Origin: Tabrizicola soli
GTDB taxonomy: Bacteria > Pseudomonadota > Alphaproteobacteria > Rhodobacterales > Rhodobacteraceae
Assembly: GCF_015999335.1 (NCBI RefSeq)
Contig: NZ_JAEACP010000011.1
Location: 1 to 64,000 of the forward strand
Length of the DNA: 64,000 nt
Direction of reading: 5' to 3'
A program made the position numbers and the translations under genes. Within the stretch, counting starts at the first letter, position 1. Each line of letters starts with the position of its first letter. This document shows, piece after piece, positions 1 to 64,000 of this stretch. The notes beneath the pieces are model-generated. The model was not told the origin of the DNA and made no database searches. It saw nothing but the letters and a program-made list of their open reading frames with translations.

Positions 1-45
1 TCGACTGTAGACGGTAAGGCGGGCACCTTGGTGCGGGTTGTTCAT
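1..45 (-). CDS. IS481-type transposase, N-terminal fragment cut by window edge
   Basis: Reading leftward from an ATG at 45 gives fifteen codons, MNNPHQGARLTVYSR, before the window ends. This matches the characteristic start of IS481/IS3-like transposases (MN.H..ARLT..SR), which continues into a helix-turn-helix. The upstream stretch to about 107 contains nested inverted repeats (36-44 with 99-107, 49-55 with 86-92) that probably belong to the element's end. The insertion lies just beyond the stop of the DUF6456 gene, so that gene is not visibly damaged. Only 15 residues can be seen, so the family call rests on a short motif. Confidence 0.68.
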   Translation of the reverse strand, partial: MNNPHQGARLTVYSR

Positions 46-123
46 CCTGCGGGGTCCTCGGCTGGAGTTTGGCGATTGCAGCCTAACCCCGCCTCGGGTG
101 AACAACCTCCTGAGAATTCACAG

Positions 124-1305
124 CTAGCCGATCAGCGGGCCGGAGCGGCCGTAGGTCTCGTCATAATGCCGGCGCAGCCGCATCAGCGCGATGCGCAGCA
201 CTATCTTGCCCGAGCGCGCGGCCCAGCCCATACGCCGTTCCGCCACCTCGAGGCCTTCCAGAAAGCAGCAGCAGCGCAGGACCACGTCGCCGAGGCCGGG
301 GCCGAGGTCGCGCAGCGCCGCCGCCACCCGCCCCCGCGCGACCGAGGGCCCCTCGCCCAGGCCCGAATCGGGCTGGAAGCCGCCGCGGTCGCCGCCGGTG
401 AGGAAACGGTCCCAGTTCTGCGCCACGCGCGGGCCCATCTGCGCCAGTTCGAAATCCTCGCGCAGGCGTTCGGCGGCCTGGACCAGCTCGGGTTCGAGGA
501 AGGGCTTGCCATCGCGGTCGCGGCGGCGGCCGAGCAGGCTGACCGGGCTTTCGGCCAGGTTGTAGCGCACCCGGCGCGGACCGGCGTCGTCGATCATCTC
601 GCGCTCGCCCCAGACGCGGTGCTGGTCGGCGAAGAATCCGGCGGCCTCGTTCATGCCCTGGCGGCGGCGGTCCTCCTCGTCCACCATCCGCTTCAGGGCG
701 GCGCGGCCCGCCGAGGTGATCTCGTAGCTGGAGACGCGCCCCGCCTTCCGGCAGGCGATCCAGTCGCGCAGGATGAAGGCCTGGGCCACCGGGCGGTCCA
801 GCACCGCCGTCCGCAAGGAGCGGCCGTCGGGAAACTCGCGCAGGACGGCGGCCTTCTCCATCTCGGGCGCGATGGCCATGACGGCCCCCGGCTCGGCCAG
901 CCGGCGCAGGACGCGGCGGCCTTCGCACGCCAGAAGCTGCGGGTCGCAGAGGTCGGGCGTGGCGGCGACGGGGCGGAGGGGGGCGGTCATGGGCGGGTCA
1001 TCCTTTCGATCCGGGTGATCGGCCGATCGGAGGACAAGACGGGAGACCGCCGCCAGGGCTTCGTCCATCAGCGGGTCGTCGCGCCGGTTCTCGTAGCGGC
1101 GGACCTGGCGCAGGATGGTCGAGGCATGCAGCCCTTCGCGCCGCGCCAGCGCCCTGAACGATGTCCCTTCCTCGACGTGGTCCAGGTAGTGGCGCACTGC
1201 GGCGGGAAGCCAGTCTGGCAGGCTGGCGGCGGTGAGTTCCGGCAATTCAGTCGTCCCGTCTTGGTCCACTTGCGGCGGTGGTGAGTCCAGCCCTGGACGC
1301 CGCAA
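124..1305 (-). CDS. DUF6456 helix-turn-helix protein
   Basis: The 393-residue frame has an N-terminal helix-turn-helix (about residues 42-72, with SFRALARREGLHASTILRQV) and a C-terminal DUF6456-type region containing ESPVSLLGRRRDRDGKPFL. Proteins of this kind are found in alphaproteobacteria and are presumed DNA-binding regulators; their targets are not established. It is divergent from the DUF6477 gene, a pairing I recall as common in Rhodobacterales. The start is uncertain: the longest frame uses TTG at 1305 with AAGG directly before it, while GTG at 1269 or TTG at 1245 would remove only unstructured residues. A CtrA-like site lies just upstream. The 3' end abuts an IS element but looks complete. 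Confidence 0.75.
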   Translation of the reverse strand: MRRPGLDSPPPQVDQDGTTELPELTAASLPDWLPAAVRHYLDHVEEGTSFRALARREGLHASTILRQVRRYENRRDDPLMDEALAAVSRLVLRSADHPDRKDDPPMTAPLRPVAATPDLCDPQLLACEGRRVLRRLAEPGAVMAIAPEMEKAAVLREFPDGRSLRTAVLDRPVAQAFILRDWIACRKAGRVSSYEITSAGRAALKRMVDEEDRRRQGMNEAAGFFADQHRVWGEREMIDDAGPRRVRYNLAESPVSLLGRRRDRDGKPFLEPELVQAAERLREDFELAQMGPRVAQNWDRFLTGGDRGGFQPDSGLGEGPSVARGRVAAALRDLGPGLGDVVLRCCCFLEGLEVAERRMGWAARSGKIVLRIALMRLRRHYDETYGRSGPLIG

Positions 1306-1321
1306 CCTTGGGTGGAATTTG

Positions 1322-1337
1322 TTACCTGATCGTTAAC
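1322..1337. promoter_or_regulatory. CtrA-like site
   Basis: TTAC-N7-TTAAC differs by one base from the CtrA consensus TTAA-N7-TTAAC. It sits about 17-30 bases upstream of the DUF6456 start and in the shared gap with the divergent DUF6477 gene. CtrA is conserved in Rhodobacterales; occupancy here is inference. A further TAACC half-site occurs near 1384, and TTGACG at 1358-1363 could be a -35 for the rightward gene. Confidence 0.4.
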
Positions 1338-1467
1338 CTCTCGGCCAACGTGGAGAATTGACGGGAATTCCTAAACTTCCTGGTAACCTCCGCGCGCTGC
1401 AATGGCTCGCTGCGCAACGCCAGGTTGACCCATGGCATCGTGCCCTCTCGTCGAAATGGAGTGCACG

Positions 1468-1752
1468 ATGTCCGATTTCCGCATGATGCTTGCCGACCTG
1501 CGCCGCCCGCGCCTTCTGATGCGCGCCGCCCGCTTCGGGCTGGGCGATTACCGGCGTGAGCGCGACCTGCGGCGACTGGTGCCGACCGAGGCCTCGCCCG
1601 AGGTCACGGTGCCGCGGCTGATCGCAGTCGAGGAGGAGCTGGAAGCGACGCGGGTGGCGGGCGACGCGAGCTATTCGGTCGCGCGCCACATCGACGTGCT
1701 GATCGCGCTGCTGGCCGAGGCCCGCCTCCTGCGCGGGGCGGACCTGGCCTGA
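1468..1752 (+). CDS. DUF6477 family small protein
   Basis: A 94-residue protein beginning MSDFRMMLADLRRPRLLMRAARFGL, rich in arginine and leucine, with no signal peptide or membrane segment. It matches the DUF6477 family of Rhodobacterales as I recall it; no function is known. ATG 1468 is chosen over the in-frame ATG at 1432 because GGAG lies a few bases upstream and the family starts at MSD..... It is divergent from the DUF6456 gene and convergent with the MttB-family gene 16 bases downstream. Confidence 0.7.
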   Translation: MSDFRMMLADLRRPRLLMRAARFGLGDYRRERDLRRLVPTEASPEVTVPRLIAVEEELEATRVAGDASYSVARHIDVLIALLAEARLLRGADLA

Positions 1753-1768
1753 GGCAAAGCCGGCGTCT

Positions 1769-3310
1769 TCAGATGAAGGCGTCGGGCATCTCGGCCTTGC
1801 GCTGCGCGACGAAGGCTTCCAGCGCCTCGCGCTTGCCCTCGTCCAGCGCCGGGGGCTGGTAGTCGCCGAGCTGCTTCTTGACCCTCTCGGCCGCAAGCGC
1901 CTGCGTGTCGCGGCTGCCTTCCTCGGCCCAGGTCTCAAAGGGCTTGTAGTCCAGAAGCTCCGTCCGCCAGAAGGCCGATTTGAAGTTCGCCTGCGTGTGG
2001 CTGCAGCCAAGGTAGTGGCCGCCCGGGCCCACTTCGCGGATCGCGTCCATCGCCTGGCCGTTGGCATCCATCGTGACGCCCTGGGCGAGGTGGTGCAGCG
2101 TGCCGAGCTGGTCGGCGTCCATCACGAATTTCTCGTAGGACGAGACCAGCCCGCCCTCCAGCCAGCCGCAGGCGTGCAGCATGAAGTTCACGCCCGCCAG
2201 GAGCGCCATGTTCAGGCTGTTCGAGGTCTCGTAGGCCGCCTGCGCATCCGGCAGCTTGGAGCCGCAGAACGATCCGCCCGAACGGTAGGGCAGCCCCAGT
2301 CGCCGCGCCAGCTGCCCCGCGCCATAGGTGATATGCGCGGCTTCCGGCGTGCCGAAGGTGGGCGCGCCCGAGTTCATGTCGATCGAGGTCACGAAGGCGC
2401 CGAAGATCACCGGCGCGCCGGGACGCACGAGCTGGCTGTAGGCCACGCCCGCCAGCACCTCGGCCAGGACCTGGGTCAGCGTGCCCGCGACCGTTACCGG
2501 CGCCATCGCGCCGCCGACGATGAAGGGCGAGATGATCGCGGCCTGGTTCGCGCGGGCATAGACCTCGAGCGCGCCCATCATGATGCCGTCGAAGGTGAGC
2601 GGCGAGTTGATGTTGATCAGGCTGGTCATCACCGTGTTCCGGTCGACGAAATCGTCGCCGAACAGGATCTTCGACATGGCGACCGAATCCGCTGCCCGGC
2701 TCGGCTCGGTGACCGAACCCATGTAGGGCTTGTCGCTCAGCGTCATGTGCGCCATCAGCATGTCGAGGTGGCGCTTGTTCACCGGCACGTCGGTCGGCTC
2801 GCAGACGGTGCCGCCGGAATGGTGCAGCCATTTCGACATGTAGCCGAGCTTCACGAAGTTCCGGAAATCCTCCAGCGTCGCATAGCGGCGGCCGCCTTCG
2901 GCATCGCGCACGAAGGGCGGGCCATAGACCGGGGCGAGGACGAGGTTGCGCCCGCCGATCTCGACATTGCGCTCGGGGTTGCGGGCGTGCTGGGTGAAGC
3001 TGCGCGGCGCGGTGGCGCAAAGCTTGCGGGCCAGGCCGCGCGGGATATGCACCCGCTCGCCCTTCACATCGGCCCCGGCCTGGCGCCAGCGTTCCAGCGC
3101 CTCGGGGTTCTCGACGAAGTTGACGCCGATCTCTTCCAGCACGGTCTCGGCGTTGTGCTCGATGATCTGCAGCGCCTCCTCGTTCAGGATCTCGAAATCC
3201 GGGATGTTGCGCTGGATGAAACGCGCGGTCTCGAAGCTGACCGCCGTCCGCTCCGCCCGGCGGCTGGCGCCCCCACCACTGCGCGCCCTGCGTCCTGCAA
3301 CTTCGTTCAT
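1769..3310 (-). CDS. MttB-family (trimethylamine methyltransferase-like) protein
   Basis: A 513-residue cytoplasmic protein of the MttB superfamily (COG5598). In the methanogen enzymes a methyl group moves from a quaternary or tertiary amine to a corrinoid protein. Here the reading frame has no in-frame amber codon, so it belongs to the non-pyrrolysine branch, members of which include glycine betaine methyltransferases. Recognisable stretches include GGTVCEPTDVPVNKRHLDML and the C-terminal GPGGHYLGCSHTQANF. ATG 3310 has GGAGG seven bases upstream. No corrinoid protein or reactivase gene lies nearby, so the substrate cannot be named. Family assignment is firm; the reaction is not. Confidence 0.85.
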   Translation of the reverse strand: MNEVAGRRARSGGGASRRAERTAVSFETARFIQRNIPDFEILNEEALQIIEHNAETVLEEIGVNFVENPEALERWRQAGADVKGERVHIPRGLARKLCATAPRSFTQHARNPERNVEIGGRNLVLAPVYGPPFVRDAEGGRRYATLEDFRNFVKLGYMSKWLHHSGGTVCEPTDVPVNKRHLDMLMAHMTLSDKPYMGSVTEPSRAADSVAMSKILFGDDFVDRNTVMTSLININSPLTFDGIMMGALEVYARANQAAIISPFIVGGAMAPVTVAGTLTQVLAEVLAGVAYSQLVRPGAPVIFGAFVTSIDMNSGAPTFGTPEAAHITYGAGQLARRLGLPYRSGGSFCGSKLPDAQAAYETSNSLNMALLAGVNFMLHACGWLEGGLVSSYEKFVMDADQLGTLHHLAQGVTMDANGQAMDAIREVGPGGHYLGCSHTQANFKSAFWRTELLDYKPFETWAEEGSRDTQALAAERVKKQLGDYQPPALDEGKREALEAFVAQRKAEMPDAFI

Positions 3311-3543
3311 GTCGGCCTCCGATGTGCTTTGTCGCCCTTATGCCGCCAAACGCGCCGGGCCCGCTTATCGAAACCGGCCATTGTTCTCCAAAACCGACAT
3401 TGCTTGCGGCCGATTGCGACAGCTTCCAAGTTGCCGGACGGCGACACCCCGGGGCCGATGCCGGTCCGGTACCGTCAAGGCACTGGCCGAAACCGGAATC
3501 CTTTGACAGACTGCCCCGCGATTTAAGCAGAGGGAGTTTACAG

Positions 3544-4182
3544 GTGAAATACGCAATGACTGCGATGGCGATGCTGCTCGCCTCTCCCCTGTCCGCCCAG
3601 GACTGGTCGGGCCAATGGGGTGGCTTCGCCCTGGGCTATGGCGCCGGAAGCTACGAGCAGGGCGACTTCGAGGCCGACGAGACCGGCGAGGACGTGGATG
3701 TCGACGGCTTTCTCGTGGGGCTGCATTACGAACGGAACTTCCAGCGCGGCAATCATGTTCTGGGGTTCGATGTCGGTCTGTCGAAGGGGGTCCGGGGGAC
3801 TTCGCCGCAGGAACCTGGCCCGGTCTGGTGGGCTTGCGAACTGGGCGAGTGCTTCGTCAACGTCGAGGCTCTGCTCACTCTGCGGGGTAGGTATGGCTGG
3901 CTGATGACACCCGAGACGATGATTTACGGTGCAGGAGGACTTGCGGCAGGAAAGGTCGAAGGCGGGATCTACAACTTCACCCAGAATTCGTCCACCGCCG
4001 TCGGCTATACGATCGGTGCCGGGCTTGCGCATATGATCCAGCCGAACCTGATGCTTTATGCCGAGGTCAACCATGTCGATCTGGGCACTCTTGAACTCGG
4101 CCCGCTTGGCACGCCCGACGACACCCTGGACGGCAGGGGCGACTTCTCCACCGTCCTGATCGGGGTGAACTTCCGCTTCTGA
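3544..4182 (+). CDS. outer-membrane beta-barrel protein
   Basis: A 212-residue protein with a signal peptide ending near LASPLSAQ followed by [16 protein letters not shown]. It has alternating aromatic/glycine strands and a C-terminal phenylalanine (VLIGVNFRF), typical of small eight-stranded barrels of the OmpA/opacity type inserted by BAM. The start is GTG 3544 (GGGAG about nine bases upstream, immediately preceding KYAMTAMAM); ATG 3556 would shorten the signal peptide. TTGACA at 3503-3508 may be a -35. It is divergent from the MttB-family gene. The specific role is unknown. Confidence 0.75.
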
Positions 4183-4259
4183 CCCCTGCGCCCGCCTCGG
4201 GCGCCGTATCCGCACTTTGCAGGCCTTGCGATTCCGGCTGCCATCGCTTACGCGGGCGC

Positions 4260-5834
4260 ATGACCCAGGCACATGACCGTCTTCTGATCATCGACTTCGG
4301 TTCCCAGGTGACGCAGCTGATCGCGCGCCGCCTGCGCGAGCTGAACGTCTATTGCGAAATCCACCCCTTCAACCGCGTGGACGAGGCCTTCCTCAAAGCC
4401 TTCGCCCCGAAGGCCGTGATCTTCTCGGGCGGACCGGCCTCGGTCTATCAGGAGAACGCGCCGATGCCGCCGAAGGGCGTGTTCGATCTGGGCGTGCCGA
4501 TCCTGGGGATCTGCTACGGCCAGCAGGTGATGATGCATTGCCTGGGCGGCCATGTCGAAGGCGGCCACGGCACCGCCGAATTCGGCCGGGCCTTCGTGAC
4601 CCCCACCGAGCTGACCCATCCGGTCCTCGCCGGCTGGTTCCCGCCCGAGGACGGCCCCCAGGCGCGCGAGCAGGTCTGGATGAGCCATGGCGACCACGTC
4701 TCGAAACTGGCCCCCGGCTTCCAGGTCCTCGGCACCTCGCCAAACGCGCCCTTCGCGATCACCGCCGATCCGGCGCGCCACTTCTACGCCGTGCAATTCC
4801 ACCCCGAGGTGCACCACACCCCGAAGGGCGGCCGGCTCTACGAGAATTTCGTCAAGCTCGCCGGGTTCAAGGGCGACTGGACCATGGGCGCCTACCGCGA
4901 GGAGGCGATCCGCAAGATCCGCGAGCAGGTGGGCGACCAGAAGGTGATCTGCGGCCTGTCCGGCGGGGTGGACAGCTCGGTCGCGGCGGTGCTGATCCAC
5001 GAGGCGATCGGCGACCAGCTCACTTGCGTCTTCGTCGACCACGGCCTCTTGCGCCTGGGCGAGGCGGAACAGGTGGTGACCATGTTCCGCGACCACTACC
5101 ACATGCCCTTGATCCATGCCGACGAGTCGGATCTGTTCCTGACTGCGCTGGAGGGCGTCAGTGACCCCGAGGTCAAGCGCAAGACCATCGGCAAGCTTTT
5201 CATCGACGTGTTCCAGAAGCACGCAGCCGAGGTCGGCGGCGCCACCTTCCTGGCACAGGGCACGCTCTACCCCGACGTGATCGAAAGCGTCAGCTTCTCC
5301 GGCGGCCCCTCGGTCACGATCAAGAGCCATCACAACGTCGGCGGCCTGCCGGAAAAGATGGGCCTCAAGCTCGTCGAACCCCTGCGCGAGCTCTTCAAGG
5401 ACGAGGTCCGCGCCCTGGGACGCGAACTGGGCCTGCCCCCCGGCTTCATCGGCCGCCACCCCTTCCCCGGCCCCGGCCTCGCGATCCGCTGCCCCGGCGA
5501 GATCACCCGGGAAAAGCTGGACATCCTGCGCCAGGCCGATGCGGTCTACATCGACCAGATCCGCAAGCACGGGCTCTATGACGAGATCTGGCAGGCCTTC
5601 GCCGCGATCCTGCCGATGCGCACCGTGGGCGTGATGGGCGACGGGCGGACCTACGACTATGCGCTTGCGCTGCGCGCGGTGACCAGCGTGGACGGCATGA
5701 CCGCCGACTATTATCCTTTCACCCACGATTTCCTGGGCGAGACCGCGACGCGGATCATCAACGAGGTCAAGGGCGTGAACCGCGTCTTCTACGACTGCAC
5801 CTCGAAGCCGCCGGGCACCATCGAACTGGAATGA
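4260..5834 (+). CDS. guaA: GMP synthase (glutamine-hydrolysing)
   Basis: A 524-residue enzyme that aminates XMP to GMP using glutamine and ATP, the last step of guanine nucleotide synthesis in the cytoplasm. The N-terminal class I amidotransferase has the nucleophile motif GICYGQQ (about residue 85) and the His/Glu pair in FHPEVHHT. The ATP-pyrophosphatase has the P-loop SGGVDSSV (about 232). The C-terminal dimer domain ends with the canonical KPPGTIELE motif. Length and end match the family. No strong Shine-Dalgarno precedes ATG 4260. It is convergent with a CopD-like gene across a palindromic repeat. Confidence 0.98.
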
Positions 5835-5837
5835 CGC

Positions 5838-5903
5838 CTCCTCGATGACTTCGTCACTCGTCGTCAGGCCACCGGCGACGAGGAGACGAAGTCGAACGAG
5901 GAG
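5838..5903. repeat. palindromic repeat copy A in convergent gap
   Basis: Three nested arm pairs lie between guaA and the opposing CopD-like gene: CTCCTCG (5838-5844) with CGAGGAG (5897-5903), GACTTCGTC (5847-5855) with GACGAAGTC (5885-5893), and CTCGTCG (5857-5863) with CGACGAG (5876-5882). A related copy occurs at 12141-12208 in another convergent gap; both share TCGATGACTTCGTCACTC. It may act as a bidirectional terminator or be a REP-like element. Confidence 0.8.
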
Positions 5904-5905
5904 CG

Positions 5906-6376
5906 TTACCAGAGCCCGCCATGCGCGCCCTGCACGGCCCCGGCGACGGCAAGGGCCGAGAGGGCCAGCAGCACCCGATGCATCCGCAGCACCAGCACGA
6001 AGGCGCCCTCGGGGTCGCGCGTTGCCCGCTGGTGGAACCAGCGGTGCAGGACCAGCGGCTCCAGCACGAACAGGACCAGCGTGAAGATCGCCCAGACCGC
6101 GACCATCAGGTGCAGCCACCAGTAGGAGGCGAGCCGGAACAGCGCCCAGCCATCGGTCAGCCACAGCATCCACAGGCCCGACAATCCCGCCGCCAGCGTC
6201 GACAGCTTCGCCTGCGCGCCGAAGCGGCCCTCGATCCGCTCGAAGGTCGCGATCCGGTCAGCGGGCGGCAGCCGCAGCATCTGCGGCAGGATCACCAGCG
6301 TGACCATCGCCACCCCGCCGATCCAGTGCACCACCGCCAGGACATGGATCACCCGCGCCAGCACATGCGTGTCCAT
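5906..6376 (-). CDS. CopD-like small integral membrane protein
   Basis: A 156-residue protein with four predicted membrane helices (about residues 8-30, 55-75, 80-105, 128-148). It begins with HVLARVIHVLAVVHWIGGVA, whose histidine/tryptophan-rich first helix resembles CopD/DUF2269-type membrane proteins. Some relatives have been linked to copper or haem, but no copA/copB neighbours are present and no metal-binding tail is visible, so function is open. ATG 6376 is divergent from the EamA gene. Confidence 0.65.
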   Translation of the reverse strand: MDTHVLARVIHVLAVVHWIGGVAMVTLVILPQMLRLPPADRIATFERIEGRFGAQAKLSTLAAGLSGLWMLWLTDGWALFRLASYWWLHLMVAVWAIFTLVLFVLEPLVLHRWFHQRATRDPEGAFVLVLRMHRVLLALSALAVAGAVQGAHGGLW

Positions 6377-6474
6377 GGATCACCTCCAATCCTCTCATGC
6401 CCTGAAGCTGGGACCCGCGCCTTGTCGCAAGTCAAGCACTGGACTTCCCGCGCCGGCCCGGCAAGTCTCGCTCC

Positions 6475-7404
6475 ATGACCGCCCCCCATCGCCCCCTTGC
6501 CGCCGCGCTCTGGATGACCGGCTCGATCGCCGCCTTCACTGCCATGGCGATTGCGACCCGCCAGATCGGCGGCGTGCACGACACGTTCGAGATCCTGGCC
6601 TACCGCTCGGTCGTCGGCTGGGTCCTTGTCGTCGTCCTCGCGCTTGTGCTGGGGCGGGCGCGCGACTTCCGCACCGACCGGCCGGGAAGCCATGTCTTCC
6701 GCAGTATGCTGCATTTCAGCGGCCAGTCGCTGTGGTTCTGGGCGATCACCGTGATCCCGCTGGCCCAGGTCTTCGCGCTGGAATTCACCTCGCCGATCTG
6801 GGTCATCCTGCTCGCGCCCCTGGTCCTGGGCGAGCGGCTGACCCGGCGAAGGCTTCTCTCCGCGGCACTGGGATTTGCCGGCATCCTGGTCGTCGCGCGC
6901 CCCGATTTCTCGGCGCCCGAGCCCGGCGTCCTTGCCGCCGCCGCCGCCGCGGTCTTCTTCGCCGCGACCAACATGATGACCAAGCTCCTGACCAGGGGCG
7001 AGTCGATCGTGACCATCCTGTTCTGGCTCACCCTGACCCAGACCGGCTTCGGCAGCGCCGCGATGCTGGCCGATGGCGCGGTCACCCTGCCGACGCTGGC
7101 AACCCTGCCCTGGCTGGCGCTGATCGGCGTCTCGGGCGTCACCGCGCATCTCTGCCTGACCACCGCGCTCAGCCTCGCCCCGGCCGGCACGGTGGTGCCG
7201 ATGGATTTCGCCCGGCTGCCGATCATCGCCGTGGTCGGCGCGGTCTTCTATGCCGAGCCGGTCGAGCCGGCGCTTTTCCTTGGCGCGGCGCTGATCTTCC
7301 TCGGCATCTGGATCAACCTGCGGAGTGGCATTTCCGTGCCAGAACGCGAGTCACAAAACCGTGACGCGGCGTCACGAATTGACCGCCAGGGGTCCGGGAC
7401 CTAG
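6475..7404 (+). CDS. EamA/DMT family inner-membrane transporter
   Basis: A 309-residue protein with about ten hydrophobic helices arranged as two EamA repeats (residues 1-140 and 150-285). The repeat boundary carries FTSPIWVILLAPLVLGERL, the usual glutamate-containing end of the first EamA unit. Such carriers export amino acids, nucleosides or other small metabolites; nothing here fixes the substrate. The C-terminal tail of about 25 residues is hydrophilic, and its coding DNA overlaps the promoter/operator of the next gene. ATG 6475 was chosen as the only start before the first helix. Confidence 0.8.
   Translation: MTAPHRPLAAALWMTGSIAAFTAMAIATRQIGGVHDTFEILAYRSVVGWVLVVVLALVLGRARDFRTDRPGSHVFRSMLHFSGQSLWFWAITVIPLAQVFALEFTSPIWVILLAPLVLGERLTRRRLLSAALGFAGILVVARPDFSAPEPGVLAAAAAAVFFAATNMMTKLLTRGESIVTILFWLTLTQTGFGSAAMLADGAVTLPTLATLPWLALIGVSGVTAHLCLTTALSLAPAGTVVPMDFARLPIIAVVGAVFYAEPVEPALFLGAALIFLGIWINLRSGISVPERESQNRDAASRIDRQGSGT
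7361..7375. promoter_or_regulatory. perfect 15-bp palindrome, likely operator
   Basis: GTGACGCGGCGTCAC is a perfect inverted repeat with a single central base. A further GTCAC half lies at 7350-7354, also inverted to 7361-7365. It sits four bases before the candidate -35 of the FadL-type gene and inside the 3' end of the EamA coding sequence. The cognate regulator is not identifiable. Confidence 0.5.
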
Positions 7405-7407
7405 CCT
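7379..7407 (+). promoter_or_regulatory. candidate promoter of FadL-type gene
   Basis: TTGACC (7379-7384), a 17-base spacer, then TAGCCT (7402-7407). Transcription would begin about 7413 and give a leader of roughly 30 bases to ATG 7445. Confidence 0.45.
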
Positions 7408-7444
7408 GATTTCCAGGGGAATTCTCTTTGCAGGGACGAGGAAC

Positions 7445-8512
7445 ATGAAACGAATTCTGACCACGATGGCGGCCCTGACGACGGCCGGCGGCGTGCAGGC
7501 CGGGGGCGTCGAAAGATCAAGCCAGTCGGTCGCCATCCTGTTCGAACAGGGCCGCTATGCCGAACTCAGCTTCGGGCATTTCGCACCCGATGTCAGCGGC
7601 ACCGTCGGGGGTGGCGCCGCGTCCTCGGGCGACATGGCGCCCAGCTACAACACCTGGAGCCTGGGCTACAAGATGGATATCGGCGACCGTATGGACTTCG
7701 CGCTGATCCTGGATCAGCCGATCGGGGCCGACGTGGACTATCCGGGCACCTTTGGGGTGGACCTTTATCCGCTTGCCGGTACGACGGCCGACCTGTCCTC
7801 CAGCGCGATCACGGCGCTTCTGCGCTACAGCTTTGAAAACAACGTCTCGGTCTATGGCGGCCTGCGCTACGAGACGGTGCATGGCGTGGTCTCGATCCCG
7901 CTGGTCGGCGACTACACGATGGAGACGAACCACGACTCGGAACTCGGCTATGTGATCGGCCTGGCCTGGGAGAAGCCCGAGATCGCGGCACGGGTCGCGC
8001 TGACCTACAACTCGGCCATCACTCATAGCCTGGAGTCAGTGGAGTTCGGGGCGCTGGCGGGCAGCTTTGATACCGAAGTCCCGCAGTCGGTGAACCTGGA
8101 GTTCCAGACCGGCATCGCCAAGGACACGCTCCTCTTCGGCTCGATCCGCTGGGTGGACTGGAGCGAATTCGTCATCGACCCGCCGAACTATCCGCTGCCG
8201 ATCCCGCTGGTCAGCTATCCCAAGGACCGCGTGACCTACAACCTAGGCATCGGCCGCCGCTTCAACGACACCTGGTCCGGCGCGGTGACGCTGGGCTATG
8301 AACCCTCGGACGGCGAGATCACCGGCAACCTCGGCCCGACCGACGGGATGCGCAGCATCGGCCTCGCCGCGACCTATACCCGCGACAACATGAAGATCAC
8401 CGGCGGCATCCGCTATGTCGATATCGGCGATGCCACGACCAACTCCGTGGGCGGCAACTTCTCCGGCAACTCGGGCGTCGGCGTCGGGATCCGGGTCGGC
8501 TACAGCTTCTGA
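7445..8512 (+). CDS. FadL/OmpP1-type outer-membrane transport protein
   Basis: A 355-residue protein with a signal peptide (MKRILTTMAALTTAGGVQAGG) and a long series of amphipathic strands ending in GIRVGYSF, as in the FadL/TodX/OmpP1 family of 14-stranded porins for fatty acids and other hydrophobic compounds. Shorter than E. coli FadL (about 420-450 residues) but of typical alphaproteobacterial length. ATG 7445 is preceded by GAGGA; longer in-frame extensions would destroy the signal peptide. It is followed by a terminator at 8536-8557. Its own promoter with a palindromic operator suggests it is transcribed alone. Substrate unknown. Confidence 0.82.
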   Translation: MKRILTTMAALTTAGGVQAGGVERSSQSVAILFEQGRYAELSFGHFAPDVSGTVGGGAASSGDMAPSYNTWSLGYKMDIGDRMDFALILDQPIGADVDYPGTFGVDLYPLAGTTADLSSSAITALLRYSFENNVSVYGGLRYETVHGVVSIPLVGDYTMETNHDSELGYVIGLAWEKPEIAARVALTYNSAITHSLESVEFGALAGSFDTEVPQSVNLEFQTGIAKDTLLFGSIRWVDWSEFVIDPPNYPLPIPLVSYPKDRVTYNLGIGRRFNDTWSGAVTLGYEPSDGEITGNLGPTDGMRSIGLAATYTRDNMKITGGIRYVDIGDATTNSVGGNFSGNSGVGVGIRVGYSF

Positions 8513-8535
8513 TCTTGGCCCCAAGGGGCCCTGGA

Positions 8536-8557
8536 CCCCGCCCTCGGGCGGGGTTTT
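8536..8557 (+). terminator. Rho-independent terminator after FadL-type gene
   Basis: CCCCGCCC (8536-8543) pairs with GGGCGGGG (8546-8553) across a very short loop and is followed by TTTT. Confidence 0.8.
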
Positions 8558-8560
8558 CCA

Positions 8561-8589
8561 TTGTGCAATCGCAGCCCCCCGGCTAACAG
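8561..8589 (+). promoter_or_regulatory. candidate promoter of P-loop gene
   Basis: TTGTGC (8561-8566), a 17-base spacer and TAACAG (8584-8589), starting a transcript about 15 bases before ATG 8611. The following metAA gene may be served by the same transcript. Confidence 0.45.
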
Positions 8590-8610
8590 AAGCCCGATTG
8601 GGGTGACGCG

Positions 8611-9468
8611 ATGATCTACAGTTCCGGCAACGACTATCTGGCCGCGCCGCGCAAGCGGGTGATGCTCTTCGGCATGTCCGGCCTTGGCAAGACCTGGCTG
8701 TCGAACCTCCTGCGCGACCATGGCGACTGGTTCCACTACTCGGTCGATTACCGGATCGGCACCCGCTACATGGGCGAATACATCGCCGACAACTTCAAGC
8801 GCGAGGCGATGAAGGTCCCGCTGCTGCGCGAACTCCTCATGACCGACTCTGTCTACATCGCCTCGAATATCACCTTCGACAATCTCGCCCCGCTCTCAAC
8901 CTACCTCGGCAAGCCCGGCGATCCGCAGAAGGGCGGCGTCCCCTTCGCCGAATACATGAAGCGGCAGGAACAGCACCGCGCCGCCGAGGTGGCCGCGACG
9001 CTGGACACCGCCCGCTTCATGGAGCGCGCCGAGGAGCTTTACGGCTATCCGAACTTCGTCTGCGACACCTCGGGCTCGATCTGCGAGGTGGTCGAAGCCG
9101 AGGACCCCGCCGATCCGGTGATGCGCCAACTGGCCGACACGCTGCTCCTGGTCTGGATCAAGGGCTCCGACGCCCATACGGCCGAACTGGTCCGCCGCTT
9201 CGACCGCGCGCCCAAACCGATGTATTACCAGCCGCACTTCCTTCATGCGGCCTGGGAGGAATATCGCGCAACCCATTCCGTGACCGAGGAAAACTGCGAT
9301 CCAGACCACTTCGTCCGTTGGACCTACGCCCGCGCGCTGGCCCACCGCCAGCCGCGCTATGCCGCGATGGCGCGCTGGGGGGTGACGGTCACCGCCGAGG
9401 AAGTGGCCGCGGTCCGCACCTCCGCCGATTTCGACGCGCTCATGGCCCGCGCCATCGACCGCGCCTGA
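8611..9468 (+). CDS. unassigned P-loop ATPase/kinase-like protein
   Basis: A 285-residue soluble protein. A Walker A motif, MLFGMSGLGKTWLSNLL, occupies about residues 23-39, directly after a short N-terminal strand, as in small nucleotide kinases. A later hydrophobic strand, DTLLLVWIKGSDAHTAELVRRF (about 180-200), could be the nucleotide-releasing region, and CDTSGSICEV near 151 may be a metal or switch segment. I do not recognise the family beyond 'ATPase'. It has its own promoter and lies 57 bases upstream of metAA on the same strand, so a link to methionine synthesis or sulfur status is possible but unproven. GGGGTG precedes ATG 8611. Confidence 0.75.
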   Translation: MIYSSGNDYLAAPRKRVMLFGMSGLGKTWLSNLLRDHGDWFHYSVDYRIGTRYMGEYIADNFKREAMKVPLLRELLMTDSVYIASNITFDNLAPLSTYLGKPGDPQKGGVPFAEYMKRQEQHRAAEVAATLDTARFMERAEELYGYPNFVCDTSGSICEVVEAEDPADPVMRQLADTLLLVWIKGSDAHTAELVRRFDRAPKPMYYQPHFLHAAWEEYRATHSVTEENCDPDHFVRWTYARALAHRQPRYAAMARWGVTVTAEEVAAVRTSADFDALMARAIDRA

Positions 9469-9525
9469 CTTGCATCCCGGGGCGCGACGCCCTAGCTCTT
9501 GGCCTTCATTCCGGGGAACCCGACC

Positions 9526-10443
9526 ATGCCGATCACCCTGCCCGAAACCCTGCCCGCCTATGACGTGCTGCGGTCCGAGGGCGTGATGGTCATGTCCCCC
9601 GACCGCGCCGCGCATCAGGACATCCGGCCATTGCGGATCGGGCTTCTCAATCTGATGCCGAAGAAGATCCAGACCGAGAACCAGTTCGCCCGCCTGATCG
9701 GCGCCACGCCGCTGCAGATCGACCTGCACCTGATCCGCATGTCCAGCCACGAGACGAAGAACACCGCGGCCGAGCATATGGCGACCTTCTACCGCCCCTT
9801 CCGCGAGGTGAAGGGCGACAGGTTCGACGGCCTCATCATCACCGGCGCGCCGATCGAGCACCTGCCCTTCGATGAGGTCACCTACTGGGACGAGCTCTGC
9901 GAGGTCATGGACTGGACCCAGAGCAACGTCCATTCCACCTTCGGCGTCTGCTGGGGCGGGATGGCGATGATCAACCATTTCCACGGCGTGAAGAAGCACA
10001 TGCTGGACCACAAGGCCTTCGGCTGCTTCCGCCACAAGAACCTCGCCCCGACCTCGCCCTACCTGCGCGGCTTCTCGGATGACTTCGTGATCCCGGTCTC
10101 CCGCTGGACCGAGATGAAACAGGCCGAGATCGACGCCGCGCCGGGCTTGCGCACGCTTCTGGGCAGCGACGAGGTCGGCCCCTGCCTGGTCGAGGACCCC
10201 GGCCACCGCGCGCTCTACATCTTCAACCACTTCGAATACGACAGCGACACGCTGAAGCAGGAGTACGACCGCGACGTGGCCAACGGCACCCCGATCAACG
10301 TGCCGATGAACTACTATCCGGACGACAACCCTGCCCTGCCGCCGCTGAACCGCTGGCGCAGCCACGCGCATCTGCTCTACGGCAACTGGATCAACGAGAT
10401 CTACCAGACCACGCCCTATGACCTGGCCGAGATCGGGCGCTGA
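9526..10443 (+). CDS. metAA: homoserine O-acetyltransferase, MetA family
   Basis: A 305-residue MetA-type enzyme that acylates homoserine for methionine synthesis in the cytoplasm. The catalytic cysteine is Cys142 in FGVCWGGM, and the dyad His235/Glu237 lies in FNHFEYD, the same numbering as the E. coli enzyme. Residue 111 is Glu (GAPIEHLPF) where succinyl-specific enzymes have Gly. By published structure-function work this predicts acetyl-CoA rather than succinyl-CoA, hence metAA. ATG 9526 has GGGGAA upstream and matches the family start MPI..PE.LPA; ATG 9499 is upstream of that site. No SAM riboswitch is visible in the 57-base leader. Confidence 0.95.
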
Positions 10444-10500
10444 GGTTCCGCGCATTGCGCTGACCGGGGCAATCACCATACTGCCGCAAACAGGGAGGCG

Positions 10501-11376
10501 ATGATGACCCTACCATTCGACGGCGCGATCAGCCGCTATTTCCGCGAGGGTGCGCCGAAAGCGGTGCGCAAGGCGATCGAGGCGGCGGACAAGGACGACA
10601 TCCTGACCGCCTCCTACCCCTACCGCGAGGAGATGAAGGGCAAGGACTACGACGCCCGGATGGAGGCGCTGCAGATCGAGCTGGCGAAGATGCAGGCGGG
10701 GCTCAAGGCCTCCGGCCAGCGGCTCCTCGTGGTGTTCGAGGGCCGCGACGCCGCCGGCAAGGGCGGCACGATCAAGGCGGTGACCGAGAACCTGAACCCG
10801 CGCCAGGCCTATGTCGTGGCCCTGGCGAAGCCCAACGAGCGCGAGAGCCAGCAATGGTATTTCCAGCGCTACGTCGACTGGTTTCCGGCCGGGGGCGAGA
10901 TCGCGCTTTATGACCGCAGCTGGTACAACCGCGCCGTGATCGAGCATGTCTTCGGCTTCTGCACGCCCGACGAACGGGCGAAGTTCTTCCGGCAGCTTCC
11001 CGAATTCGAGCAGATGATCGTCGACGAGGGGATCACCTTCCGCAAGATCTGGCTGGAGGTCGGACGGGCCGAGCAGCTGAACCGCTTTCTCGCGCGGGAG
11101 GGGGATCTGCTGAAACAGTGGAAGCTCTCCCGGATCGACATCGACGGGCTGGCGAAATGGGAGGACTACTGCAAGGCCATCGACGAGACGATGGAGAGGA
11201 CCCACTTCAAGCACGCGCCCTGGACGGTGATCCTGTCCGACGACAAGAAGCGGGCGCGGATCGCGGCGATCCAGACGATCCTCGGCTCGGTCGACTATGC
11301 CGGGAAGGACGAAGGCGCCATCGGCAAGGTCGACGGGAAGATCTGCGGCGGGCCGTCCTTGCGCAAAAAGGACTGA
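10501..11376 (+). CDS. ppk2: polyphosphate kinase 2
   Basis: A 291-residue single-domain PPK2, which transfers phosphate between polyphosphate and nucleoside di- or monophosphates. Seen: Walker [17 protein letters not shown] (about residues 79-94), Walker B/lid [18 protein letters not shown] (about 137-154), and the conserved [10 protein letters not shown] helix. Length fits the one-domain class I group, which usually acts on NDPs, but substrate class is not certain. ATG ATG at 10501/10504 follow GGAGG; the second has the better spacing. The downstream TetR gene begins two bases after its stop, so they form a coupled pair. Confidence 0.93.
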
Positions 11377-11378
11377 CC

Positions 11379-11990
11379 TTGAAGCGGGGCTATCACCACG
11401 GAAACCTCCGGCAGGCGCTGGTCGAGGCGGCGCTGGCGCTGATCGCCGAGAAGGGGCCGCAGGGCTTCACCCTGTCCGAGGCGGCGAAGGCGGCGGATGT
11501 GACCCCGGCGGCGGTCTACCGGCATTTCGCGGGCCGCGACGACCTGCTGGCCGAGGTGGCGCGGCAGGGGTTCGACATCTTCGCCGCGCTCCTGGAATAT
11601 GCTTTCGACGAGGGGCGGCCCTCGGCCCTGGCGGCCTTCGAGGCGACGGGGCGGGCCTACCTCGCCTTCGCGCGGAAATATCCCGGCCATTACCAGGCGA
11701 TGTTCGAGAGCGGCCTTCAGCCGGGGCGGCATCCGGACCTGGCCCAGGTCGCCGGCAAGGCGCGGGCGACGATGGAGCGTGCGGCGGAGCTTCTGGTGCG
11801 GGGGATGCCGGAGGGGCGGCGGCCGCCGGCGGGCATGATCTCGGCCCATGCCTGGGCCGTGTCTCACGGGGTGGTGGAGCTTTTCCTGCGGGGGAACGGG
11901 GGGGTGCAGCCCTGGCCGGCGGAGGACCTGCTGGAGACCGCGATCGGGATCTATCTGCGCGGGCTGGGCCTGATCGCGCCGGATCGGTGA
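11379..11990 (+). CDS. TetR-family transcriptional regulator
   Basis: A 203-residue regulator with the N-terminal TetR helix-turn-helix: GYHHGNLRQALVEAALALIAEKG followed by FTLSEAAKAADVTPAAVYRHFAGRDDLLAEV. The C-terminal half is a typical ligand/dimer domain ending LRGLGLIAPDR. The start is taken as TTG 11379: AAGGA lies inside the end of ppk2 at 11368-11372, giving a six-base spacing, and the family begins at this point; there is no nearby ATG. The two-base gap to ppk2 implies co-translation, so it may regulate the ppk2 operon. Confidence 0.88.
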   Translation: MKRGYHHGNLRQALVEAALALIAEKGPQGFTLSEAAKAADVTPAAVYRHFAGRDDLLAEVARQGFDIFAALLEYAFDEGRPSALAAFEATGRAYLAFARKYPGHYQAMFESGLQPGRHPDLAQVAGKARATMERAAELLVRGMPEGRRPPAGMISAHAWAVSHGVVELFLRGNGGVQPWPAEDLLETAIGIYLRGLGLIAPDR

Positions 11991-11999
11991 AGCCGGGCC

Positions 12000-12015
12000 G
12001 TCCACGCGTGGACAC
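12000..12015. repeat. 16-bp palindromic motif, copy 1
   Basis: GTCCACGCGTGGACAC includes a perfect 14-bp palindrome ten bases beyond the TetR stop. The identical 16 bases recur at 49335-49350 just upstream of glpK. It may be a binding site or short repeat. Confidence 0.6.
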
Positions 12016-12140
12016 GGCACGGGATAAAATGAAATCAGCCATTTGCCTGGCGACATTCAGGAAGTGTCGATCCTGTTCCCGCCTTCTTCCCTTCGCCATC
12101 GGGCGGCGTCGATCATCCTTTCCGGCACCGGGCGGGGCGG

Positions 12141-12208
12141 CTCGTCGATGACTTCGTCACTCCTCGCGGGTGCGGGGCCACCGACGAGAAGACGAAGTCG
12201 CACGAGGA
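12141..12208. repeat. palindromic repeat copy B in convergent gap
   Basis: This is related to the element at 5838-5903: it shares TCGATGACTTCGTCACTC and the paired arm GACGAAGTCG, with GACTTCGTC (12150-12158) opposing GACGAAGTC (12191-12199). Outer and inner arms are less perfect and the loop is longer. It again lies between convergent genes (TetR and the PotA-like ATPase). Confidence 0.75.
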
Positions 12209-12215
12209 GGAGCGA

Positions 12216-13316
12216 TCAGCGGAACAGCACCAGGGCCGAGGGGCTCCAGGCGACGCGGACCTTGGTGCCGACCTCCAGCACCGGGCGGCCGGGAACGTTG
12301 CGCATCGACAGGCGCACCTCGACGTCGGTTCCGCCGAGGTAGACGTCGTAATAGGTCATGTCGCCGAAATAGATCACCTCGTCGATCACGCCGTCCGTCT
12401 CGCGCTCCAGGGGCTTCTGATCGTCGTAAAGCAGCGTCAGCGTCTCGGGCCGCAGGCCGACCACCGGGCTTTCGCCGTGTGCGGGCGGGGCCATGGAGGC
12501 GTCGATGGTGACACGGCCAAGGCCCTTGGCATCGATCTCTACCTTGTCGCCGGCCTCGGACAGCACCTCGGCCGGGATGAAGTTCATCGTGCCGATGAAA
12601 TCCGCCACCTTCTTCGAGTTCGGGCGACGATAGAGGGTCTCGGGGTCGGCCAGCTGGGCGATCTCGCCCTCGAACATCACGGCGATGCGGTCGGACATGA
12701 CCAGCGCCTCTTCCTGGTCATGCGTCACCAGGATGAAGGTGATGCCGACCTGGCGCTGGAGCTTGATCAGCTCCACCTGCATGTGCTCGCGCATCTTCTT
12801 GTCGAGCGCGGAGAGCGGTTCGTCCAGCAAGAGCACCTTGGGCTTCAGGATCAGCGCCCGCGCCAGCGCCACCCGCTGGCGCTGGCCGCCGGAAAGCGCA
12901 TGGGCGGCGCGGGCGCCATAGCCCTTGAGGCCGACCATCTCCAGCGCCTCGGCCACGGCCTTTGCCTTCTCCGCCTTCGGGCGGGGATCCCTGCGCAGGC
13001 CGAAGCCCACGTTCTCGGCCACCGACATATGCGGGAAGATGGCGTAGGACTGGAACACCATGTTCGTCGGCCGCGCATTCGCGGCCACCCCCGCCACATC
13101 CTTGCCGTCGATCATCACAACGCCCGAGGAGATGTCCTCGAACCCGGCGATGGTGCGCAAAAGCGTGGTCTTGCCGCAGCCCGAGGGGCCGAGGAGCGAG
13201 AAGAATTCCCCCGCCTTGATCGTGCCGTTGATCCCGCGCAGCGCGTGGTAGTCGCCGTAGTATTTGTGGACGTCCTTGAACTCGATCATCGTCGGACGGT
13301 CATCGGAAAAGGTCAC
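12216..13316 (-). CDS. PotA-like ABC transporter ATP-binding protein
   Basis: A 366-residue nucleotide-binding subunit of a spermidine/putrescine-type importer (CUT-like, with a C-terminal TOBE domain). Walker A is GPSGCGKTTLL (about residue 42), the signature is LSGGQRQRVALARALI (about 142), Walker B is VLLLDEPLSALDKK, and the switch histidine is in LVTHDQEE. The start is GTG 13316, which overlaps the stop of the preceding permease and has GGAGG seven bases upstream. It is the last gene of a three-gene operon. Polyamine specificity is inferred from family only, because no binding protein is present. Confidence 0.9.
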   Translation of the reverse strand: MTFSDDRPTMIEFKDVHKYYGDYHALRGINGTIKAGEFFSLLGPSGCGKTTLLRTIAGFEDISSGVVMIDGKDVAGVAANARPTNMVFQSYAIFPHMSVAENVGFGLRRDPRPKAEKAKAVAEALEMVGLKGYGARAAHALSGGQRQRVALARALILKPKVLLLDEPLSALDKKMREHMQVELIKLQRQVGITFILVTHDQEEALVMSDRIAVMFEGEIAQLADPETLYRRPNSKKVADFIGTMNFIPAEVLSEAGDKVEIDAKGLGRVTIDASMAPPAHGESPVVGLRPETLTLLYDDQKPLERETDGVIDEVIYFGDMTYYDVYLGGTDVEVRLSMRNVPGRPVLEVGTKVRVAWSPSALVLFR

Positions 13317-14122
13317 AGGAAGCCTCCGGAATCTTTGCCCCCGGCCTTGGCGATGCCGCGGCGGCGCATGTACTCGGCGAAACCGAGCAGGATGATCGAG
13401 AACAGGACCAGCAGCGTCCCGAGCGCCAGCATCGACGGCACCTTGGCGGGAAAGCGGAACTGGCCGAAGATATAGACCGACAGCACCGGCTTGCCCGAGC
13501 CGAGGAAGTTCGCCAGCACGAATTCGTCGATCGAGATGGTGAAGCAGATCAGGAAGCTGGCGATGATCCCCGGCATGACCAGGGGCAGGATGATCAGCCG
13601 GAAGGTGGCCGCCCGGGTCTCGCCCAGGTCGAGCGCGGCTTCCTCCAGCGACTTGTCAAGGCTCTGGAAGGCCGAGGTCAGGATCGCCACCGCGAAGGGC
13701 ATGCACAGGAGCACATGGCCCATGATGATCGTCAGCATCGACAGCGGCACCGAGAGCGACAGGAGCACGATGAGGAGCGCCATGGCGACCACGATGTCGG
13801 GCAGGACCATGGGCAGCATGATCAGGCCCATGGCGGCCGGTTTGCCGGGGAAGGCATAGCGCACCGAGGCCCGGGCGGCAAAAAGGCCGAGCACGGTGGC
13901 GATGGTCGAGGTGGACAGCGCGATCACCAGGCTGCGCAGAAGCGCAGAGCGCAGGTTGGCATCGGCCCACATCTCGCCGAACCATCTGGTGGTGAAGCCC
14001 TTCAGCGGAAAGGCAACGACCTGCGAATCGTTCAGCGCGAAGACCGGCAGGATCAAGATCGGGGCATAGAGGAACACCAGGTAGAGGATGGCATAGACGC
14101 CGAGACCCGTGCCCTGCTTCAT
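13313..14122 (-). CDS. PotC-like ABC transporter permease
   Basis: A 269-residue inner-membrane protein with six predicted helices and the EAA-loop sequence SLEEAALDLGETRAATF that contacts the ATPase, as in PotC/YdcV permeases. The start is ATG 14122, which forms an ATGA overlap with the stop of the upstream permease and is preceded by GGAGG; the longer frame from 14152 would begin within the neighbour. It ends four bases inside the ATPase gene. Translational coupling across all three genes implies fixed stoichiometry. Confidence 0.9.
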   Translation of the reverse strand: MKQGTGLGVYAILYLVFLYAPILILPVFALNDSQVVAFPLKGFTTRWFGEMWADANLRSALLRSLVIALSTSTIATVLGLFAARASVRYAFPGKPAAMGLIMLPMVLPDIVVAMALLIVLLSLSVPLSMLTIIMGHVLLCMPFAVAILTSAFQSLDKSLEEAALDLGETRAATFRLIILPLVMPGIIASFLICFTISIDEFVLANFLGSGKPVLSVYIFGQFRFPAKVPSMLALGTLLVLFSIILLGFAEYMRRRGIAKAGGKDSGGFL

Positions 14123-14988
14123 TTCCGGCCTCCGAGGTAACGCTTGTTCCACAGCACGAAGGCCACCGAGATCAGCGCCACGATGGTCATGGCCCCCACC
14201 GCGATGGCCGAGCCCATCGCCTGGTCGCGCTGCTTGAGCATGGCGACCTCCATCAGGTTGGCGATCATCGGGGTCTTGCCGCCGCCGATCAGTTCCGGCG
14301 TCACATAGTCGCCCACCGTCGGGATGAAGACGATCAGCACCGCCGCGATCACGCCCGGCAGCGAGAGCGGCAGCGTCACGCGCAGGAAGGTCATCCAGCG
14401 GCTTTCGCCGAGGTCCTGCCCGGCCTCGAGGAGGCTGCGGTCCACCTTCTCCAGGCTGACGAAGATCGGCAGCACGGCGAAGGGGGCATAGGCATGGGCC
14501 AGGGTGATGATGATCGAAAGGACGCCGTTCGACAGGATGTTCGGCTGGGTGTCGGTGATCCCCAGCCCCATGACGACGGAATCGAAGATGCCGTCATAGC
14601 CCAAGATCGTGCGCCAGAGTGCCACGCGGATGATGTAGCTGGTCCAGAACGGGATCGTGATCAGGAACAGCCACAGCGCCTTGCGCGAGGGCGCGACGTG
14701 GAACGAGACGAAATAGGCGATCGGATAGGCCAGAATCACGGTGGCGAGCGTGACGAAGAAGGACACGATCAGCGAGCGCCACATCAGCGCGCGATAGACC
14801 GGCTTGGTGAGGAGGTCGTGATAGTTGTCCAGCGTCAGCGGCAGCGAGACGCTGCCCTTCTCGCCGGTCAGGACCGAATAGAGCAGCACCGTGGCGAGCG
14901 GCGCTGCAAGCATGAGGATCGCGTAAAGCGCGGGCGGGCTGATGAGCTTGAGCCCGGCCCTGGCCTCGGTACTTGGCGTCTGCGCCAT
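14119..14988 (-). CDS. PotB-like ABC transporter permease
   Basis: A 289-residue permease with six helices and the loop LLEAGQDLGESRWMTFLRV, the EAA motif of PotB/YdcU proteins. It is the first gene of the operon. ATG 14988 (MAQTPSTEA) has AGGGGGC upstream; a longer frame from 15036 would cross the operator-like palindrome. A periplasmic binding protein normally sits at the head of such operons but is absent here, so it must be encoded elsewhere or be shared. Confidence 0.9.
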   Translation of the reverse strand: MAQTPSTEARAGLKLISPPALYAILMLAAPLATVLLYSVLTGEKGSVSLPLTLDNYHDLLTKPVYRALMWRSLIVSFFVTLATVILAYPIAYFVSFHVAPSRKALWLFLITIPFWTSYIIRVALWRTILGYDGIFDSVVMGLGITDTQPNILSNGVLSIIITLAHAYAPFAVLPIFVSLEKVDRSLLEAGQDLGESRWMTFLRVTLPLSLPGVIAAVLIVFIPTVGDYVTPELIGGGKTPMIANLMEVAMLKQRDQAMGSAIAVGAMTIVALISVAFVLWNKRYLGGRK

Positions 14989-15026
14989 CTTGCCCCCTGT
15001 CCCGGCCGCGCTGCGGCAGCCTTGCG

Positions 15027-15038
15027 ATTTGATCAAAT
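15027..15038. promoter_or_regulatory. 12-bp AT-rich palindrome upstream of PotB-like gene
   Basis: ATTTGATCAAAT is perfectly symmetric and stands out in very GC-rich DNA about 39 bases before ATG 14988. TTTGATCAAA-type sites are used by several GntR/LysR-like regulators; the regulator here is unknown. Confidence 0.4.
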
Positions 15039-15104
15039 TAAACCGAAGGACCGGCTTTAGGCAAGAGGGGCCTTGCGCGGGACGGAAAATCGCCCGAGCG
15101 CGGC

Positions 15105-15365
15105 CTAGCCCGCGATGCGCTCGATGGAAATCGCGCGCTTCTTCAGCTCGTCATACAGCGTCGGCACGACCCGGAGCGCGCCCACGGCCACGCGGAGCGC
15201 ATCGGCGATCCGGTCCTCGGACGGCTGGGCCGAGGCGACGCGCCAGACCATGCGGCGGGCGACGCCATCGTCATAGATGATTTCGGTGGTCCCGGCCCGC
15301 GTCTTGCGCCAGCCAAGGAAATCGGCGCCCCCATGGGGGGCGTGGAAGGTGGATTGCAGGCCCAT
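15105..15365 (-). CDS. small hypothetical protein
   Basis: An 86-residue soluble protein beginning MGLQSTFHAPHGGADFLGWRK and ending with an amphipathic helix (VVPTLYDELKKRAISIERI). No signal peptide, membrane segment or cysteine. Its codon use resembles its neighbours and the composition is protein-like, so it is probably real, but I do not recognise it. It stands alone between the PotB-like gene and the MocR regulator, in the same direction as both. Confidence 0.5.
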   Translation of the reverse strand: MGLQSTFHAPHGGADFLGWRKTRAGTTEIIYDDGVARRMVWRVASAQPSEDRIADALRVAVGALRVVPTLYDELKKRAISIERIAG

Positions 15366-15483
15366 TTTCGGACTCTCGCCATTTGACTGCTCTGCGGCGA
15401 TTTTCCGTCAGGTCAGCGGCCCCGGTCAACTGCGCCCCGCCCACATCCTCGTGAGCGAGTCCCTTTTGCAACAGGTCGGGGGT

Positions 15484-16908
15484 TCAGACCGACAGGTCGG
15501 CGGGCGGGCGGGCGAGAAGCTCGGCCAGGCGGCGCATGGCGCTTTCGAAATCGCCGCGCGGCAGGTTGGCGGCGATGGCGATGCGGACGGCGTTCGGCGC
15601 GCGGCCGTGCACCAGCGCGTATTCGTCGGCCGAGCGCAGGAGCACCCCCTTCGCCTCGGCCGCGCGGGCGAAGGCCGAGGCGCGCCAGCCGATCGGCAGG
15701 CGGAGCCAGACGAAGGGCACGCCGGCCTGCCAGGAGAGGTCATAGGAGCCAAGCTGGTTGACCAGGATCTGCTGGCGGGCGGCAAACTCGGCCTGGACCG
15801 CCGCGCGAATCCGCGCCGCCGCACCCGAGCGGAAGAGGTGCAGCATCAGGTCCGCCACCGGGCGCGACAGCGCAAAGAACCCGTGCTGCGCGGTCAGCCG
15901 CCCGGCCTCGCCCATGCCCGAGGGGCAGACCACATAGCCGAAGCGCAACGCCGCCGAGAGGGTCTTGGAGACCGAGCCGACCAGCCAGACCCGTTCCGGC
16001 GCAAGGGCGCGCAGGCTGGGTATGTCGCTTTCGGCCACCGAATAGCAGTCGTCCTCGAGCACCTGGAGGTCATAGGTCCGCGCGATGGCGGCGATCTCCT
16101 GGCGGCGCTTCACCGGCATCCGGCCGGTGGTCGGGTTCTGCGCCTCGGTCGTGAGACAGAGGACCTGGGCGCCGTGACGGCGGCAGGCGGCCTCCAGCGC
16201 GGCGGGCACGATGCCCTGTTCGTCGATCTCGACCGGCACCACTTCGGCCCTCGCGGCGCGGGCGGCGTAGCGGAAACCGGGATAGGCCAGTTCCTCGATC
16301 AGAACCACCGGGCGCTCGCCGCGCAGGCAGCAGTCGAAGATCAGGGAAATGGCGTTCTGCCCGCCATGGGTCAGCGCCACCTCCTCGGGGCCCGCGGGGC
16401 CGAGGATGCGGTCGCCGAGCCAGGTGACGATCTCGGCACGCAGCGCGGCCTCGCCCATCTGGCTGGTGTAGTCGAGCCAGCCCTGCCCGGTCGCGGCCGC
16501 CATCTCGAGGAGGGCGGCGCGGAAGGCCTCGGCCTGGCCGACCTCGGGCACCAGCGGCGGGCGCAGGTCGACCAACCCGGTCGAGCCGCCGGTGACCCGT
16601 TCGGTATACAATGCCTGGGTCGGGCCGAGACGCGGGGATTGTGCCGCTACAAAGGTGCCCCGCCCCACGGTGGCGGCCAGCAGCCCCTCCTGCGTCGCCA
16701 GCTGATAGGCGCGGGATACGGTTCCTGGTGTCAGATGCAACCTCCAGGCGAGGTCGCGCACCGTAGGCAATTGAGAATTCGCCGGTAGTTCCCCGCTGCG
16801 GATCGCGTCTCGCAACGCCCGGCTGAGGCCGAGATACTTCGGGCCGGGAAATCGACTCAGGTCGGGCGCCCATCTTGTATCAGTCACAATAATCCTCTGG
16901 CGGTTCAT
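15484..16908 (-). CDS. MocR/PdxR-type regulator (GntR HTH plus aminotransferase fold)
   Basis: A 474-residue fusion. Residues about 25-95 form a GntR winged helix (LSRALRDAIRSGELPANSQLPTVRDLA). The rest is a fold-type I aminotransferase domain, with the PLP lysine expected in LVGSVSKTLSAALRFGY (about residue 310) and an aspartate in LEDDCYSV. MocR proteins bind PLP as a sensor or a PLP-amino acid adduct and usually control the adjacent divergent gene; here that is the DUF1127 gene. TTGTATCA motifs occur both in the divergent gap and in the 5' end of this gene. Target metabolism is not evident. Confidence 0.9.
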   Translation of the reverse strand: MNRQRIIVTDTRWAPDLSRFPGPKYLGLSRALRDAIRSGELPANSQLPTVRDLAWRLHLTPGTVSRAYQLATQEGLLAATVGRGTFVAAQSPRLGPTQALYTERVTGGSTGLVDLRPPLVPEVGQAEAFRAALLEMAAATGQGWLDYTSQMGEAALRAEIVTWLGDRILGPAGPEEVALTHGGQNAISLIFDCCLRGERPVVLIEELAYPGFRYAARAARAEVVPVEIDEQGIVPAALEAACRRHGAQVLCLTTEAQNPTTGRMPVKRRQEIAAIARTYDLQVLEDDCYSVAESDIPSLRALAPERVWLVGSVSKTLSAALRFGYVVCPSGMGEAGRLTAQHGFFALSRPVADLMLHLFRSGAAARIRAAVQAEFAARQQILVNQLGSYDLSWQAGVPFVWLRLPIGWRASAFARAAEAKGVLLRSADEYALVHGRAPNAVRIAIAANLPRGDFESAMRRLAELLARPPADLSV

Positions 16909-16946
16909 TCCGGGGAATTGTACATTGTCTTACAGAATATCGGCGA

Positions 16947-16960
16947 TTGTATCAATACAA
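16947..16960. promoter_or_regulatory. candidate MocR operator
   Basis: TTGTATCAATACAA is an inverted repeat (TTGTAT/ATACAA, two-base centre) 17 bases before the DUF1127 start. TTGTATCA recurs in the same orientation at 16875-16882, within the start of the regulator gene. Direct repeats of this sort are typical of MocR/PdxR sites. Confidence 0.45.
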
Positions 16961-16977
16961 AGTCACAGGAGGCTGCG

Positions 16978-17181
16978 ATGCCCCAGACCACGACCCGGAC
17001 CCTGCCCTTCAGCGCCCCGCGCGGCTTCGTCGCGCGCCTGACCCGCAGCGCCACCGATGCGATCGCCCGCCGCCGCAACCGCCTGGCCCTTGGCCGGCTG
17101 GACCCGCACCTCCTGCGCGACATCGGCCTTTCGAGCGACGAGGCCCGGACCGAGGCGGCCAAGCCCTTCTGGCAGCCCTGA
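16978..17181 (+). CDS. DUF1127 small arginine-rich protein
   Basis: A 67-residue basic protein with the DUF1127 core near its C terminus: ARRRNRLALGRLDPHLLRDIGLSSDEA. In Rhodobacter and Agrobacterium small DUF1127 proteins have been tied to RNA turnover and stress responses; this longer-headed member is not assigned. ATG 16978 has GGAGG seven bases upstream; an ATG at 16918 is not preceded by a ribosome site. It is divergent from the MocR regulator and closes with a strong terminator, so it is monocistronic. Confidence 0.85.
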   Translation: MPQTTTRTLPFSAPRGFVARLTRSATDAIARRRNRLALGRLDPHLLRDIGLSSDEARTEAAKPFWQP

Positions 17182-17207
17182 GCGCGATCCCTTTCTTACC
17201 CCTGACT

Positions 17208-17236
17208 GGGCCGGGATTTCCCGGCCCTTCTTTTTT
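17208..17236 (+). terminator. Rho-independent terminator after DUF1127 gene
   Basis: GGGCCGGG (17208-17215), loop ATTT, CCCGGCCC (17220-17227), then TTCTTTTTT. The last T's touch the end of the opposing acyltransferase gene. Confidence 0.9.
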
Positions 17237-19182
17237 CACTCAGCCGTCACGACAGCCCGTGCCGCAGCGATGACGTCGGCGCGTCTGCCAAAATGCAAGC
17301 CGCCCAACTCGCTGAGGTGATCCCCATCCCGCCACCACAGACCGTCACAATCCGCGAAATCCCCAGGCCACACAAAGGCGAAAAGCCGGTTCTGTGACAG
17401 ATAGTGCACAGTAGATTTCGAAAGCATCTGCCCAATGGTCAAGTCGAGCCGGCCAAAGGCCTGAGCGAGGCCGGGCCGCAGCGGCGGTGCATGGCCGCAT
17501 CCGGTCGTCAGCAGCGTCTCCGGCGGAATATGCGGCTCGGTCCGGGGACCAAACCAGACGACCGGCACTGCCTGCGCCAGGGACTCGAGATAGGTCCTGA
17601 CCTTTTCCACATGGACCAGGTTCACCTGCAGATCCGGCACCGGATCGGAAAGGCCGATCAAGTCGATCATCTCGCGGCTGCCTTCGGGATGGCCGGACGT
17701 GGTGAGCAAATAGAATCCCGCCTGTTCATAGATTGCCAGCTCGAAATAGCCTTCGGCTACGAGGGCAGGCAGGGCCTGATACGGGCAGTCGGGATCGGGG
17801 CTGTGTGGGCGGCAGCCTCCCTGCACCACGCCAAAGATGAAGGGCGCGCGTTCCAGCTGGGCGACCTGGGTGAAAAGGTCGATTGCGTGGCTGTCGCCAA
17901 GGACAAGGATGCCCTTCCCATGCCGCTCGCGGCAGTCGGACAGACGGGCGAGGACCTCATCCGCCTGCGGAGTACCGGAAGCGAAGCGGCAGCTCTCGTC
18001 CGGCAGCGCGGGACGGCTGCGCACGGCTTCGATCAGGGTCAGTTCACGCTGAAGATCCGGGTGGAGCATTCCCCAGAGCCCGGGCCAGCCGCCCGCGGCC
18101 TTCCCGGCGAGACCAAGACCGAAAAGGCCCACACTGGCGACGACCGCAGCAGCGAGGGCCGAGCGGCGCGACGGCAGAAGCCGTGGCCGGGCGCCGCGGA
18201 ATGGTTGCTCGACCAGGCGCCAGGTCATCGTGGAAAGCGCAAGGATCAGCAGGATGAGCGTCGCTGTTGCAAGGGGCGATGGCGCCGCGCCCCTGACGAC
18301 CCGGGCAAGAACGAACACGGGCTGATGCCAGAGATAGGCGGAATAGCTGATGAGGCCGACAGCCCGGAATGGCCCCCAGGAGAGAAGCCGCGCCGCACTT
18401 GTTCCAGCCCCGGCAAACTGCAGGACAAGCGCTGTCCCGATGACCGGCAACATGACCCCACCGCCCGGCACCATGCCGGGCGGCGGTGCAAAGAGCGGAA
18501 GCACGACAAGCGCCAGTCCCAACCAGCCCAACGCGGGCGCGCGCGCACCCCGGTTCGGTAGCAGCGCCACCAGCGCTCCGGCGAGAAGCTCCCAGAAGCG
18601 TGAGAGCGTGAAGAAGAAGTTCTTTTCGGCATCGACCCGCGCCAGGACTTCGGCCAGGAAGAAGCTGACCAGAATCGCAGCCACCAGCGCCATCACTTTC
18701 GCCCGCCGGGATCGCCGCCGCATCGCATGGAGCGCCAGCGGAAAAAGCAGATAGAACTGCTCTTCGACGGCAAGGCTCCAAGTATGCAGCAGCGGGAGCT
18801 GGTGCGCGCCTGGGCCGAAATAGCCGGACTGATCGGCGAAATGGAAATTGGAGAGGAAGACCGAAACCCAGATCACGCTGTCGGAAAGTGCGGCAATCCG
18901 GCTGGGAGTGAGGAGGAGGATGGCCGCCAGAACCGTGGCGAGGACCACCGTGACCAGCGCCGGCAGGATGCGCCGCGCGCGCCGCTCGTAGAACTGCAGG
19001 AGCGAGAAGCGGTCCTGCGCCATGTCGTTAAGCAGCAGGGTTGTGATCAGGTAGCCGCTGATGACGAAGAAGATGTCGACCCCGGCAAAGCCGCCCGGAA
19101 TCCACCAGATCTGCGCGTGATACAGGATGACGGAGAGCACCGCCACCGCACGCAACCCGTCGATCTCGCTTCGATAAAGCAA
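17236..19182 (-). CDS. OafA-type acyltransferase with C-terminal SGNH domain
   Basis: A 648-residue inner-membrane enzyme. Residues 1-370 form the acyltransferase-3 domain with about ten helices: YRSEIDGLRAVAVLSVILYH at the start, the membrane-proximal histidine, and FFVISGYLIT. After a tether, residues about 400-648 form an SGNH hydrolase-like domain with GILVLGDSHAIDLF (nucleophile serine) and a late W-x-D-G-x-H-x-S-like segment (WWRDGDHLSELGG). Such fusions O-acetylate lipopolysaccharide, capsule or peptidoglycan sugars in the periplasm. The start is TTG 19182 with GAGGAAG upstream. It lies just downstream of rpsI but behind a terminator, so it is probably separately controlled. Confidence 0.9.
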   Translation of the reverse strand: MLYRSEIDGLRAVAVLSVILYHAQIWWIPGGFAGVDIFFVISGYLITTLLLNDMAQDRFSLLQFYERRARRILPALVTVVLATVLAAILLLTPSRIAALSDSVIWVSVFLSNFHFADQSGYFGPGAHQLPLLHTWSLAVEEQFYLLFPLALHAMRRRSRRAKVMALVAAILVSFFLAEVLARVDAEKNFFFTLSRFWELLAGALVALLPNRGARAPALGWLGLALVVLPLFAPPPGMVPGGGVMLPVIGTALVLQFAGAGTSAARLLSWGPFRAVGLISYSAYLWHQPVFVLARVVRGAAPSPLATATLILLILALSTMTWRLVEQPFRGARPRLLPSRRSALAAAVVASVGLFGLGLAGKAAGGWPGLWGMLHPDLQRELTLIEAVRSRPALPDESCRFASGTPQADEVLARLSDCRERHGKGILVLGDSHAIDLFTQVAQLERAPFIFGVVQGGCRPHSPDPDCPYQALPALVAEGYFELAIYEQAGFYLLTTSGHPEGSREMIDLIGLSDPVPDLQVNLVHVEKVRTYLESLAQAVPVVWFGPRTEPHIPPETLLTTGCGHAPPLRPGLAQAFGRLDLTIGQMLSKSTVHYLSQNRLFAFVWPGDFADCDGLWWRDGDHLSELGGLHFGRRADVIAAARAVVTAE

Positions 19183-19206
19183 TTATCTTCCTCAAGAGCC
19201 TTGCGC

Positions 19207-19234
19207 AAAAGGCCCGCCGGTGAGGGCGGGCCTT
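19207..19234 (-). terminator. Rho-independent terminator after rpsI
   Basis: Read on the minus strand, GGCCCGCC (19225-19232) pairs with GGCGGGCC (19211-19218) and is followed by TTTT at 19210-19207. Confidence 0.85.
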
Positions 19235-19240
19235 GCCGAA

Positions 19241-19263
19241 GGTGCGCTGTAGCGCACCCTACG
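19241..19263. repeat. GTAGGGTG-type palindrome, variant
   Basis: GGTGCGCT-GT-AGCGCACC followed by CTACG. On the minus strand this reads GTAGGGTGCGCTACAGCGC and on. It resembles the two palindromes at 40410-40437 and 63372-63395 in layout (GTAGGGTG, inverted arm, CACC). It lies between the rpsI stop and its terminator. Confidence 0.6.
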
Positions 19264-19270
19264 ATGGCGA

Positions 19271-19753
19271 TTAGCGCTTCGAGAACTGGAAGCTGCGGCG
19301 AGCCTTCGGCTTGCCGTATTTCTTCCGTTCGACGACGCGGCTGTCGCGGGTCAGGAAGCCTGCCGCCTTCAGCGCACCGCGCAGGGCGGGTTCATAGAGT
19401 TGCAGCGCCTTGGAGATACCGTGCTTCACCGCACCGGCCTGGCCCGAGAGCCCGCCCCCGGCGACGGTCGCGTAGACGTCGAACTGGCCTTCCACGTTCG
19501 CCACGGTGAAGGGCTGCTTCAGGATCATCTGCAGCACCGGACGGGCGAAGTAGACCGCCATTTCCTTGCCGTTGACCACGACCTTGCCCGAGCCGGGCTT
19601 GACCCAGACGCGGGCGACCGCGTCCTTGCGCTTGCCGGTCGCGTAGGAGCGGCCGAGCTTGTCGCGGACCGGCGCGCGCGGCGCGGCCTCGACAGCGGCG
19701 GGGGCGGAACCGACGGCGGATTTCAGGTCATCGAGGGATTTGATGTCGGCCAT
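19271..19753 (-). CDS. rpsI: 30S ribosomal protein S9
   Basis: A 160-residue S9 of the small subunit; its C-terminal tail reaches the P-site tRNA. The conserved core is [26 protein letters not shown] and the end is the canonical basic [14 protein letters not shown]. The N-terminal extension of about 35 residues is usual in alphaproteobacteria. Two starts are possible: GTG 19759, overlapping the rplM stop, or ATG 19753. The ATG is preferred because GGAG lies nine bases before it. It forms an operon with rplM. Confidence 0.97.
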
Positions 19754-19755
19754 GA

Positions 19756-20220
19756 TCACGCGCTCCGGGTGTTCTTCGGGTTCAGGACCTTGAGGTCCAG
19801 AACGGTCGGCTGCTGCGCCTCATGCGGATGCTCGGCCCCGGCATAGACGCGCAGGTTGGTCATCTGCTGCCGGCCCAGGCGGTTGCGGGTGATCATGCGC
19901 TCGACCGCCTTTTCCACCACACGCTCGGGGTGGGCGCCTTCCAGCACCTGCCGCGCGGTGCGCGACTTGATCCCGCCGGGATGGCCGGTGTGCCAGTAAT
20001 AGACCTTGTCGTCGCGCTTGTTGCCGGTCATCTGCACCTTGTCGGCATTGATGACGATGACATTGTCGCCCATGTCCATGTGCGGAGTGAAGGTCGGCTT
20101 GTTCTTGCCGCGCAGGATGTTGGCGACGATCGTGGCGAGGCGGCCCAGAACGACGCCCTCGGCGTCGATCAGGATCCACTTCTTCTCGATGTCCGCCGGA
20201 GTAGCGGTGAAGGTTTTCAT
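19756..20220 (-). CDS. rplM: 50S ribosomal protein L13
   Basis: A 154-residue L13, an early-assembling large-subunit protein. It begins [30 protein letters not shown] and contains [18 protein letters not shown]; both are family hallmarks. ATG 20220 is chosen because AGGAA precedes it and the family starts there, although the frame is open further upstream. It is followed directly by rpsI, the conserved rplM-rpsI pair. Confidence 0.98.
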
Positions 20221-20274
20221 CGTGGTTCCTAACGAAGAAGGAGGCCTGACGGCCCCCGGCAATTCGGATGCGGG

Positions 20275-20303
20275 CTTGTCGCAGATGCCGGACACAGCGT
20301 CAA
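20275..20303 (-). promoter_or_regulatory. candidate promoter of rplM-rpsI
   Basis: On the minus strand TTGACG (20303-20298), 17 bases, then GACAAG (20280-20275). The -35 is good and the -10 weak, as often seen in this group. The leader would be about 45 bases. Confidence 0.35.
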
Positions 20304-20389
20304 GCGCGTCCAGCCATAATTTATCGATACAAAACAGTCCCTTGCGAGAACGGTATCAAAATACCCCATGTCCGCCCGCTCTTTCCCCA

Positions 20390-20425
20390 GATACTCCCTC
20401 GGGGTCCAGGGGGCGAAGCGCCCCC
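20390..20425 (-). terminator. GC-rich hairpin element after SseB gene
   Basis: GGGGGCG (20409-20415) pairs with CGCCCCC (20419-20425) over a three-base loop. On the minus strand it continues through GGACCCC to GAGGGAGTATCTGG. This layout (hairpin, then GGGAGTAT) is familiar from ends of Rhodobacterales genes. A GGGAGTATTTTCG sequence recurs at 21890-21876 near the uracil-DNA glycosylase gene. There is no U-run, so its action as a terminator is uncertain. Confidence 0.5.
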
Positions 20426-20447
20426 GGGGCCGGCCAGGCGCGACCAC

Positions 20448-21236
20448 CTAGCGCAGCTTCGGCGGGCGCGAGGGGTCCATGCCCGGAGCAGCCGGGGCCA
20501 GGTCCTGCACCTGCGGCTGGGGCAGGTCGAAGCGCAGCCCGACCCGCGCCATCGCCCCGGCCGCAACCTCGCCCGAGGCGAGGAAGGCCACGTCCAGCTC
20601 GCCGGCCTCCACGCCCGAGAAGACCAGCGCCTCCTGCATCGCGCGCGCCAGCGCCGCCTCGGCGCCAGGGGCCGCATCGAGGAAGGCCAGGAGATGGCCA
20701 CGCCGCCCGTCCCGGTAGACCACGCCCGCCAGCACCGCCGCCGCGGCAAGCCTGCCGGCCCGCGCCAGCTTCGCGTCCAGCGCCGCGACCACGGCCTCGG
20801 GCACAAGCGGCGGCACGAAGTCGCGCGGCTGCGCCTCCAGCTCCTCGGGGCCGTCCTCCAGCGTCGCGGCCAGCCAGTCCAGCGCCTCGGGCGGCAGCAG
20901 CATCGAGGAGGGCGCCACGCCGAGGTTCACCCCGAGCCCGATCCCCTGCCCCTTCAGAAGCTGCGCGATCACCCGCCCCGGCAGGGCGGCATAGGGCGCG
21001 ATCCCGCCGGAAAAGCTCGCCAACCGCTCCTCGCGGTCGAAGACCAGCACCACCGGCCCCTCCTCCAGATCGAAGACCTTGGGCTCCAGGTTCCCGCCCG
21101 TCGCCTCGCACGCCAGCAGCAGCACCAGCTCGCCATCCGCCAGCCGCTCGAAGAAGCGCAGCCGCAGGGTTTCGTTCTCCGGGTCGGCGGACACCGCCGC
21201 ATGGGCGGCATCCAGCAGGGTCAGAAGGTCAGTCAT
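20448..21236 (-). CDS. SseB family protein
   Basis: A 262-residue soluble protein with an SseB-like N-terminal half: LLDAAHAAVSADPENETLRLRFFERLADGELVLLL, then KVFDLEEGPVVLVFDREERLASF. The C-terminal part resembles the SseB enhancer/serine-sensitivity region (LDAAPGAEAALARAM). The molecular role of the family is poorly defined. It overlaps the end of the upstream uracil-DNA glycosylase gene by eight bases, so the two are co-translated. Ends ahead of the hairpin at 20390-20425. Confidence 0.75.
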   Translation of the reverse strand: MTDLLTLLDAAHAAVSADPENETLRLRFFERLADGELVLLLACEATGGNLEPKVFDLEEGPVVLVFDREERLASFSGGIAPYAALPGRVIAQLLKGQGIGLGVNLGVAPSSMLLPPEALDWLAATLEDGPEELEAQPRDFVPPLVPEAVVAALDAKLARAGRLAAAAVLAGVVYRDGRRGHLLAFLDAAPGAEAALARAMQEALVFSGVEAGELDVAFLASGEVAAGAMARVGLRFDLPQPQVQDLAPAAPGMDPSRPPKLR

Positions 21237-21813
21237 CCATCAGGCTCCGGATCCGGGTGCGCAGGGCGGGCAGGAGGTCGGCCTCGAACCAAGGGTTGCG
21301 CTTCAGCCATGCGGTATTCCGCCACGAGGGATGCGGCAAGGGAAAGACGCCGTGTGCGGCGGGTCCGCGCCAATCGGCCACGGCGGCGGTCAGGTCGCGC
21401 AGGCCCAGGTGCCAGCGGATCGCCGCACCGCCGACCAGGAGCGTCAGCGGCACCGCGCCCAGTTCCGCCATGACCCGCGCCCGCCAGGTCGCGGCGCAGA
21501 GCGGCGGCGGCGGCAGGTCGGCGCCCTTCGCGTCATAGCCGGGGAAACAGAAGGCCATCGGCACCACCGCGACGCGGGCAAGGTCGTAGAACTCGGCCGC
21601 GCTGACCCCCATCCAGTCGCGCAGCCGGTCGCCCGAACGGTCGGTGAAGGGCCGCCCGCTCTCATGCACCCGCAGGCCCGGCGCCTGCCCCGCCACCAGC
21701 ACCCGCGCGCCGGGCCGGAACCAGGCGACCGGGCGCGGCGCATGGCCCGTGGCGGTGGCGGCGAAACGGCCGGCGCAAAGCCGGCAGGCCCGGATATCCT
21801 CGATCAACCCCAT
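21229..21813 (-). CDS. uracil-DNA glycosylase family protein with probable Fe-S cluster
   Basis: A 194-residue enzyme of the family 4/5-like superfamily (COG1573) that removes uracil or related bases from DNA. Seen: CRLC near residues 10-13 and cysteines 89 and 106 (C-x16-C), the four ligands expected for a 4Fe-4S cluster. The active-site loop is VAGQAPGLRVHESGRPF (about 40-56), and the C-terminal motif is HPSWRN (about 161-166). ATG 21813 is chosen because it lies just before the first cysteine pair; the open frame extends far upstream without similarity. Substrate range is not settled by sequence. Confidence 0.85.
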   Translation of the reverse strand: MGLIEDIRACRLCAGRFAATATGHAPRPVAWFRPGARVLVAGQAPGLRVHESGRPFTDRSGDRLRDWMGVSAAEFYDLARVAVVPMAFCFPGYDAKGADLPPPPLCAATWRARVMAELGAVPLTLLVGGAAIRWHLGLRDLTAAVADWRGPAAHGVFPLPHPSWRNTAWLKRNPWFEADLLPALRTRIRSLMDD

Positions 21814-21940
21814 CGCCCGAAGCTGGCCCCCGCCGCTCCTCGGCACAAGGGCCAGCAGCTTCCTCTTGGCGAAAATACTCCCGCCGGAGGCATCCGCCGC
21901 CTCCACCTGCCCCGCCATCGGCCCATCTGGCACCGGCAGC

Positions 21941-21975
21941 GCCGTCCTTCGGGGCTCGATGCCCCGGAGGACGGC
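21941..21975 (+). promoter_or_regulatory. strong stem-loop in nhaA leader region
   Basis: A 15-base arm at 21941-21955 (GCCGTCCTTCGGGGC) pairs with 21961-21975 with one mismatch and a five-base loop (TCGAT). It lies in the 240-base divergent gap, 79 bases before nhaA. It has no T-tract. It may be a leader structure or a bidirectional regulatory site. Confidence 0.5.
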
Positions 21976-22053
21976 ACCCGCTCCGGGGGCGGCCCATTGC
22001 GGCAGGCGGGAAAACCGCGTCAAATGGCCGGACCCTCGCCGCCACAGGACCAG

Positions 22054-23268
22054 ATGTACCGCGTCTCCGCCTTCGTTCCCCGCTTCGCCCGGGCTCTCCT
22101 CGCCGGGGCCCTCGTCGCCACGCTCTGGGTCAATCTCGCCCCCGCAAGCTATTATGACGCGGTCGAATGGCGCATCGCCGACCTGGCGCTGCCGGGCTGG
22201 CTGGCGCCCTTCCCGGTCAGCCTGACGCCGATGAACCTCTTGTCCGAGGGGCTGATGGCACTGTTCCTGGTCTTCGTCGGCAAGGAGCTGCGCGAGGCGC
22301 TGGTCGTGGAACAGGGCGCGCTGGTGGGCGGGCGGGCACTGCTGCCGCTGGGGCTGGTGCTGGGCGGCATGACCGGCACGGCGGGAACCTGGCTGATCGT
22401 CTCGGGCCTGATCGAGACCGCCGGCGAGGCGGGCTTCGGCACCGGCTGGCAGGTGCCGCTCGGCACCGATGTGGCGCTGTGCTTCCTGGTCGGGCGGCGG
22501 GTCTTCGGGCCGGGCCACCCGGCGCTGCACCTGCTGCTTCTGCTGGCCATCGCCACCGACATCCTGGCGCTTCTGGTCCTGGGCCTGACCCAGCACGTCG
22601 CCGGGCTGCGGCCGCTCTGGCTGGTGCTGCCGGTCCTCGCGACGCTCCTCGCCTGGCGCTTCCACGGACGCGCCCTGCCCGCAGGCGCGGCCGAGCGCGC
22701 GCGCCGGGCGCAGCGCCGCCTCTGGCCCTATCTGCTGGCCGGCGCGGTCTCCTGGATCGGGGTGGTCGCGGCCGGGCTGCCGGGCGCGCTGGGGCTGTTG
22801 CCGGTGATCCTCGCCATCACCCCGGCCGACCGCAGCTTCGGCCTCTTCGCCGAGGCCGAGGAGCTGTTGCACGATCCGATGAACCGGCTGGCGCATGCGC
22901 TGTCCTGGCCGCTGGTCGGTATCCTGTTCCTGTTCGGCCTGACGCGGGGCGGCGTCGACCTCGGGGCGCTTGCGCCCACCACGCTGACCACGCTGGCCGC
23001 GCTGGCGATCGGCCGGCCGCTGGGGATGCTGGCGCTCGGCCTCGGCCTGGCCGCCGCCCTCGACCTGCGCCTGCCGCAGGGGCTTTCCCTGCGCGACCTT
23101 CTAACCATCGCGCTGATCATGGGGCTGGGATTCACCGTCCCGGTCCTCTCGCTCGAAACCGCGCTGCCCGGCGGCGCGATGCAGGAGGCGGCGCGGCTGG
23201 GGATCGCGCTCAGCCTCCTCGCCGGGCCGCTTGCGATCCTGGTCGCACGCCGCCGAGCCGGGGGCTGA
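22054..23268 (+). CDS. NhaA-like Na+/H+ antiporter, atypical ion site
   Basis: A 404-residue inner-membrane protein with about twelve helices and the NhaA outline: NLLSEGLMALFLVFVGKELREA (TM2), PLGTDVALC with Asp139 (equivalent to E. coli Asp133), and AIATDILALLVL. The NhaA Asp163-Asp164 pair is Thr168-Asp169 here, and the Lys300 region GKPLG reads GRPLG. One aspartate and the salt-bridge lysine are therefore changed, so transport stoichiometry or ion choice may differ. ATG 22054 follows ACAGGA; the frame is open far upstream without NhaA similarity. Divergent from the glycosylase gene. Confidence 0.8.
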   Translation: MYRVSAFVPRFARALLAGALVATLWVNLAPASYYDAVEWRIADLALPGWLAPFPVSLTPMNLLSEGLMALFLVFVGKELREALVVEQGALVGGRALLPLGLVLGGMTGTAGTWLIVSGLIETAGEAGFGTGWQVPLGTDVALCFLVGRRVFGPGHPALHLLLLLAIATDILALLVLGLTQHVAGLRPLWLVLPVLATLLAWRFHGRALPAGAAERARRAQRRLWPYLLAGAVSWIGVVAAGLPGALGLLPVILAITPADRSFGLFAEAEELLHDPMNRLAHALSWPLVGILFLFGLTRGGVDLGALAPTTLTTLAALAIGRPLGMLALGLGLAAALDLRLPQGLSLRDLLTIALIMGLGFTVPVLSLETALPGGAMQEAARLGIALSLLAGPLAILVARRRAGG

Positions 23269-23367
23269 CCTTCGGCCGCCCTTTAAACGACACAAACGGG
23301 GTGTTAACCCTGCAGCAGTAGTAAGGGGTGAGGCGCGGCACGGGGAGGTGCCCGCCCAGAGGCGGTG

Positions 23368-24021
23368 ATGATCGAGTTTCAGGGGGTTTCCAAGTCGTTC
23401 TGGACCGGCACGCAGCGCAAGGTCATCCTTGACCGCGCCTCGTTCCGGGTCGACCTCGGCCGCTCGCTTGGGATCCTGGCTCCCAACGGCGCGGGCAAGA
23501 CCACGATCATCAACATGATGGCCGGGCTGGAGAAACCCGACGAAGGCGTGATCCGCAAGACCTCGCGCGTGTCCTTTCCGCTGGGCTTCATGGGCGGCGT
23601 GAACGGCAAGCAATCCGCCAAGGAGAACTGCCGCTACATCGCACGGCTTTACGGGCTGGACCCCGATTACGTCGAGAGCTTCTGCCGCTGGGTCTGCGGC
23701 CTGGGCGAATATTTCGACATGCCGATCTCGACCTATTCCTCGGGGATGCGCTCGCGCTTCTCCTTCTCGCTGCTTTTGTCGATCGAATTCGACATCTACC
23801 TGATCGACGAAGGCATGCCCGCCGCCAGCGACGTGGAATTCAACCGCAAGGCCGGCAACCTCTTGAAGGAGCGGTTGCAGAACGCCACCGTGGTGATCGT
23901 GTCGCATTCGCCGCAGACCCTGCAGAAGTTCTGCGATTCCGCCGCCGTGCTGCGCAACGGCCGGCTTTACCAGTTCGACACGCTCGAGGAAGCGAAGCGC
24001 CTTTATGACTACACCGCCTAA
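23368..24021 (+). CDS. kpsT: KpsT-like capsule polysaccharide export ATPase
   Basis: A 217-residue ABC ATPase of the ABC-2 capsule exporters, which energises polysaccharide transfer across the inner membrane. Walker A is LAPNGAGKTTIIN (about residue 38), the KpsT-type signature is YSSGMRSRFSFSLLLSIE, Walker B is IYLIDEGMPA, and the switch histidine is in VIVSHS. The start is ATG 23368 (GTG 23365 directly precedes it). It overlaps the following KpsE-like gene by 17 bases. The permease KpsM, normally adjacent, is not in this window. Confidence 0.9.
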   Translation: MIEFQGVSKSFWTGTQRKVILDRASFRVDLGRSLGILAPNGAGKTTIINMMAGLEKPDEGVIRKTSRVSFPLGFMGGVNGKQSAKENCRYIARLYGLDPDYVESFCRWVCGLGEYFDMPISTYSSGMRSRFSFSLLLSIEFDIYLIDEGMPAASDVEFNRKAGNLLKERLQNATVVIVSHSPQTLQKFCDSAAVLRNGRLYQFDTLEEAKRLYDYTA

Positions 24022-25714
24022 AGCCACGCGTTTCCATATCCGCCCGCAAGAGCGCCCCCCCGTCCCGCCCGCGCCGGACGAGGCCGGGATCTTCGACAAC
24101 CACGACGACGGTTTCGGCGCGATGGACTTCCGCAAGCCCGAGAACGCGCCCGCCGCGGATCGGGCCGGGGTCACCGTCACCAAGGTCCCCCGCATGGCCG
24201 AGGACGAGGCGGTCGCAGCTGCGCTCGCCGCCATCGCGGCCGAGGGGCTGACCCAGCGCCAGCTGCGCCGCGCTCGGCTGGTGGCCGGGAAAGCCGGGCT
24301 TGCCGTCACCTCCGAGCTCGATGCCGTGCGCCAGCTGCGGCAGGCCGGTATCGACCCGTTCTCGCGCGGCTCGCTTCTGAACATGGTCACCTCCCGGCTT
24401 GGCGGCGCAGGCGGCGCCGCCGCCGCGCCCGAGCCAGAGCCCCGGAAGGACGCGCCCCCGTCCCCGGGCCGCGAGCTGTCGCGTCTGCCCGGAGATGTGG
24501 TGCAGCTGCCGCAGACCGCGCGCGCCCTGGCGCTGCCCTCGACCGAAGAGCGCGCAGAGGTCAACCAGGCCGGCGAGATCCTGCGCATGCAGCAGGACAT
24601 CGCCCGCCGCCGCCGCCGCCGCCTGGTCCTGCTGGCCGCGCGGCTGACAGCCTTCGTCCTGCTGCCCACGCTCGTGGCGGGCTGGTACTTCTTCCGGCTC
24701 GCCACGCCGATGTTCGCCACCCGGGCCGAATTCGTGATCCAGCAGGCCGCGCCGACCGCCGCCGCCGGGCAGCTGGGCGGCCTTCTGTCCGGCACCGCGC
24801 TGGCGACCTCGCAGGATTCCATTGCCGTGCAGGGCTATCTGCAATCGCGCGAGGCGATGGCCCGGCTGGAAGACGACCTCGGCTTCCGCGCCCATTTCCA
24901 GAGCCCGGCGATCGACCCGGTGCAGCGGCTCGACCCCGGGGCCAGTCTGGAGGCCGCCTACAAGGTCTACCGCCGCTTCGTGAAGATCTCCTACGACCCG
25001 ACCGAGGGCATCGTGCGGATGGAAGTGATCGCCGCCGATCCCGCCGTGGCCTCGGCCTGGGCCGGCCAGCTGATCCGCTATGCCGAGGAACAGGTCGACC
25101 ACCTGACCCAGCGGCTGCGCGCCGACCAGATGACCGAGGCGCAGACCGGCTATGACGAGGCGCAGGCCGCGCTGGCCGCCTCGCAGCGCAAGCTGATCGA
25201 GCTGCAGGAACGCTTCAAGGTGATCTCGTCCGAAAGCGAGGTCGGGCTGATGACGGCGCAGATCTCGTCGCTGGAGACGCAGCTGACCACCGAGCGGCTC
25301 TCGCTGGCGCAGATGCAGGCGAACGAGGCTCCGAACGAGGCGAGGATGGAGCCGGTGAAGCGCCGGATCGCCACGCTGGAGGCCGAGATCGCCGCGGTCC
25401 GCGCCCGGATGACGGAAAGCACCGCCGAAAGCTCGAGCATGGCCCAGGTCCAGGGCGAGCTGCTGGTCGCCCAGGCCGACCTGCAGACCCGGCAGATGAT
25501 CCTGGCCACCGCGCTGCAGTCGATGGAGACCGCGCGGGTCGAGGCCAACCGCCAGGTGCGCTATCTGTCGCTTTCGGTGCGCCCGATTCCGCCCGACGCG
25601 CCGACCTATCCGCGCGCCTTCGAGAACACCGCCGTCACGCTGTTGATCATGCTGGGGATTTACCTCATGGTCTCGATGACCGCCGCGATCTTGCGGGAAC
25701 AGGTCTCGGCCTGA
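24005..25714 (+). CDS. kpsE: KpsE-like capsule export / chain-length inner-membrane protein
   Basis: A 569-residue PCP-3-type protein that spans the periplasm with the capsule exporter. The N-terminal cytoplasmic 200 residues are acidic and proline-rich, unusually long for KpsE. They are followed by a basic stretch (DIARRRRRRLVLLAAR) and TM1 (about 210-232). A periplasmic domain has long coiled coils (about 370-480), and TM2 is at about 545-563 (TLLIMLGIYLMVSMTAAIL). It overlaps kpsT and is followed 20 bases later by kdsA, forming an export/Kdo cluster. Confidence 0.85.
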   Translation: MTTPPKATRFHIRPQERPPVPPAPDEAGIFDNHDDGFGAMDFRKPENAPAADRAGVTVTKVPRMAEDEAVAAALAAIAAEGLTQRQLRRARLVAGKAGLAVTSELDAVRQLRQAGIDPFSRGSLLNMVTSRLGGAGGAAAAPEPEPRKDAPPSPGRELSRLPGDVVQLPQTARALALPSTEERAEVNQAGEILRMQQDIARRRRRRLVLLAARLTAFVLLPTLVAGWYFFRLATPMFATRAEFVIQQAAPTAAAGQLGGLLSGTALATSQDSIAVQGYLQSREAMARLEDDLGFRAHFQSPAIDPVQRLDPGASLEAAYKVYRRFVKISYDPTEGIVRMEVIAADPAVASAWAGQLIRYAEEQVDHLTQRLRADQMTEAQTGYDEAQAALAASQRKLIELQERFKVISSESEVGLMTAQISSLETQLTTERLSLAQMQANEAPNEARMEPVKRRIATLEAEIAAVRARMTESTAESSSMAQVQGELLVAQADLQTRQMILATALQSMETARVEANRQVRYLSLSVRPIPPDAPTYPRAFENTAVTLLIMLGIYLMVSMTAAILREQVSA

Positions 25715-25734
25715 CGGCGACTTCGGGGGATGCG

Positions 25735-26565
25735 ATGAAGGATGTGAAGATCGGCGGGCTGACCGTCGGCAACGACCGCCCGCTGCTGGTGATCGCGGGC
25801 CCCTGCCAGCTGGAAGGCCTGGACCACGCCCAGATGATCGCCGGAGAGATGGCGCAGGCCTGCCGGGCGGCGGGGGCGCAGTTCGTGTTCAAGGCGAGCT
25901 ACGACAAGGCCAACCGCACCTCGCTGTCGGGCAGGCGGGGCATGGGGATCGAGGCGGGGCTCAAGGTGCTGGAGGCGGTGCGCGCCATGGGCATGCCGGT
26001 CCTGACCGATGTGCATGACTCCGGCCAGGCGCGCGAGGCGGCCGCGGTGGTGGATGTGATCCAGATCCCCGCCTTCCTCTGCCGCCAGACCGATCTGCTG
26101 CTGGCCGCCGGGGAAACCGGGGCGGTGGTCAATGTGAAGAAGGGCCAGTTCCTGGCGCCCTGGGACATGGCCAATGTGGCGGCCAAGGTCGCCTCGACCG
26201 GCAACGCGCGCATCCTACTGACCGAGCGCGGGGTCAGCTTCGGCTACAACACGCTGGTGGCCGACATGCGCAGCCTGCCGATCATGGCGCGCACCGGCTG
26301 GCCGGTGATCATGGACGCGACCCATTCGGTGCAGCAGCCGGGCGGACAGGGCGGCTCCTCGGGCGGCCAGCGCGAGTTCGCGCCGGTAATGGCGCGGGCG
26401 GCGGTCAGCCTTGGCATCGCAGGCGTGTTCATCGAGACGCATGAGGATCCCGACCGCGCGCCCTCGGACGGGCCGAACATGATCCCCCTGGCCCAGATGC
26501 CGGCGCTGGTGGCCAGCCTGATGTCCTTCGACCGGCTCGCCAAGGCGGATCCGCTCCGGCCCTGA
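25735..26565 (+). CDS. kdsA: 3-deoxy-8-phosphooctulonate (Kdo-8-P) synthase
   Basis: A 276-residue aldol-type enzyme condensing PEP with arabinose-5-phosphate to Kdo-8-phosphate, needed for LPS and for the Kdo linker of ABC-exported capsules. Seen: AGPCQLEGLDHA (about 22-33), KASYDKANRTS (about 55-65), and QQPGGQGGSSGGQREFAPVMARAA (about 200-223). Its place directly behind kpsTE suggests a role in capsule linker supply, though it may be the only housekeeping copy. ATG 25735 was chosen to match the family start. Confidence 0.96.
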   Translation: MKDVKIGGLTVGNDRPLLVIAGPCQLEGLDHAQMIAGEMAQACRAAGAQFVFKASYDKANRTSLSGRRGMGIEAGLKVLEAVRAMGMPVLTDVHDSGQAREAAAVVDVIQIPAFLCRQTDLLLAAGETGAVVNVKKGQFLAPWDMANVAAKVASTGNARILLTERGVSFGYNTLVADMRSLPIMARTGWPVIMDATHSVQQPGGQGGSSGGQREFAPVMARAAVSLGIAGVFIETHEDPDRAPSDGPNMIPLAQMPALVASLMSFDRLAKADPLRP

Positions 26566-26590
26566 AGCGGGACGCCTGCCGGGGGCACCA

Positions 26591-26636
26591 CCGGAAATCG
26601 AAACGATTTCCGGACCGATTTCCGTACGGAAATCGG
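26591..26636. repeat. tandem perfect palindromes in convergent gap
   Basis: First, CCGGAAATCG (26591-26600), loop AAA, CGATTTCCGG (26604-26613). Second, a perfect 22-bp palindrome at 26615-26636 with half-site CCGATTTCCGT. Both share the ATTTCCG core. They sit between convergent kdsA and the flavoprotein gene and may end transcription from both sides. The layout recalls the pair at 49200-49243. Confidence 0.75.
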
Positions 26637-26645
26637 CGCCCGGTC

Positions 26646-27812
26646 TCAGATCGCCTGCCCGGCGGCCCAGCCGCTCGACCAGGCCCACTGGAAGTTGTAG
26701 CCGCCCAGCCAGCCGGTCACGTCCACCACCTCGCCGATGAAATGCAGGCCGGGCACCGTCTTCGCCGCCATCGAGCGCCCGTCCAGCGCCCGCGTGTCCA
26801 CGCCGCCCAGCGTCACCTCGGCCGTGCGGTAGCCCTCGGAACCCACCGGCACCAGCCGCCAGTCGCGGATCCCCGCCGCGACCCGGTCAAGCACCGCCGA
26901 CGGCAGCTCGGCCATGGTCTGCGTCACCCCTGCCGCCTCCTCCAGATGCCGGGCCAGCCGCTCGGGCAGCCAGCGGCCCAGCACGCTGCGCAGCGCCAGC
27001 TTGCCGCGCGCCGCGCGCAGTTCCGCCGCCACGTCCCGGCCGGGCAGAAGGTCAAGGTGAATGGCCTTCCCCTCGCGCCAGTAGCTGGAGATCTGCAGCA
27101 CCGCCGGACCGGACAGCCCGCGATGGGTGAAGAGAAGCGCCTCGTCGAAACCCGCCTTGCCGCAGGAGACCCGCCCCGGCAGCGACACCCCGGCGAGCGG
27201 CCGCATCCAGGCCAGTTCCTGCTCGGCGAAGGTCAGCGGCACCAGCGCGGGCCGGGTCTCGATCATGGGCAGGCCGAAGCTTCCGGCGATGCGGTAGCCA
27301 TATCCGGTGGCCCCCATCTTCGGGATCGACTTGCCTCCGGTCGCCACCACCACGGCCCCCGCGCTCTGGATCCCGCGCGCGGTCTCGACCGTGAAGCCCG
27401 CGCCCGACCGCCGCACCTCGCCCAAGGCGCAGCCGAGCCAGAGCGTCGCCCCCGCGCGTTCCATGTCGCGGACCAGCATCGCGACCACCTGGGTGGCCGG
27501 CCCGTCGCAGAAGAGCTGGCCCAGGGTCTTTTCGTGCCAGGCGATCCCGGCGGCATCCATCCGGGCGATGAAGTCCCACTGGGTGAACCGCTTCAGCGCC
27601 GAAAGCGCAAAGCGCGGGTTCTGCGACAGGAATCGCTCGGGCGCGATCTGCAGGTTGGTGAAGTTGCAGCGCCCGCCGCCCGAGATCCTGATCTTCTCGC
27701 CCGGCGCCTGCGCGTGGTCGATTACCAGTACCCTGCGGCCGCGGCGCCCCGCCTCGATGGCGGCCATCATGCCGGCCGCGCCGGCGCCAAGGATGATCGC
27801 GTCCCAGTCCAT
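26646..27812 (-). CDS. HI0933/YhiN-like FAD-binding oxidoreductase
   Basis: A 388-residue flavoprotein of the BaiN/YhiN family (PF03486). The N-terminal Rossmann motif is AIILGAGAAGMMAAIEAGRRGRRV with the acidic VIDHAQ. The family hallmark ISGGGRCNFTN is at about residues 43-53, with VVVATGGKSIPKMG in the middle. The C terminus is the second FAD motif GLHFIGEVVDVTGWLGGYNFQWAWSSG. Members are described as aminoacetone-oxidase-like or 3-dehydro-bile acid reductases, but most have unknown substrates. It lies next to tRNA-Gln on the opposite strand. Confidence 0.88.
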   Translation of the reverse strand: MDWDAIILGAGAAGMMAAIEAGRRGRRVLVIDHAQAPGEKIRISGGGRCNFTNLQIAPERFLSQNPRFALSALKRFTQWDFIARMDAAGIAWHEKTLGQLFCDGPATQVVAMLVRDMERAGATLWLGCALGEVRRSGAGFTVETARGIQSAGAVVVATGGKSIPKMGATGYGYRIAGSFGLPMIETRPALVPLTFAEQELAWMRPLAGVSLPGRVSCGKAGFDEALLFTHRGLSGPAVLQISSYWREGKAIHLDLLPGRDVAAELRAARGKLALRSVLGRWLPERLARHLEEAAGVTQTMAELPSAVLDRVAAGIRDWRLVPVGSEGYRTAEVTLGGVDTRALDGRSMAAKTVPGLHFIGEVVDVTGWLGGYNFQWAWSSGWAAGQAI

Positions 27813-27883
27813 CCCCCCTGTTACCCGCCGCCCCCCGGCCCTGCAAGCCAGCGCCGAGCCGCGAAATTTTCGCCATTGGCCCC

Positions 27884-27912
27884 TTGCACCCCCTGCGGGC
27901 CTTCGCTAAACA
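27884..27912 (+). promoter_or_regulatory. candidate tRNA-Gln promoter
   Basis: TTGCAC (27884-27889), 17 bases, TAAACA (27907-27912), thirteen bases before the tRNA 5' end. Confidence 0.5.
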
Positions 27913-27924
27913 CCGCCGCACGGT

Positions 27925-27999
<75 letters not shown>

Positions 28000-28023
28000 A
28001 CTTTCCCGTAGTCGAATGCCCGC

Positions 28024-29775
28024 TCAGGTCAGGTCCAGGAGGCGCTGCACGCCCACCGGGGGTTCGGCGCGGAAGGGCATCAGGTAGAGCCTGCGCGCCA
28101 GACCGCCGCGGATCCGCGCGATCTGGCTGGCCTCGCCCGCGATCCGGCGCTGGAGGAGCGGGTCGGTCGTTCCCGTCGCGGCGAGCGCGCGGTTCACCAC
28201 CCAGGCCCAGGGCTCTATCTTCGCGCGGCGGAGGTCGTCGGCAAGGCTGGCCGCCTCGGAGACCGGGGTGGTCTCGGGCAGGGCCACCAGGATGACACGG
28301 GTATAGTCGGGATCCTGCAGGCGCATCAGCGGGGTGACGATGCGGCCGGGGGTCGCGCCCATGTCCTGCGTCATCTGGCGGTGATAGGCCCCGGTCGCAT
28401 CCAGCAGCAGAAGCGTATGGCCGGTGGGCGCGGTGTCCATCACGACGAAACCGCCCCGCGCCTCGGCCACGAGGCGGGAGAAGGCGTGGAACACGGCCAC
28501 CTCCTCGGTGCAGGGCGAGGCGAGGTCCTCGCGCAGCAGGGCGCGGTCGGCCTCGTCAAGGTCGCAGCCCCTGGTCGCCATGACCTTCTCCACATAGCGT
28601 GCGGTCTCGGCCACGGGGTCGATGCGGTCCAGCGTCAGGCCTTCGAGACTGCCCTCGACCACAAGCGCAAGATGGGCGGCGGGGTCGGTCGTGGTCAGGT
28701 GGACCTTGTGGCCGCGCTTCACCAGCCCCAGCGCGATCGCGGCGGCCAGGGTGGTCTTGCCGACGCCGCCCTTGCCCATGACCATGATCAGGCCGCGCCC
28801 GGCCCGGGCAAGCTCGTCGACCATGGCGGCAAGGCCGGGTTCCGCACGCGCCGGGGCGAGAGGAGCCATGGGGGCAGCGGAGGATTCGTCCTGGAAAAGC
28901 GCGCGGAGGGCGGCAAGGCCCACCATGTCGAAGGAGCGCAGCGGCACCTCGGTCCGGGGCAGCGCGGCAAGGGCCGGCGGCAGTGCGGCGAGCACGGCGG
29001 CATGGTCGCGCGCGAGGCCGCTGGCCACCGGATCGTCGGCCGCGGCGGCGTGGAAGACGCCATTCACCGCCAGCCGCTGGTTGGCAAGGCCGAGCGAGCG
29101 CAGCTCGTCCGAGGTGCGCGCCGCCTCGCGCACCGCGCCGCGGTCGGGACGGGTGACCAGCACGATCGAGGTCTGCTCGGGATCGGACAGCGTGCGAAGC
29201 GCGGCGCGGAAGCGGTCCTCCTGCATCTTCAGCCCGGAATGGGGACCAAGGCAGGAGGCCCCCCGGTCATTGCCCTGCAGGAATCCCGTCCAGGCGCGCG
29301 GCAGGCTGAGCAGGCGCAGCGTGTGGCCGGTGGGGGCGGTGTCGAAGATCACATGGTCGAAGCCCCTGGCCCCCTCGCCCAGAAGGCCGACGAATTCGTC
29401 GAAAGCGGCGATCTCGATGGTGCAGGCGCCCGAAAGCTGTTCGCGCACATTATCCTGGTCCTCCCCCGGGGCAAGCTGGTCGAGGACGCGGGCGCGGTAG
29501 CCCTCGGCCGCCTTGTCGGGGTCGATGTTCAGGGCCGACAGGTTCGGCGCACCGGGAATCGGGGTCGGCCGGTCCGAGAGGGCCGCGCCCAGCATCTCGT
29601 CCAGGTTCGAGGCCGGGTCGGTGCTGACCAGAAGCACCCGCCTGCCCCGGTCGGCCAGCGCCAGCGCCACGGCGCAGCCGAGCGAGGTCTTTCCGACGCC
29701 GCCCTTGCCGGTGAAGAACAGGAATCGGGTCGGGTTCTGGGCAAGTGCGCCGGGGGAGAGGATGTCGGGGAGCAT
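28024..29775 (-). CDS. arsA: ArsA-type arsenite/antimonite-stimulated ATPase
   Basis: A 583-residue protein, the exact length of plasmid R773 ArsA, made of two homologous halves with P-loops FTGKGGVGKTS (about 22) and MGKGGVGKTTL (about 330). The three metalloid cysteines of ArsA are all present: LSGACTIEI, ASCLGPHSG and SPCTEEVAVF. The signal-transduction motifs DTAPTGHTLRLL and DTAPTGHTLLLL follow in each half. ATG 29775 is preferred over ATG 29808 for length and a weak AGGT site. ArsA normally drives ArsB, with ArsD as chaperone; neither is adjacent. It follows tRNA-Gln on the opposite strand and is divergent from the HlyD gene. Confidence 0.93.
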   Translation of the reverse strand: MLPDILSPGALAQNPTRFLFFTGKGGVGKTSLGCAVALALADRGRRVLLVSTDPASNLDEMLGAALSDRPTPIPGAPNLSALNIDPDKAAEGYRARVLDQLAPGEDQDNVREQLSGACTIEIAAFDEFVGLLGEGARGFDHVIFDTAPTGHTLRLLSLPRAWTGFLQGNDRGASCLGPHSGLKMQEDRFRAALRTLSDPEQTSIVLVTRPDRGAVREAARTSDELRSLGLANQRLAVNGVFHAAAADDPVASGLARDHAAVLAALPPALAALPRTEVPLRSFDMVGLAALRALFQDESSAAPMAPLAPARAEPGLAAMVDELARAGRGLIMVMGKGGVGKTTLAAAIALGLVKRGHKVHLTTTDPAAHLALVVEGSLEGLTLDRIDPVAETARYVEKVMATRGCDLDEADRALLREDLASPCTEEVAVFHAFSRLVAEARGGFVVMDTAPTGHTLLLLDATGAYHRQMTQDMGATPGRIVTPLMRLQDPDYTRVILVALPETTPVSEAASLADDLRRAKIEPWAWVVNRALAATGTTDPLLQRRIAGEASQIARIRGGLARRLYLMPFRAEPPVGVQRLLDLT

Positions 29776-29944
29776 CAAGACCTGCCTTGTGACGAATTGT
29801 TCAAGCATGCCACGGCTGGCGGGCGGGGGCGATGACCTGCGTCAACCCGCCCCAAGCCGCTCCGGGCCGCCGCCCTTGACCCCGGTCAAGGCAGGACGCA
29901 GCTTGGCCGTGCAGGCTGCTGCCTGGCCAGGGAAGGACCCGAGG

Positions 29945-31168
29945 ATGAGCGAACCGGATGCAGGCGGCCTGCCGCTGGAACTGGGCGAGAGGTCCGACCG
30001 GCCCGATCCGCGCGCGGGCTGGTCCTTCCGCCGCCGCTATCTTCTGGTGCTGCTGGTGCCGGCGCTGATGTTCTCGGGCGCGGTGATCGGGATGTATTTC
30101 CAGCCGCCCGCGCTGCGCGCCTTCTATAACGCGACCGGGCTGCAGCCAGGCGGGGGCACGGATTCGCCGATCGCGCTTCCGGCCGGGATCGACCTGCCGC
30201 CCGCCATGGCCGAGACGCTCCTGCCCTCGGATGTGATCGGGCTGGCGCGGATCATGCCGCGCGGCGATGTCTCGGTGGTGGCGGCCCCCTATGGCGCGGG
30301 GGATGCGCGGGTGGCCGAGATCCTGGTCGCCGAGGGCGACCGGGTCGAGCGGGGCGCGGTGCTGGCGCGGCTGGACAATGCGGCTGCGCTGGAAAGCGCG
30401 GTGATGATGGCCGAGGCCAACCTTGCGGTGCGCGAGGCCGGGCTGGTGCAGACCCGCGCCGCCGTCCTGGCCAGCCGGGACGAGGCGCAGGCGACGCGCG
30501 ACCAGGCCGTCGCCACGGCCGAGGAGGCGGCGACCACGCTGACCCGCACCGAAGAGCTGTTCCAGCGCGGCGTCGCGACCCAGGCGACGCTGGACGCGGT
30601 GCGCACCGCCGACGCCCAGGCGCGGCAGGCCGTCACCCGGGCCGAGGCCACGCTGGCGCGCTTCTCGGCGGTGGCGCTGGAGGACCAGCCCGACGTGCTG
30701 GTGGCCGAGCGCAACGTCGAAGCGGGCCGCGCCGATCTGGACCGCGCGCGGCTGGACCTGGCGCGCGCCAGCGTCGCGGCGCCGATCGCGGGCACGATCC
30801 TGGATATCAGGGTCACCCCCGGCCAGCGCCCGCCGGCCGACGGGATCATGCTGATGGGCGATACCGGGCACATGACGGCCGAGGTCGAGATCTGGCAGGA
30901 CCGCATCGCCGCGGTTGCGGTGGGCCAGCCGGTCGAACTGGTCTCGCCGGCCCTGGAGGGGGCGCTGCAGGGGCGGGTCGAGCGGATCGGGCTGACGGTG
31001 GGGCGGCAGGGGCTGATCTCGGACGACGCGGCCGAGAACAAGGACGCGCGGGTGGTGCTGGTCCATGTCGCGCTGGACGTCGCCTCCTCGGAGCGGGCGG
31101 CGCGGTTCACCAACCTGGAAGCCGTCGCCCGGATCGACGCCGCCCCGGTGAAGGCCGCCGCGCCATGA
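29945..31168 (+). CDS. HlyD/DevB-type periplasmic adaptor
   Basis: A 407-residue membrane-fusion protein. One N-terminal helix (about 28-50, RRYLLVLLVPALMFSGAVIG) precedes a barrel-sandwich (VAAPYGAGDARVAEILVAEGD). A long alpha-hairpin coiled coil follows (about 145-260, alanine- and arginine-rich), then the second lipoyl half (VAAPIAGTILDIRVTPGQ). It belongs with the next two genes as a DevBCA-like exporter. ATG 29945 is chosen because the hydrophilic head and helix start there; AAGGACCCGAGG precedes it. It overlaps the permease by four bases (ATGA). Confidence 0.9.
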   Translation: MSEPDAGGLPLELGERSDRPDPRAGWSFRRRYLLVLLVPALMFSGAVIGMYFQPPALRAFYNATGLQPGGGTDSPIALPAGIDLPPAMAETLLPSDVIGLARIMPRGDVSVVAAPYGAGDARVAEILVAEGDRVERGAVLARLDNAAALESAVMMAEANLAVREAGLVQTRAAVLASRDEAQATRDQAVATAEEAATTLTRTEELFQRGVATQATLDAVRTADAQARQAVTRAEATLARFSAVALEDQPDVLVAERNVEAGRADLDRARLDLARASVAAPIAGTILDIRVTPGQRPPADGIMLMGDTGHMTAEVEIWQDRIAAVAVGQPVELVSPALEGALQGRVERIGLTVGRQGLISDDAAENKDARVVLVHVALDVASSERAARFTNLEAVARIDAAPVKAAAP

Positions 31169-32337
31169 TGCGGCTCTTGCAGCGCCTGTTCGGCCGGCTG
31201 CCGATCGGCTGGCTGCAGCTGACGCACAACAGGATGCGCTTCGCCGCCGCGCTGACCGGGGTGGCCTTCGCCAATGTGCTGGTCTTCGTCCAGCTCGGGA
31301 TCATGAACTCGATGGCCACGGCGACGCTGCGCCCCTACGAATTCTTCCGCGCCGACATCATGATCTCGGCGGATGATGCCAATGCCCTGAACGAGGGCGA
31401 GAATGTCGCGCGGCAGTGGCTGTTGCAGGCGATGGCCGACCCGGAGGTGACCGACGGCATCGGCCTTTTCGTCACCAACCTGCCCTGGAACCGGGGCGAG
31501 CAGGACATCAGCCTGACGACCTTCGGCATCGACCCGGCCAGGCCCGGTTTCCTGAACCCCGAGATCGCGGCGCAGGCCGGGCTGCTGGAGGTGGGGGATT
31601 CGGCGCTGATCGACCGGCTGGCGCGCGGCATCCCGCGCGAGGAGGCGGCCTCGATCCGGCCGCAGACGCCGCTCAGCTTCGAGACCAAGAGCCGCACGCT
31701 GACGCTCTACGGCACCTTTGCCGGCGGCGGCGGCTTTGGCGGCGACGGCTACATGATCGTGTCGGACCAGACCTTCCTGGCGCTGTTCCCCGACCGCCGC
31801 TCGACCGCGCCGGACCATATCCTGCTGGCGCTGCGGCCGGGGGCGGATGTGCAGGCGGCGGTCACGCGGCTGAAGCGGCTGGTCTCGGACCCGTCTCTGC
31901 GCATCCGCAGCTATGCCGATGCGGCGCAGGAGGAACTGGCCTATCAGCAGACCAGACGGCCAACCGGGGTGATCTTCGGCTTCGGCGTGCTGATCGGCGT
32001 GCTGGTCGGGCTGGTGATCGTCTACCAGGTGCTCTCGACCGACGTGGCGGACCACCTGCGCGAATATGCGACCTTCAAGGCCATGGGCTATGGCCCGCGC
32101 TTCTTCATGGGGATCGTGCTGGAGGAGGCGATGACCCTGGGCGTCCTGGGCTTCATTCCCGGCATGATCGTGGGCAGCACCATCCTGAAGGTGATGGCGA
32201 CGGTCACCACCCTGCCCCTGCAGGTCACCGCATCGATGGCGGTGGTGGTCTTCCTCGGCACGGTGGTCTTTTCCACCCTTTCCGGCATGATCGCCACCCG
32301 CCGTCTTGCCGCCGCCGATCCGGCCGATCTGTTCTGA
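31165..32337 (+). CDS. DevC-like MacB/FtsX-type ABC permease
   Basis: A 390-residue permease with four helices in the MacB/FtsX arrangement: TM1 at about 25-45 (FAAALTGVAFANVLVFVQLG), a large periplasmic domain, then three helices after about 270 (IFGFGVLIGVLVGLVIVYQ, FMGIVLEEAMTLGVLGFIPG and a last one near 355). It ends with TRRLAAADPADLF as in DevC proteins. Coupled to the adaptor (ATGA) and the ATPase. Such tripartite systems push lipids, glycolipids or peptides to an outer-membrane channel; none is encoded nearby. Confidence 0.9.
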   Translation: MMRLLQRLFGRLPIGWLQLTHNRMRFAAALTGVAFANVLVFVQLGIMNSMATATLRPYEFFRADIMISADDANALNEGENVARQWLLQAMADPEVTDGIGLFVTNLPWNRGEQDISLTTFGIDPARPGFLNPEIAAQAGLLEVGDSALIDRLARGIPREEAASIRPQTPLSFETKSRTLTLYGTFAGGGGFGGDGYMIVSDQTFLALFPDRRSTAPDHILLALRPGADVQAAVTRLKRLVSDPSLRIRSYADAAQEELAYQQTRRPTGVIFGFGVLIGVLVGLVIVYQVLSTDVADHLREYATFKAMGYGPRFFMGIVLEEAMTLGVLGFIPGMIVGSTILKVMATVTTLPLQVTASMAVVVFLGTVVFSTLSGMIATRRLAAADPADLF

Positions 32338-32344
32338 GGGCGCG

Positions 32345-33046
32345 ATGCAACAGGAGCCCATCGTCGATGTCCGGGGCCTGAACCACTGGTTCGGCGTCGA
32401 TACCGCACGCAGGCAGGCGCTTTACGACATCTCGCTGACGCTGGAGCGCGGCAGCTTCACCATCCTGATGGGCCCCTCCGGCTCGGGCAAGACCACGCTC
32501 CTGACGCTGATCGGCTGCCTGCGGGCGGTGCAGGACGGCTCGGTCCGGCTTCTGTCGCAAGAGCTGAACGGCGCCGGCGAGGCGCAGCTCGTGGCGATGC
32601 GGCGGCGGCTGGGCTTCATCTTCCAGGCGCATAACCTGCATGAAAGCCTGACGGCGGCGCAGAACGTGATGATGGGGGCGCAGGTCCATACGGGCGTGCC
32701 GGATGCGCTGGCCGAGAAGGCCTCGGTGCATCTCCTGCGGCTGGTCGGGCTGGCCGAGCGGGCGGATTACCTGCCCGCGAACCTCTCCGGCGGGCAGAAG
32801 CAGCGCGTCGCGGTGGCGCGCGCGCTGGTGGGCCAGCCGGCGCTTCTGCTGGCCGACGAGCCGACAGCGGCGCTCGACAAGGAAAGCGCAGCCGAGGTGG
32901 TGGACCTGCTGATCCGCATCGGCAAGGCGCGGGGGATGACCGTGCTGCTGGTCACGCATGACAACCGCATCCTCGACCGCGCCGACCGGATCCTGACACT
33001 GGAGGACGGCCGGATCGTCCGCGACGACCGGCGCGCGCCCGCCTGA
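32345..33046 (+). CDS. DevA-like ABC transporter ATP-binding protein
   Basis: A 233-residue ATPase of the MacB/LolD/DevA group. Walker A is GPSGSGKTTLL (about 41), the Q-loop is FIFQAHNLHESLT, the signature is LSGGQKQRVAVARALV, Walker B is LLLADEPTAALD, and the switch histidine is in LLVTHDNRI. ATG 32345 is the first after the permease stop, seven bases downstream; earlier in-frame codons overlap the permease. Last gene of the three-gene exporter operon. Confidence 0.93.
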   Translation: MQQEPIVDVRGLNHWFGVDTARRQALYDISLTLERGSFTILMGPSGSGKTTLLTLIGCLRAVQDGSVRLLSQELNGAGEAQLVAMRRRLGFIFQAHNLHESLTAAQNVMMGAQVHTGVPDALAEKASVHLLRLVGLAERADYLPANLSGGQKQRVAVARALVGQPALLLADEPTAALDKESAAEVVDLLIRIGKARGMTVLLVTHDNRILDRADRILTLEDGRIVRDDRRAPA

Positions 33047-33135
33047 CCGCAGCGGGGGTCGCGCACAAGTCACTTGACCAGGCCGGCGGCCCTCCACTAC
33101 TGGCATCCCGGCCGCCGCTAGAGAAAGTCCCCGAC

Positions 33136-33588
33136 GTGATCCGCAAGACCCTTGTCCCGTTCGTCCTGCTGCCTCTTGCCGCCTGCGCCAGCGGCGGCAC
33201 GACCAGCGTGCAGTTCTATCCGCTGCAAGGCGAAATCGCCGCCGAGGACCCGACACTGGTGATCGAGGGCGTGATGCGCAACGTGGCCGGCACCTCGGGC
33301 CCGCTGACCTTCCGCCTGCCCGAACGCGGGAAATGCGAAGGTACCTGGACCTCGCTGACCCCCAAGACCGTCTCGCGCTCGCGCGGGCTGGCGCTGACCT
33401 GGAAGAAGACCGGCGGCGAGCTCGGCACCAAGACCGACACCGTGGCCGGGGTGAACGACGGCGAGATCTATGCCGTCTGCAACGACGGCACCCGGGTGCA
33501 GGGCACCTTTGCCATCGGCTCGGGCACCGCCAGCGGCACCGGCCAGGCGACCGATACCAACGGCAACGTCTACAAGCTGCTGTTCTAG
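33136..33588 (+). CDS. hypothetical lipoprotein
   Basis: A 150-residue protein with a lipobox signal peptide, MIRKTLVPFVLLPLAACASGG, whose cysteine is about residue 17. This predicts lipidation and envelope location. The rest is a small beta-rich domain with two further cysteines (GKCEGTW and AVCNDGT) that could pair. It starts at GTG 33136 after GAGAAAG. Its stop codon TAG overlaps the stop of convergent aroB. Function unknown. Confidence 0.7.
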   Translation: MIRKTLVPFVLLPLAACASGGTTSVQFYPLQGEIAAEDPTLVIEGVMRNVAGTSGPLTFRLPERGKCEGTWTSLTPKTVSRSRGLALTWKKTGGELGTKTDTVAGVNDGEIYAVCNDGTRVQGTFAIGSGTASGTGQATDTNGNVYKLLF

Positions 33589-34700
33589 CGCCGGCGGGCC
33601 ATCGCCTCGTCCAGCACCGCGCGCACCGCTTCGCCCGGCACGTCCTCGGCCACGAAGGCCCGGCCGATGCCATGGGCGAGGATGAAGCGCAGGCGGCCGT
33701 CCACCACCTTCTTGTCCTGCCCCATCAGCGCGATCAGCGCCTCGGTTCCCGGCAGTTCGCCCGGAATGTCGGCAAGGTCCAGCTTCATCCCCATCGTCGC
33801 CAGATGGGCGCGGACGCGGCTGGGTTCCTCCTGGCTGCACAGGCCAAGCCGGGCGGAAAGCTCGAAGGCCAGGGCGCAGCCGATCGCCACGCCCTCGCCA
33901 TGCAGGAGGCGGCCGGAATATCCCGTCGCCTTTTCCAGCGCATGGCAGAAGGTATGGCCCAGGTTCAGCAGCGCGCGCTCGCCCTCCTCGGTCTCGTCGC
34001 GGGAAACGATCCCGGCCTTCATCTCGACCGAGCGGGTGACGGCATGCAGCCGCGCCGCCCGGTCGCCATCGCGCAGGGCGGGGCCATGGCTCTCCAGCCA
34101 GCCGAAGAAGGCGGCATCGCCGAGCAGGCCGTATTTCACCACCTCGCCATAGCCCGAGAGGAAGTCGCGGGCGGGCAGCGTGTCCAGCACTCCGATGTCG
34201 GCCAGGACCAGGCTCGGCTGGTGGAAGGCGCCGACCAGGTTCTTGCCCTGCGCGGTGTTGATCCCGGTCTTGCCGCCGACCGAGCTGTCGACCTGCGCCA
34301 GAAGCGTGGTCGGCAGCTGCACGAAGCGCACGCCCCGGCGCAGGATCGCGGCGGAGAAGCCGACGAGGTCGCCGATCACGCCCCCCCCCAGCGCCACCAC
34401 CACATCCTTGCGCTCGACCTTCTGTTCCAGCAGCCATTCGGTGCAGCGGGCCAGGTTTTCCCAGCCCTTCGTCGCCTCGCCCGGCGGCAGGGCAAGGGCG
34501 GCGACCGCGATCCCCTCGGCCTCCAGGGCCGCGGTCAGCGCCGGCAGATGCGCGGCGGCCACGGTCGCGTCGGTCACCACCGCCACGCGCTTGCGGCGCA
34601 GCAAGGGCGCGATCTCGGCCCCGGCCCGGGCGATCAGCCCCTCGCCGATGCGCACCTCATAGGACCGGGAGCCCAGGTCCACCGCCACGGTATTCGTCAT
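33585..34700 (-). CDS. aroB: 3-dehydroquinate synthase
   Basis: A 371-residue enzyme of the shikimate pathway converting DAHP to dehydroquinate with NAD and a divalent metal. Seen: ALGGGVIGDLVGFSAAILRRGV, PTTLLAQVDSSVGGKTGIN, GYGEVVKYGLL, and the metal-binding NLGHTFCHALE and LLHGEGVAIG. Start ATG 34700 follows GGAGGA; ATG 34703 overlaps the aroK stop. The pair aroK-aroB is translationally coupled, as in many proteobacteria. At its 3' end it overlaps the lipoprotein gene by four bases. Confidence 0.97.
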   Translation of the reverse strand: MTNTVAVDLGSRSYEVRIGEGLIARAGAEIAPLLRRKRVAVVTDATVAAAHLPALTAALEAEGIAVAALALPPGEATKGWENLARCTEWLLEQKVERKDVVVALGGGVIGDLVGFSAAILRRGVRFVQLPTTLLAQVDSSVGGKTGINTAQGKNLVGAFHQPSLVLADIGVLDTLPARDFLSGYGEVVKYGLLGDAAFFGWLESHGPALRDGDRAARLHAVTRSVEMKAGIVSRDETEEGERALLNLGHTFCHALEKATGYSGRLLHGEGVAIGCALAFELSARLGLCSQEEPSRVRAHLATMGMKLDLADIPGELPGTEALIALMGQDKKVVDGRLRFILAHGIGRAFVAEDVPGEAVRAVLDEAMARRR

Positions 34701-35242
34701 CATTCCTCCAGCACATCGGGCCGCGTCAGCAGGGCCTGGCGCACGGAATGCGCCATGTCCTCGACCGAAAGGTCGGGGGCGCCGTCCACCACCAGGTCGG
34801 CCTCGGCGTAAAGCGGCATCCGCGCCTCGTAAAGCTCGCGCAGCGTCTCGCGCGGGTTGGCCGTGCGCAGCAGGGGCCGCGTCGTCTTGTGCCGGACGCG
34901 CTGCCACAGAAGGTCGAGGTCGGCCCGCAGCCAGACCGACACGCCGACATCATGGATCATCCGCCGATTCGCGGCCGAGAGGAACGCCCCCCCGCCGGTG
35001 GACAGGATGCAGGGCGTGCCGCGCAGAAGGCGCGAGATCACCTCGGTCTCGCGGGCGCGGAAGAAGGGCTCGCCATCGCGCTCGAAGATCTCGGCGATGC
35101 TGCGGTTGGCGGCGCGGACGATCTCCTCGTCGGAATCGAGGAAGGGCACGCCCAGTTGCCGGGCCAGGGCCGTGCCGACGGCGGTCTTGCCCGCCCCCAT
35201 CATTCCCACCATTACCACTGTCTTGGCCAGTCGCACGATCAA
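34700..35242 (-). CDS. aroK: shikimate kinase
   Basis: A 180-residue kinase phosphorylating shikimate at the 3-position. P-loop MVGMMGAGKTAVG (about 11-23), shikimate-binding DSDEEIVRAA (about 36-45), ILSTGGGAF (about 79-87), and the lid arginine in RPLLRTANP. First gene of the aroK-aroB operon; its upstream gap of 183 bases faces the small membrane-protein gene and would hold divergent promoters. Confidence 0.96.
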   Translation of the reverse strand: MIVRLAKTVVMVGMMGAGKTAVGTALARQLGVPFLDSDEEIVRAANRSIAEIFERDGEPFFRARETEVISRLLRGTPCILSTGGGAFLSAANRRMIHDVGVSVWLRADLDLLWQRVRHKTTRPLLRTANPRETLRELYEARMPLYAEADLVVDGAPDLSVEDMAHSVRQALLTRPDVLEE

Positions 35243-35425
35243 ATCCCGTCAGGTCCCGGCCCGCCGGACATGAGCCGGGGACCGAAGGCAAATATTCCGC
35301 ACTCAATGGCGTGAAACCCGCGCGGATGCTATATAGATTGTCAAATCATCGCGCCCGCGTCATCGGGGGGCGTGGAAAAACAGTCGGCCGATCAACGGCT
35401 GACCGCGTCGAGGAAGGGCTGTGCC

Positions 35426-35560
35426 ATGGGTCGGATCATCAAGCTTGTCGTGATTCTGGTGATTTTCGGCTTCATCGGGTTGACGGGATTCGCCTATCTC
35501 GGCGACCTCACCCCGACGCAGACCGAGGTGAGGAAACCCGTGGTGCTGAATGCGGACTAG
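35426..35560 (+). CDS. small single-pass membrane protein
   Basis: A 44-residue protein MGRIIKLVVILVIFGFIGLTGFAYLGDLTPTQTE..., with one helix of about 20 residues and a short polar tail. ATG 35426 has AGGAAGG upstream; an ATG at 35372 would add an implausible hydrophilic head. Its stop overlaps the start of the next gene by 11 bases, so the two are probably translated together. It resembles small proteins found before the same large partner in related genomes, as far as I recall. Function unknown. Confidence 0.65.
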   Translation: MGRIIKLVVILVIFGFIGLTGFAYLGDLTPTQTEVRKPVVLNAD

Positions 35561-37109
35561 CGTGGTTCCGGCGGCTGTCGTCCTTGCGCTGGCCGCGCCC
35601 CTCGCGGCGCAGGATTCGCCGGGCGGCCCCCTGTCGGCGATCGACTGGCTGTCGCAATCGGTGGCCACCCCCGTGGCGGCGACGCCGGGCGTGGTGACCG
35701 GGATCGACGAGCCGCCGGTCGCAGCCCAGGGCAGCGCCCTGCCCCAGCCGGTGACGACCACGGCGCTGGACGGGCCGAACCCGGATGCGGTCGGGCTGAT
35801 CCCGACCGGCGTCTCGGGCCTGCCGCGCGACCTCTGGGGCGCGGGCCACACGCGCGAGATTGCCGAGCGTCTGGTCGCCCATGCCGATGACGCCCTGCCC
35901 GCGCTGCGCCAGCTGTTCCTGACCGTGCTTCTGGCCGAGGTGACGGCCCCGGCCGATTCCGGCGGCACGGGCGAGTTGTTGCAGGTGCGTATCGACAAGC
36001 TGCTGGCGCTCGGCGCGCTGGAGCAGGCGGCGGCGCTGATCGACGCGGCCGGGACCGGCACGCCCGAGCTTTTCCGCCGCGGCTTCGACGTGGCGCTGCT
36101 GACCGGGGCCGAGGACCGCGCCTGCGACCGGATGCAGGGCGCGCCGCATCTGGCGCCGACGGTTCCGGCGCGGATCTTCTGCCTTGCGCGCTCGGGCGAT
36201 TGGGACACGGCGGCGCTGACGCTGCATTCCTCGCAGGCCCTGGGCCAGATCAGCGCCGACCAGGCTGCCCTTCTGGGCCGCTTCCTGGACCCCGATCTTT
36301 TCGAGGGCGAGCCGGTGCCGCCCGCGCCAAGCCCGGTCACGCCCCTGGACTGGAAGATCTTCGAGGCCGTGGGCGAGCCGCTGCCGACCGAGGGCCTGCC
36401 GATCGCCTTCTCCTATGCCGAGATCGGCCCCCGTTCGGGCTGGAAGGCCCGGATCGAAGCGGCCGAGCGGCTGACCAGGGCGGGGACGATCCCGCCGAAC
36501 GTGATCCTCGGCCTTTACACCGAGGCCGATCCCGCCGCCTCCGGCGGGGTCTGGGACCGGGCCGAGGCTTTCCAGCGGTTCGAAGCCGCCCTCGCCTCGG
36601 GCGATGTCGAGCGCGTGGCCGCGGCCCTGCCCCCCGCCTGGCAGCGCATGGCCGAGGCCGAGCTCGAGGTGCCCTTCGCGGTCCTCTTCGGCCGCCAGCT
36701 CTCCGACCTGCCGCTGACCGGCGAGGCCGGGGCCATCGCCTTCCGCGTGGCGCTCCTGTCGCCCCAGGCCGAGGCCGTCGCCCGCCGCCACCAGCCTGCC
36801 GACGCGACCGAGGGCTTCCTGATGGGCCTCGCCACCGGCGAGCTGGACGGCCGCGTGCCGCCCGACAGCCTGGGCCGGGCGATCCTCTCCGCCTTCCGCG
36901 ACCCCGCTCCCTCCGCCGAGGCGCAGGCGCTTCTCGACGGCAACCGCAGGGGCGAGGCGATCATCCTGGCCATCGACGCCATCGCCCGCGGCGTGCAGGG
37001 CGACCTGCGCGGTGTCTCCGAAGGGCTGTCCACCCTGCGGCTTGCCGGGCTGGACAGCGTGGCGCGGCGCACGGCGCTGGAGCTGATGATCCTGGAACGG
37101 CGGGGCTGA
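35550..37109 (+). CDS. unassigned secreted alpha-helical protein
   Basis: A 519-residue protein with a clear signal peptide (MRTSVVPAAVVLALAAPLAAQ). An alanine/proline-rich linker of about 75 residues leads to a long alpha-helical domain of repeated A/L-rich helices (about 95-515), suggestive of a TPR-like solenoid though no repeat consensus is convincing. Two or three cysteines lie near 190-210. It is coupled at the 5' end to the small membrane protein and is three bases upstream of the XerD-type gene. Not recognised; the envelope location is the only firm statement. Confidence 0.7.
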   Translation: MRTSVVPAAVVLALAAPLAAQDSPGGPLSAIDWLSQSVATPVAATPGVVTGIDEPPVAAQGSALPQPVTTTALDGPNPDAVGLIPTGVSGLPRDLWGAGHTREIAERLVAHADDALPALRQLFLTVLLAEVTAPADSGGTGELLQVRIDKLLALGALEQAAALIDAAGTGTPELFRRGFDVALLTGAEDRACDRMQGAPHLAPTVPARIFCLARSGDWDTAALTLHSSQALGQISADQAALLGRFLDPDLFEGEPVPPAPSPVTPLDWKIFEAVGEPLPTEGLPIAFSYAEIGPRSGWKARIEAAERLTRAGTIPPNVILGLYTEADPAASGGVWDRAEAFQRFEAALASGDVERVAAALPPAWQRMAEAELEVPFAVLFGRQLSDLPLTGEAGAIAFRVALLSPQAEAVARRHQPADATEGFLMGLATGELDGRVPPDSLGRAILSAFRDPAPSAEAQALLDGNRRGEAIILAIDAIARGVQGDLRGVSEGLSTLRLAGLDSVARRTALELMILERRG

Positions 37110-37112
37110 GCC

Positions 37113-38051
37113 ATGCCCGCGCCCGAGGCGGAACGCTGGATCTCGACCTTCCTCGCCGCGCGGGCGGCGGAACTGGGGGCGGCGCGCAACACGCAACTGG
37201 CCTATGGCCGCGACCTCATCGACTTTGCCGGCTGGCTGGAGCGCCGGGACCTGGACTTCACCACGGCGGCGCGCGGATCGGTCGAGGATTACCTCGTCCA
37301 TTGCGACGCGCAGGGCCTGTCGAAAGCCACCCGCGCGCGGCGGCTGTCCTCGATCCGGCAGCTTTACCGTTTCGCGGTCGAGGAAGGCTGGCGCGCCGAC
37401 AACCCGGCGCTGCGGCTGACCGGGCCGGGCCGGGTGCAAGGCCTGCCGAAGACCCTGGGCGAGGCCGAGGTCACCCGCCTGATGGAGGCCGCCCGCACCC
37501 GCGCCCGCAATCCGGCGGACCGGCTGCGCGACACCGCTTTGTTCGAGCTTCTCTATGCCACCGGCCTGCGGGTCTCGGAACTGGTCGGCCTGCCGGTCGC
37601 GGCCGTGCGCGGCGATCCGCGGATGATCCTGGTCAAAGGCAAGGGCGGCAAGGAGCGGATGGTGCCGCTCTCCGCCCCCGCCCGGGCGGCGCTGGCCGGC
37701 TGGCTGGCCGAGCGCGACGCGGTGGAGGAGGCGGGCCGGAAGGCGGGCCGCCCGCCCTCGCGCCACCTCTTTCCCGGCGAGGGGCGCGACGGCCATCTGA
37801 CGCGGCAGTATTTCCACAGCCTGGTCAAGGACGTGGCGGTGCTGGCCGGGATCTCTCCGTCCCTGGTGACGCCGCATGTGCTGCGCCATGCCTTCGCCAC
37901 CCATCTTCTGGCCCATGGCGCCGACCTGCGGGTGATCCAGACCCTGCTCGGCCATGCCGATGTCGGCACGACCGAGATCTACACCCATGTCCTCGACGAC
38001 CGCCTGAAGGACCTCGTGCTGACGAAGCACCCCCTGGCCCGGAAGGGCTGA
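37113..38051 (+). CDS. xerD: XerC/XerD-type tyrosine recombinase
   Basis: A 312-residue recombinase for chromosome-dimer resolution at dif. N-terminal core-binding domain (residues 1-95), then the catalytic domain with Arg in ATGLRVSEL (about 150), Lys in VKGKGGKERMV, His-x-x-Arg in HVLRHAFATHLL, His in LLGHADVGTTEIYTHV, and the nucleophile Tyr in the last motif. Length and the TTEIYTHV ending fit XerD better than XerC. It follows the secreted protein gene by three bases and precedes the CorC-type gene by eight. Confidence 0.88.
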   Translation: MPAPEAERWISTFLAARAAELGAARNTQLAYGRDLIDFAGWLERRDLDFTTAARGSVEDYLVHCDAQGLSKATRARRLSSIRQLYRFAVEEGWRADNPALRLTGPGRVQGLPKTLGEAEVTRLMEAARTRARNPADRLRDTALFELLYATGLRVSELVGLPVAAVRGDPRMILVKGKGGKERMVPLSAPARAALAGWLAERDAVEEAGRKAGRPPSRHLFPGEGRDGHLTRQYFHSLVKDVAVLAGISPSLVTPHVLRHAFATHLLAHGADLRVIQTLLGHADVGTTEIYTHVLDDRLKDLVLTKHPLARKG

Positions 38052-38059
38052 GAGAGCCG

Positions 38060-38950
38060 ATGCCCAGCGATCCCGCCACCCCTGCCCCCGCAAGCCTCCT
38101 CCGCCGCGCCCTGAACCGGATCCTGCGGCTTTTCCACCTGCTGCCCGACCACGAGACCGCGATGGAGGCGCTGCGCGACGACATCGCCGGGGCCATCGCG
38201 CTCGGCCATTCCGAGGGCGCGGTGGAGAAGGCCGACCGCGACCGGCTCCTCGGCGCGCTGGACCTCGGCCACCGCACGGTGGACGAGATCATGCGCCACC
38301 GCCGCCAGATCGAGATGATCGACGCCGACCTCCCCCCGCGCGAGCTGATCACCCGCGTCCTCGCGTCGCCCTATACCCGCCTGCCGGTCTATCGCGGCAG
38401 CGACGAGAACATCCTGGGCGTGATCCATGCCAAGGACCTGCTGCGCGAGGTGGACCGGCTGGTGCGGGGCGAGGATACCCAGGGCATCGACGGCCTGGAC
38501 ATCGTGAAGGTCGCGATGAAGCCCTATTTCATCCCCGAGACCACGGCGCTGGACGAACAGATGCGCGAATTCCTTGCCCGGCGCACCCATTTCGCGCTGG
38601 TGGTCGACGAATACGGCGCGCTGCAGGGGCTGATCACGCTCGAGGACATCCTCGAGGAGATCGTCGGCGAGATCACCGACGAATTCGACGTGGTGAAGAA
38701 GGACGAGGGCCTGACCCAGGCGGAGGACGGCGACTGGCTGGTCGATGGCGCGATGACGATCCGCGACCTGAACCGGGCGACCGACTGGGGCCTGCCGGAC
38801 GACGAGGCGAACACGGTGGCGGGCCTCGTCATCCACGAGGCGCAGATGATCCCGGCCGAGGGCCAGGTCTTCGGCTTCCACGGCTTCCGCTTCGAGGTCG
38901 TGGCCCGGCGCGAGAACCGGATCACCCGGCTGAAGCTGCGCCGCCTCTGA
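38060..38950 (+). CDS. CorC/TlyC-type CBS-pair protein
   Basis: A 296-residue protein. N-terminal helical region (1-65), CBS pair (about 75-200, VDEIMRHRRQIEMIDAD and FALVVDEYGALQGLITLEDILEEIVGEI), and a C-terminal CorC/HlyC domain ending RLKLRRL. The DUF21 membrane domain of full CorC/CNNM proteins is absent, as in E. coli CorC. Roles in magnesium/cobalt efflux are proposed for the family; the hemolysin name is historical. ATG 38060 is chosen as the first start after xerD. Its 3' end overlaps the convergent flavodoxin gene by 29 bases. Confidence 0.85.
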   Translation: MPSDPATPAPASLLRRALNRILRLFHLLPDHETAMEALRDDIAGAIALGHSEGAVEKADRDRLLGALDLGHRTVDEIMRHRRQIEMIDADLPPRELITRVLASPYTRLPVYRGSDENILGVIHAKDLLREVDRLVRGEDTQGIDGLDIVKVAMKPYFIPETTALDEQMREFLARRTHFALVVDEYGALQGLITLEDILEEIVGEITDEFDVVKKDEGLTQAEDGDWLVDGAMTIRDLNRATDWGLPDDEANTVAGLVIHEAQMIPAEGQVFGFHGFRFEVVARRENRITRLKLRRL

Positions 38951-39476
38951 TCCCGGCCGTCCAGCCATCCAGCACCAGGGCCAGCGCGGCCCAGTCGGTG
39001 TATTCCCTGTCCCTGCCGGGCTCGACCGCCTGGCCCTTCCGCCCGGCGATCCACCGCATCGCCCAGGCGCGGAAGAAGTCGTATTCCGAAAAGCGGAAGG
39101 CCCCCGCGACATGCTCGGTCCGGCCGGGAGTCCAGCCGGTCTGGTCCTCGAACGCCTTCAGGCAGTCGCGCAGGCCGGTCCAGTCCTCGGGATCCCCGCC
39201 CGCGGCCGACAGCGAGACGGCAAGGAACAGCGTCGGCATCGCCGCCAGCGCGGGCCGGGCCCCGGTCACGAAGCGGACCAGCGCCTTCTGGTAGCCGCCC
39301 GCGTGCAGCGAACCCGCCAGGATCGCGCCGTCGAAGCGGGAAAGGTCCAGCCCCTCGGCATCCTCCACGCACAGAAGTTCGACCGCATGGCCCTGCCCGG
39401 CCAGCCGGTCGGCGGCAAAGCGGGCGATCTTGCGGGTCTGGCCGTCGGTGGTGGCATAGGCGATCAAAAGCATCAT
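38922..39476 (-). CDS. flavodoxin-like protein, HemG-type
   Basis: A 184-residue flavodoxin-fold protein. FMN phosphate loop LIAYATTDGQTRKIARF (about 4-20), isoalloxazine loop GSLHAGGYQKAL (about 55-66), and a later EYDFFRAWAMRWIAGRKG stretch as in the menaquinone-dependent protoporphyrinogen oxidase HemG. HemG would oxidise protoporphyrinogen IX in haem synthesis, but general flavodoxin reductases look alike, so the substrate is inference. It overlaps the CorC-type gene tail-to-tail and lies 15 bases downstream of the amidotransferase-like gene. Confidence 0.75.
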   Translation of the reverse strand: MMLLIAYATTDGQTRKIARFAADRLAGQGHAVELLCVEDAEGLDLSRFDGAILAGSLHAGGYQKALVRFVTGARPALAAMPTLFLAVSLSAAGGDPEDWTGLRDCLKAFEDQTGWTPGRTEHVAGAFRFSEYDFFRAWAMRWIAGRKGQAVEPGRDREYTDWAALALVLDGWTAGIRGGAASAG

Positions 39477-39491
39477 CGGCGTCCTGCCGGA

Positions 39492-40280
39492 TCAGGCGTG
39501 CTGGCGCTGGCGCGCCGCCGCCCAGTCGGCTGCGGCCTTGCCGAAGGCCTGGAACAGCGGCCGCGACACCGGATCGCTTTCCGCATTCCACTCCGGATGC
39601 CACTGGACCGACAGCGTGAAGCCCAGCGCATCCTTGACGTAGATCGCCTCGGGCGTGCCGTCCGGGGCCTGGCCGTCGATCACCACGCGCGGCGCGGGCC
39701 GGGCGATCCCCTGGCCGTGCAGCGTGTTCGTCATCACCTCGCGCGCGCCCATCAGCCGGTGGAAGATCCCGCCCTCGGTGAAGCTGACCGGATGGCGCAG
39801 CGCGAACTGCTCCTCGATGGTGCCGTCGGGCGGCATCCGATGGTTCATCCGGCCCGGCAGGTCGCGGATCTCGGGGTAAAGCGTGCCGCCCAGGGCGACG
39901 TTGACCTCCTGGAACCCGCGGCAGATGCCGAGGAAGGGCTGGCCCCGCTCGACGCAGGCGCGGATCAGGGGCAGCGTGATCGCGTCGCGGCTGCGGTCGA
40001 AGGCGCCATGCGCGGGCGTCTCCGCCTCGCCATATTCGCTGGGGTGGACGTTGGGGCGGCCCCCGGTCAGCAGGAAGGCGTCGCACAGCTCCAGCAACTC
40101 GCCCACGCAGACATAGCGTGGGTCCGAAGGCACGATCAGCGGCAGGCAGCCCGCGACCTCGGCCACGGCCGAGGAGTTCATCGTGCCGCCCGAATGCACC
40201 GGATAGCTGTCGTTGATCAGGTAGCTGTTGCCGATGATGCCCACCACCGGGCGACGGCCATGGTTGCAGAGGCTGGTCAC
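39492..40280 (-). CDS. gamma-glutamyl hydrolase-like class I amidotransferase (peptidase C26)
   Basis: A 262-residue PuuD-like hydrolase that would cleave gamma-glutamyl amides such as gamma-glutamyl-GABA. Nucleophile elbow LGICRGFQEVNVALGG (about residue 115), catalytic pair in VQWHPEWNAE, and the N-terminal PVVGIIGNSYLIND. The start is GTG 40280 with AAGGGTGAAG upstream; the longer frame to 40382 has no similarity. No other polyamine-degradation gene is adjacent, although a PotABC-like transporter occurs 25 kb away. Confidence 0.85.
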   Translation of the reverse strand: MTSLCNHGRRPVVGIIGNSYLINDSYPVHSGGTMNSSAVAEVAGCLPLIVPSDPRYVCVGELLELCDAFLLTGGRPNVHPSEYGEAETPAHGAFDRSRDAITLPLIRACVERGQPFLGICRGFQEVNVALGGTLYPEIRDLPGRMNHRMPPDGTIEEQFALRHPVSFTEGGIFHRLMGAREVMTNTLHGQGIARPAPRVVIDGQAPDGTPEAIYVKDALGFTLSVQWHPEWNAESDPVSRPLFQAFGKAAADWAAARQRQHA

Positions 40281-40409
40281 GTCTTCACCCTTTCCCTGCC
40301 GCACAACATAGCCCCGGCAATGGCCGCGGCAAAGCCCGTCCAGCCGGTCCTGCCGCACAGAAGCCCGGCCGCCGCCGCACAATCCGCCCCCGACGAGGCA
40401 AGCACAAGC

Positions 40410-40437
40410 GTAGGGTGGGCAGTATTGCCCACCTTAC
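40410..40437. repeat. GTAGGGTGGGC palindrome, copy
   Basis: An imperfect palindrome GTAGGGTGGGCAGTATTGCC..., with arms GGTGGGCA/TGCCCACC, in the gap between the glpR stop and the amidotransferase start. It is nearly identical to 63372-63395 and related to 19241-19263. Confidence 0.75.
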
Positions 40438-40452
40438 CCCTGCGCCCCGGTC

Positions 40453-41217
40453 TCATCCCCCGGCCACCACGACGCCGGTCCCCCATTCCGCACATTTCCG
40501 CGCCAGCTCCTGCGGCAGGGCCCGGTCGGTGAACAGCACCGTGACCTCGGCCAGGGAGGCCAGCCGCGCCGGGGCCGAACGGTCCAGCTTGGAATGGTCG
40601 CAGACCAGGAACACCTTGCGCGCCTGCCGGATGATGGCCTTCGAGACCCTGACCTCGGCCAGGTCGAAATCCAGAAGGTCGCCGTCCCGGTCCAGCGCCG
40701 AGGCCCCGATCACCGCGATATCGACCTTGAACTGCTCGAAGAACTGCGTGGTCAGTTCCCCGACCAGCCCGCCGTCCGACCGGCGCAGCGCGCCGCCCGC
40801 CACCATGATCTCGCAGCCCGGATTGGCGGCCAGGATATTGGCCACGTTCATGTTGTTGGTCACCACCGTGATGTTGCGGTGCGTCAGAAGCTCCTGCGCC
40901 ACCGCCTCGGTGGTGGTGCCGAGGTTCATGATCAGCGAGGAATTCTCGGGGATCGCCGCCGCGCAGGCCCGCGCGATGGCGGCCTTGGCGTCCGCGTTCA
41001 TCCGGCGGCGCTGTTCATAACCCAAGTTCGCCACCCCGATCCGCGGCATCGCGCCGCCATGCACCCGGTCGAGATGGCCGAGGTCGGCCAGTTCCGACAG
41101 GTCGCGGCGGATGGTCTGCAGCGTGACGTCGAACCTCTGCGCCAGGTCCTCGACCATCACCCGCCCCTCGGAACGGGCGATCTCCATGATCGCGACCTGA
41201 CGGAAGCTCAGCGCCAC
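40453..41217 (-). CDS. glpR: GlpR-type DeoR-family repressor
   Basis: A 254-residue regulator with the DeoR helix-turn-helix (SFRQVAIMEIARSEGRVMVEDLAQRFDVTLQTIRRDLSEL, 4-42) and a sugar-phosphate-binding domain (NLGTTTEAVAQEL, VAGGALRRSDGGLVG, LVCDHSKLDR). Its position, divergent from glpD of a complete glycerol operon, identifies it as the likely glycerol-3-phosphate responsive repressor. Candidate operators with TTCG/CGAA arms lie in the 277-base gap. Confidence 0.9.
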   Translation of the reverse strand: MALSFRQVAIMEIARSEGRVMVEDLAQRFDVTLQTIRRDLSELADLGHLDRVHGGAMPRIGVANLGYEQRRRMNADAKAAIARACAAAIPENSSLIMNLGTTTEAVAQELLTHRNITVVTNNMNVANILAANPGCEIMVAGGALRRSDGGLVGELTTQFFEQFKVDIAVIGASALDRDGDLLDFDLAEVRVSKAIIRQARKVFLVCDHSKLDRSAPARLASLAEVTVLFTDRALPQELARKCAEWGTGVVVAGG

Positions 41218-41400
41218 GGGCGATTTTCCTTTTCCTTCCTGCCTGCGCGCCGAGTTTCCCCAACGCGGCCGGCCGGATCAAGAGCGAAACGTCTCTGCAA
41301 GTGCAAGGCGTATCGCGCCGCGGTGCAGCGCGATTTTGCGCGCATTCTGGCAAATATCCCGAAAACCTCCGGAAAATACGGTCACGAAACGCCCGTAATG

Positions 41401-41431
41401 TTCGCTTTATCTCAATTCGCGCATAAACGAA
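41401..41431. promoter_or_regulatory. candidate GlpR operator upstream of glpD
   Basis: TTCGCTTTAT (41401-41410) and ATAAACGAA (41423-41431) are inverted, with a further TTCG at 41416-41419. TTCG half-sites are typical of GlpR/DeoR operators. A possible -35 TTGACC follows at 41442-41447. Confidence 0.5.
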
Positions 41432-41494
41432 AAAATCCGGATTGACCTTTCGGCGCGAACGCCCCACCCTCTCGCCACCAGGGGGGAATCCGGC

Positions 41495-43090
41495 GTGACA
41501 GCGAAGACCAGGCCCGAGGTGGCCGACCTCTTCATCATCGGCGGCGGGATCAACGGCTGCGGCATTGCCCGCGACGCCGCCGGGCGGGGCCTGTCGGTGG
41601 TGCTGGCCGAACAGGGCGACCTCGCGCAGGCGACCTCCTCGGCCTCGACCAAGCTCTTTCACGGCGGGCTGCGCTATCTGGAGTATTTCGAGTTCCGCCT
41701 CGTGCGCGAGGCGCTGGCCGAACGCGAGACGCTCCTGGTCGCCATGCCGCATATCTCCTGGCCGATGCGCTTCGTGCTGCCCTGGCATCCCGGCATGCGC
41801 TTCGAGGGCGACACGCCCACCGGCCGGCTTTTGTCCCGCGTGATGCCCTGGATGCGCGGCCGCCGTCCGGCCTGGCTGATCCGGCTGGGCCTTTTCCTCT
41901 ACGACACGCTCGGCGGCCGCAGGATCCTGCCCGCGACCCGCACGCTGGACCTGACCCGCGACCCGGCCGGGCGTCCCTTGCAGGACCGTTTCCACAAGGC
42001 CTGGGAATATTCCGACTGCTGGGTCGACGATTCCAGGCTCGTCTCGCTGAACGCCCGCGACGCCGCCCGGCGCGGCGCCAGGGTGCTGACGCGGACCCGC
42101 GTCACCTCGGCCACCCGCACGGACGGGCTGTGGGAGGTCGAGACCGAGGGCCCCGACGGCCCGCGCCGCCACCGCGCCCGGGCGCTGGTCAACGCCGGCG
42201 GCCCCTGGGTCGAGGATGTGATCCGCAACGTGGCCCGGCTCGACCTGAACGAGGGCGTGCGGCTGGTCCGCGGCTCGCATGTCGTCACCCGGAAACTCTA
42301 CGACCACGACCGCTGCTACTTCTTCCAGGGCACCGATGGCCGCATCATCTTCACCATCCCCTACGAGCAGGATTTCACCCTGATCGGCACCACCGACAAG
42401 GACCACGAGGGCGCGCCGGGAGACGCCCGCTGCAGCGACGAGGAGCGCGATTACCTGCTGGCCTTCGCCTCGCAATATTTCGCCAGGCCGGTGACGCAGG
42501 CGGATGTGGTCTGGACCTATTCCGGGGTGCGTCCGCTCTACAACGACGGGGCCAAGTCCGCCACGGCGGCGACGCGGGACTATGTGCTGAAGCTGGACCG
42601 GGAGGGCGCGCCGCTTCTGAACGTGTTCGGCGGCAAGATCACCACCTACCGCCGCCTCGCCGAAGGCGCGATGGAGAGGCTTGCGCCCTTCTTTCCGCAG
42701 GCGACCGGCCCCTGGACCGCCCGCGTCCCCCTGCCCGGCGGCGACTTTCCGCATGACGGGGTGGCCGCCCTTACCGGCCGGTTGCAGGGCCGTTTTCCCT
42801 TCCTCACCGACTACTGGGCCGCCCGCCTGATCCGCGCCTATGGCACCGAGGCCGAGGCGCTCCTGGGCGGCGCCCGCCGGCCCGCCGACCTTGGCCGCGA
42901 CTTCGGCGCGACCCTGACCGAGGCCGAGGTGCGCTGGCTGATGGACCATGAATTCGCCCGCGCCGCCGCCGATGTGGTCTGGCGGCGCACCAAGCTGGGG
43001 CTGCGGATGAGCCCGGAACAGATCGACGCGCTGGACGCCTTCATGTCCGGCGCCACGGGCCTTGGGGCAGCCTGCCCCGAGGCCGGATAG
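41495..43090 (+). CDS. glpD: aerobic glycerol-3-phosphate dehydrogenase
   Basis: A 531-residue FAD enzyme oxidising glycerol-3-phosphate to dihydroxyacetone phosphate at the inner membrane and feeding quinone. N-terminal FAD fold VADLFIIGGGINGCGIARDAAGRG, then SSASTKLFHGGLRYLEYFEF, and the C-terminal helical domain. Start GTG 41495 lies eight bases after GGGGGGAA. First gene of the glpDSTPQUVK operon and divergent from glpR. Confidence 0.96.
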   Translation: MTAKTRPEVADLFIIGGGINGCGIARDAAGRGLSVVLAEQGDLAQATSSASTKLFHGGLRYLEYFEFRLVREALAERETLLVAMPHISWPMRFVLPWHPGMRFEGDTPTGRLLSRVMPWMRGRRPAWLIRLGLFLYDTLGGRRILPATRTLDLTRDPAGRPLQDRFHKAWEYSDCWVDDSRLVSLNARDAARRGARVLTRTRVTSATRTDGLWEVETEGPDGPRRHRARALVNAGGPWVEDVIRNVARLDLNEGVRLVRGSHVVTRKLYDHDRCYFFQGTDGRIIFTIPYEQDFTLIGTTDKDHEGAPGDARCSDEERDYLLAFASQYFARPVTQADVVWTYSGVRPLYNDGAKSATAATRDYVLKLDREGAPLLNVFGGKITTYRRLAEGAMERLAPFFPQATGPWTARVPLPGGDFPHDGVAALTGRLQGRFPFLTDYWAARLIRAYGTEAEALLGGARRPADLGRDFGATLTEAEVRWLMDHEFARAAADVVWRRTKLGLRMSPEQIDALDAFMSGATGLGAACPEAG

Positions 43091-43099
43091 GGGGACGGA

Positions 43100-44188
43100 T
43101 TGGCGCTGGAGTTGCAGGCGGTAAGCCGGGTCGTGAAGGGGCAGGTCCATGTCCACCCCACGACCCTGACGCTGGAGAAGGGCACGATGAACGTGCTCCT
43201 CGGCCCGACGCTTTCGGGCAAGACCTCGCTCATGCGGCTGATGGCGGGGCTGGATGCGCCCAGCGCCGGGCGGCTGATCTGGCATGGAACGGACGTGACC
43301 GGCGTGCGGGTGCAGGACCGCAAGGTCGCCATGGTCTACCAGCAGTTCATCAACTATCCGGCGATGTCGGTCTATGACAACATCGCCTCACCCCTGCGGC
43401 TGATGGGCAAGGCGGGGGCCGAGATCGACCGCGCCGTGCGCGCCACGGCCGAGATGCTGAAACTGACCCCGATGCTGGGGCGCAAGCCGCTGGAGCTTTC
43501 GGGCGGCCAGCAGCAGCGTTGCGCGCTTGCCCGCGCGCTGGTCAAGGGCGCGGGGCTCGTGCTTCTGGATGAACCCCTGGCCAACCTCGACTACAAGCTG
43601 CGCGAGGAATTGCGCGCCGAGATTCCGCGGATCTTCGAGGAATCGGGCGCGATCTTCGTCTATGCCACCACCGAACCCGAGGAGGCCCTTCTCCTCGGCG
43701 GCAATACCGCGACCCTCTGGGAGGGCCGCGTGACCCAGTTCGGCCCGACCCCCGCCGTCTACCGCCAGCCGGCCGATGCCACCACCGCGCGGGTGTTCAG
43801 CGATCCGCCGATGAACTTCGTCTCCTGCTTCAGGGAAGGCCAGCGCATGAATTTCGGCGGCGCGGCCAATGCCCCGGCCGAGGGCGCCTTCGCCCCCCTG
43901 CCCGAGGGCCGCTATACCGCCGGATTCCGGGCGAACCACCTGCACCTGAACACCCATTCCGGCCGCGCGGTCGAATTCCGCTGCACCCTGGGCGTGACCG
44001 AGATCACCGGCTCCGAGACCTTCCTGCACCTGACGCACGGGCAGGACCGCTGGGTGGCCCTGGTCCACGGGGTGCACGACCTGAAGCCGGGAAGCGAGGT
44101 CAGCCTCTGGCTCGATCCCGCGCATGTCTACATCTTCGACGCCGAGGGCCGGCTTGCCGCGCCCGCGGCCTATGCGGCGGCGGCCTGA
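43100..44188 (+). CDS. glpS: glycerol ABC transporter ATPase GlpS
   Basis: A 362-residue ATPase of the rhizobial GlpSTPQUV-type glycerol importer. Walker A is GPTLSGKTSLM (about 34-44), the Q-loop is MVYQQF, the signature is the strong LSGGQQQRCALARALV, and Walker B is GLVLLDEPLANLD. The switch-histidine position reads YATTEPEEAL instead of the usual VTHDQ, so that histidine is lost. The C-terminal TOBE-like region is present. Start TTG 43100 follows GGGGGACGGA. It should pair with GlpT in an asymmetric dimer. Confidence 0.9.
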   Translation: MALELQAVSRVVKGQVHVHPTTLTLEKGTMNVLLGPTLSGKTSLMRLMAGLDAPSAGRLIWHGTDVTGVRVQDRKVAMVYQQFINYPAMSVYDNIASPLRLMGKAGAEIDRAVRATAEMLKLTPMLGRKPLELSGGQQQRCALARALVKGAGLVLLDEPLANLDYKLREELRAEIPRIFEESGAIFVYATTEPEEALLLGGNTATLWEGRVTQFGPTPAVYRQPADATTARVFSDPPMNFVSCFREGQRMNFGGAANAPAEGAFAPLPEGRYTAGFRANHLHLNTHSGRAVEFRCTLGVTEITGSETFLHLTHGQDRWVALVHGVHDLKPGSEVSLWLDPAHVYIFDAEGRLAAPAAYAAAA

Positions 44189-44191
44189 GCC

Positions 44192-45273
<1,082 letters not shown>

Positions 45274-45274
<1 letters not shown>

Positions 45275-46146
45275 TGGAAAAGACCCTGAACAACAAGGCC
45301 TGGTTCCTGGTCCTGCCGGTGCTGGTGATCGTCGCCTTCTCGGCCATCGTCCCGCTGATGACGGTCGTCAACTATGCGGTGAACGACACTTTCGGGAACA
45401 ACGAATTCTTCTGGGTGGGCCTGGAATGGTTCGAGGAGATGGTCACCTCCGACCGCCTGCACGAGGCGCTCGGGCGGCAGATCCTGTTCTCGGCCATCAT
45501 CCTGGCGATCGAGGTGCCGCTCGGCATCTATATCGCGCTGAACATGCCGAAACGCGGCTTCTGGGCCAGCCTCTGCCTGGTGCTGATGGCGCTGCCGCTG
45601 CTGATCCCGTTCAACGTGGTGGGCACGATCTGGCAGATCTTCGGCCGCGTCGACATCGGGCTTCTGGGCCGCTACCTGGCCGAGTTCGGCTTCGACTACA
45701 ACTACACCAACGATCCGCTGGACGCCTGGATCACCGTCATCGTGATGGACGTCTGGCACTGGACCAGCCTGGTGGCCCTCCTGTGCTATGCGGGCCTGCA
45801 ATCCATCCCCAACGCCTATTACCAGGCCGCGAAGGTGGACCAGGCCAGCCGCTGGGCCGTCTTCCGCTATATCGAACTGCCGAAGATGGCGGGCGTCCTG
45901 CTGATCGCGGTCCTGCTGCGCTTCATGGACAGTTTCATGATCTATACCGAGCCCTTCGTCGTCACCGGCGGCGGTCCCGGCAACTCGACCACCTTCCTGT
46001 CGATCGACCTGGTCAAGATGGCGATCGGCCAGTTCGACCTCGGCCCCGCCGCCGCCTTCTCGATCATGTACTTCCTGGTGATCCTGCTGGTGTCATGGAT
46101 CTTTTACACCGTGATGACCAATCTCGACAAAGAGGAGGGCAAGTGA
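45274..46146 (+). CDS. glpP: glycerol ABC transporter permease GlpP
   Basis: A 290-residue sugar-type permease (MalF-like) with six helices, beginning MEKTLNNKAWFLVLPVLVIVAFSAIVPL. The EAA loop YYQAAKVDQASRWAVFRYIELPKM (about 185-208) docks to the ATPases. It partners GlpQ. One-base overlap with glpT and a single-base gap to glpQ show translational coupling. Confidence 0.92.
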
Positions 46147-46147
46147 C

Positions 46148-46951
46148 ATGCGGCTGCGCGGCTCTCCCCTGGTGATGACCCTCTACCTCCTGTTCCTGCT
46201 GGTGCCGATCTACTGGCTGGTGAACATGAGCCTGAAGACCAATGCCGAGATCACCTCGACCTTCACGCTTCTCCCCTCGAACCTGACCTTCCGCAACTAC
46301 GCGGTGATCCTGACCGATCCCAGCTGGTACATGGGCTATGTCAACTCGATCATCTACGTGGTGATGAACACGGTCATCTCGATCACCGTGGCCCTGCCCG
46401 CGGCCTATGCCTTCAGCCGCTACAGCTTCATGGGCGACAAGCACCTGTTCTTCTGGCTCCTGACCAACCGGATGTCTCCCCCGGCGGTCTTCGCCCTGCC
46501 CTTCTTCCAGCTCTATTCCTCGGTCGGTCTCTTCGACACCCATATCGCGGTGGCGCTGGCGCATTGCCTGTTCAACGTGCCGCTGGCGGTCTGGATCCTG
46601 GAAGGCTTCATGCGCGGCGTCCCGAAGGAGATCGACGAGACCGCCTATATCGACGGCTACAGCTTCCCGCGCTTCTTCGTGAAGATCTTCATGCCGCTCA
46701 TCGCCAGCGGCATCGGGGTCGCGGCCTTCTTCTGCTTCATGTTCTCCTGGGTGGAACTCCTGCTCTCCCGCACGCTGACCAGCGTCAACGCCAAGCCGAT
46801 CGCCGCCACCATGACCCGGACCGTCTCGGCCTCCGGCATGGACTGGGGCGTGCTGGCCGCCGCGGGGGTGCTGACCATCATCCCCGGTGCCCTCGTGATC
46901 TATTTCGTCCGCAACTACATCGCCAAGGGCTTCGCCCTGGGAAGGGTATGA
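46148..46951 (+). CDS. glpQ: glycerol ABC transporter permease GlpQ
   Basis: A 267-residue MalG-like permease with six helices. The EAA loop is GVPKEIDETAYIDGYSFPRFFVKIFMPL (about 155-183). Start ATG 46148 (MRLRGSPLVMTLYLLFLLVPIYWLV) follows the glpP stop. Ends with an ATGA overlap into glpU. Here glpQ denotes a permease, not the periplasmic phosphodiesterase of E. coli. Confidence 0.92.
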   Translation: MRLRGSPLVMTLYLLFLLVPIYWLVNMSLKTNAEITSTFTLLPSNLTFRNYAVILTDPSWYMGYVNSIIYVVMNTVISITVALPAAYAFSRYSFMGDKHLFFWLLTNRMSPPAVFALPFFQLYSSVGLFDTHIAVALAHCLFNVPLAVWILEGFMRGVPKEIDETAYIDGYSFPRFFVKIFMPLIASGIGVAAFFCFMFSWVELLLSRTLTSVNAKPIAATMTRTVSASGMDWGVLAAAGVLTIIPGALVIYFVRNYIAKGFALGRV

Positions 46952-47358
46952 ACATGACCCGCACCCGCTGGACCACGATCTACCTTGTCACCGGCGCGAT
47001 CATGGCCGCGATCCTGGCCGGGCTTGTCGCAGCCACGCCCCGGACCGAGGACGGGATCGACTGGTTCGCCCCGATGATCCGCGGCGGCTGGATGGCCTGG
47101 ACCTTCCCCGTCGCCCTGTTCTTCTACCTGATCGCAAGCCTCCTGATCCTGTTCACCCTGCTGGCCATCCGTTTCCCCGAGGCCCCGCGCCGCGGCCTCC
47201 TGCGGATCGAGACCACGCGCGGCGACCGGCTGTTCATCACGCTTCTCGGCTCGGCCTTCATCCATCTGGCCTGGCTGTTCCTTGCCGGCCCCGATCTCCT
47301 CTGGGGCGCCACCCTCCTTTGCCTCGTCTATGCCGCAGCGGTGTTCCGCTGGGTCTGA
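46948..47358 (+). CDS. glpU: GlpU-type DUF2160 membrane protein
   Basis: A 136-residue inner-membrane protein with four predicted helices and the pattern of DUF2160 (DWFAPMIRGGWMAWTFPVALFFYLIA, then AFIHLAWLFLAGPDLLWGATLLCLVYA). In rhizobial glp operons the small gene between glpQ and glpV is called glpU; its precise role is not known and may be an accessory of the importer. ATG 46948 overlaps the glpQ stop (ATGA). A hairpin separates it from glpV. Confidence 0.85.
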   Translation: MNMTRTRWTTIYLVTGAIMAAILAGLVAATPRTEDGIDWFAPMIRGGWMAWTFPVALFFYLIASLLILFTLLAIRFPEAPRRGLLRIETTRGDRLFITLLGSAFIHLAWLFLAGPDLLWGATLLCLVYAAAVFRWV

Positions 47359-47374
47359 CGGGCAAGGCACGACC

Positions 47375-47397
47375 CCGGGCGCCAGCGTTCCGCCCGG
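47375..47397 (+). promoter_or_regulatory. intercistronic hairpin before glpV
   Basis: CCGGGCG (47375-47381) pairs with CGCCCGG (47391-47397) over a nine-base loop, 37 bases before glpV. Such hairpins upstream of binding-protein genes usually protect or segment the mRNA. Confidence 0.5.
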
Positions 47398-47433
47398 ACT
47401 GAAAACCCGAAACGACGCATCTGGGAGGAAGAC

Positions 47434-49155
47434 ATGAGACTACGTTCGACGGCAACCGCCATGGCGCTTGCGCTGATGGCGATGCAGGCCCCGGCCTGGG
47501 CTGATATCGAGGCCGCCAAGGCCTTTCTCGATGCCGAGATCGGCGACCTCTCCTCGCTGCCCCGGGCCGAGCAGGAAGCCGAGATGCAATGGTTCATCGA
47601 CGCGGCCAAGCCCTATGCGGGCATGGAGATCAAGGTCGTCTCGGAAACCATCACCACGCATGAATACGAATCCAAGGTGCTGGCCCCGGCCTTCACCGCC
47701 ATCACCGGGATCAAGGTCACCCATGATCTGATCGGCGAGGGTGACGTGGTGGAGAAGCTGCAGACGCAGATGCAGTCGGGCGAGAACATCTATGACGCCT
47801 ATATCAACGACAGCGACCTGATCGGCACCCACTGGCGCTACAAGCAGGCCCGCAGCCTGACCGACTGGATGGCCGGCGACGGCGCGGCGGTGACCAACCC
47901 CAACCTCGACCTCGCCGACTTCATCGGCGTCAAGTTCACCACCGCCCCGGACGGAGAGCTGTACCAGCTTCCCGACCAGCAGTTCGCCAACCTCTACTGG
48001 TTCCGCTACGACTGGTTCACCGATCCCAAGACGATGGAGGATTTCAAGGCCAAGTACGGCTATGACCTCGGCGTGCCGCTGAACTGGTCGGCCTACGAGG
48101 ACATCGCCGAATTCTTCACCGGCCGCGACATGTCCTATGCCGGCGGCCCGGCCTCCGGCGTCTATGGCAACATGGACTACGGCAAGAAGGACCCGTCCCT
48201 CGGCTGGCGCTACACCGACGCCTGGATGTCGATGGCCGGGATGGGCGACAAGGGCGAGCCGAACGGCCTGCCGGTCGACGAATGGGGCATCCGCGTCAAC
48301 GAGAACTCGCAGCCGGTCGGCTCCTGCGTGGCGCGCGGCGGGGCGACCAACGACGCGGCGGCGGTCTATGCCGTGACCAAGGCGATCGAATGGCTGCAGA
48401 AATACACGCCGCCCGAGGCCCAGGGCATGACCTTCGGCGAGGCGGGGCCGGTGCCCGCCCAGGGCCAGATCGCCCAGCAGATGTTCTGGTACACCGCCTT
48501 CACCGCCGACATGGTCAAGCCCGGCCTGCCGGTGATGAACGAGGACGGCACGCCCAAGTGGCGGATGGCGCCCTCGCCGCACGGGGCCTACTGGTCCGAA
48601 GGCACCAAGGTCGGCTATCAGGACGTGGGCTCCTGGACGCTGATGGAAAGCACCCCGGTCGACCGGGCGCAGGCCGCCTGGCTTTACGCCCAGTTCGTTA
48701 CCTCCAAGACGGTGGACGTGAAGAAAGCCCATGTCGGCCTGACCTTCGTGCGGGAATCCACCATCCAGCACGACAGCTTCACCAAGCGCGCGCCCGAGCT
48801 TGGCGGCCTGGTCGAGTTCTACCGCTCGCCCGCCCGCGTGGCCTGGTCGCCCACCGGCACCAACATCCCCGACTATCCGAAGCTGGCCCAGCTCTGGTGG
48901 CAGAACATCGGCGACGCCATGTCGGGGGCCAAGACCCCGCAGGAGGCGCTGGATTCGCTCTGCGCCGAGCAGGAGAAGGTGCTGGAGCGCCTGGAACGGG
49001 CGGGCGTCCAGGGCGACATCGGCCCGAAACTGAACGAGGAGCAGGATCCCCAGGTCTGGCTTGACGAACCAGGCTCTCCTGTCGCCAAGCTGGAGAACGA
49101 GGATCCGGCGCCGGAAACCATCAGCTACGACGAGCTGATCAAGTCCTGGCAGTAG
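47434..49155 (+). CDS. glpV: glycerol ABC transporter substrate-binding protein GlpV
   Basis: A 573-residue periplasmic binding protein of the extracellular family 1 type. The signal peptide is MRLRSTATAMALALMAMQAPAWA. The mature part begins DIEAAKAFLDAEIGDLSSL and contains TGIKVTHDLIGEGDVVEKLQTQM, as in sugar/polyol binding proteins, but it is longer than the usual 420-450 residues. ATG 47434 has GGGAGGAAG upstream. Flanked by hairpins on both sides, which would allow it to be made in excess over the membrane subunits. Confidence 0.92.
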   Translation: MRLRSTATAMALALMAMQAPAWADIEAAKAFLDAEIGDLSSLPRAEQEAEMQWFIDAAKPYAGMEIKVVSETITTHEYESKVLAPAFTAITGIKVTHDLIGEGDVVEKLQTQMQSGENIYDAYINDSDLIGTHWRYKQARSLTDWMAGDGAAVTNPNLDLADFIGVKFTTAPDGELYQLPDQQFANLYWFRYDWFTDPKTMEDFKAKYGYDLGVPLNWSAYEDIAEFFTGRDMSYAGGPASGVYGNMDYGKKDPSLGWRYTDAWMSMAGMGDKGEPNGLPVDEWGIRVNENSQPVGSCVARGGATNDAAAVYAVTKAIEWLQKYTPPEAQGMTFGEAGPVPAQGQIAQQMFWYTAFTADMVKPGLPVMNEDGTPKWRMAPSPHGAYWSEGTKVGYQDVGSWTLMESTPVDRAQAAWLYAQFVTSKTVDVKKAHVGLTFVRESTIQHDSFTKRAPELGGLVEFYRSPARVAWSPTGTNIPDYPKLAQLWWQNIGDAMSGAKTPQEALDSLCAEQEKVLERLERAGVQGDIGPKLNEEQDPQVWLDEPGSPVAKLENEDPAPETISYDELIKSWQ

Positions 49156-49163
49156 GTCGACAA

Positions 49164-49199
49164 GGCCCCGGGCGGAGCGCCCCCGTTCCGCCCGGGGCC
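49164..49199 (+). terminator. very strong hairpin after glpV
   Basis: A perfect 13-base stem, GGCCCCGGGCGGA (49164-49176) with its complement at 49187-49199, loop GCGCCCCCGT. There is no U-run. It could stop part of the transcripts or protect the 3' end of glpV mRNA; glpK lies 172 bases further on. Confidence 0.65.
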
Positions 49200-49243
49200 A
49201 AATTTCTTCGAAGAAATTTGTCAAGAATTTTCGAAAATTCTTG
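49200..49243. repeat. two tandem AT-rich perfect palindromes
   Basis: AAATTTCTTCGAAGAAATTT (49200-49219, 20 bp) and a 22-bp perfect palindrome at 49222-49243 with half-site CAAGAATTTTC. They directly follow the hairpin after glpV and are far more AT-rich than their surroundings. Possible roles: mRNA 3' processing site, binding site, or a short repeat family. Confidence 0.8.
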
Positions 49244-49334
49244 TCCCGGCCCCCCGTGTTCCGCACGATTCCAGATGTTAAGAATCCCCGAACGCCCGCA
49301 TCCAATCCCTTGAAATCACTGGACCCTCTTTTCT

Positions 49335-49350
49335 GTCCACGCGTGGACAC
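49335..49350. repeat. 16-bp palindromic motif, copy 2
   Basis: GTCCACGCGTGGACAC, identical to 12000-12015, placed 21 bases before the glpK start codon. The position would suit a repressor site or leader hairpin for glpK. Confidence 0.6.
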
Positions 49351-49371
49351 CCCAGCCGCAGGCCCGCCCCC

Positions 49372-50856
49372 ATGACCCATATCCTCTCCATCGACCAGGG
49401 CACCACCTCCTCCCGCGCGATCCTGTTCGACGAAGGCCTCCGCCCCGTCGCGCAGGCCCAGGAAGAATTCCCGCAACACTACCCCCGCCCCGGCTGGGTC
49501 GAGCACGATCCCTCGGATCTCTGGGCGACCGTCGCCGGCACCGCCCGCGCCGCGATCGAGAAGGCCGGCGTCGCCGCCACCGACATCGTCGCCATCGGCA
49601 TCACCAACCAGCGCGAGACCACCCTGATCTGGGACCGCGCCACCGGCGAGCCGATCCACCGCGCAATCGTCTGGCAGGACCGCCGCACCGCCGACGGCTG
49701 CGCCGCCCTGAAGGCCGCCGGCCACGAGCCGATGATCACCGCCCGCACCGGCCTCCTGCTCGACCCCTATTTCTCGGGCAGCAAGATCAAGTGGCTGCTC
49801 GACACCATCCCCGGCGCGCGCGACCGGGCCCGGCGCGGCGAGCTCGCCTTCGGCACCGTCGACAGCTTCCTGATCTGGAAGCTCACCGGCGGCCGGGTCC
49901 ATGCCACCGACGCCACCAACGCCGCCCGCACGCTGATCTTCAACATCGCCACCGGCGAGTGGGACGCCGAGATCTGCGCACTCCTCGACATCCCGATGGC
50001 GATCCTGCCCGAGGTCCGCGACTGCGCCGCCTTCTTCGGCACCACCCGGGCCGACCTTTTCGGCCGCGAGATCCCGATCCTCGGCGTCGCGGGCGACCAG
50101 CAGGCCGCGACCGTCGGCCAGGCCTGCTTCTCGCCCGGCATGATGAAATCGACCTACGGCACCGGCTGCTTCGCGCTCCTCAACACCGGGGCGGACCGGG
50201 TGCCCTCGCAGAACCGGCTTCTGACCACCATCGCCTACCGGCTGGAAGGGCGGACCACCTATGCGCTCGAGGGTTCGATCTTCATCGCGGGGGCCGTTGT
50301 CCAGTGGCTGCGCGACGGGCTGAAGATCATCCGCGAGGCGGGGGAGACGCAGGCGCTGGCCAGCGCCGCCGACCCCGCGCAGGAGGTGGTGCTGGTCCCC
50401 GCCTTCACCGGCCTTGGCGCGCCCTACTGGCGGCCGGACTGCCGGGGCGCGGTCTACGGGCTGACCCGCAACTCGGGCCAGGCCGAACTGGCGCGCGCCG
50501 CGCTGGAGAGCGTCGGCTACCAGACCCGCGACCTTCTGGAGGCGATGCGCGCGGACTGGGGCGGGGCCGCGGGCGGCGTCCTGCGGGTCGACGGCGGGAT
50601 GACGGCCTCGGACTGGACGATGCAGTTTCTCGCCGACATCCTGGGCGCGCCGGTGGACCGCCCGGTGGTGACCGAGACGACGGCGCTCGGCGCGGCCTAT
50701 CTGGCGGGGCTGAAGGCGGGGATCTGCCCCGACCCGACCGCATTCCAGCAGTCCTGGGCGCTGGAGCGCCGCTTCTCGCCAAAGATGGACGCGGAGACCC
50801 GCGACCGCAGATACGCCCGCTGGGGACGCGCGGTCACCGCGACGATGAGCGTTTGA
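49372..50856 (+). CDS. glpK: glycerol kinase
   Basis: A 494-residue FGGY kinase converting glycerol to glycerol-3-phosphate. N-terminal phosphate loop [16 protein letters not shown], substrate arginine/glutamate region [14 protein letters not shown], and the C-terminal ATP site [18 protein letters not shown]. Length is close to E. coli GlpK (502). It completes the uptake and phosphorylation branch before glpD. The 216-base gap from glpV holds hairpins and a palindrome and may carry an internal promoter. It overlaps the next gene by four bases. Confidence 0.97.
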
Positions 50857-51992
50857 CCCCCTTCGCCATCGCCGCCCCCGGCCGCATCCTCTTTGGCCGG
50901 GGCGAGGCCGCGCGGGCGCCGGGGCTGATCCGCGCCTTCGGCGCGCGCGGGCTGGTCGTCCATGGCGCAAGCCCCGCCCGCGCCCTCTGGCTGGTCGAGG
51001 CGCTGCAGGCGGCAGGCGCCGCGACCCTGGCCCTGCCCTGCGCGCGCGAGCCCGATCTGCCGCTCCTGCTCCCGACCCTGCGGGCCGCCAGGGACTTCCG
51101 TCCCGACTGGGTCGCCGCAATCGGCGGCGGCGCGGCGCTCGACCTCGGCAAGGCGCTGGCCGCGCTGGTTCCGGCCCCCGGCGGGCCGCTGGACCATCTG
51201 GAGGTGGTGGGCCGCGCCCTGCCGCTGCGCGCCGCGCCCCTGCCCTTCATCGCGCTGCCGACCACGGCGGGCACCGGGGCCGAGGCGACGAAGAACGCGG
51301 TCATCGGCCTGCCCGACCACGGCCGCAAGGTCTCGCTGCGCGACGACCGGATGCTGGCGCGGCTGGCGATCGTGGACCCGGCCCTGACCGACCACACGCC
51401 CCGCGCCACGACGCTGGCCTCGGGCCTGGATGCGATAACCCAGGTGATCGAGCCTTTCGTCAGCCACAGGGCCACGCCCTTCACCGATGCGCTTGCCGCC
51501 CCCGCCATTGCGCAGGGGCTGGCGGCCCTGGCCCGGCTGACGCAGGCCGAGGATGCCGGCGCGCGCGAGGCAATGGCCTGGGTCAGCCTCTCGGGCGGTC
51601 TTGCCCTGGCCAATGCGGGCTTGGGTGCGGTGCACGGGCTGGCGGGGGTGATCGGCGGGCTGGCCCCTGCCCCGCATGGCGCGATCTGCGGCGCGCTTCT
51701 CGCCCCCGTCCTGCGGCTGAACCGGATCCATGCCGGGGGCGAGCCGGCGCTTCGGCTGGATCGGGTCTTCGGCCAGATCGCCGCGACGCTGGGCGGCACG
51801 CCGGCCGATGCCCCGGCGACGCTGGCGCGCTGGGCGGCCGGGGCGGGCCTGCCGGGACTGGTCGCGCAAGGGGTGGATCCCGCCCTGTTCCCCCGCATCG
51901 CCGCGTCGGCGCTGGCCTCCTCCTCGATGCAGGGCAATCCGGTGCCGCTGACCGAGGCCGAACTGATCCGGGCGCTGGAAGCCGCCGCCTGA
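50853..51992 (+). CDS. iron-type alcohol dehydrogenase
   Basis: A 379-residue group III (Fe-type) dehydrogenase. Coenzyme loop [16 protein letters not shown] (about 88-103) and [15 protein letters not shown] (about 136-150). Metal ligands expected from FucO are Asp193 (GLDAITQ), residue 197 which is Gln instead of His, His261 and His275 ([17 protein letters not shown]). A Gln at this position occurs in some family members. It starts at TTG 50853, overlapping the glpK stop, so it belongs to the glycerol operon. It may oxidise glycerol, a glycerol-derived aldehyde or a diol; specificity is not deducible. Confidence 0.82.
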
Positions 51993-51997
51993 AACCG

Positions 51998-52999
51998 TCA
52001 CCTCGCCCCGTCGCATAGCCCCGCCAGGACCTCGGCCGCGATTTCCAGCGAGCGCAGCCTCGCGCCCCGGTCGTGGATCATCCCGGTGACCATGATCTCG
52101 TCCGGCCGGTATCTGGCGATCAGCGCGGCCAGCGCGTCCCGCACCGTTGCGGCCGCGCCGGTGGCCGAGCAGGACAGGGCCTGCCGCACCTGGGCCATGA
52201 CGGGCGCGGGGATCTCCCGATCCAGATCGCGGCTCGGGCGGGGCAGCTTGCCCGCCTGCCCGGTCCGCAGCCGCGCGAAGGCCAGGAGCTGCGAGGAGCG
52301 CAGGAACTCCGCCTCGGCGTCGCTTCCGGCCGCGCAGACGCCCGCCGCGATCATCACATGGGGTTTCTCCAGCCGCTCCGAGGGCCGGAAGCCCCGGCGG
52401 TAGATCTCCAGCGCCTCGCCCAGCAGGGCCGGCGCGAAATGCGAGGCGAAGGCATAGGGCAGGCCCAGCCAGGCGGCCAGCTGCGCGCCATAGAGGCTGG
52501 AGCCGAGGATCCAGACCGGGACATTCGTGCCGGTTCCGGGGATGGCCTGCACCGGGGCGGTCCCGGCGGCGTCGCCGAGATAGCCGATCAGCTCCTGCAC
52601 GTCCTGGGGGAAACTGTCCTCGGGTGCCATGTGGCGGCGCAGCGCGCGGGCCGTCGCCATGTCGGTGCCGGGCGCGCGGCCGAGGCCGAGGTCGATCCGG
52701 CCCGGATAGAGCGTGGCCAGGGTGCCGAACTGCTCGGCAACCATCAGGGGGGAGTGGTTCGGCAGCATGATGCCGCCCGCGCCGATCCGCATCGCGCGGG
52801 TCTGGCCCGCCACATGGCCGATCAGTACCGCCGTCGCGGCGCTGGCGATGCCCGGCATGTTGTGATGCTCGGCCAGCCAGAAGCGGTGATAGCCCGAGCG
52901 TTCCGCCGCGCGGGCCAGATCCACGGTCGCCGCGAGGGCATCGGCCGCCGTATGCCCCTCGGCAATCGGGGACAGGTCGAGATAGGAATACTGCTGCAT
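51998..52999 (-). CDS. LLM-class flavin-dependent oxidoreductase
   Basis: A 333-residue luciferase-like monooxygenase of the MsnO8/YhbW type: [89 protein letters not shown]. These proteins bind FMNH2; most have unknown substrates and do not emit light. ATG 52999 follows GGAGG. It converges on the alcohol dehydrogenase with five bases between stops and is preceded by the E1-like gene. Confidence 0.9.
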
Positions 53000-53061
53000 C
53001 GCGCCCTCCGTCCGGGAGGAGCTAATCATCCCGGACGGTCGGGCCAAGGGGGGCCTGCAGA

Positions 53062-55437
53062 TCAGCCTTGCGCCGACCGGCCGGCCCCCGCCGACAGCTC
53101 CAGCACCGATTGCGCCAGGGCCCGGCGGTCCAGCCCGAAGTGCCGGTAGAGATCGCCGATGGTGCCGGTCTGGCCGAAATGCTCCACCCCGTGCGAGACG
53201 CAGCGGTGGCCGCCGACCGACCCCAGCCAGGCGAGCGTCGCCGGGTGGCCGTCGATGGCGGTGACGATCAGGCAGTCGCGCGGCAGGTCGGCGAAAAGCG
53301 TCTCGACATGGCTGCAGGCCCGGCGGTTGCCGCGGGCCCGGACGCGCTGCGCGGCGGTCCAGCCCGCGTTCAGGCGGTCGGCGGAAGTGACGGCGAGCAC
53401 CCCCACGTCGCGCCGGTGCTCGCCGATGAGACCCGCCGCGGCGATGGCCTCGGGGGCGATGGCGCCCTGGTAGGCGATCACCACCTCGCAGTTCGGGCCC
53501 GGCGGGCGCAGCCAGTAGGCGCCGTCGACGGCGCCCTGCCGGAAAGCGTCGTCCCGGCGCCTGCCCGGTTGCTCCAGCGGGTTGGTGGTCAGCCGCAGAT
53601 AGACCGAGCCGCCGGTCTCGTCGCGCAGCCAGGTGCGTTCGTCCGGGTCGCCCTCGCCGTCGCGCTGCAGGTAGTCGAAGGCCCATTCCAGGATCACCGC
53701 CAGCTCGTCGGCGAAGGCCGGTTCGAAGGCGGCAAGCCCATCCTGCGCCATGCCGGTCAGGGGCGTGCCGATGGATTGATGCGCCCCGCCCTCGGGCGCC
53801 AGCGTCACGCCCGAAGGGGTGCCCACGATGATGAAGCGCGCGTCCTGGTAGCAGGCGTAGTTCAGCGCATCGAGGCCGCGATGCACGAAGGGGTCATAGA
53901 CCGTGCCGATGGGGATCAGCCGCTTGCCGAACAGGCTGTGGCTCAGCCCCGCAGCACCCAGCAGCAGGAACAGGTTCATCTCGGCGATGCCCAGTTCGAT
54001 GTGCTGGCCTTCGGGTGCGAAGTCCCATTTCGCGGTCGAGGGGATGCGATGCTCGATGAAGGCGTCCGCCAGCGGTTTGCGCGCAAAGAGTTTGCGCCGG
54101 TTCACCCAGGGGCCGAGGTTCGTGGTGCCGGTCACATCGGGCGAGGTGGTGACGATCCGCGCCGCCAAGGCACTGTCGCCCCTGGCCAGATCGTCCAGGA
54201 TCCTGCCGAAGGCGGCCTGGGTCGAGATCTCGCGCTCGGTGTCGATTCCGATCCGCGGCACGGCGAGCCTGTCGTCGCGATACCGCCGCCGCCCCTTGAG
54301 GAAGAAGGGAACCCTTGCCAGAAAGCCCTTCAGCGCCTGCGCGTCGCCCACACCCGCGAAGGGCTCCCATTCCTGCCCCTCGGCCACCCCCATATGCGCC
54401 TGCCAGGCGGCGAACTGGGTCGGGTTCATCAGCCCGCCGTGGTTGTCCTTGTGCCCGGCGATCGGCGTGCCCCAGCCCTTGATCGTATAGGCCAGAAAGC
54501 AGGTCGGCCGGTCGTGATCCACGGCGGCGAAGGCATCCGCCATGGTCTCGACGCAGTTGCCGCCCAGGTTCTCCATCAGCGCGGCCAGTTCGGCGTCGCT
54601 GCGCCGGTCGATCAAGGCCGAAACCTCGCCCTGGTCGCCGAGATCCTCCATCAGCCGCTTGCGCCAGACCGCCCCGCCCATGAAGGTCAGCGCGGCATAG
54701 TGCTGGTTCGGGCAGGCGTCGATCCAGTCGCGCAAGGCGCCGCCGCCCGGCTCGGCGAAGGCCGCCCGTTGCAGGGCGCCGTATTTCACCCGCACCACAT
54801 CCCAGCCGAAGGCCTCGAAGATCTTCTCGACGCGGGCGAACAGCCCCTCGCGCACGATCCCGTCCAGCGACTGGCGGTTGTAGTCGATGATCCACCAGCA
54901 ATTGCGCAGGTCGTTCTTCCAGCCCTCCTGCAGGGCCTCGTAGACATTGCCCTCGTCCAGCTCGGCGTCGCCCACCAGCGCGACCATGCGCCCCGGCGGC
55001 AGATCGCGGCCCCAGGCCTTGGCCGCGATGTAGTCCTGCACCAGAGAGGCGAAGGTGGTGATCGCCACGCCCAGCCCCACCGAGCCGGTGGAGAAATCCA
55101 CGTCATCCACGTCCTTGGTCCGGCTGGGATAGCTTTGCACCCCGCCGAAGCCGCGAAAATCCTCCATCTTCCCGCGGCTCAGGTTGCCCATCAGATACTG
55201 GATGGCATGGAACACCGGCGCGGCATGCGGCTTCACCGCCACCCGGTCCTCGGGCCGCAACGCCTGGAAATAGAGCGCGGTCAGGATCGACACCATCGAG
55301 GCGGAGGACGCCTGATGCCCGCCGATCTTGATCGCGTCCACCTTGGGGCGGACGTGGTTGGCATGGTGGATCATCCAGTGCGACAGCCACAGAAGCCGCT
55401 GCTCGATGGTCTTCAGATGCTGCACGTCTCGGGTCAT
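53062..55437 (-). CDS. AceE/transketolase-like thiamine-diphosphate E1, MdeB-like
   Basis: A 791-residue homodimeric-type E1. The thiamine-diphosphate motif is [21 protein letters not shown] followed by [11 protein letters not shown], as in AceE GDGEMDE...[20 protein letters not shown] matches the substrate-channel start. It lacks the first 60-80 residues of E. coli AceE, the region that contacts the E2 core. With an upstream methionine gamma-lyase it resembles mdeB of Pseudomonas putida, whose product acts on 2-oxobutyrate. Its role here, converting 2-oxobutyrate toward propionyl-CoA, is inference. ATG 55437 has GAGGAG upstream. Confidence 0.82.
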
Positions 55438-55452
55438 CGGCGGCTCCTCTGG

Positions 55453-55587
55453 TCAGGCGGCAGAGACGATCCCGCCCGCATGGGCGACCGGGTTCAGGTG
55501 GTTCAGCCTATCGCGGATCGCGGGGAAACCAACCGGCGCATCGCGACCGGCCCCGGACGCCTGCGCGGAAGCCGGCGTCACGCTCAT
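55453..55587 (-). CDS. possible 44-residue leader ORF between mdeA and E1 gene
   Basis: ATG 55587 overlaps the mdeA stop (ATGA). The frame runs 44 codons (MSVTPASAQASGAGRDAP...) to TGA at 55455-55453. Five in-frame codons later the E1 gene starts at 55437, so both are in one frame. It could be a coupled small protein, a leader aiding E1 translation, or an N-terminal part separated by a recent stop. No similarity to the AceE N terminus was recognised. Confidence 0.35.
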   Translation of the reverse strand: MSVTPASAQASGAGRDAPVGFPAIRDRLNHLNPVAHAGGIVSAA

Positions 55588-56780
55588 TCCGCATTGTGGG
55601 CGGCCAGGGCCTGCATCAGGTCGTCCAGGATGTCCTCCACCCCCTCCAGCCCGACCGAGAGGCGCACCAGCCCCTCGGCGATGCCATGGGCGGCGCGTTC
55701 CTCGGGGGTATAGGTGGAATGGGTCATGGACGCCGGATGCTGGATCAGGCTTTCCGCATCGCCCAGGCTGACCGCCCGCTGGACCAGCGCCAGGCGGTTC
55801 ATCATCGCGATTCCCCCCGCCTTGCCGCCCACCACCTCGAACGGGATCATGCCCCCGAAAGCCGCCATCTGCCGCCGCGCCAGATCGGCTTGCGGGAAGG
55901 AATCCAGCCCCGGATAATGCACGCATTTCACCGCCGGATGCGCCTCGAGCGCGCGGGCTATGGTCAGGGCGGCGGCGGAATGGGCCCGGACCCGCAGGTC
56001 CAGCGTCTTGATCCCGCGCAAGAGCAGCATGGCCGAGAGGGGGGACATCACCGCCCCGGTCATGTCCTTGATGCCGACCAGCCGGATGGCCTGGATATCC
56101 TCGGCCCGGCCCGCGACCAGCCCCGCGATCACATCGCCATGGCCGCTGAGGTATTTGGTCGCCGAATGGACCACGATATCCGCGCCATGCTCGACGGGCC
56201 GGGTCAGGACGGGCGTGGCATAGGTGTTGTCCACCACCACCCTTGCGCCGTGCCGGTGGGCGATCCCGGCAATGGCGGCGATGTCCACCAGCCGGTTGTT
56301 GGGGTTGGCGGGCGTCTCGAAATAGACGATCCGGGTCCTGGGGCCGATCGTGGCCGCCAGATTGGCCGGATCGGACAGGTCCACCGGCCGCACCGTGACG
56401 CCGAAGCGCGGCAGGCCATGGGTCAGGAAGGCGAAGGTGCAGCCGTACAGCGTCTTGTCCAGGATCACCTCGTCGCCCGCCCGAAGGAAGGTCCAGAGCG
56501 TCGCGGTGATCGCCCCCATGCCCGAGGCGGCGCAAAGCCCGGCCTCGGCCCCTTCCAGATTGGCGATGCGCCGTTCCAGGGCCTCCAGCGTCGGGTTCGA
56601 GATCCGGCTGTAGAAATGGCCCTCGGCCGCGCCCGCGAACATCGCGCCGCCGGCCTCGGCCGTATCGAAGGTGAAGGTCGAGGACAGGTAGACCGGCGGG
56701 TTCAGCGCGCCCTGATGCTCGCGGGGGTCATAGCCATGGTGAATGGCGCGGGTGGCAAGGCTGGGCTGTGTATCGCGCAT
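55584..56780 (-). CDS. mdeA: methionine gamma-lyase
   Basis: A 398-residue PLP enzyme, the same length as the P. putida lyase, splitting methionine into methanethiol, ammonia and 2-oxobutyrate. YSRISNPTLEALERRIANLE binds PLP phosphate. LDKTLYGCTFAFL holds Cys114, the equivalent of Cys116 that marks methionine gamma-lyases among the Cys/Met PLP family. The Schiff-base lysine is Lys209 in HSATKYLSGHGDV. ATG 56780 has AAGGA upstream. It is divergent from an Lrp-type regulator and upstream of an E1-like gene, matching the mdeRAB arrangement. Confidence 0.88.
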   Translation of the reverse strand: MRDTQPSLATRAIHHGYDPREHQGALNPPVYLSSTFTFDTAEAGGAMFAGAAEGHFYSRISNPTLEALERRIANLEGAEAGLCAASGMGAITATLWTFLRAGDEVILDKTLYGCTFAFLTHGLPRFGVTVRPVDLSDPANLAATIGPRTRIVYFETPANPNNRLVDIAAIAGIAHRHGARVVVDNTYATPVLTRPVEHGADIVVHSATKYLSGHGDVIAGLVAGRAEDIQAIRLVGIKDMTGAVMSPLSAMLLLRGIKTLDLRVRAHSAAALTIARALEAHPAVKCVHYPGLDSFPQADLARRQMAAFGGMIPFEVVGGKAGGIAMMNRLALVQRAVSLGDAESLIQHPASMTHSTYTPEERAAHGIAEGLVRLSVGLEGVEDILDDLMQALAAHNAE

Positions 56781-56823
56781 CGGGCTGTCCTTCTGGCTGC
56801 CCACCAGACTGCGCCTGTTCCCG

Positions 56824-56848
56824 TGGCATTTGGTTGCCAATCATGCCA
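56824..56848. promoter_or_regulatory. candidate Lrp-type operator between mdeA and mdeR
   Basis: TGGCAT (56824-56829) and ATGCCA (56843-56848) form an outer inverted repeat around TGGTTGCCA; a second palindrome GCATTTAATGC is at 56868-56878. Repeated TGGCA/TGCCA halves in a divergent gap are expected for an Lrp/AsnC regulator. Confidence 0.5.
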
Positions 56849-56891
56849 GAAAGGAAGCCAGGATCAGCATTTAATGCCAAGGCAGGCCAGG

Positions 56892-57350
56892 ATGGACGAA
56901 AAAGACCGCCAGATCATCCGCGCCCTGCAAAGGAACGGCCGCGCCACGAATCTGGAGATCGCGGCCGAGGTGAACCTTTCGCCCTCGCCCTGCCTGCGCC
57001 GGATCCGGCTGCTGGAGGAAGCGGGCGCGATCCTCGGCTACCGGGCCATTGCCGACCAGGGCGCCTATGGTCTGCCGGTCACGGTCTTCATCCGCATCCG
57101 GCTGGAGCGGCACAGCGACGAGGTGGTGAAGCATTTCGAAAGCCGCATCCGTGCGCTGGACGAGGTGCTGGACTGTCACTTGCTGACCGGCGCGGCGGAC
57201 TATCATCTTCGCGTCGTGGTCGCCGGGCTGGAGGCCTATGAAAGCTTCATCCGCAACCGGATCCATCCGATCGGCGGCATCGCCTCGATCGAATCGAGTT
57301 TCGTCTACGGCACGGTCAAGAACACCGGGGTTTTCCCGCGGGTCGGGTGA
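56892..57350 (+). CDS. mdeR: Lrp/AsnC-type regulator of methionine degradation
   Basis: A 152-residue regulator: winged helix MDEKDRQIIRALQRNGRATNLEIAAEVNLSPSPCLRRIRLLEEAG (1-46), hinge IADQGAYGLPVTVFIRIRLERHS, and the RAM ligand domain (VLDCHLLTGAADYHLRVVV, about 95-113). Divergent from mdeA, and like MdeR of P. putida it is of the Lrp family. Methionine or 2-oxobutyrate as effector is inference. ATG 56892 follows AGGCCAGG; ATG 56874 (MPRQAR) is possible. Confidence 0.85.
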   Translation: MDEKDRQIIRALQRNGRATNLEIAAEVNLSPSPCLRRIRLLEEAGAILGYRAIADQGAYGLPVTVFIRIRLERHSDEVVKHFESRIRALDEVLDCHLLTGAADYHLRVVVAGLEAYESFIRNRIHPIGGIASIESSFVYGTVKNTGVFPRVG

Positions 57351-57420
57351 AACCGGGGCAAAGATGCTGTCCCTGCCCCATGACCTTCGCTAGACTGTCC
57401 CGGCTGGAGGGGGGGAAGCC

Positions 57421-58713
57421 ATGGAATTCATCGCAAGAGCAACCGCCGTCGTCGGCGGCACGGTTGCCTTCCTGCGGCGCATGCGGTCGCCCGCGCATCA
57501 GGCCTTCGGCGCCGATCCCGCCATTCCCCAGGCGCGCAGCCAGGGGATCATGACCCTGAAGGTGCCCGTCGCCGAAGGCTGGAAGGACGGCCGCCTGCCG
57601 GTCTGCGCGCCCGGTCTGGCGGTCAATGCCTTCGCCTCGGGCCTGGACCACCCACGCTGGATCGAGGTGCTGCCGAACGGCGACGTGCTCGTCGCGGAAT
57701 CGAAGGAGCAGCCCGGACCGCCGAAGACGCTGATGGACCACGCCGCGCAGGCGACGATGCGTCGGGTCAAGGCGATCGGGAAAAGCGCGAACCGCGTCAC
57801 CCTGTGGCGGGACGCCGATGGCGACGGCGCGGCGGAGATCCGCGAGGTCTTCGTCGGGAACCAGAACCAGCCGTTCGGCATGGCCCTGGTGGGAAGCCGG
57901 TTCTACCTGGGCAATACCGACGGCATCAAGGTCTTCGACTACAGCCCGGGCGACACCGCGCTGTCGGGCGACGGGCAAAAACTGGTGGAGTTCAAGCCGC
58001 ATGGCCACTGGACGCGCAGCCTGATCGCCTCGCCCGACGGTTCGAAGATCTACGCCGGCGTCGGCTCGCTGTCGAATATCGGCGATCAGGGCATGGCGGC
58101 CGAGGAGGGCCGCGCCGCGATCTGGGAGCTGGACCTGGCGACCGGCCGGTCCCGCATCTTCGCCTCGGGCCTGCGCAATGCCGTCGGCATGGCCTGGGAG
58201 CCGGAGACCGGCCAGCTCTGGACCGTCGTCAACGAGCGTGACGGCCTCGGCGACGAAACCCCGCCCGACTATCTCACCTCGGTGCGCGACGGCGGCTTCT
58301 ACGGCTGGCCCTATTGCTATTGGGGCAAGACGGTGGACGACCGGGTGCCGCAGGATCCGGCGCTGGTCGCGCGCGCGATCACGCCGGATTACGCCCTTGG
58401 CGGCCATACGGCGTCGCTCGGCCTGTGCTGGATGCCCGACGGCACCCTGCCCGGCTTCGGCCCCGGCATGGTGATCGGCCAGCATGGATCCTGGAACCGC
58501 TCCAGGCTGAGCGGCTACCGGCTGATCTTCGTGCCCTTCGAGAACGGGGCGCCCAGCGGCCCGGCGCGGGACATCCTTACCGGCTTCCTGTCCGAGGACG
58601 AGAAGCTGGCCTACGGGCGGCCCGTCGGGGTGGCCCTGGGGCCTGACGGAAGGTCCCTCCTGATGGCGGATGACGTCGGCGACATCATCTGGCGCGTCTC
58701 GGCGGCCGGCTAG
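57421..58713 (+). CDS. PQQ-type sorbosone/sugar dehydrogenase-like protein
   Basis: A 430-residue protein with the six-bladed propeller of soluble glucose/sorbosone dehydrogenases: FASGLDHPRWIEVLPNGDVLVAES (about 73-95), HGHWTRSLIASPDGSKIYAGVGSLSNIGD, ASGLRNAVGMAWEPETGQLWTVVNERD, VIGQHGSWNRS. These enzymes use pyrroloquinoline quinone in the periplasm. The N terminus has a short hydrophobic segment (ATAVVGGTVAFLRR) that may be a poor signal or anchor. GGAGGGGG precedes ATG 57421. No PQQ-synthesis genes are in view; substrate unknown. Confidence 0.82.
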   Translation: MEFIARATAVVGGTVAFLRRMRSPAHQAFGADPAIPQARSQGIMTLKVPVAEGWKDGRLPVCAPGLAVNAFASGLDHPRWIEVLPNGDVLVAESKEQPGPPKTLMDHAAQATMRRVKAIGKSANRVTLWRDADGDGAAEIREVFVGNQNQPFGMALVGSRFYLGNTDGIKVFDYSPGDTALSGDGQKLVEFKPHGHWTRSLIASPDGSKIYAGVGSLSNIGDQGMAAEEGRAAIWELDLATGRSRIFASGLRNAVGMAWEPETGQLWTVVNERDGLGDETPPDYLTSVRDGGFYGWPYCYWGKTVDDRVPQDPALVARAITPDYALGGHTASLGLCWMPDGTLPGFGPGMVIGQHGSWNRSRLSGYRLIFVPFENGAPSGPARDILTGFLSEDEKLAYGRPVGVALGPDGRSLLMADDVGDIIWRVSAAG

Positions 58714-58752
58714 AGCGGTCCGCCGGCCGGCCCGGCCGTTTCCGGCTCGGCT

Positions 58753-59004
58753 TCACATGAGGCGCCGCGCCGCGCCAAGGGCCGTCAGCGTCACCCGGGT
58801 CGCGCCGCCATGCATGGCGATCCCAGTCACTTCCATCGGGCAGCGGTCGAGATCGCCGCCCAGGACCTCGATCGTGCCCGCGCCATGGAACGCGCTGTCG
58901 AGGAGCGACAGAAGCGCCTCGCCATGCAGGACCGCCTCGACGCCCTCGCGGGTGCGGGTGATGACGTCGGGGGTGACGTGGCGGCTGCCGATGATCAGGT
59001 CCAT
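58753..59004 (-). CDS. small hypothetical protein downstream of nrdJ
   Basis: An 83-residue soluble protein, MDLIIGSRHVTPDVITRTREGVE..., with predicted beta strands and an alanine/arginine-rich end. ATG 59004 has AGGAAG upstream; an ATG at 59082 would place residues inside the hairpin after nrdJ. It follows nrdJ on the same strand at an 82-base gap holding a stem-loop. Not recognised. It converges with the PQQ-type gene. Confidence 0.5.
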   Translation of the reverse strand: MDLIIGSRHVTPDVITRTREGVEAVLHGEALLSLLDSAFHGAGTIEVLGGDLDRCPMEVTGIAMHGGATRVTLTALGAARRLM

Positions 59005-59050
59005 GGGTCTGCTTCCTTTGCGGCCGCCTGCGGCCGCTCCGACAGGGGAG

Positions 59051-59075
59051 CACGGGCCCGCGCATGGGGCCCGTG
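59051..59075 (-). terminator. stem-loop after nrdJ
   Basis: CACGGGCCC (59051-59059) pairs with GGGCCCGTG (59067-59075) over seven bases. It lacks a U-run, so it may stabilise the nrdJ 3' end rather than terminate. Confidence 0.5.
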
Positions 59076-59086
59076 ACGGCATTTCG

Positions 59087-62000
59087 TCAGCTGCAGCCGG
59101 TGGTCGAGCCGCAGGTCAGGCACTTGTTGCAGGTGCCGTTGCGGACCAGCGTATAGTTGCCGCATTCGACGCAGGAATCGCCGGTATAGCCCTGCAGCTT
59201 CGCCTTGGCCCTGGCCTGGGCATCACTGCTCGCCGCGCCGATCGCGAAGGTGCTGGTGGTCTCGGAGAAGCCCGAGACGCGGGTCTCGGTCATCATCGCC
59301 GCCAGCGGGGCCGCGGCCTCGGTGCCGGTGGCGAGGCCGCCGCCGAAAGCGGTGGCCGCGGCCCCGCCCTGCAGCACGGTGAACTCCTGCGGCAGGCGCT
59401 TGCGCAGGTATCCGGTCGAGGAGATCTGCTTCAGCACCTCCAGCGATTTCGACGCCGCCGTCTCGCTGACTTCCGAGATGTTGCGCTTGCCCTCCTCGTC
59501 GCCCCGGCCGAGGTCGTCGAAGCTCGCCCCTTTCGGCGCGACATGCGCCAGGTCGGTGCGGTCGAGGTAGCTGATCGCGAGCTCCCGGAAGATATAGTCC
59601 AGGATCGAGGTCGCGTTCTTCACCGAGTCGTTGCCCTGGACCATGCCGGCGGGCTCGAACCGGGTGAAGGTGAAGGCCTCGACGAATTCCTCCAGCGGCA
59701 CGCCGTATTGCAGGCCGACCGAGACCGCGATGGCGAAGTTGTTCATCATCGCCCGGAAGCCCGCGCCTTCCTTGTGCATGTCGATGAAGATCTCGCCCAG
59801 CGAGCCGTCCTGATACTCGCCGGTGCGCAGATAGACCTTGTGCCCGCCGATCAGCGCCTTCTGGGTATAGCCCTTGCGGCGCTCCGGCAGCTTCTCGCGG
59901 TGCGAGCGGACGATCTCCTTGACGATCACCTTCTCGACGATCTTCTCGGCGATGACCTGGGCCTTCTCCATGGCCGAGCCGGAGGCGAGGATTTCCTCGG
60001 CCTCGTCGTCATCCTCGATCAGCGCGGCCGCCAGCGGCTGCGACAGCTTCGACCCGTCGCGGTAAAGCGCGTTGGCCTTGATGCCGAGCGAGTGGGAAAG
60101 CTCATAGGCCGCCAGCGTTTCCGCGATGGTGGCGTTGTTCGGCATGTTGATCGTCTTCGAGATCGCGCCGGAGATGAAGGACTGGGCGGCGGCCATCATG
60201 GTGATGTGGCTTTCCACCGAGAGGAACCGCTTGCCGGTCTTGCCGCAGGGGTTGGCGCAGTCGAAGACCCGGTAATGCTCGGGCTTGAGGTGCGGCGCGC
60301 CTTCGAGGGTCATCGTGCCGCAGACATGGTCGTTGGCCGCGTCGATCTGGGCCTTGGTGAAGCCGAGGTGGCGCAGGAGGTCGAAGGTCGGATCGGCCAG
60401 CTTCTCGTTCGGGATTCCGAGGGTGCCCTTGCAGAAATCCTCGCCCAGTGTCCACTGGTTGAAGACGAAGCGGATGTCGAAGGCCGAGGGCAGCGCCGCC
60501 TCGATCTTCTCGATCTCGCGCGGGCCGAAGCCGTGGCCGATCAACGCGGTGTGGTTGATCGCCGGGGCCTGGCCAAGCGAGCCATGGCCGACGGCGTAAG
60601 CCACGATCTCGGCGGCCTGGCTGGTGGAATAGCCGAGGGCTTCGAGGGCGGCCGGGACCGACTGGTTGATGATCTTGAAATAGCCGCCGCCGGCGAGCTT
60701 CTTGAACTTCACCAGCGCGAAATCGGGCTCGATCCCGGTGGTGTCGCAGTCCATCACCAGGCCGATGGTGCCGGTGGGCGCGATCACCGTGGTCTGGGCG
60801 TTGCGGAAGCCGTGCTGCTGGCCCAGGGCCAGCGCCTCGTCCCAGGCGGATTTCGCAAGGCTGACGAGGGTCTGGTCCGGGCAGTTCGCATGGTCCAGCG
60901 CGACGGCCGGGACGTTCAGCCCCTCGTAGACCCCGGTCGCATGGGCGGCGGCGCGGTGGTTGCGGATCACGCGCAGCATGTGCTCGCGGTTGCGCCCGTA
61001 GCCCGAGAACGGGCCCAGCTCCCGCGCCATCTCGGCCGAGGTGGCATAGGAGATGCCGGTCATGATCGCGGTCAGCGCGCCGCAAAGCGCGCGGCCCTCG
61101 GCGCTGTCATAGCCGAGGCCCATGTTCATCAGAAGGCCGCCGATATTGGCGTAGCCCAGGCCCAGCGTGCGGAAATCATAAGAAAGCTGGGCAATCTCCT
61201 GGCTGGGGAACTGCGCCATCATCACCGAGATTTCCAGCGTGACGGTCCAGAGCCGGGTCGCATGGACATAGCCCTCGGCGTCGAAGCGGCCGTCATGGAA
61301 GAAGGTCAAGAGGTTCATCGACGCCAGGTTGCAGGCGGTGTCGTCGAGGAACATGTATTCCGAGCAGGGGTTCGACCCCCGGATCGGCCCGTCCTCGGGG
61401 CAGGTGTGCCAGGCGTTCACCGTGTCGTGGAACTGGATGCCGGGATCGGCGCAGGCCCAGGCGGCATGGCCGATCTGGTCCCAGAGCTCGCGCGCCGAGA
61501 CGGTCTTGGCGACCTTGCCGTCGGTGCGGCGGACCAGCTCCCAGGGCTGGTCGTTCTTCACCGCCTTGAGGAAGGCGTCGGTCACGCGGACCGAGTTGTT
61601 CGAATTCTGGCCCGAGACCGAGATATAGGCCTCCGAGTCCCAGTCGGTGTCATAGGTCGGGAATTCGATGCTGTCGAAGCCCTGCCGCGCGTATTGCAGC
61701 ACGCGGTTGGTATAGGTGTCCGGGATCATCGCCTTCTTGGCGCCCTTGATCGCGGCCTTCAGCGCCGGGTTCTTCGCCGGGTCGACCGCATCCTCGGTGC
61801 TGCCGTCCCATTGCCGGATCGCGGCGAAGATCTCGTTCAGCCGCGCCTCGTGCATCTTGGACCCGGCGACAAGGGAGGCGACCTTCTGCTCCTCGATCAC
61901 CTTCCAGTTGATGAACTGCTCGATATCGGGGTGATCCATGTCGCAGATCACCATCTTGGCCGCGCGCCGGGTGGTGCCGCCCGACTTGATCGCGCCAGCC

Positions 62001-62791
62001 GCGCGGTCGCCGATCTTGAGAAAGCCCATCAGCCCCGAGGACTTGCCGCCGCCCGAAAGCCTTTCGCCCTCGCCGCGCAGCGACGAGAAGTTGGTGCCGG
62101 TGCCGGAGCCGTATTTGAAGAGCCGCGCCTCGCGGACCCAGAGGTCCATGATGCCGCCGTCGCCGACGAGATCGTCCTTGACCGACTGGATGAAACAGGC
62201 ATGCGGTTGCGGGTGTTCATAGGCCGAGGCCGACCGGGTCAGCTTGCCGGTCTGGTGGTCGACGTAGAAGTGCCCCTGCGACGGCCCGTCGATGCCATAG
62301 GCCCAGTGCAGGCCGGTGTTGAACCACTGCGGGCTGTTCGGCGCGGCCATCTGGTTGGCCAGCATGAAGCGCATCTCGTCGTAATAGGCGCGGGCGTCGG
62401 CCTCGGTGGTGAAATAGCCGCCCTTCCAGCCCCAATAGGCCCAGGCCCCGGCGAGACGGTCGAAGACCTGCTTGGCCGAGGTCTCGCCGGTCATCCGGCG
62501 GTCCTCCGGCAACTGCGCCAGCGCCGCCTCGTCGGGAACCGAGCGCCAGAGGAATTCGGGGACGCCCTTTTCCTTCACCTTCTTCAGGACCGAGGGGACG
62601 CCGGCCTTGCGGAAATACTTCTGAGCCAGCACGTCCGAGGCGACCTGGCTCCAGCCTTCTGGCACTTCGACCGCCTCGTTGCGGAACACCACCTTGCCGT
62701 CCGGGTTGCGGATTTCCGAGGTGGTGAGGGCGAAAGCCATGGACCCATAGGCGCCGGTGGCCTCGGTGGTGAACTTCCGCTCGATCTGCAT
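59087..62791 (-). CDS. nrdJ: class II adenosylcobalamin-dependent ribonucleotide reductase
   Basis: A 1234-residue class II reductase that makes dNTPs with adenosylcobalamin, independent of oxygen. Active-site barrel: [16 protein letters not shown], then [40 protein letters not shown] and [20 protein letters not shown]. The C-terminal zinc-type tail C-x2-C...C-x2-C-x2-C ends CGSTTGCS and carries redox cysteines. ATG 62791 (MQIERKF) is chosen for the GAGGGG site; ATG 62806 is five codons upstream. A promoter with an overlapping NrdR box lies about 180 bases upstream. Confidence 0.97.
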
Positions 62792-62969
62792 GCCCCTCAT
62801 CTCCAATTCTTGCGGCCCGTCCGGCCGGTTGAAACCATCAGTCGCGGAAACGAGCCTCGGGCGCGACGGGGCAAGGGAATACGAAACCGGCCTGCCGGCG
62901 CGTGCCGACGGGTTGCGCGGCGCCGTGGTGACGGCGCGTCCGGTGGATCGTCTTGACTGTCCGTCGCGG

Positions 62970-62984
62970 CACTAGATTTTGTGG
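62970..62984 (-). promoter_or_regulatory. NrdR box upstream of nrdJ
   Basis: On the minus strand CCACAAAATCTAGTG matches 12 of 15 bases of the NrdR consensus ACACAAGATATAGTG. It overlaps the -10 of the promoter at 62976-63005, the usual way NrdR represses. A weaker second candidate begins at 62997 but at 27-base spacing rather than the usual 31 or so. Confidence 0.65.
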
Positions 62985-63005
62985 TGATTTCCGCCGCACT
63001 GTCAA
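62976..63005 (-). promoter_or_regulatory. candidate nrdJ promoter
   Basis: TTGACA (63005-63000 on the minus strand), 18 bases, CAAAAT (62981-62976). It would give a leader of roughly 175 bases to ATG 62791. The leader contains no recognisable B12 box or other cobalamin riboswitch landmark. Confidence 0.55.
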
Positions 63006-63371
63006 ACTGTCGTATTCGCCGCTCGCGTTCAACGGGAAAATTTGGCGCAAAGACAAATTTCCCGTCTTGACGCTAGGCGGCGTTCCTTGCGGATTTTCCC
63101 CATCCGCGCCGCTGCGGCTGTGGACAGATCTGGGGACAGACTTCGCGCAATCTGTGAAGATCGCCGGATTTGCCAAGCCCGCGGCCCGCTTGCCGGAGCC
63201 GGCGGATATCCACCTTGCCGGGGGCCGGGCGCGGGGGCGATTCTGCCTCCGCACCGGCCCGGTCGGAACGCGGCCCGAAGCGGCACCATTCGCAAGCCTC
63301 TGAAGAGAATCGCCCAAGTGACGGATTCGGCGGCGATAACGCGGGACGGCCCCGCTCTTCCGCCCCCAGGC

Positions 63372-63395
63372 AGGGTGGGCAATATTGCCCACCCT
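63372..63395. repeat. GTAGGGTGGGC palindrome, perfect copy
   Basis: A perfect 24-bp palindrome with half-site AGGGTGGGCAAT. On the minus strand it is preceded by CGT, giving GTAGGGTGGGC.... The copy at 40410-40437 differs at two positions. It lies 52 bases upstream of the EamA start. Confidence 0.8.
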
Positions 63396-63446
63396 ACGCG
63401 GCGTCCCACGCTTCCCTTTCGTTGCGCCCTTGCCTAGAACACCGCG

Positions 63447-64000
63447 ATGAGCCGCAGCGACACCCAGACCGAGAACCTGACCGGGATCCTGCTGATGCTG
63501 GGCTCCATGGCGCTCTTCGCGGTCGAGGACCTGTTCCTCAAGCTGGCGGCGGCCAATCTGCCGGTCGGGCAGATCGTGCTGATCTCGGGCGCGCTCGGGG
63601 CGCCGGTCTTCTTCGTCATGGCCTGGCGCCAGGGCCGGGGCATCTTCGTGGCCGAGGCGCTGCATCCCGCCGTCATCGCCCGCAACCTCGGCGAGATGGT
63701 CGCGGCGGCGGCCTATCTCGCGGCGCTGGCGGTGGTGCCGCTCGGCACGGTGGCGGCCGTGCTGCAGGCGCTGCCGCTGGCGGTGACCATGGGGGCCGCC
63801 CTCCTGTTCGGCGAAAGGGTCGGCTGGCGGCGCTGGACGGCGATCGCCCTGGGCTTTGCCGGGGTGCTCCTGGTGATCCGGCCGGGGGGCGAAGGTTTCC
63901 GGGCCGAGACGCTCCTCGTCCTCGTCTCGGTCGCCGGGATCGTGGTGCGCGACCTCTCGGCCCGCGCGATCCCGGCGCGCGTCACGACGGCGCAGGTCTC
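63447..64000 (+). CDS. EamA/DMT family transporter, cut by window edge
   Basis: The first 184 residues of an inner-membrane carrier: MSRSDTQTENLTGILLMLGSMALFAVEDLFLKLAA, with helices at about 12-32, 40-58, 73-92, 98-116, 123-140 and 150-168. The first EamA repeat ends with ALLFGERVGWRRWTAIALGFAGVLLVIRPG. The gene runs off the right end. It is of the same superfamily as 6475-7404 but distinct in sequence. The substrate is unknown. Confidence 0.82.
   Translation, partial: MSRSDTQTENLTGILLMLGSMALFAVEDLFLKLAAANLPVGQIVLISGALGAPVFFVMAWRQGRGIFVAEALHPAVIARNLGEMVAAAAYLAALAVVPLGTVAAVLQALPLAVTMGAALLFGERVGWRRWTAIALGFAGVLLVIRPGGEGFRAETLLVLVSVAGIVVRDLSARAIPARVTTAQV

Follow-up and report, generated by a model that had tools for sequence, protein, structure and literature searches.

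Pseudogenes and gene remnants are well known in bacterial operons, and the proteins of the OsmC/Ohr family (PF02566) are characterized by catalytic cysteines. Here we examine a 44-codon ORF of Tabrizicola soli that lies, within a 64,000-nucleotide stretch of DNA (the window), between mdeA and a gene for an E1-type dehydrogenase (E1). The closest comparisons are six intact OsmC/Ohr genes (loci L035, L038, L089, L096, L097, and L131), which occupy the same operon position, have DNA and the peptide blocks APVGFP-I and LNPVA--G-IV in common with the window ORF, and stop just before the E1 ribosome-binding site, as the window ORF does. Measured against these genes, the window ORF is without the 5' part that harbors the Cys region, 26 inner codons, and three near-terminal codons, and returns no domain match. 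We conclude that it very probably represents what is left of the 3' end of an OsmC-family gene formerly located between mdeA and E1, now in decay. Stepwise loss through deletions, and relaxed constraint, are traits that this remnant has in common with bacterial pseudogenes in operons; nothing that would be unusual for them was found in the window, whose ORF is an ordinary decaying gene remnant and well explained.

Organization of the mdeA–E1 interval

Direct reading of the minus strand confirmed the anatomy reported in the preliminary description (Table 1). The ORF (55587-55453) encodes the peptide MSVTPASAQASGAGRDAPVGFPAIRDRLNHLNPVAHAGGIVSAA. Its ATG (55587-55585) overlaps the mdeA stop TGA (55586-55584), giving ATGA at 55587-55584, and after its terminal TGA (55455-55453), five more codons (55452-55438) lead, still in the same frame, to the E1 ATG at 55437. 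No promoter- or terminator-like site was seen in 55350-55700, and Rfam returned nothing at gathering score across 50000-60000.

Table 1. Features of the mdeA–E1 interval in the window (positions of the whole 64,000-nt stretch)
Feature	Position	Strand	Basis or remark
mdeA, methionine gamma-lyase	55584..56840	-	NF005695, 688 bits, cut-off 666
44-codon ORF, very probable osmC remnant, ATGA start to native osmC stop TGA	55453..55587	-	reading and alignment
First 11 codons, aligning with osmC DNA out of osmC frame	55555..55587	-	alignment
18 codons GAGRDAPVGFPAIRDRLN, osmC frame	55501..55554	-	match GIGSNAPVGFPEIRYTIH of intact OsmC (L038) and GIGSNAPVGFPEICDRLH of L041
Approximate site where 78 nt (26 codons) of intact osmC are deleted in frame	55498..55501	-	alignment
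osmC C-terminus LNPVAHAGGIV-SAA*, with a further 3-codon (9-nt) deletion	55453..55497	-	alignment
E1 ribosome-binding region CCAGAGGAGCCGCCG, 3' of osmC stop	55438..55452	-	reading and comparison
E1-type dehydrogenase gene	53062..55437	-	start at 55437; 791-aa PDH-E1/transketolase-type protein

The ORF is flanked by two genes of methionine breakdown. Although mdeA is listed from a TTG at 56840, the likelier start is the ATG at 56780. Its product ends in HNAE*, two residues short of the HNAEAA* found in all six relatives for which the end was located (L033, L035, L036, L038, L041, and L131; L097 was missed by the search pattern), and the mdeA stop of the window sits in DNA that can be aligned with osmC (CATCGAGCTTGACGCC of L041 versus GAATGAGCGTGACGCC). 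The E1 protein, whose gene we take to be mdeB, scores 170.7 bits against the aceE model, far under the cut-off of 859.9, and it thus seems to represent a distinct E1 group that is often linked with methionine gamma-lyase; a literature search for mdeB together with methionine gamma-lyase found nothing. A gene for an Lrp/AsnC-type regulator (56883-57350, plus strand) diverges from mdeA, which we would guess it regulates, and a luciferase-like monooxygenase gene (51998-53014, minus strand) adjoins E1 downstream.

Intact operons and their distribution

To place the interval in context, we searched 61 genomes with E1 as query and read the sequence upstream of the matches. In a member of the same genus whose E1 is 90% identical (G003, locus L003), the gene directly before E1 encodes a 183-aa OsmC-domain protein (PF02566, 69.6 bits, cut-off 27.5) ending in ...GSNAPVGFPEIR...LSPVALRGEIVSTRSDV, with its TGA 18 nt from the E1 ATG; it occupies the same place as the window ORF, at a nearly equal distance from E1. 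A close E1 is found in 11 of the 32 genomes of the genus, that of the window included, and no osmC lies upstream of E1 in the nine others (one copy each; the second copy of G007, L032, was left out). At L009, L012, and L015, from members of the genus or family, E1 has no mdeA match within at most 1.5 kb on each side.

We then compiled a census of 91 rows comprising the best 80 of at least 537 E1 loci from species genomes, L004-L011, L131, L134, and the window; L003 (the same place as L035), L012-L019, and L032 were left out. Among these rows, the order mdeA–second PLP gene–osmC–E1 occurs at the six intact loci named above, and an osmC tail alone occurs in two (the window and L041). In 33 rows mdeA directly precedes E1, in 15 it is separated from E1 by some other gap, and in 35 no mdeA above 60% identity was seen in the stretch examined, the length of which differs from row to row. 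Outside the census, L132 carries mdeA, the second PLP gene, and osmC with an E1 of only 25% identity, and L133 carries the second PLP gene and osmC with neither mdeA nor E1 found; L135 is cut by a contig end, L137 has mdeA with E1 not found, and L138 and L139 have a more distant osmC alone. The arrangement is uncommon in the family, since among 394 genomes, one per genus, eight contain a close mdeA (E 1e-190) and seven a close osmC (E 1e-25), and no further close mdeA was detected in the genera of G288 (five genomes) and G067 (four genomes). Plasmids of Sulfitobacter and Leisingera carry methionine gamma-lyase beside an E1-type gene among the matches listed (20 of 434 records).

Two loci have a different gene in the interval. 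L033 harbors a DMSP demethylase-like gene (2542-3657; NF009133, 363.7 bits, below the cut-off of 410) between mdeA and E1, and L036 a similar one by eye (about 3743-4858); in both, it occupies the spot taken elsewhere by the second PLP gene and osmC.

Similarity of the window ORF to osmC

The similarity of the ORF to osmC was evaluated by DNA alignment with cheap gap extension, using 500 dinucleotide-preserving shuffles per locus. The resulting z values are 8.8 (L038), 8.5 (L041), 6.0 (L035), 5.9 (L097), 5.5 (L131), 3.2 (L089), and 2.1 (L096); the real score tops every shuffle for the first five of these, and some shuffles outscore the real sequence for L089 and L096. In the same test, the two loci with a different gene in the gap gave z values of 0.1 (L033) and 1.6 (L036). 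A second test with 200 base shuffles returned 6.7-9.5 for the window versus -1.2 to 4.2 at seven other mdeA–E1 gaps of 60-400 nt, the highest control being the osmC-free, 69-nt gap of L086 (z 4.2).

The alignment is uneven along the ORF. Its first 11 codons align with osmC only loosely, and small deletions of about 4 and 1 nt (placement uncertain) bring the ORF into the osmC frame after codon 11, such that the two frames coincide from GAGRDAPVGFP onward. Comparison with the intact operons identifies the TGA at 55455-55453 as the native osmC stop.

At the protein level, the 44-aa peptide gave no Pfam match at E up to 10, hence none to OsmC/Ohr (PF02566) above the curated cut-off, and no NCBIfam match. 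Against a profile of ten OsmC proteins, it scored 2.3 bits, under the best of 20,000 shuffles (7.3 bits); a weak score is expected because the 26-codon deletion would split a match, and it is still a miss. In a single BLASTP comparison with the OsmC of L003, the peptide matched over 18 residues at E=1e-5. It contains no Cys, and the GLGACMM/GLGSCMM region of its relatives is absent.

Estimates of constraint, all from small counts, are graded in the same direction. Over the same 32 codons, pN/pS is 0.09-0.18 for intact pairs among L035, L038, and L131, 0.22-0.27 for L041 versus these three, and 0.43-0.52 for the window versus these three; the window gives 0.32 versus L041 and 0.73 versus the more distant L097, compared with which the intact genes give 0.32-0.33 over 83 codons. 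This order fits what a progressive release from constraint would produce. As a gene remnant should, the ORF combines osmC similarity at the same operon place (weak versus L089 and L096) with coding loss and relaxed constraint.

A truncated osmC in Gemmobacter megaterium

A living relative harbors a less eroded form of the same structure. In Gemmobacter megaterium DSM 26375 (L041, also G288), mdeA is joined to osmC residues 73-157, followed by E1; the second PLP gene is missing there, as is the 5' part of osmC. The truncated osmC (4696-4983 of L041) starts with a GTG on the mdeA stop and runs uninterrupted for 95 codons as far as the native osmC stop. L041 and the window are alike in the join of mdeA to an osmC tail, in the absence of the second PLP gene, and in the 4-nt overlap of start codon and mdeA stop; they differ in that L041 keeps 83 osmC codons without a gap, from GIQL to the stop, whereas about 32 osmC codons are alignable in the window, and in the end of mdeA (HNAEAA* in L041 versus HNAE* in the window).

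Because the block GCGATAGG and the SAA* end are common to both tails, unlike the six intact genes, the two may derive from one first truncation. In a quick E1 tree (midpoint root), the window falls in a group of 21 rows (support 98). Besides the window, those linked to mdeA are the intact L035, L038, and L131, the L041 tail, and L033 and L036 with another gap gene; for the remaining 14, no mdeA was seen in the stretch examined. Within this group, the window and L041 belong to one 10-row group (support 82); there, the window pairs with L033 (support 88) and L041 with five mdeA-less rows (support 99). Since the two E1 sequences are not nearest neighbors, transfer or separate truncation events are also possible on these data.

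Proposed route of decay

These comparisons suggest an ancestral operon in the order mdeA–second PLP gene of Cys/Met metabolism–osmC–E1. A deletion would have taken the PLP gene together with the 5' part of osmC, fusing the last codons of mdeA to osmC DNA, which would have supplied the present mdeA stop; later deletions of 26 and 3 codons would then have shortened the osmC tail. Judged from the relatives, the TGA is that of osmC itself, and its in-frame relation to E1 is a coincidence. Any peptide made from the tail would be without the Cys-bearing half and should be devoid of OsmC activity; after ending mdeA, ribosomes may start anew at the ATGA and pass on to E1.

The last of these steps leads to a further reading, compatible with a remnant, in which the osmC scrap remains open for the link that its translation provides between mdeA and E1. 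Having finished mdeA, ribosomes would restart at the ATGA, traverse the scrap, and terminate 15 nt short of the E1 start; after the decay of osmC, selection would have kept a short ORF on the mdeA stop for the sake of coupling, the peptide itself being useless. We consider such a putative bridge unlikely, and give the same low standing to selection for it. In both the window (ATGA) and L041 (GTGA), the tail begins with a start codon in 4-nt overlap with the mdeA stop, and no stop interrupts it before that of osmC; the two larger deletions (78 and 9 nt) also preserve the frame. Tight spacing is also usual, since mdeA upstream of E1 on one strand is separated from it by less than 60 nt at 32 of 56 loci, 30 of them with gaps of 9-27 nt, in a set that includes the best 80 of at least 537 loci. 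In one study of two model species, neighboring genes were most often spaced by a 4-nt overlap (PMC10666635). However, the same study reports that reinitiation drops steeply with distance, a 14-nt gap in native gene pairs already cutting it by 40-80% (PMC10666635), and E1 has its own ribosome-binding site. Moreover, open frames are cheap at 72% GC, the pattern was spotted post hoc in two tails that perhaps have shared ancestry, and at six other loci with gaps of 114-167 nt, the longest gap ORF starts on the mdeA stop in none (offsets 5-35 nt). Of the "coupled leader" in the preliminary description, the overlap of the start with the upstream stop stands; the leader itself survives only as a possible by-product of a decayed gene.

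That the osmC tail has evolved into a functional small protein is considerably less probable. The open frame, the coupled start, the in-frame deletions, and a pN/pS still below 1 would all suit such a protein, but the period preceding decay would be expected to leave such a value, and constraint is weaker than in intact osmC. The 44-aa form is found in none of the ten other genomes of the genus with a close E1 (one E1 copy each read; the species of the window is represented by one strain). As a conserved product, the hidden small protein suggested earlier finds no support. An osmC protein search at E 1e-5 missed the remnant of the window itself and so cannot settle this reading.

Still less credible is a chance ORF in GC-rich intergenic DNA with no kinship to any gene. 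The gap is 72% GC, and the openness of the ORF is not above chance: stop codons are absent from 60% of 20,000 44-codon reads drawn at random from the window, on either strand and in any frame with true coding frames among them, and from 49% of 20,000 base-shuffled versions of the ORF; the 44-aa peptide also has no family match. Against this stands DNA resembling osmC at the same operon position, with z values of 5.5-8.8 versus L035, L038, L041, L097, and L131.

Finally, the two ORFs in one frame, five codons apart, had pointed to an E1 extended at its N-terminus, with the extension either interrupted by a nonsense change or produced by read-through of the TGA. This reading can be practically dismissed: the stop is that of osmC itself in the six intact operons, its distance from the E1 ATG and its frame vary, the ribosome-binding site comes after it, and the upstream sequence looks unrelated by eye in osmC-free members of the genus that have E1. 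From the osmC stop to the E1 ATG there are 15 nt in the window, 17 in L041, 18 in L035 and L038, 21 in L089, 24 in L096, 25 in L131, and 47 in L097, and the stop is in frame with the ATG in five of these eight loci (the window, L041, and the six intact ones); among them, neither a conserved extension nor a fixed frame with E1 was found over this range of 15-47 nt. This variation in distance and frame makes the relation of ORF to E1 coincidental. Comparison of the gap in relatives, which the preliminary description had proposed, largely yielded what it had named as evidence against an extension, i.e., unrelated, frame-shifted, or absent sequence. The sequence GGAGCCGCCGATG, in the E1 ribosome-binding region 3' of the osmC stop, is common to the window, L033, L035, L038, L041, and L131, and L036 differs from it by one base. 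Selenocysteine insertion or read-through at the TGA was likewise rejected, as the codon stands where intact osmC ends; an intact neighbor OsmC scores 65.4 bits against the model for OsmC-related (seleno)proteins (NF041052), below its cut-off of 95.

Apparent loss of osmC from the operon

With the ORF read as a decayed osmC, the lineage of the window appears to have lost its operon osmC, because no close copy was detected elsewhere in its own genome at E 1e-5. The genome has three other OsmC-domain genes, and its matches to the second PLP gene show 33-44% identity, with mdeA itself as the best match. In the intact operons, the genes for methionine gamma-lyase, a second PLP enzyme, and the E1-type dehydrogenase accompany that for the OsmC-like protein, which by inference may handle thiols or peroxides. 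Of loose relevance, osmC is reported to be upregulated alongside bhmT under sulfur limitation in Pelagibacter (PMC5069961).

The comparison answers whether E1 has a hidden extension and supports 55437 as its start. It also shows that deletion has removed osmC and the second PLP gene from the mdeA–E1 operon of this lineage, a living relative displaying an intermediate stage. If the putative bridge were true, it would illustrate how a gene can drop out of the middle of an operon while its neighbors stay coupled.
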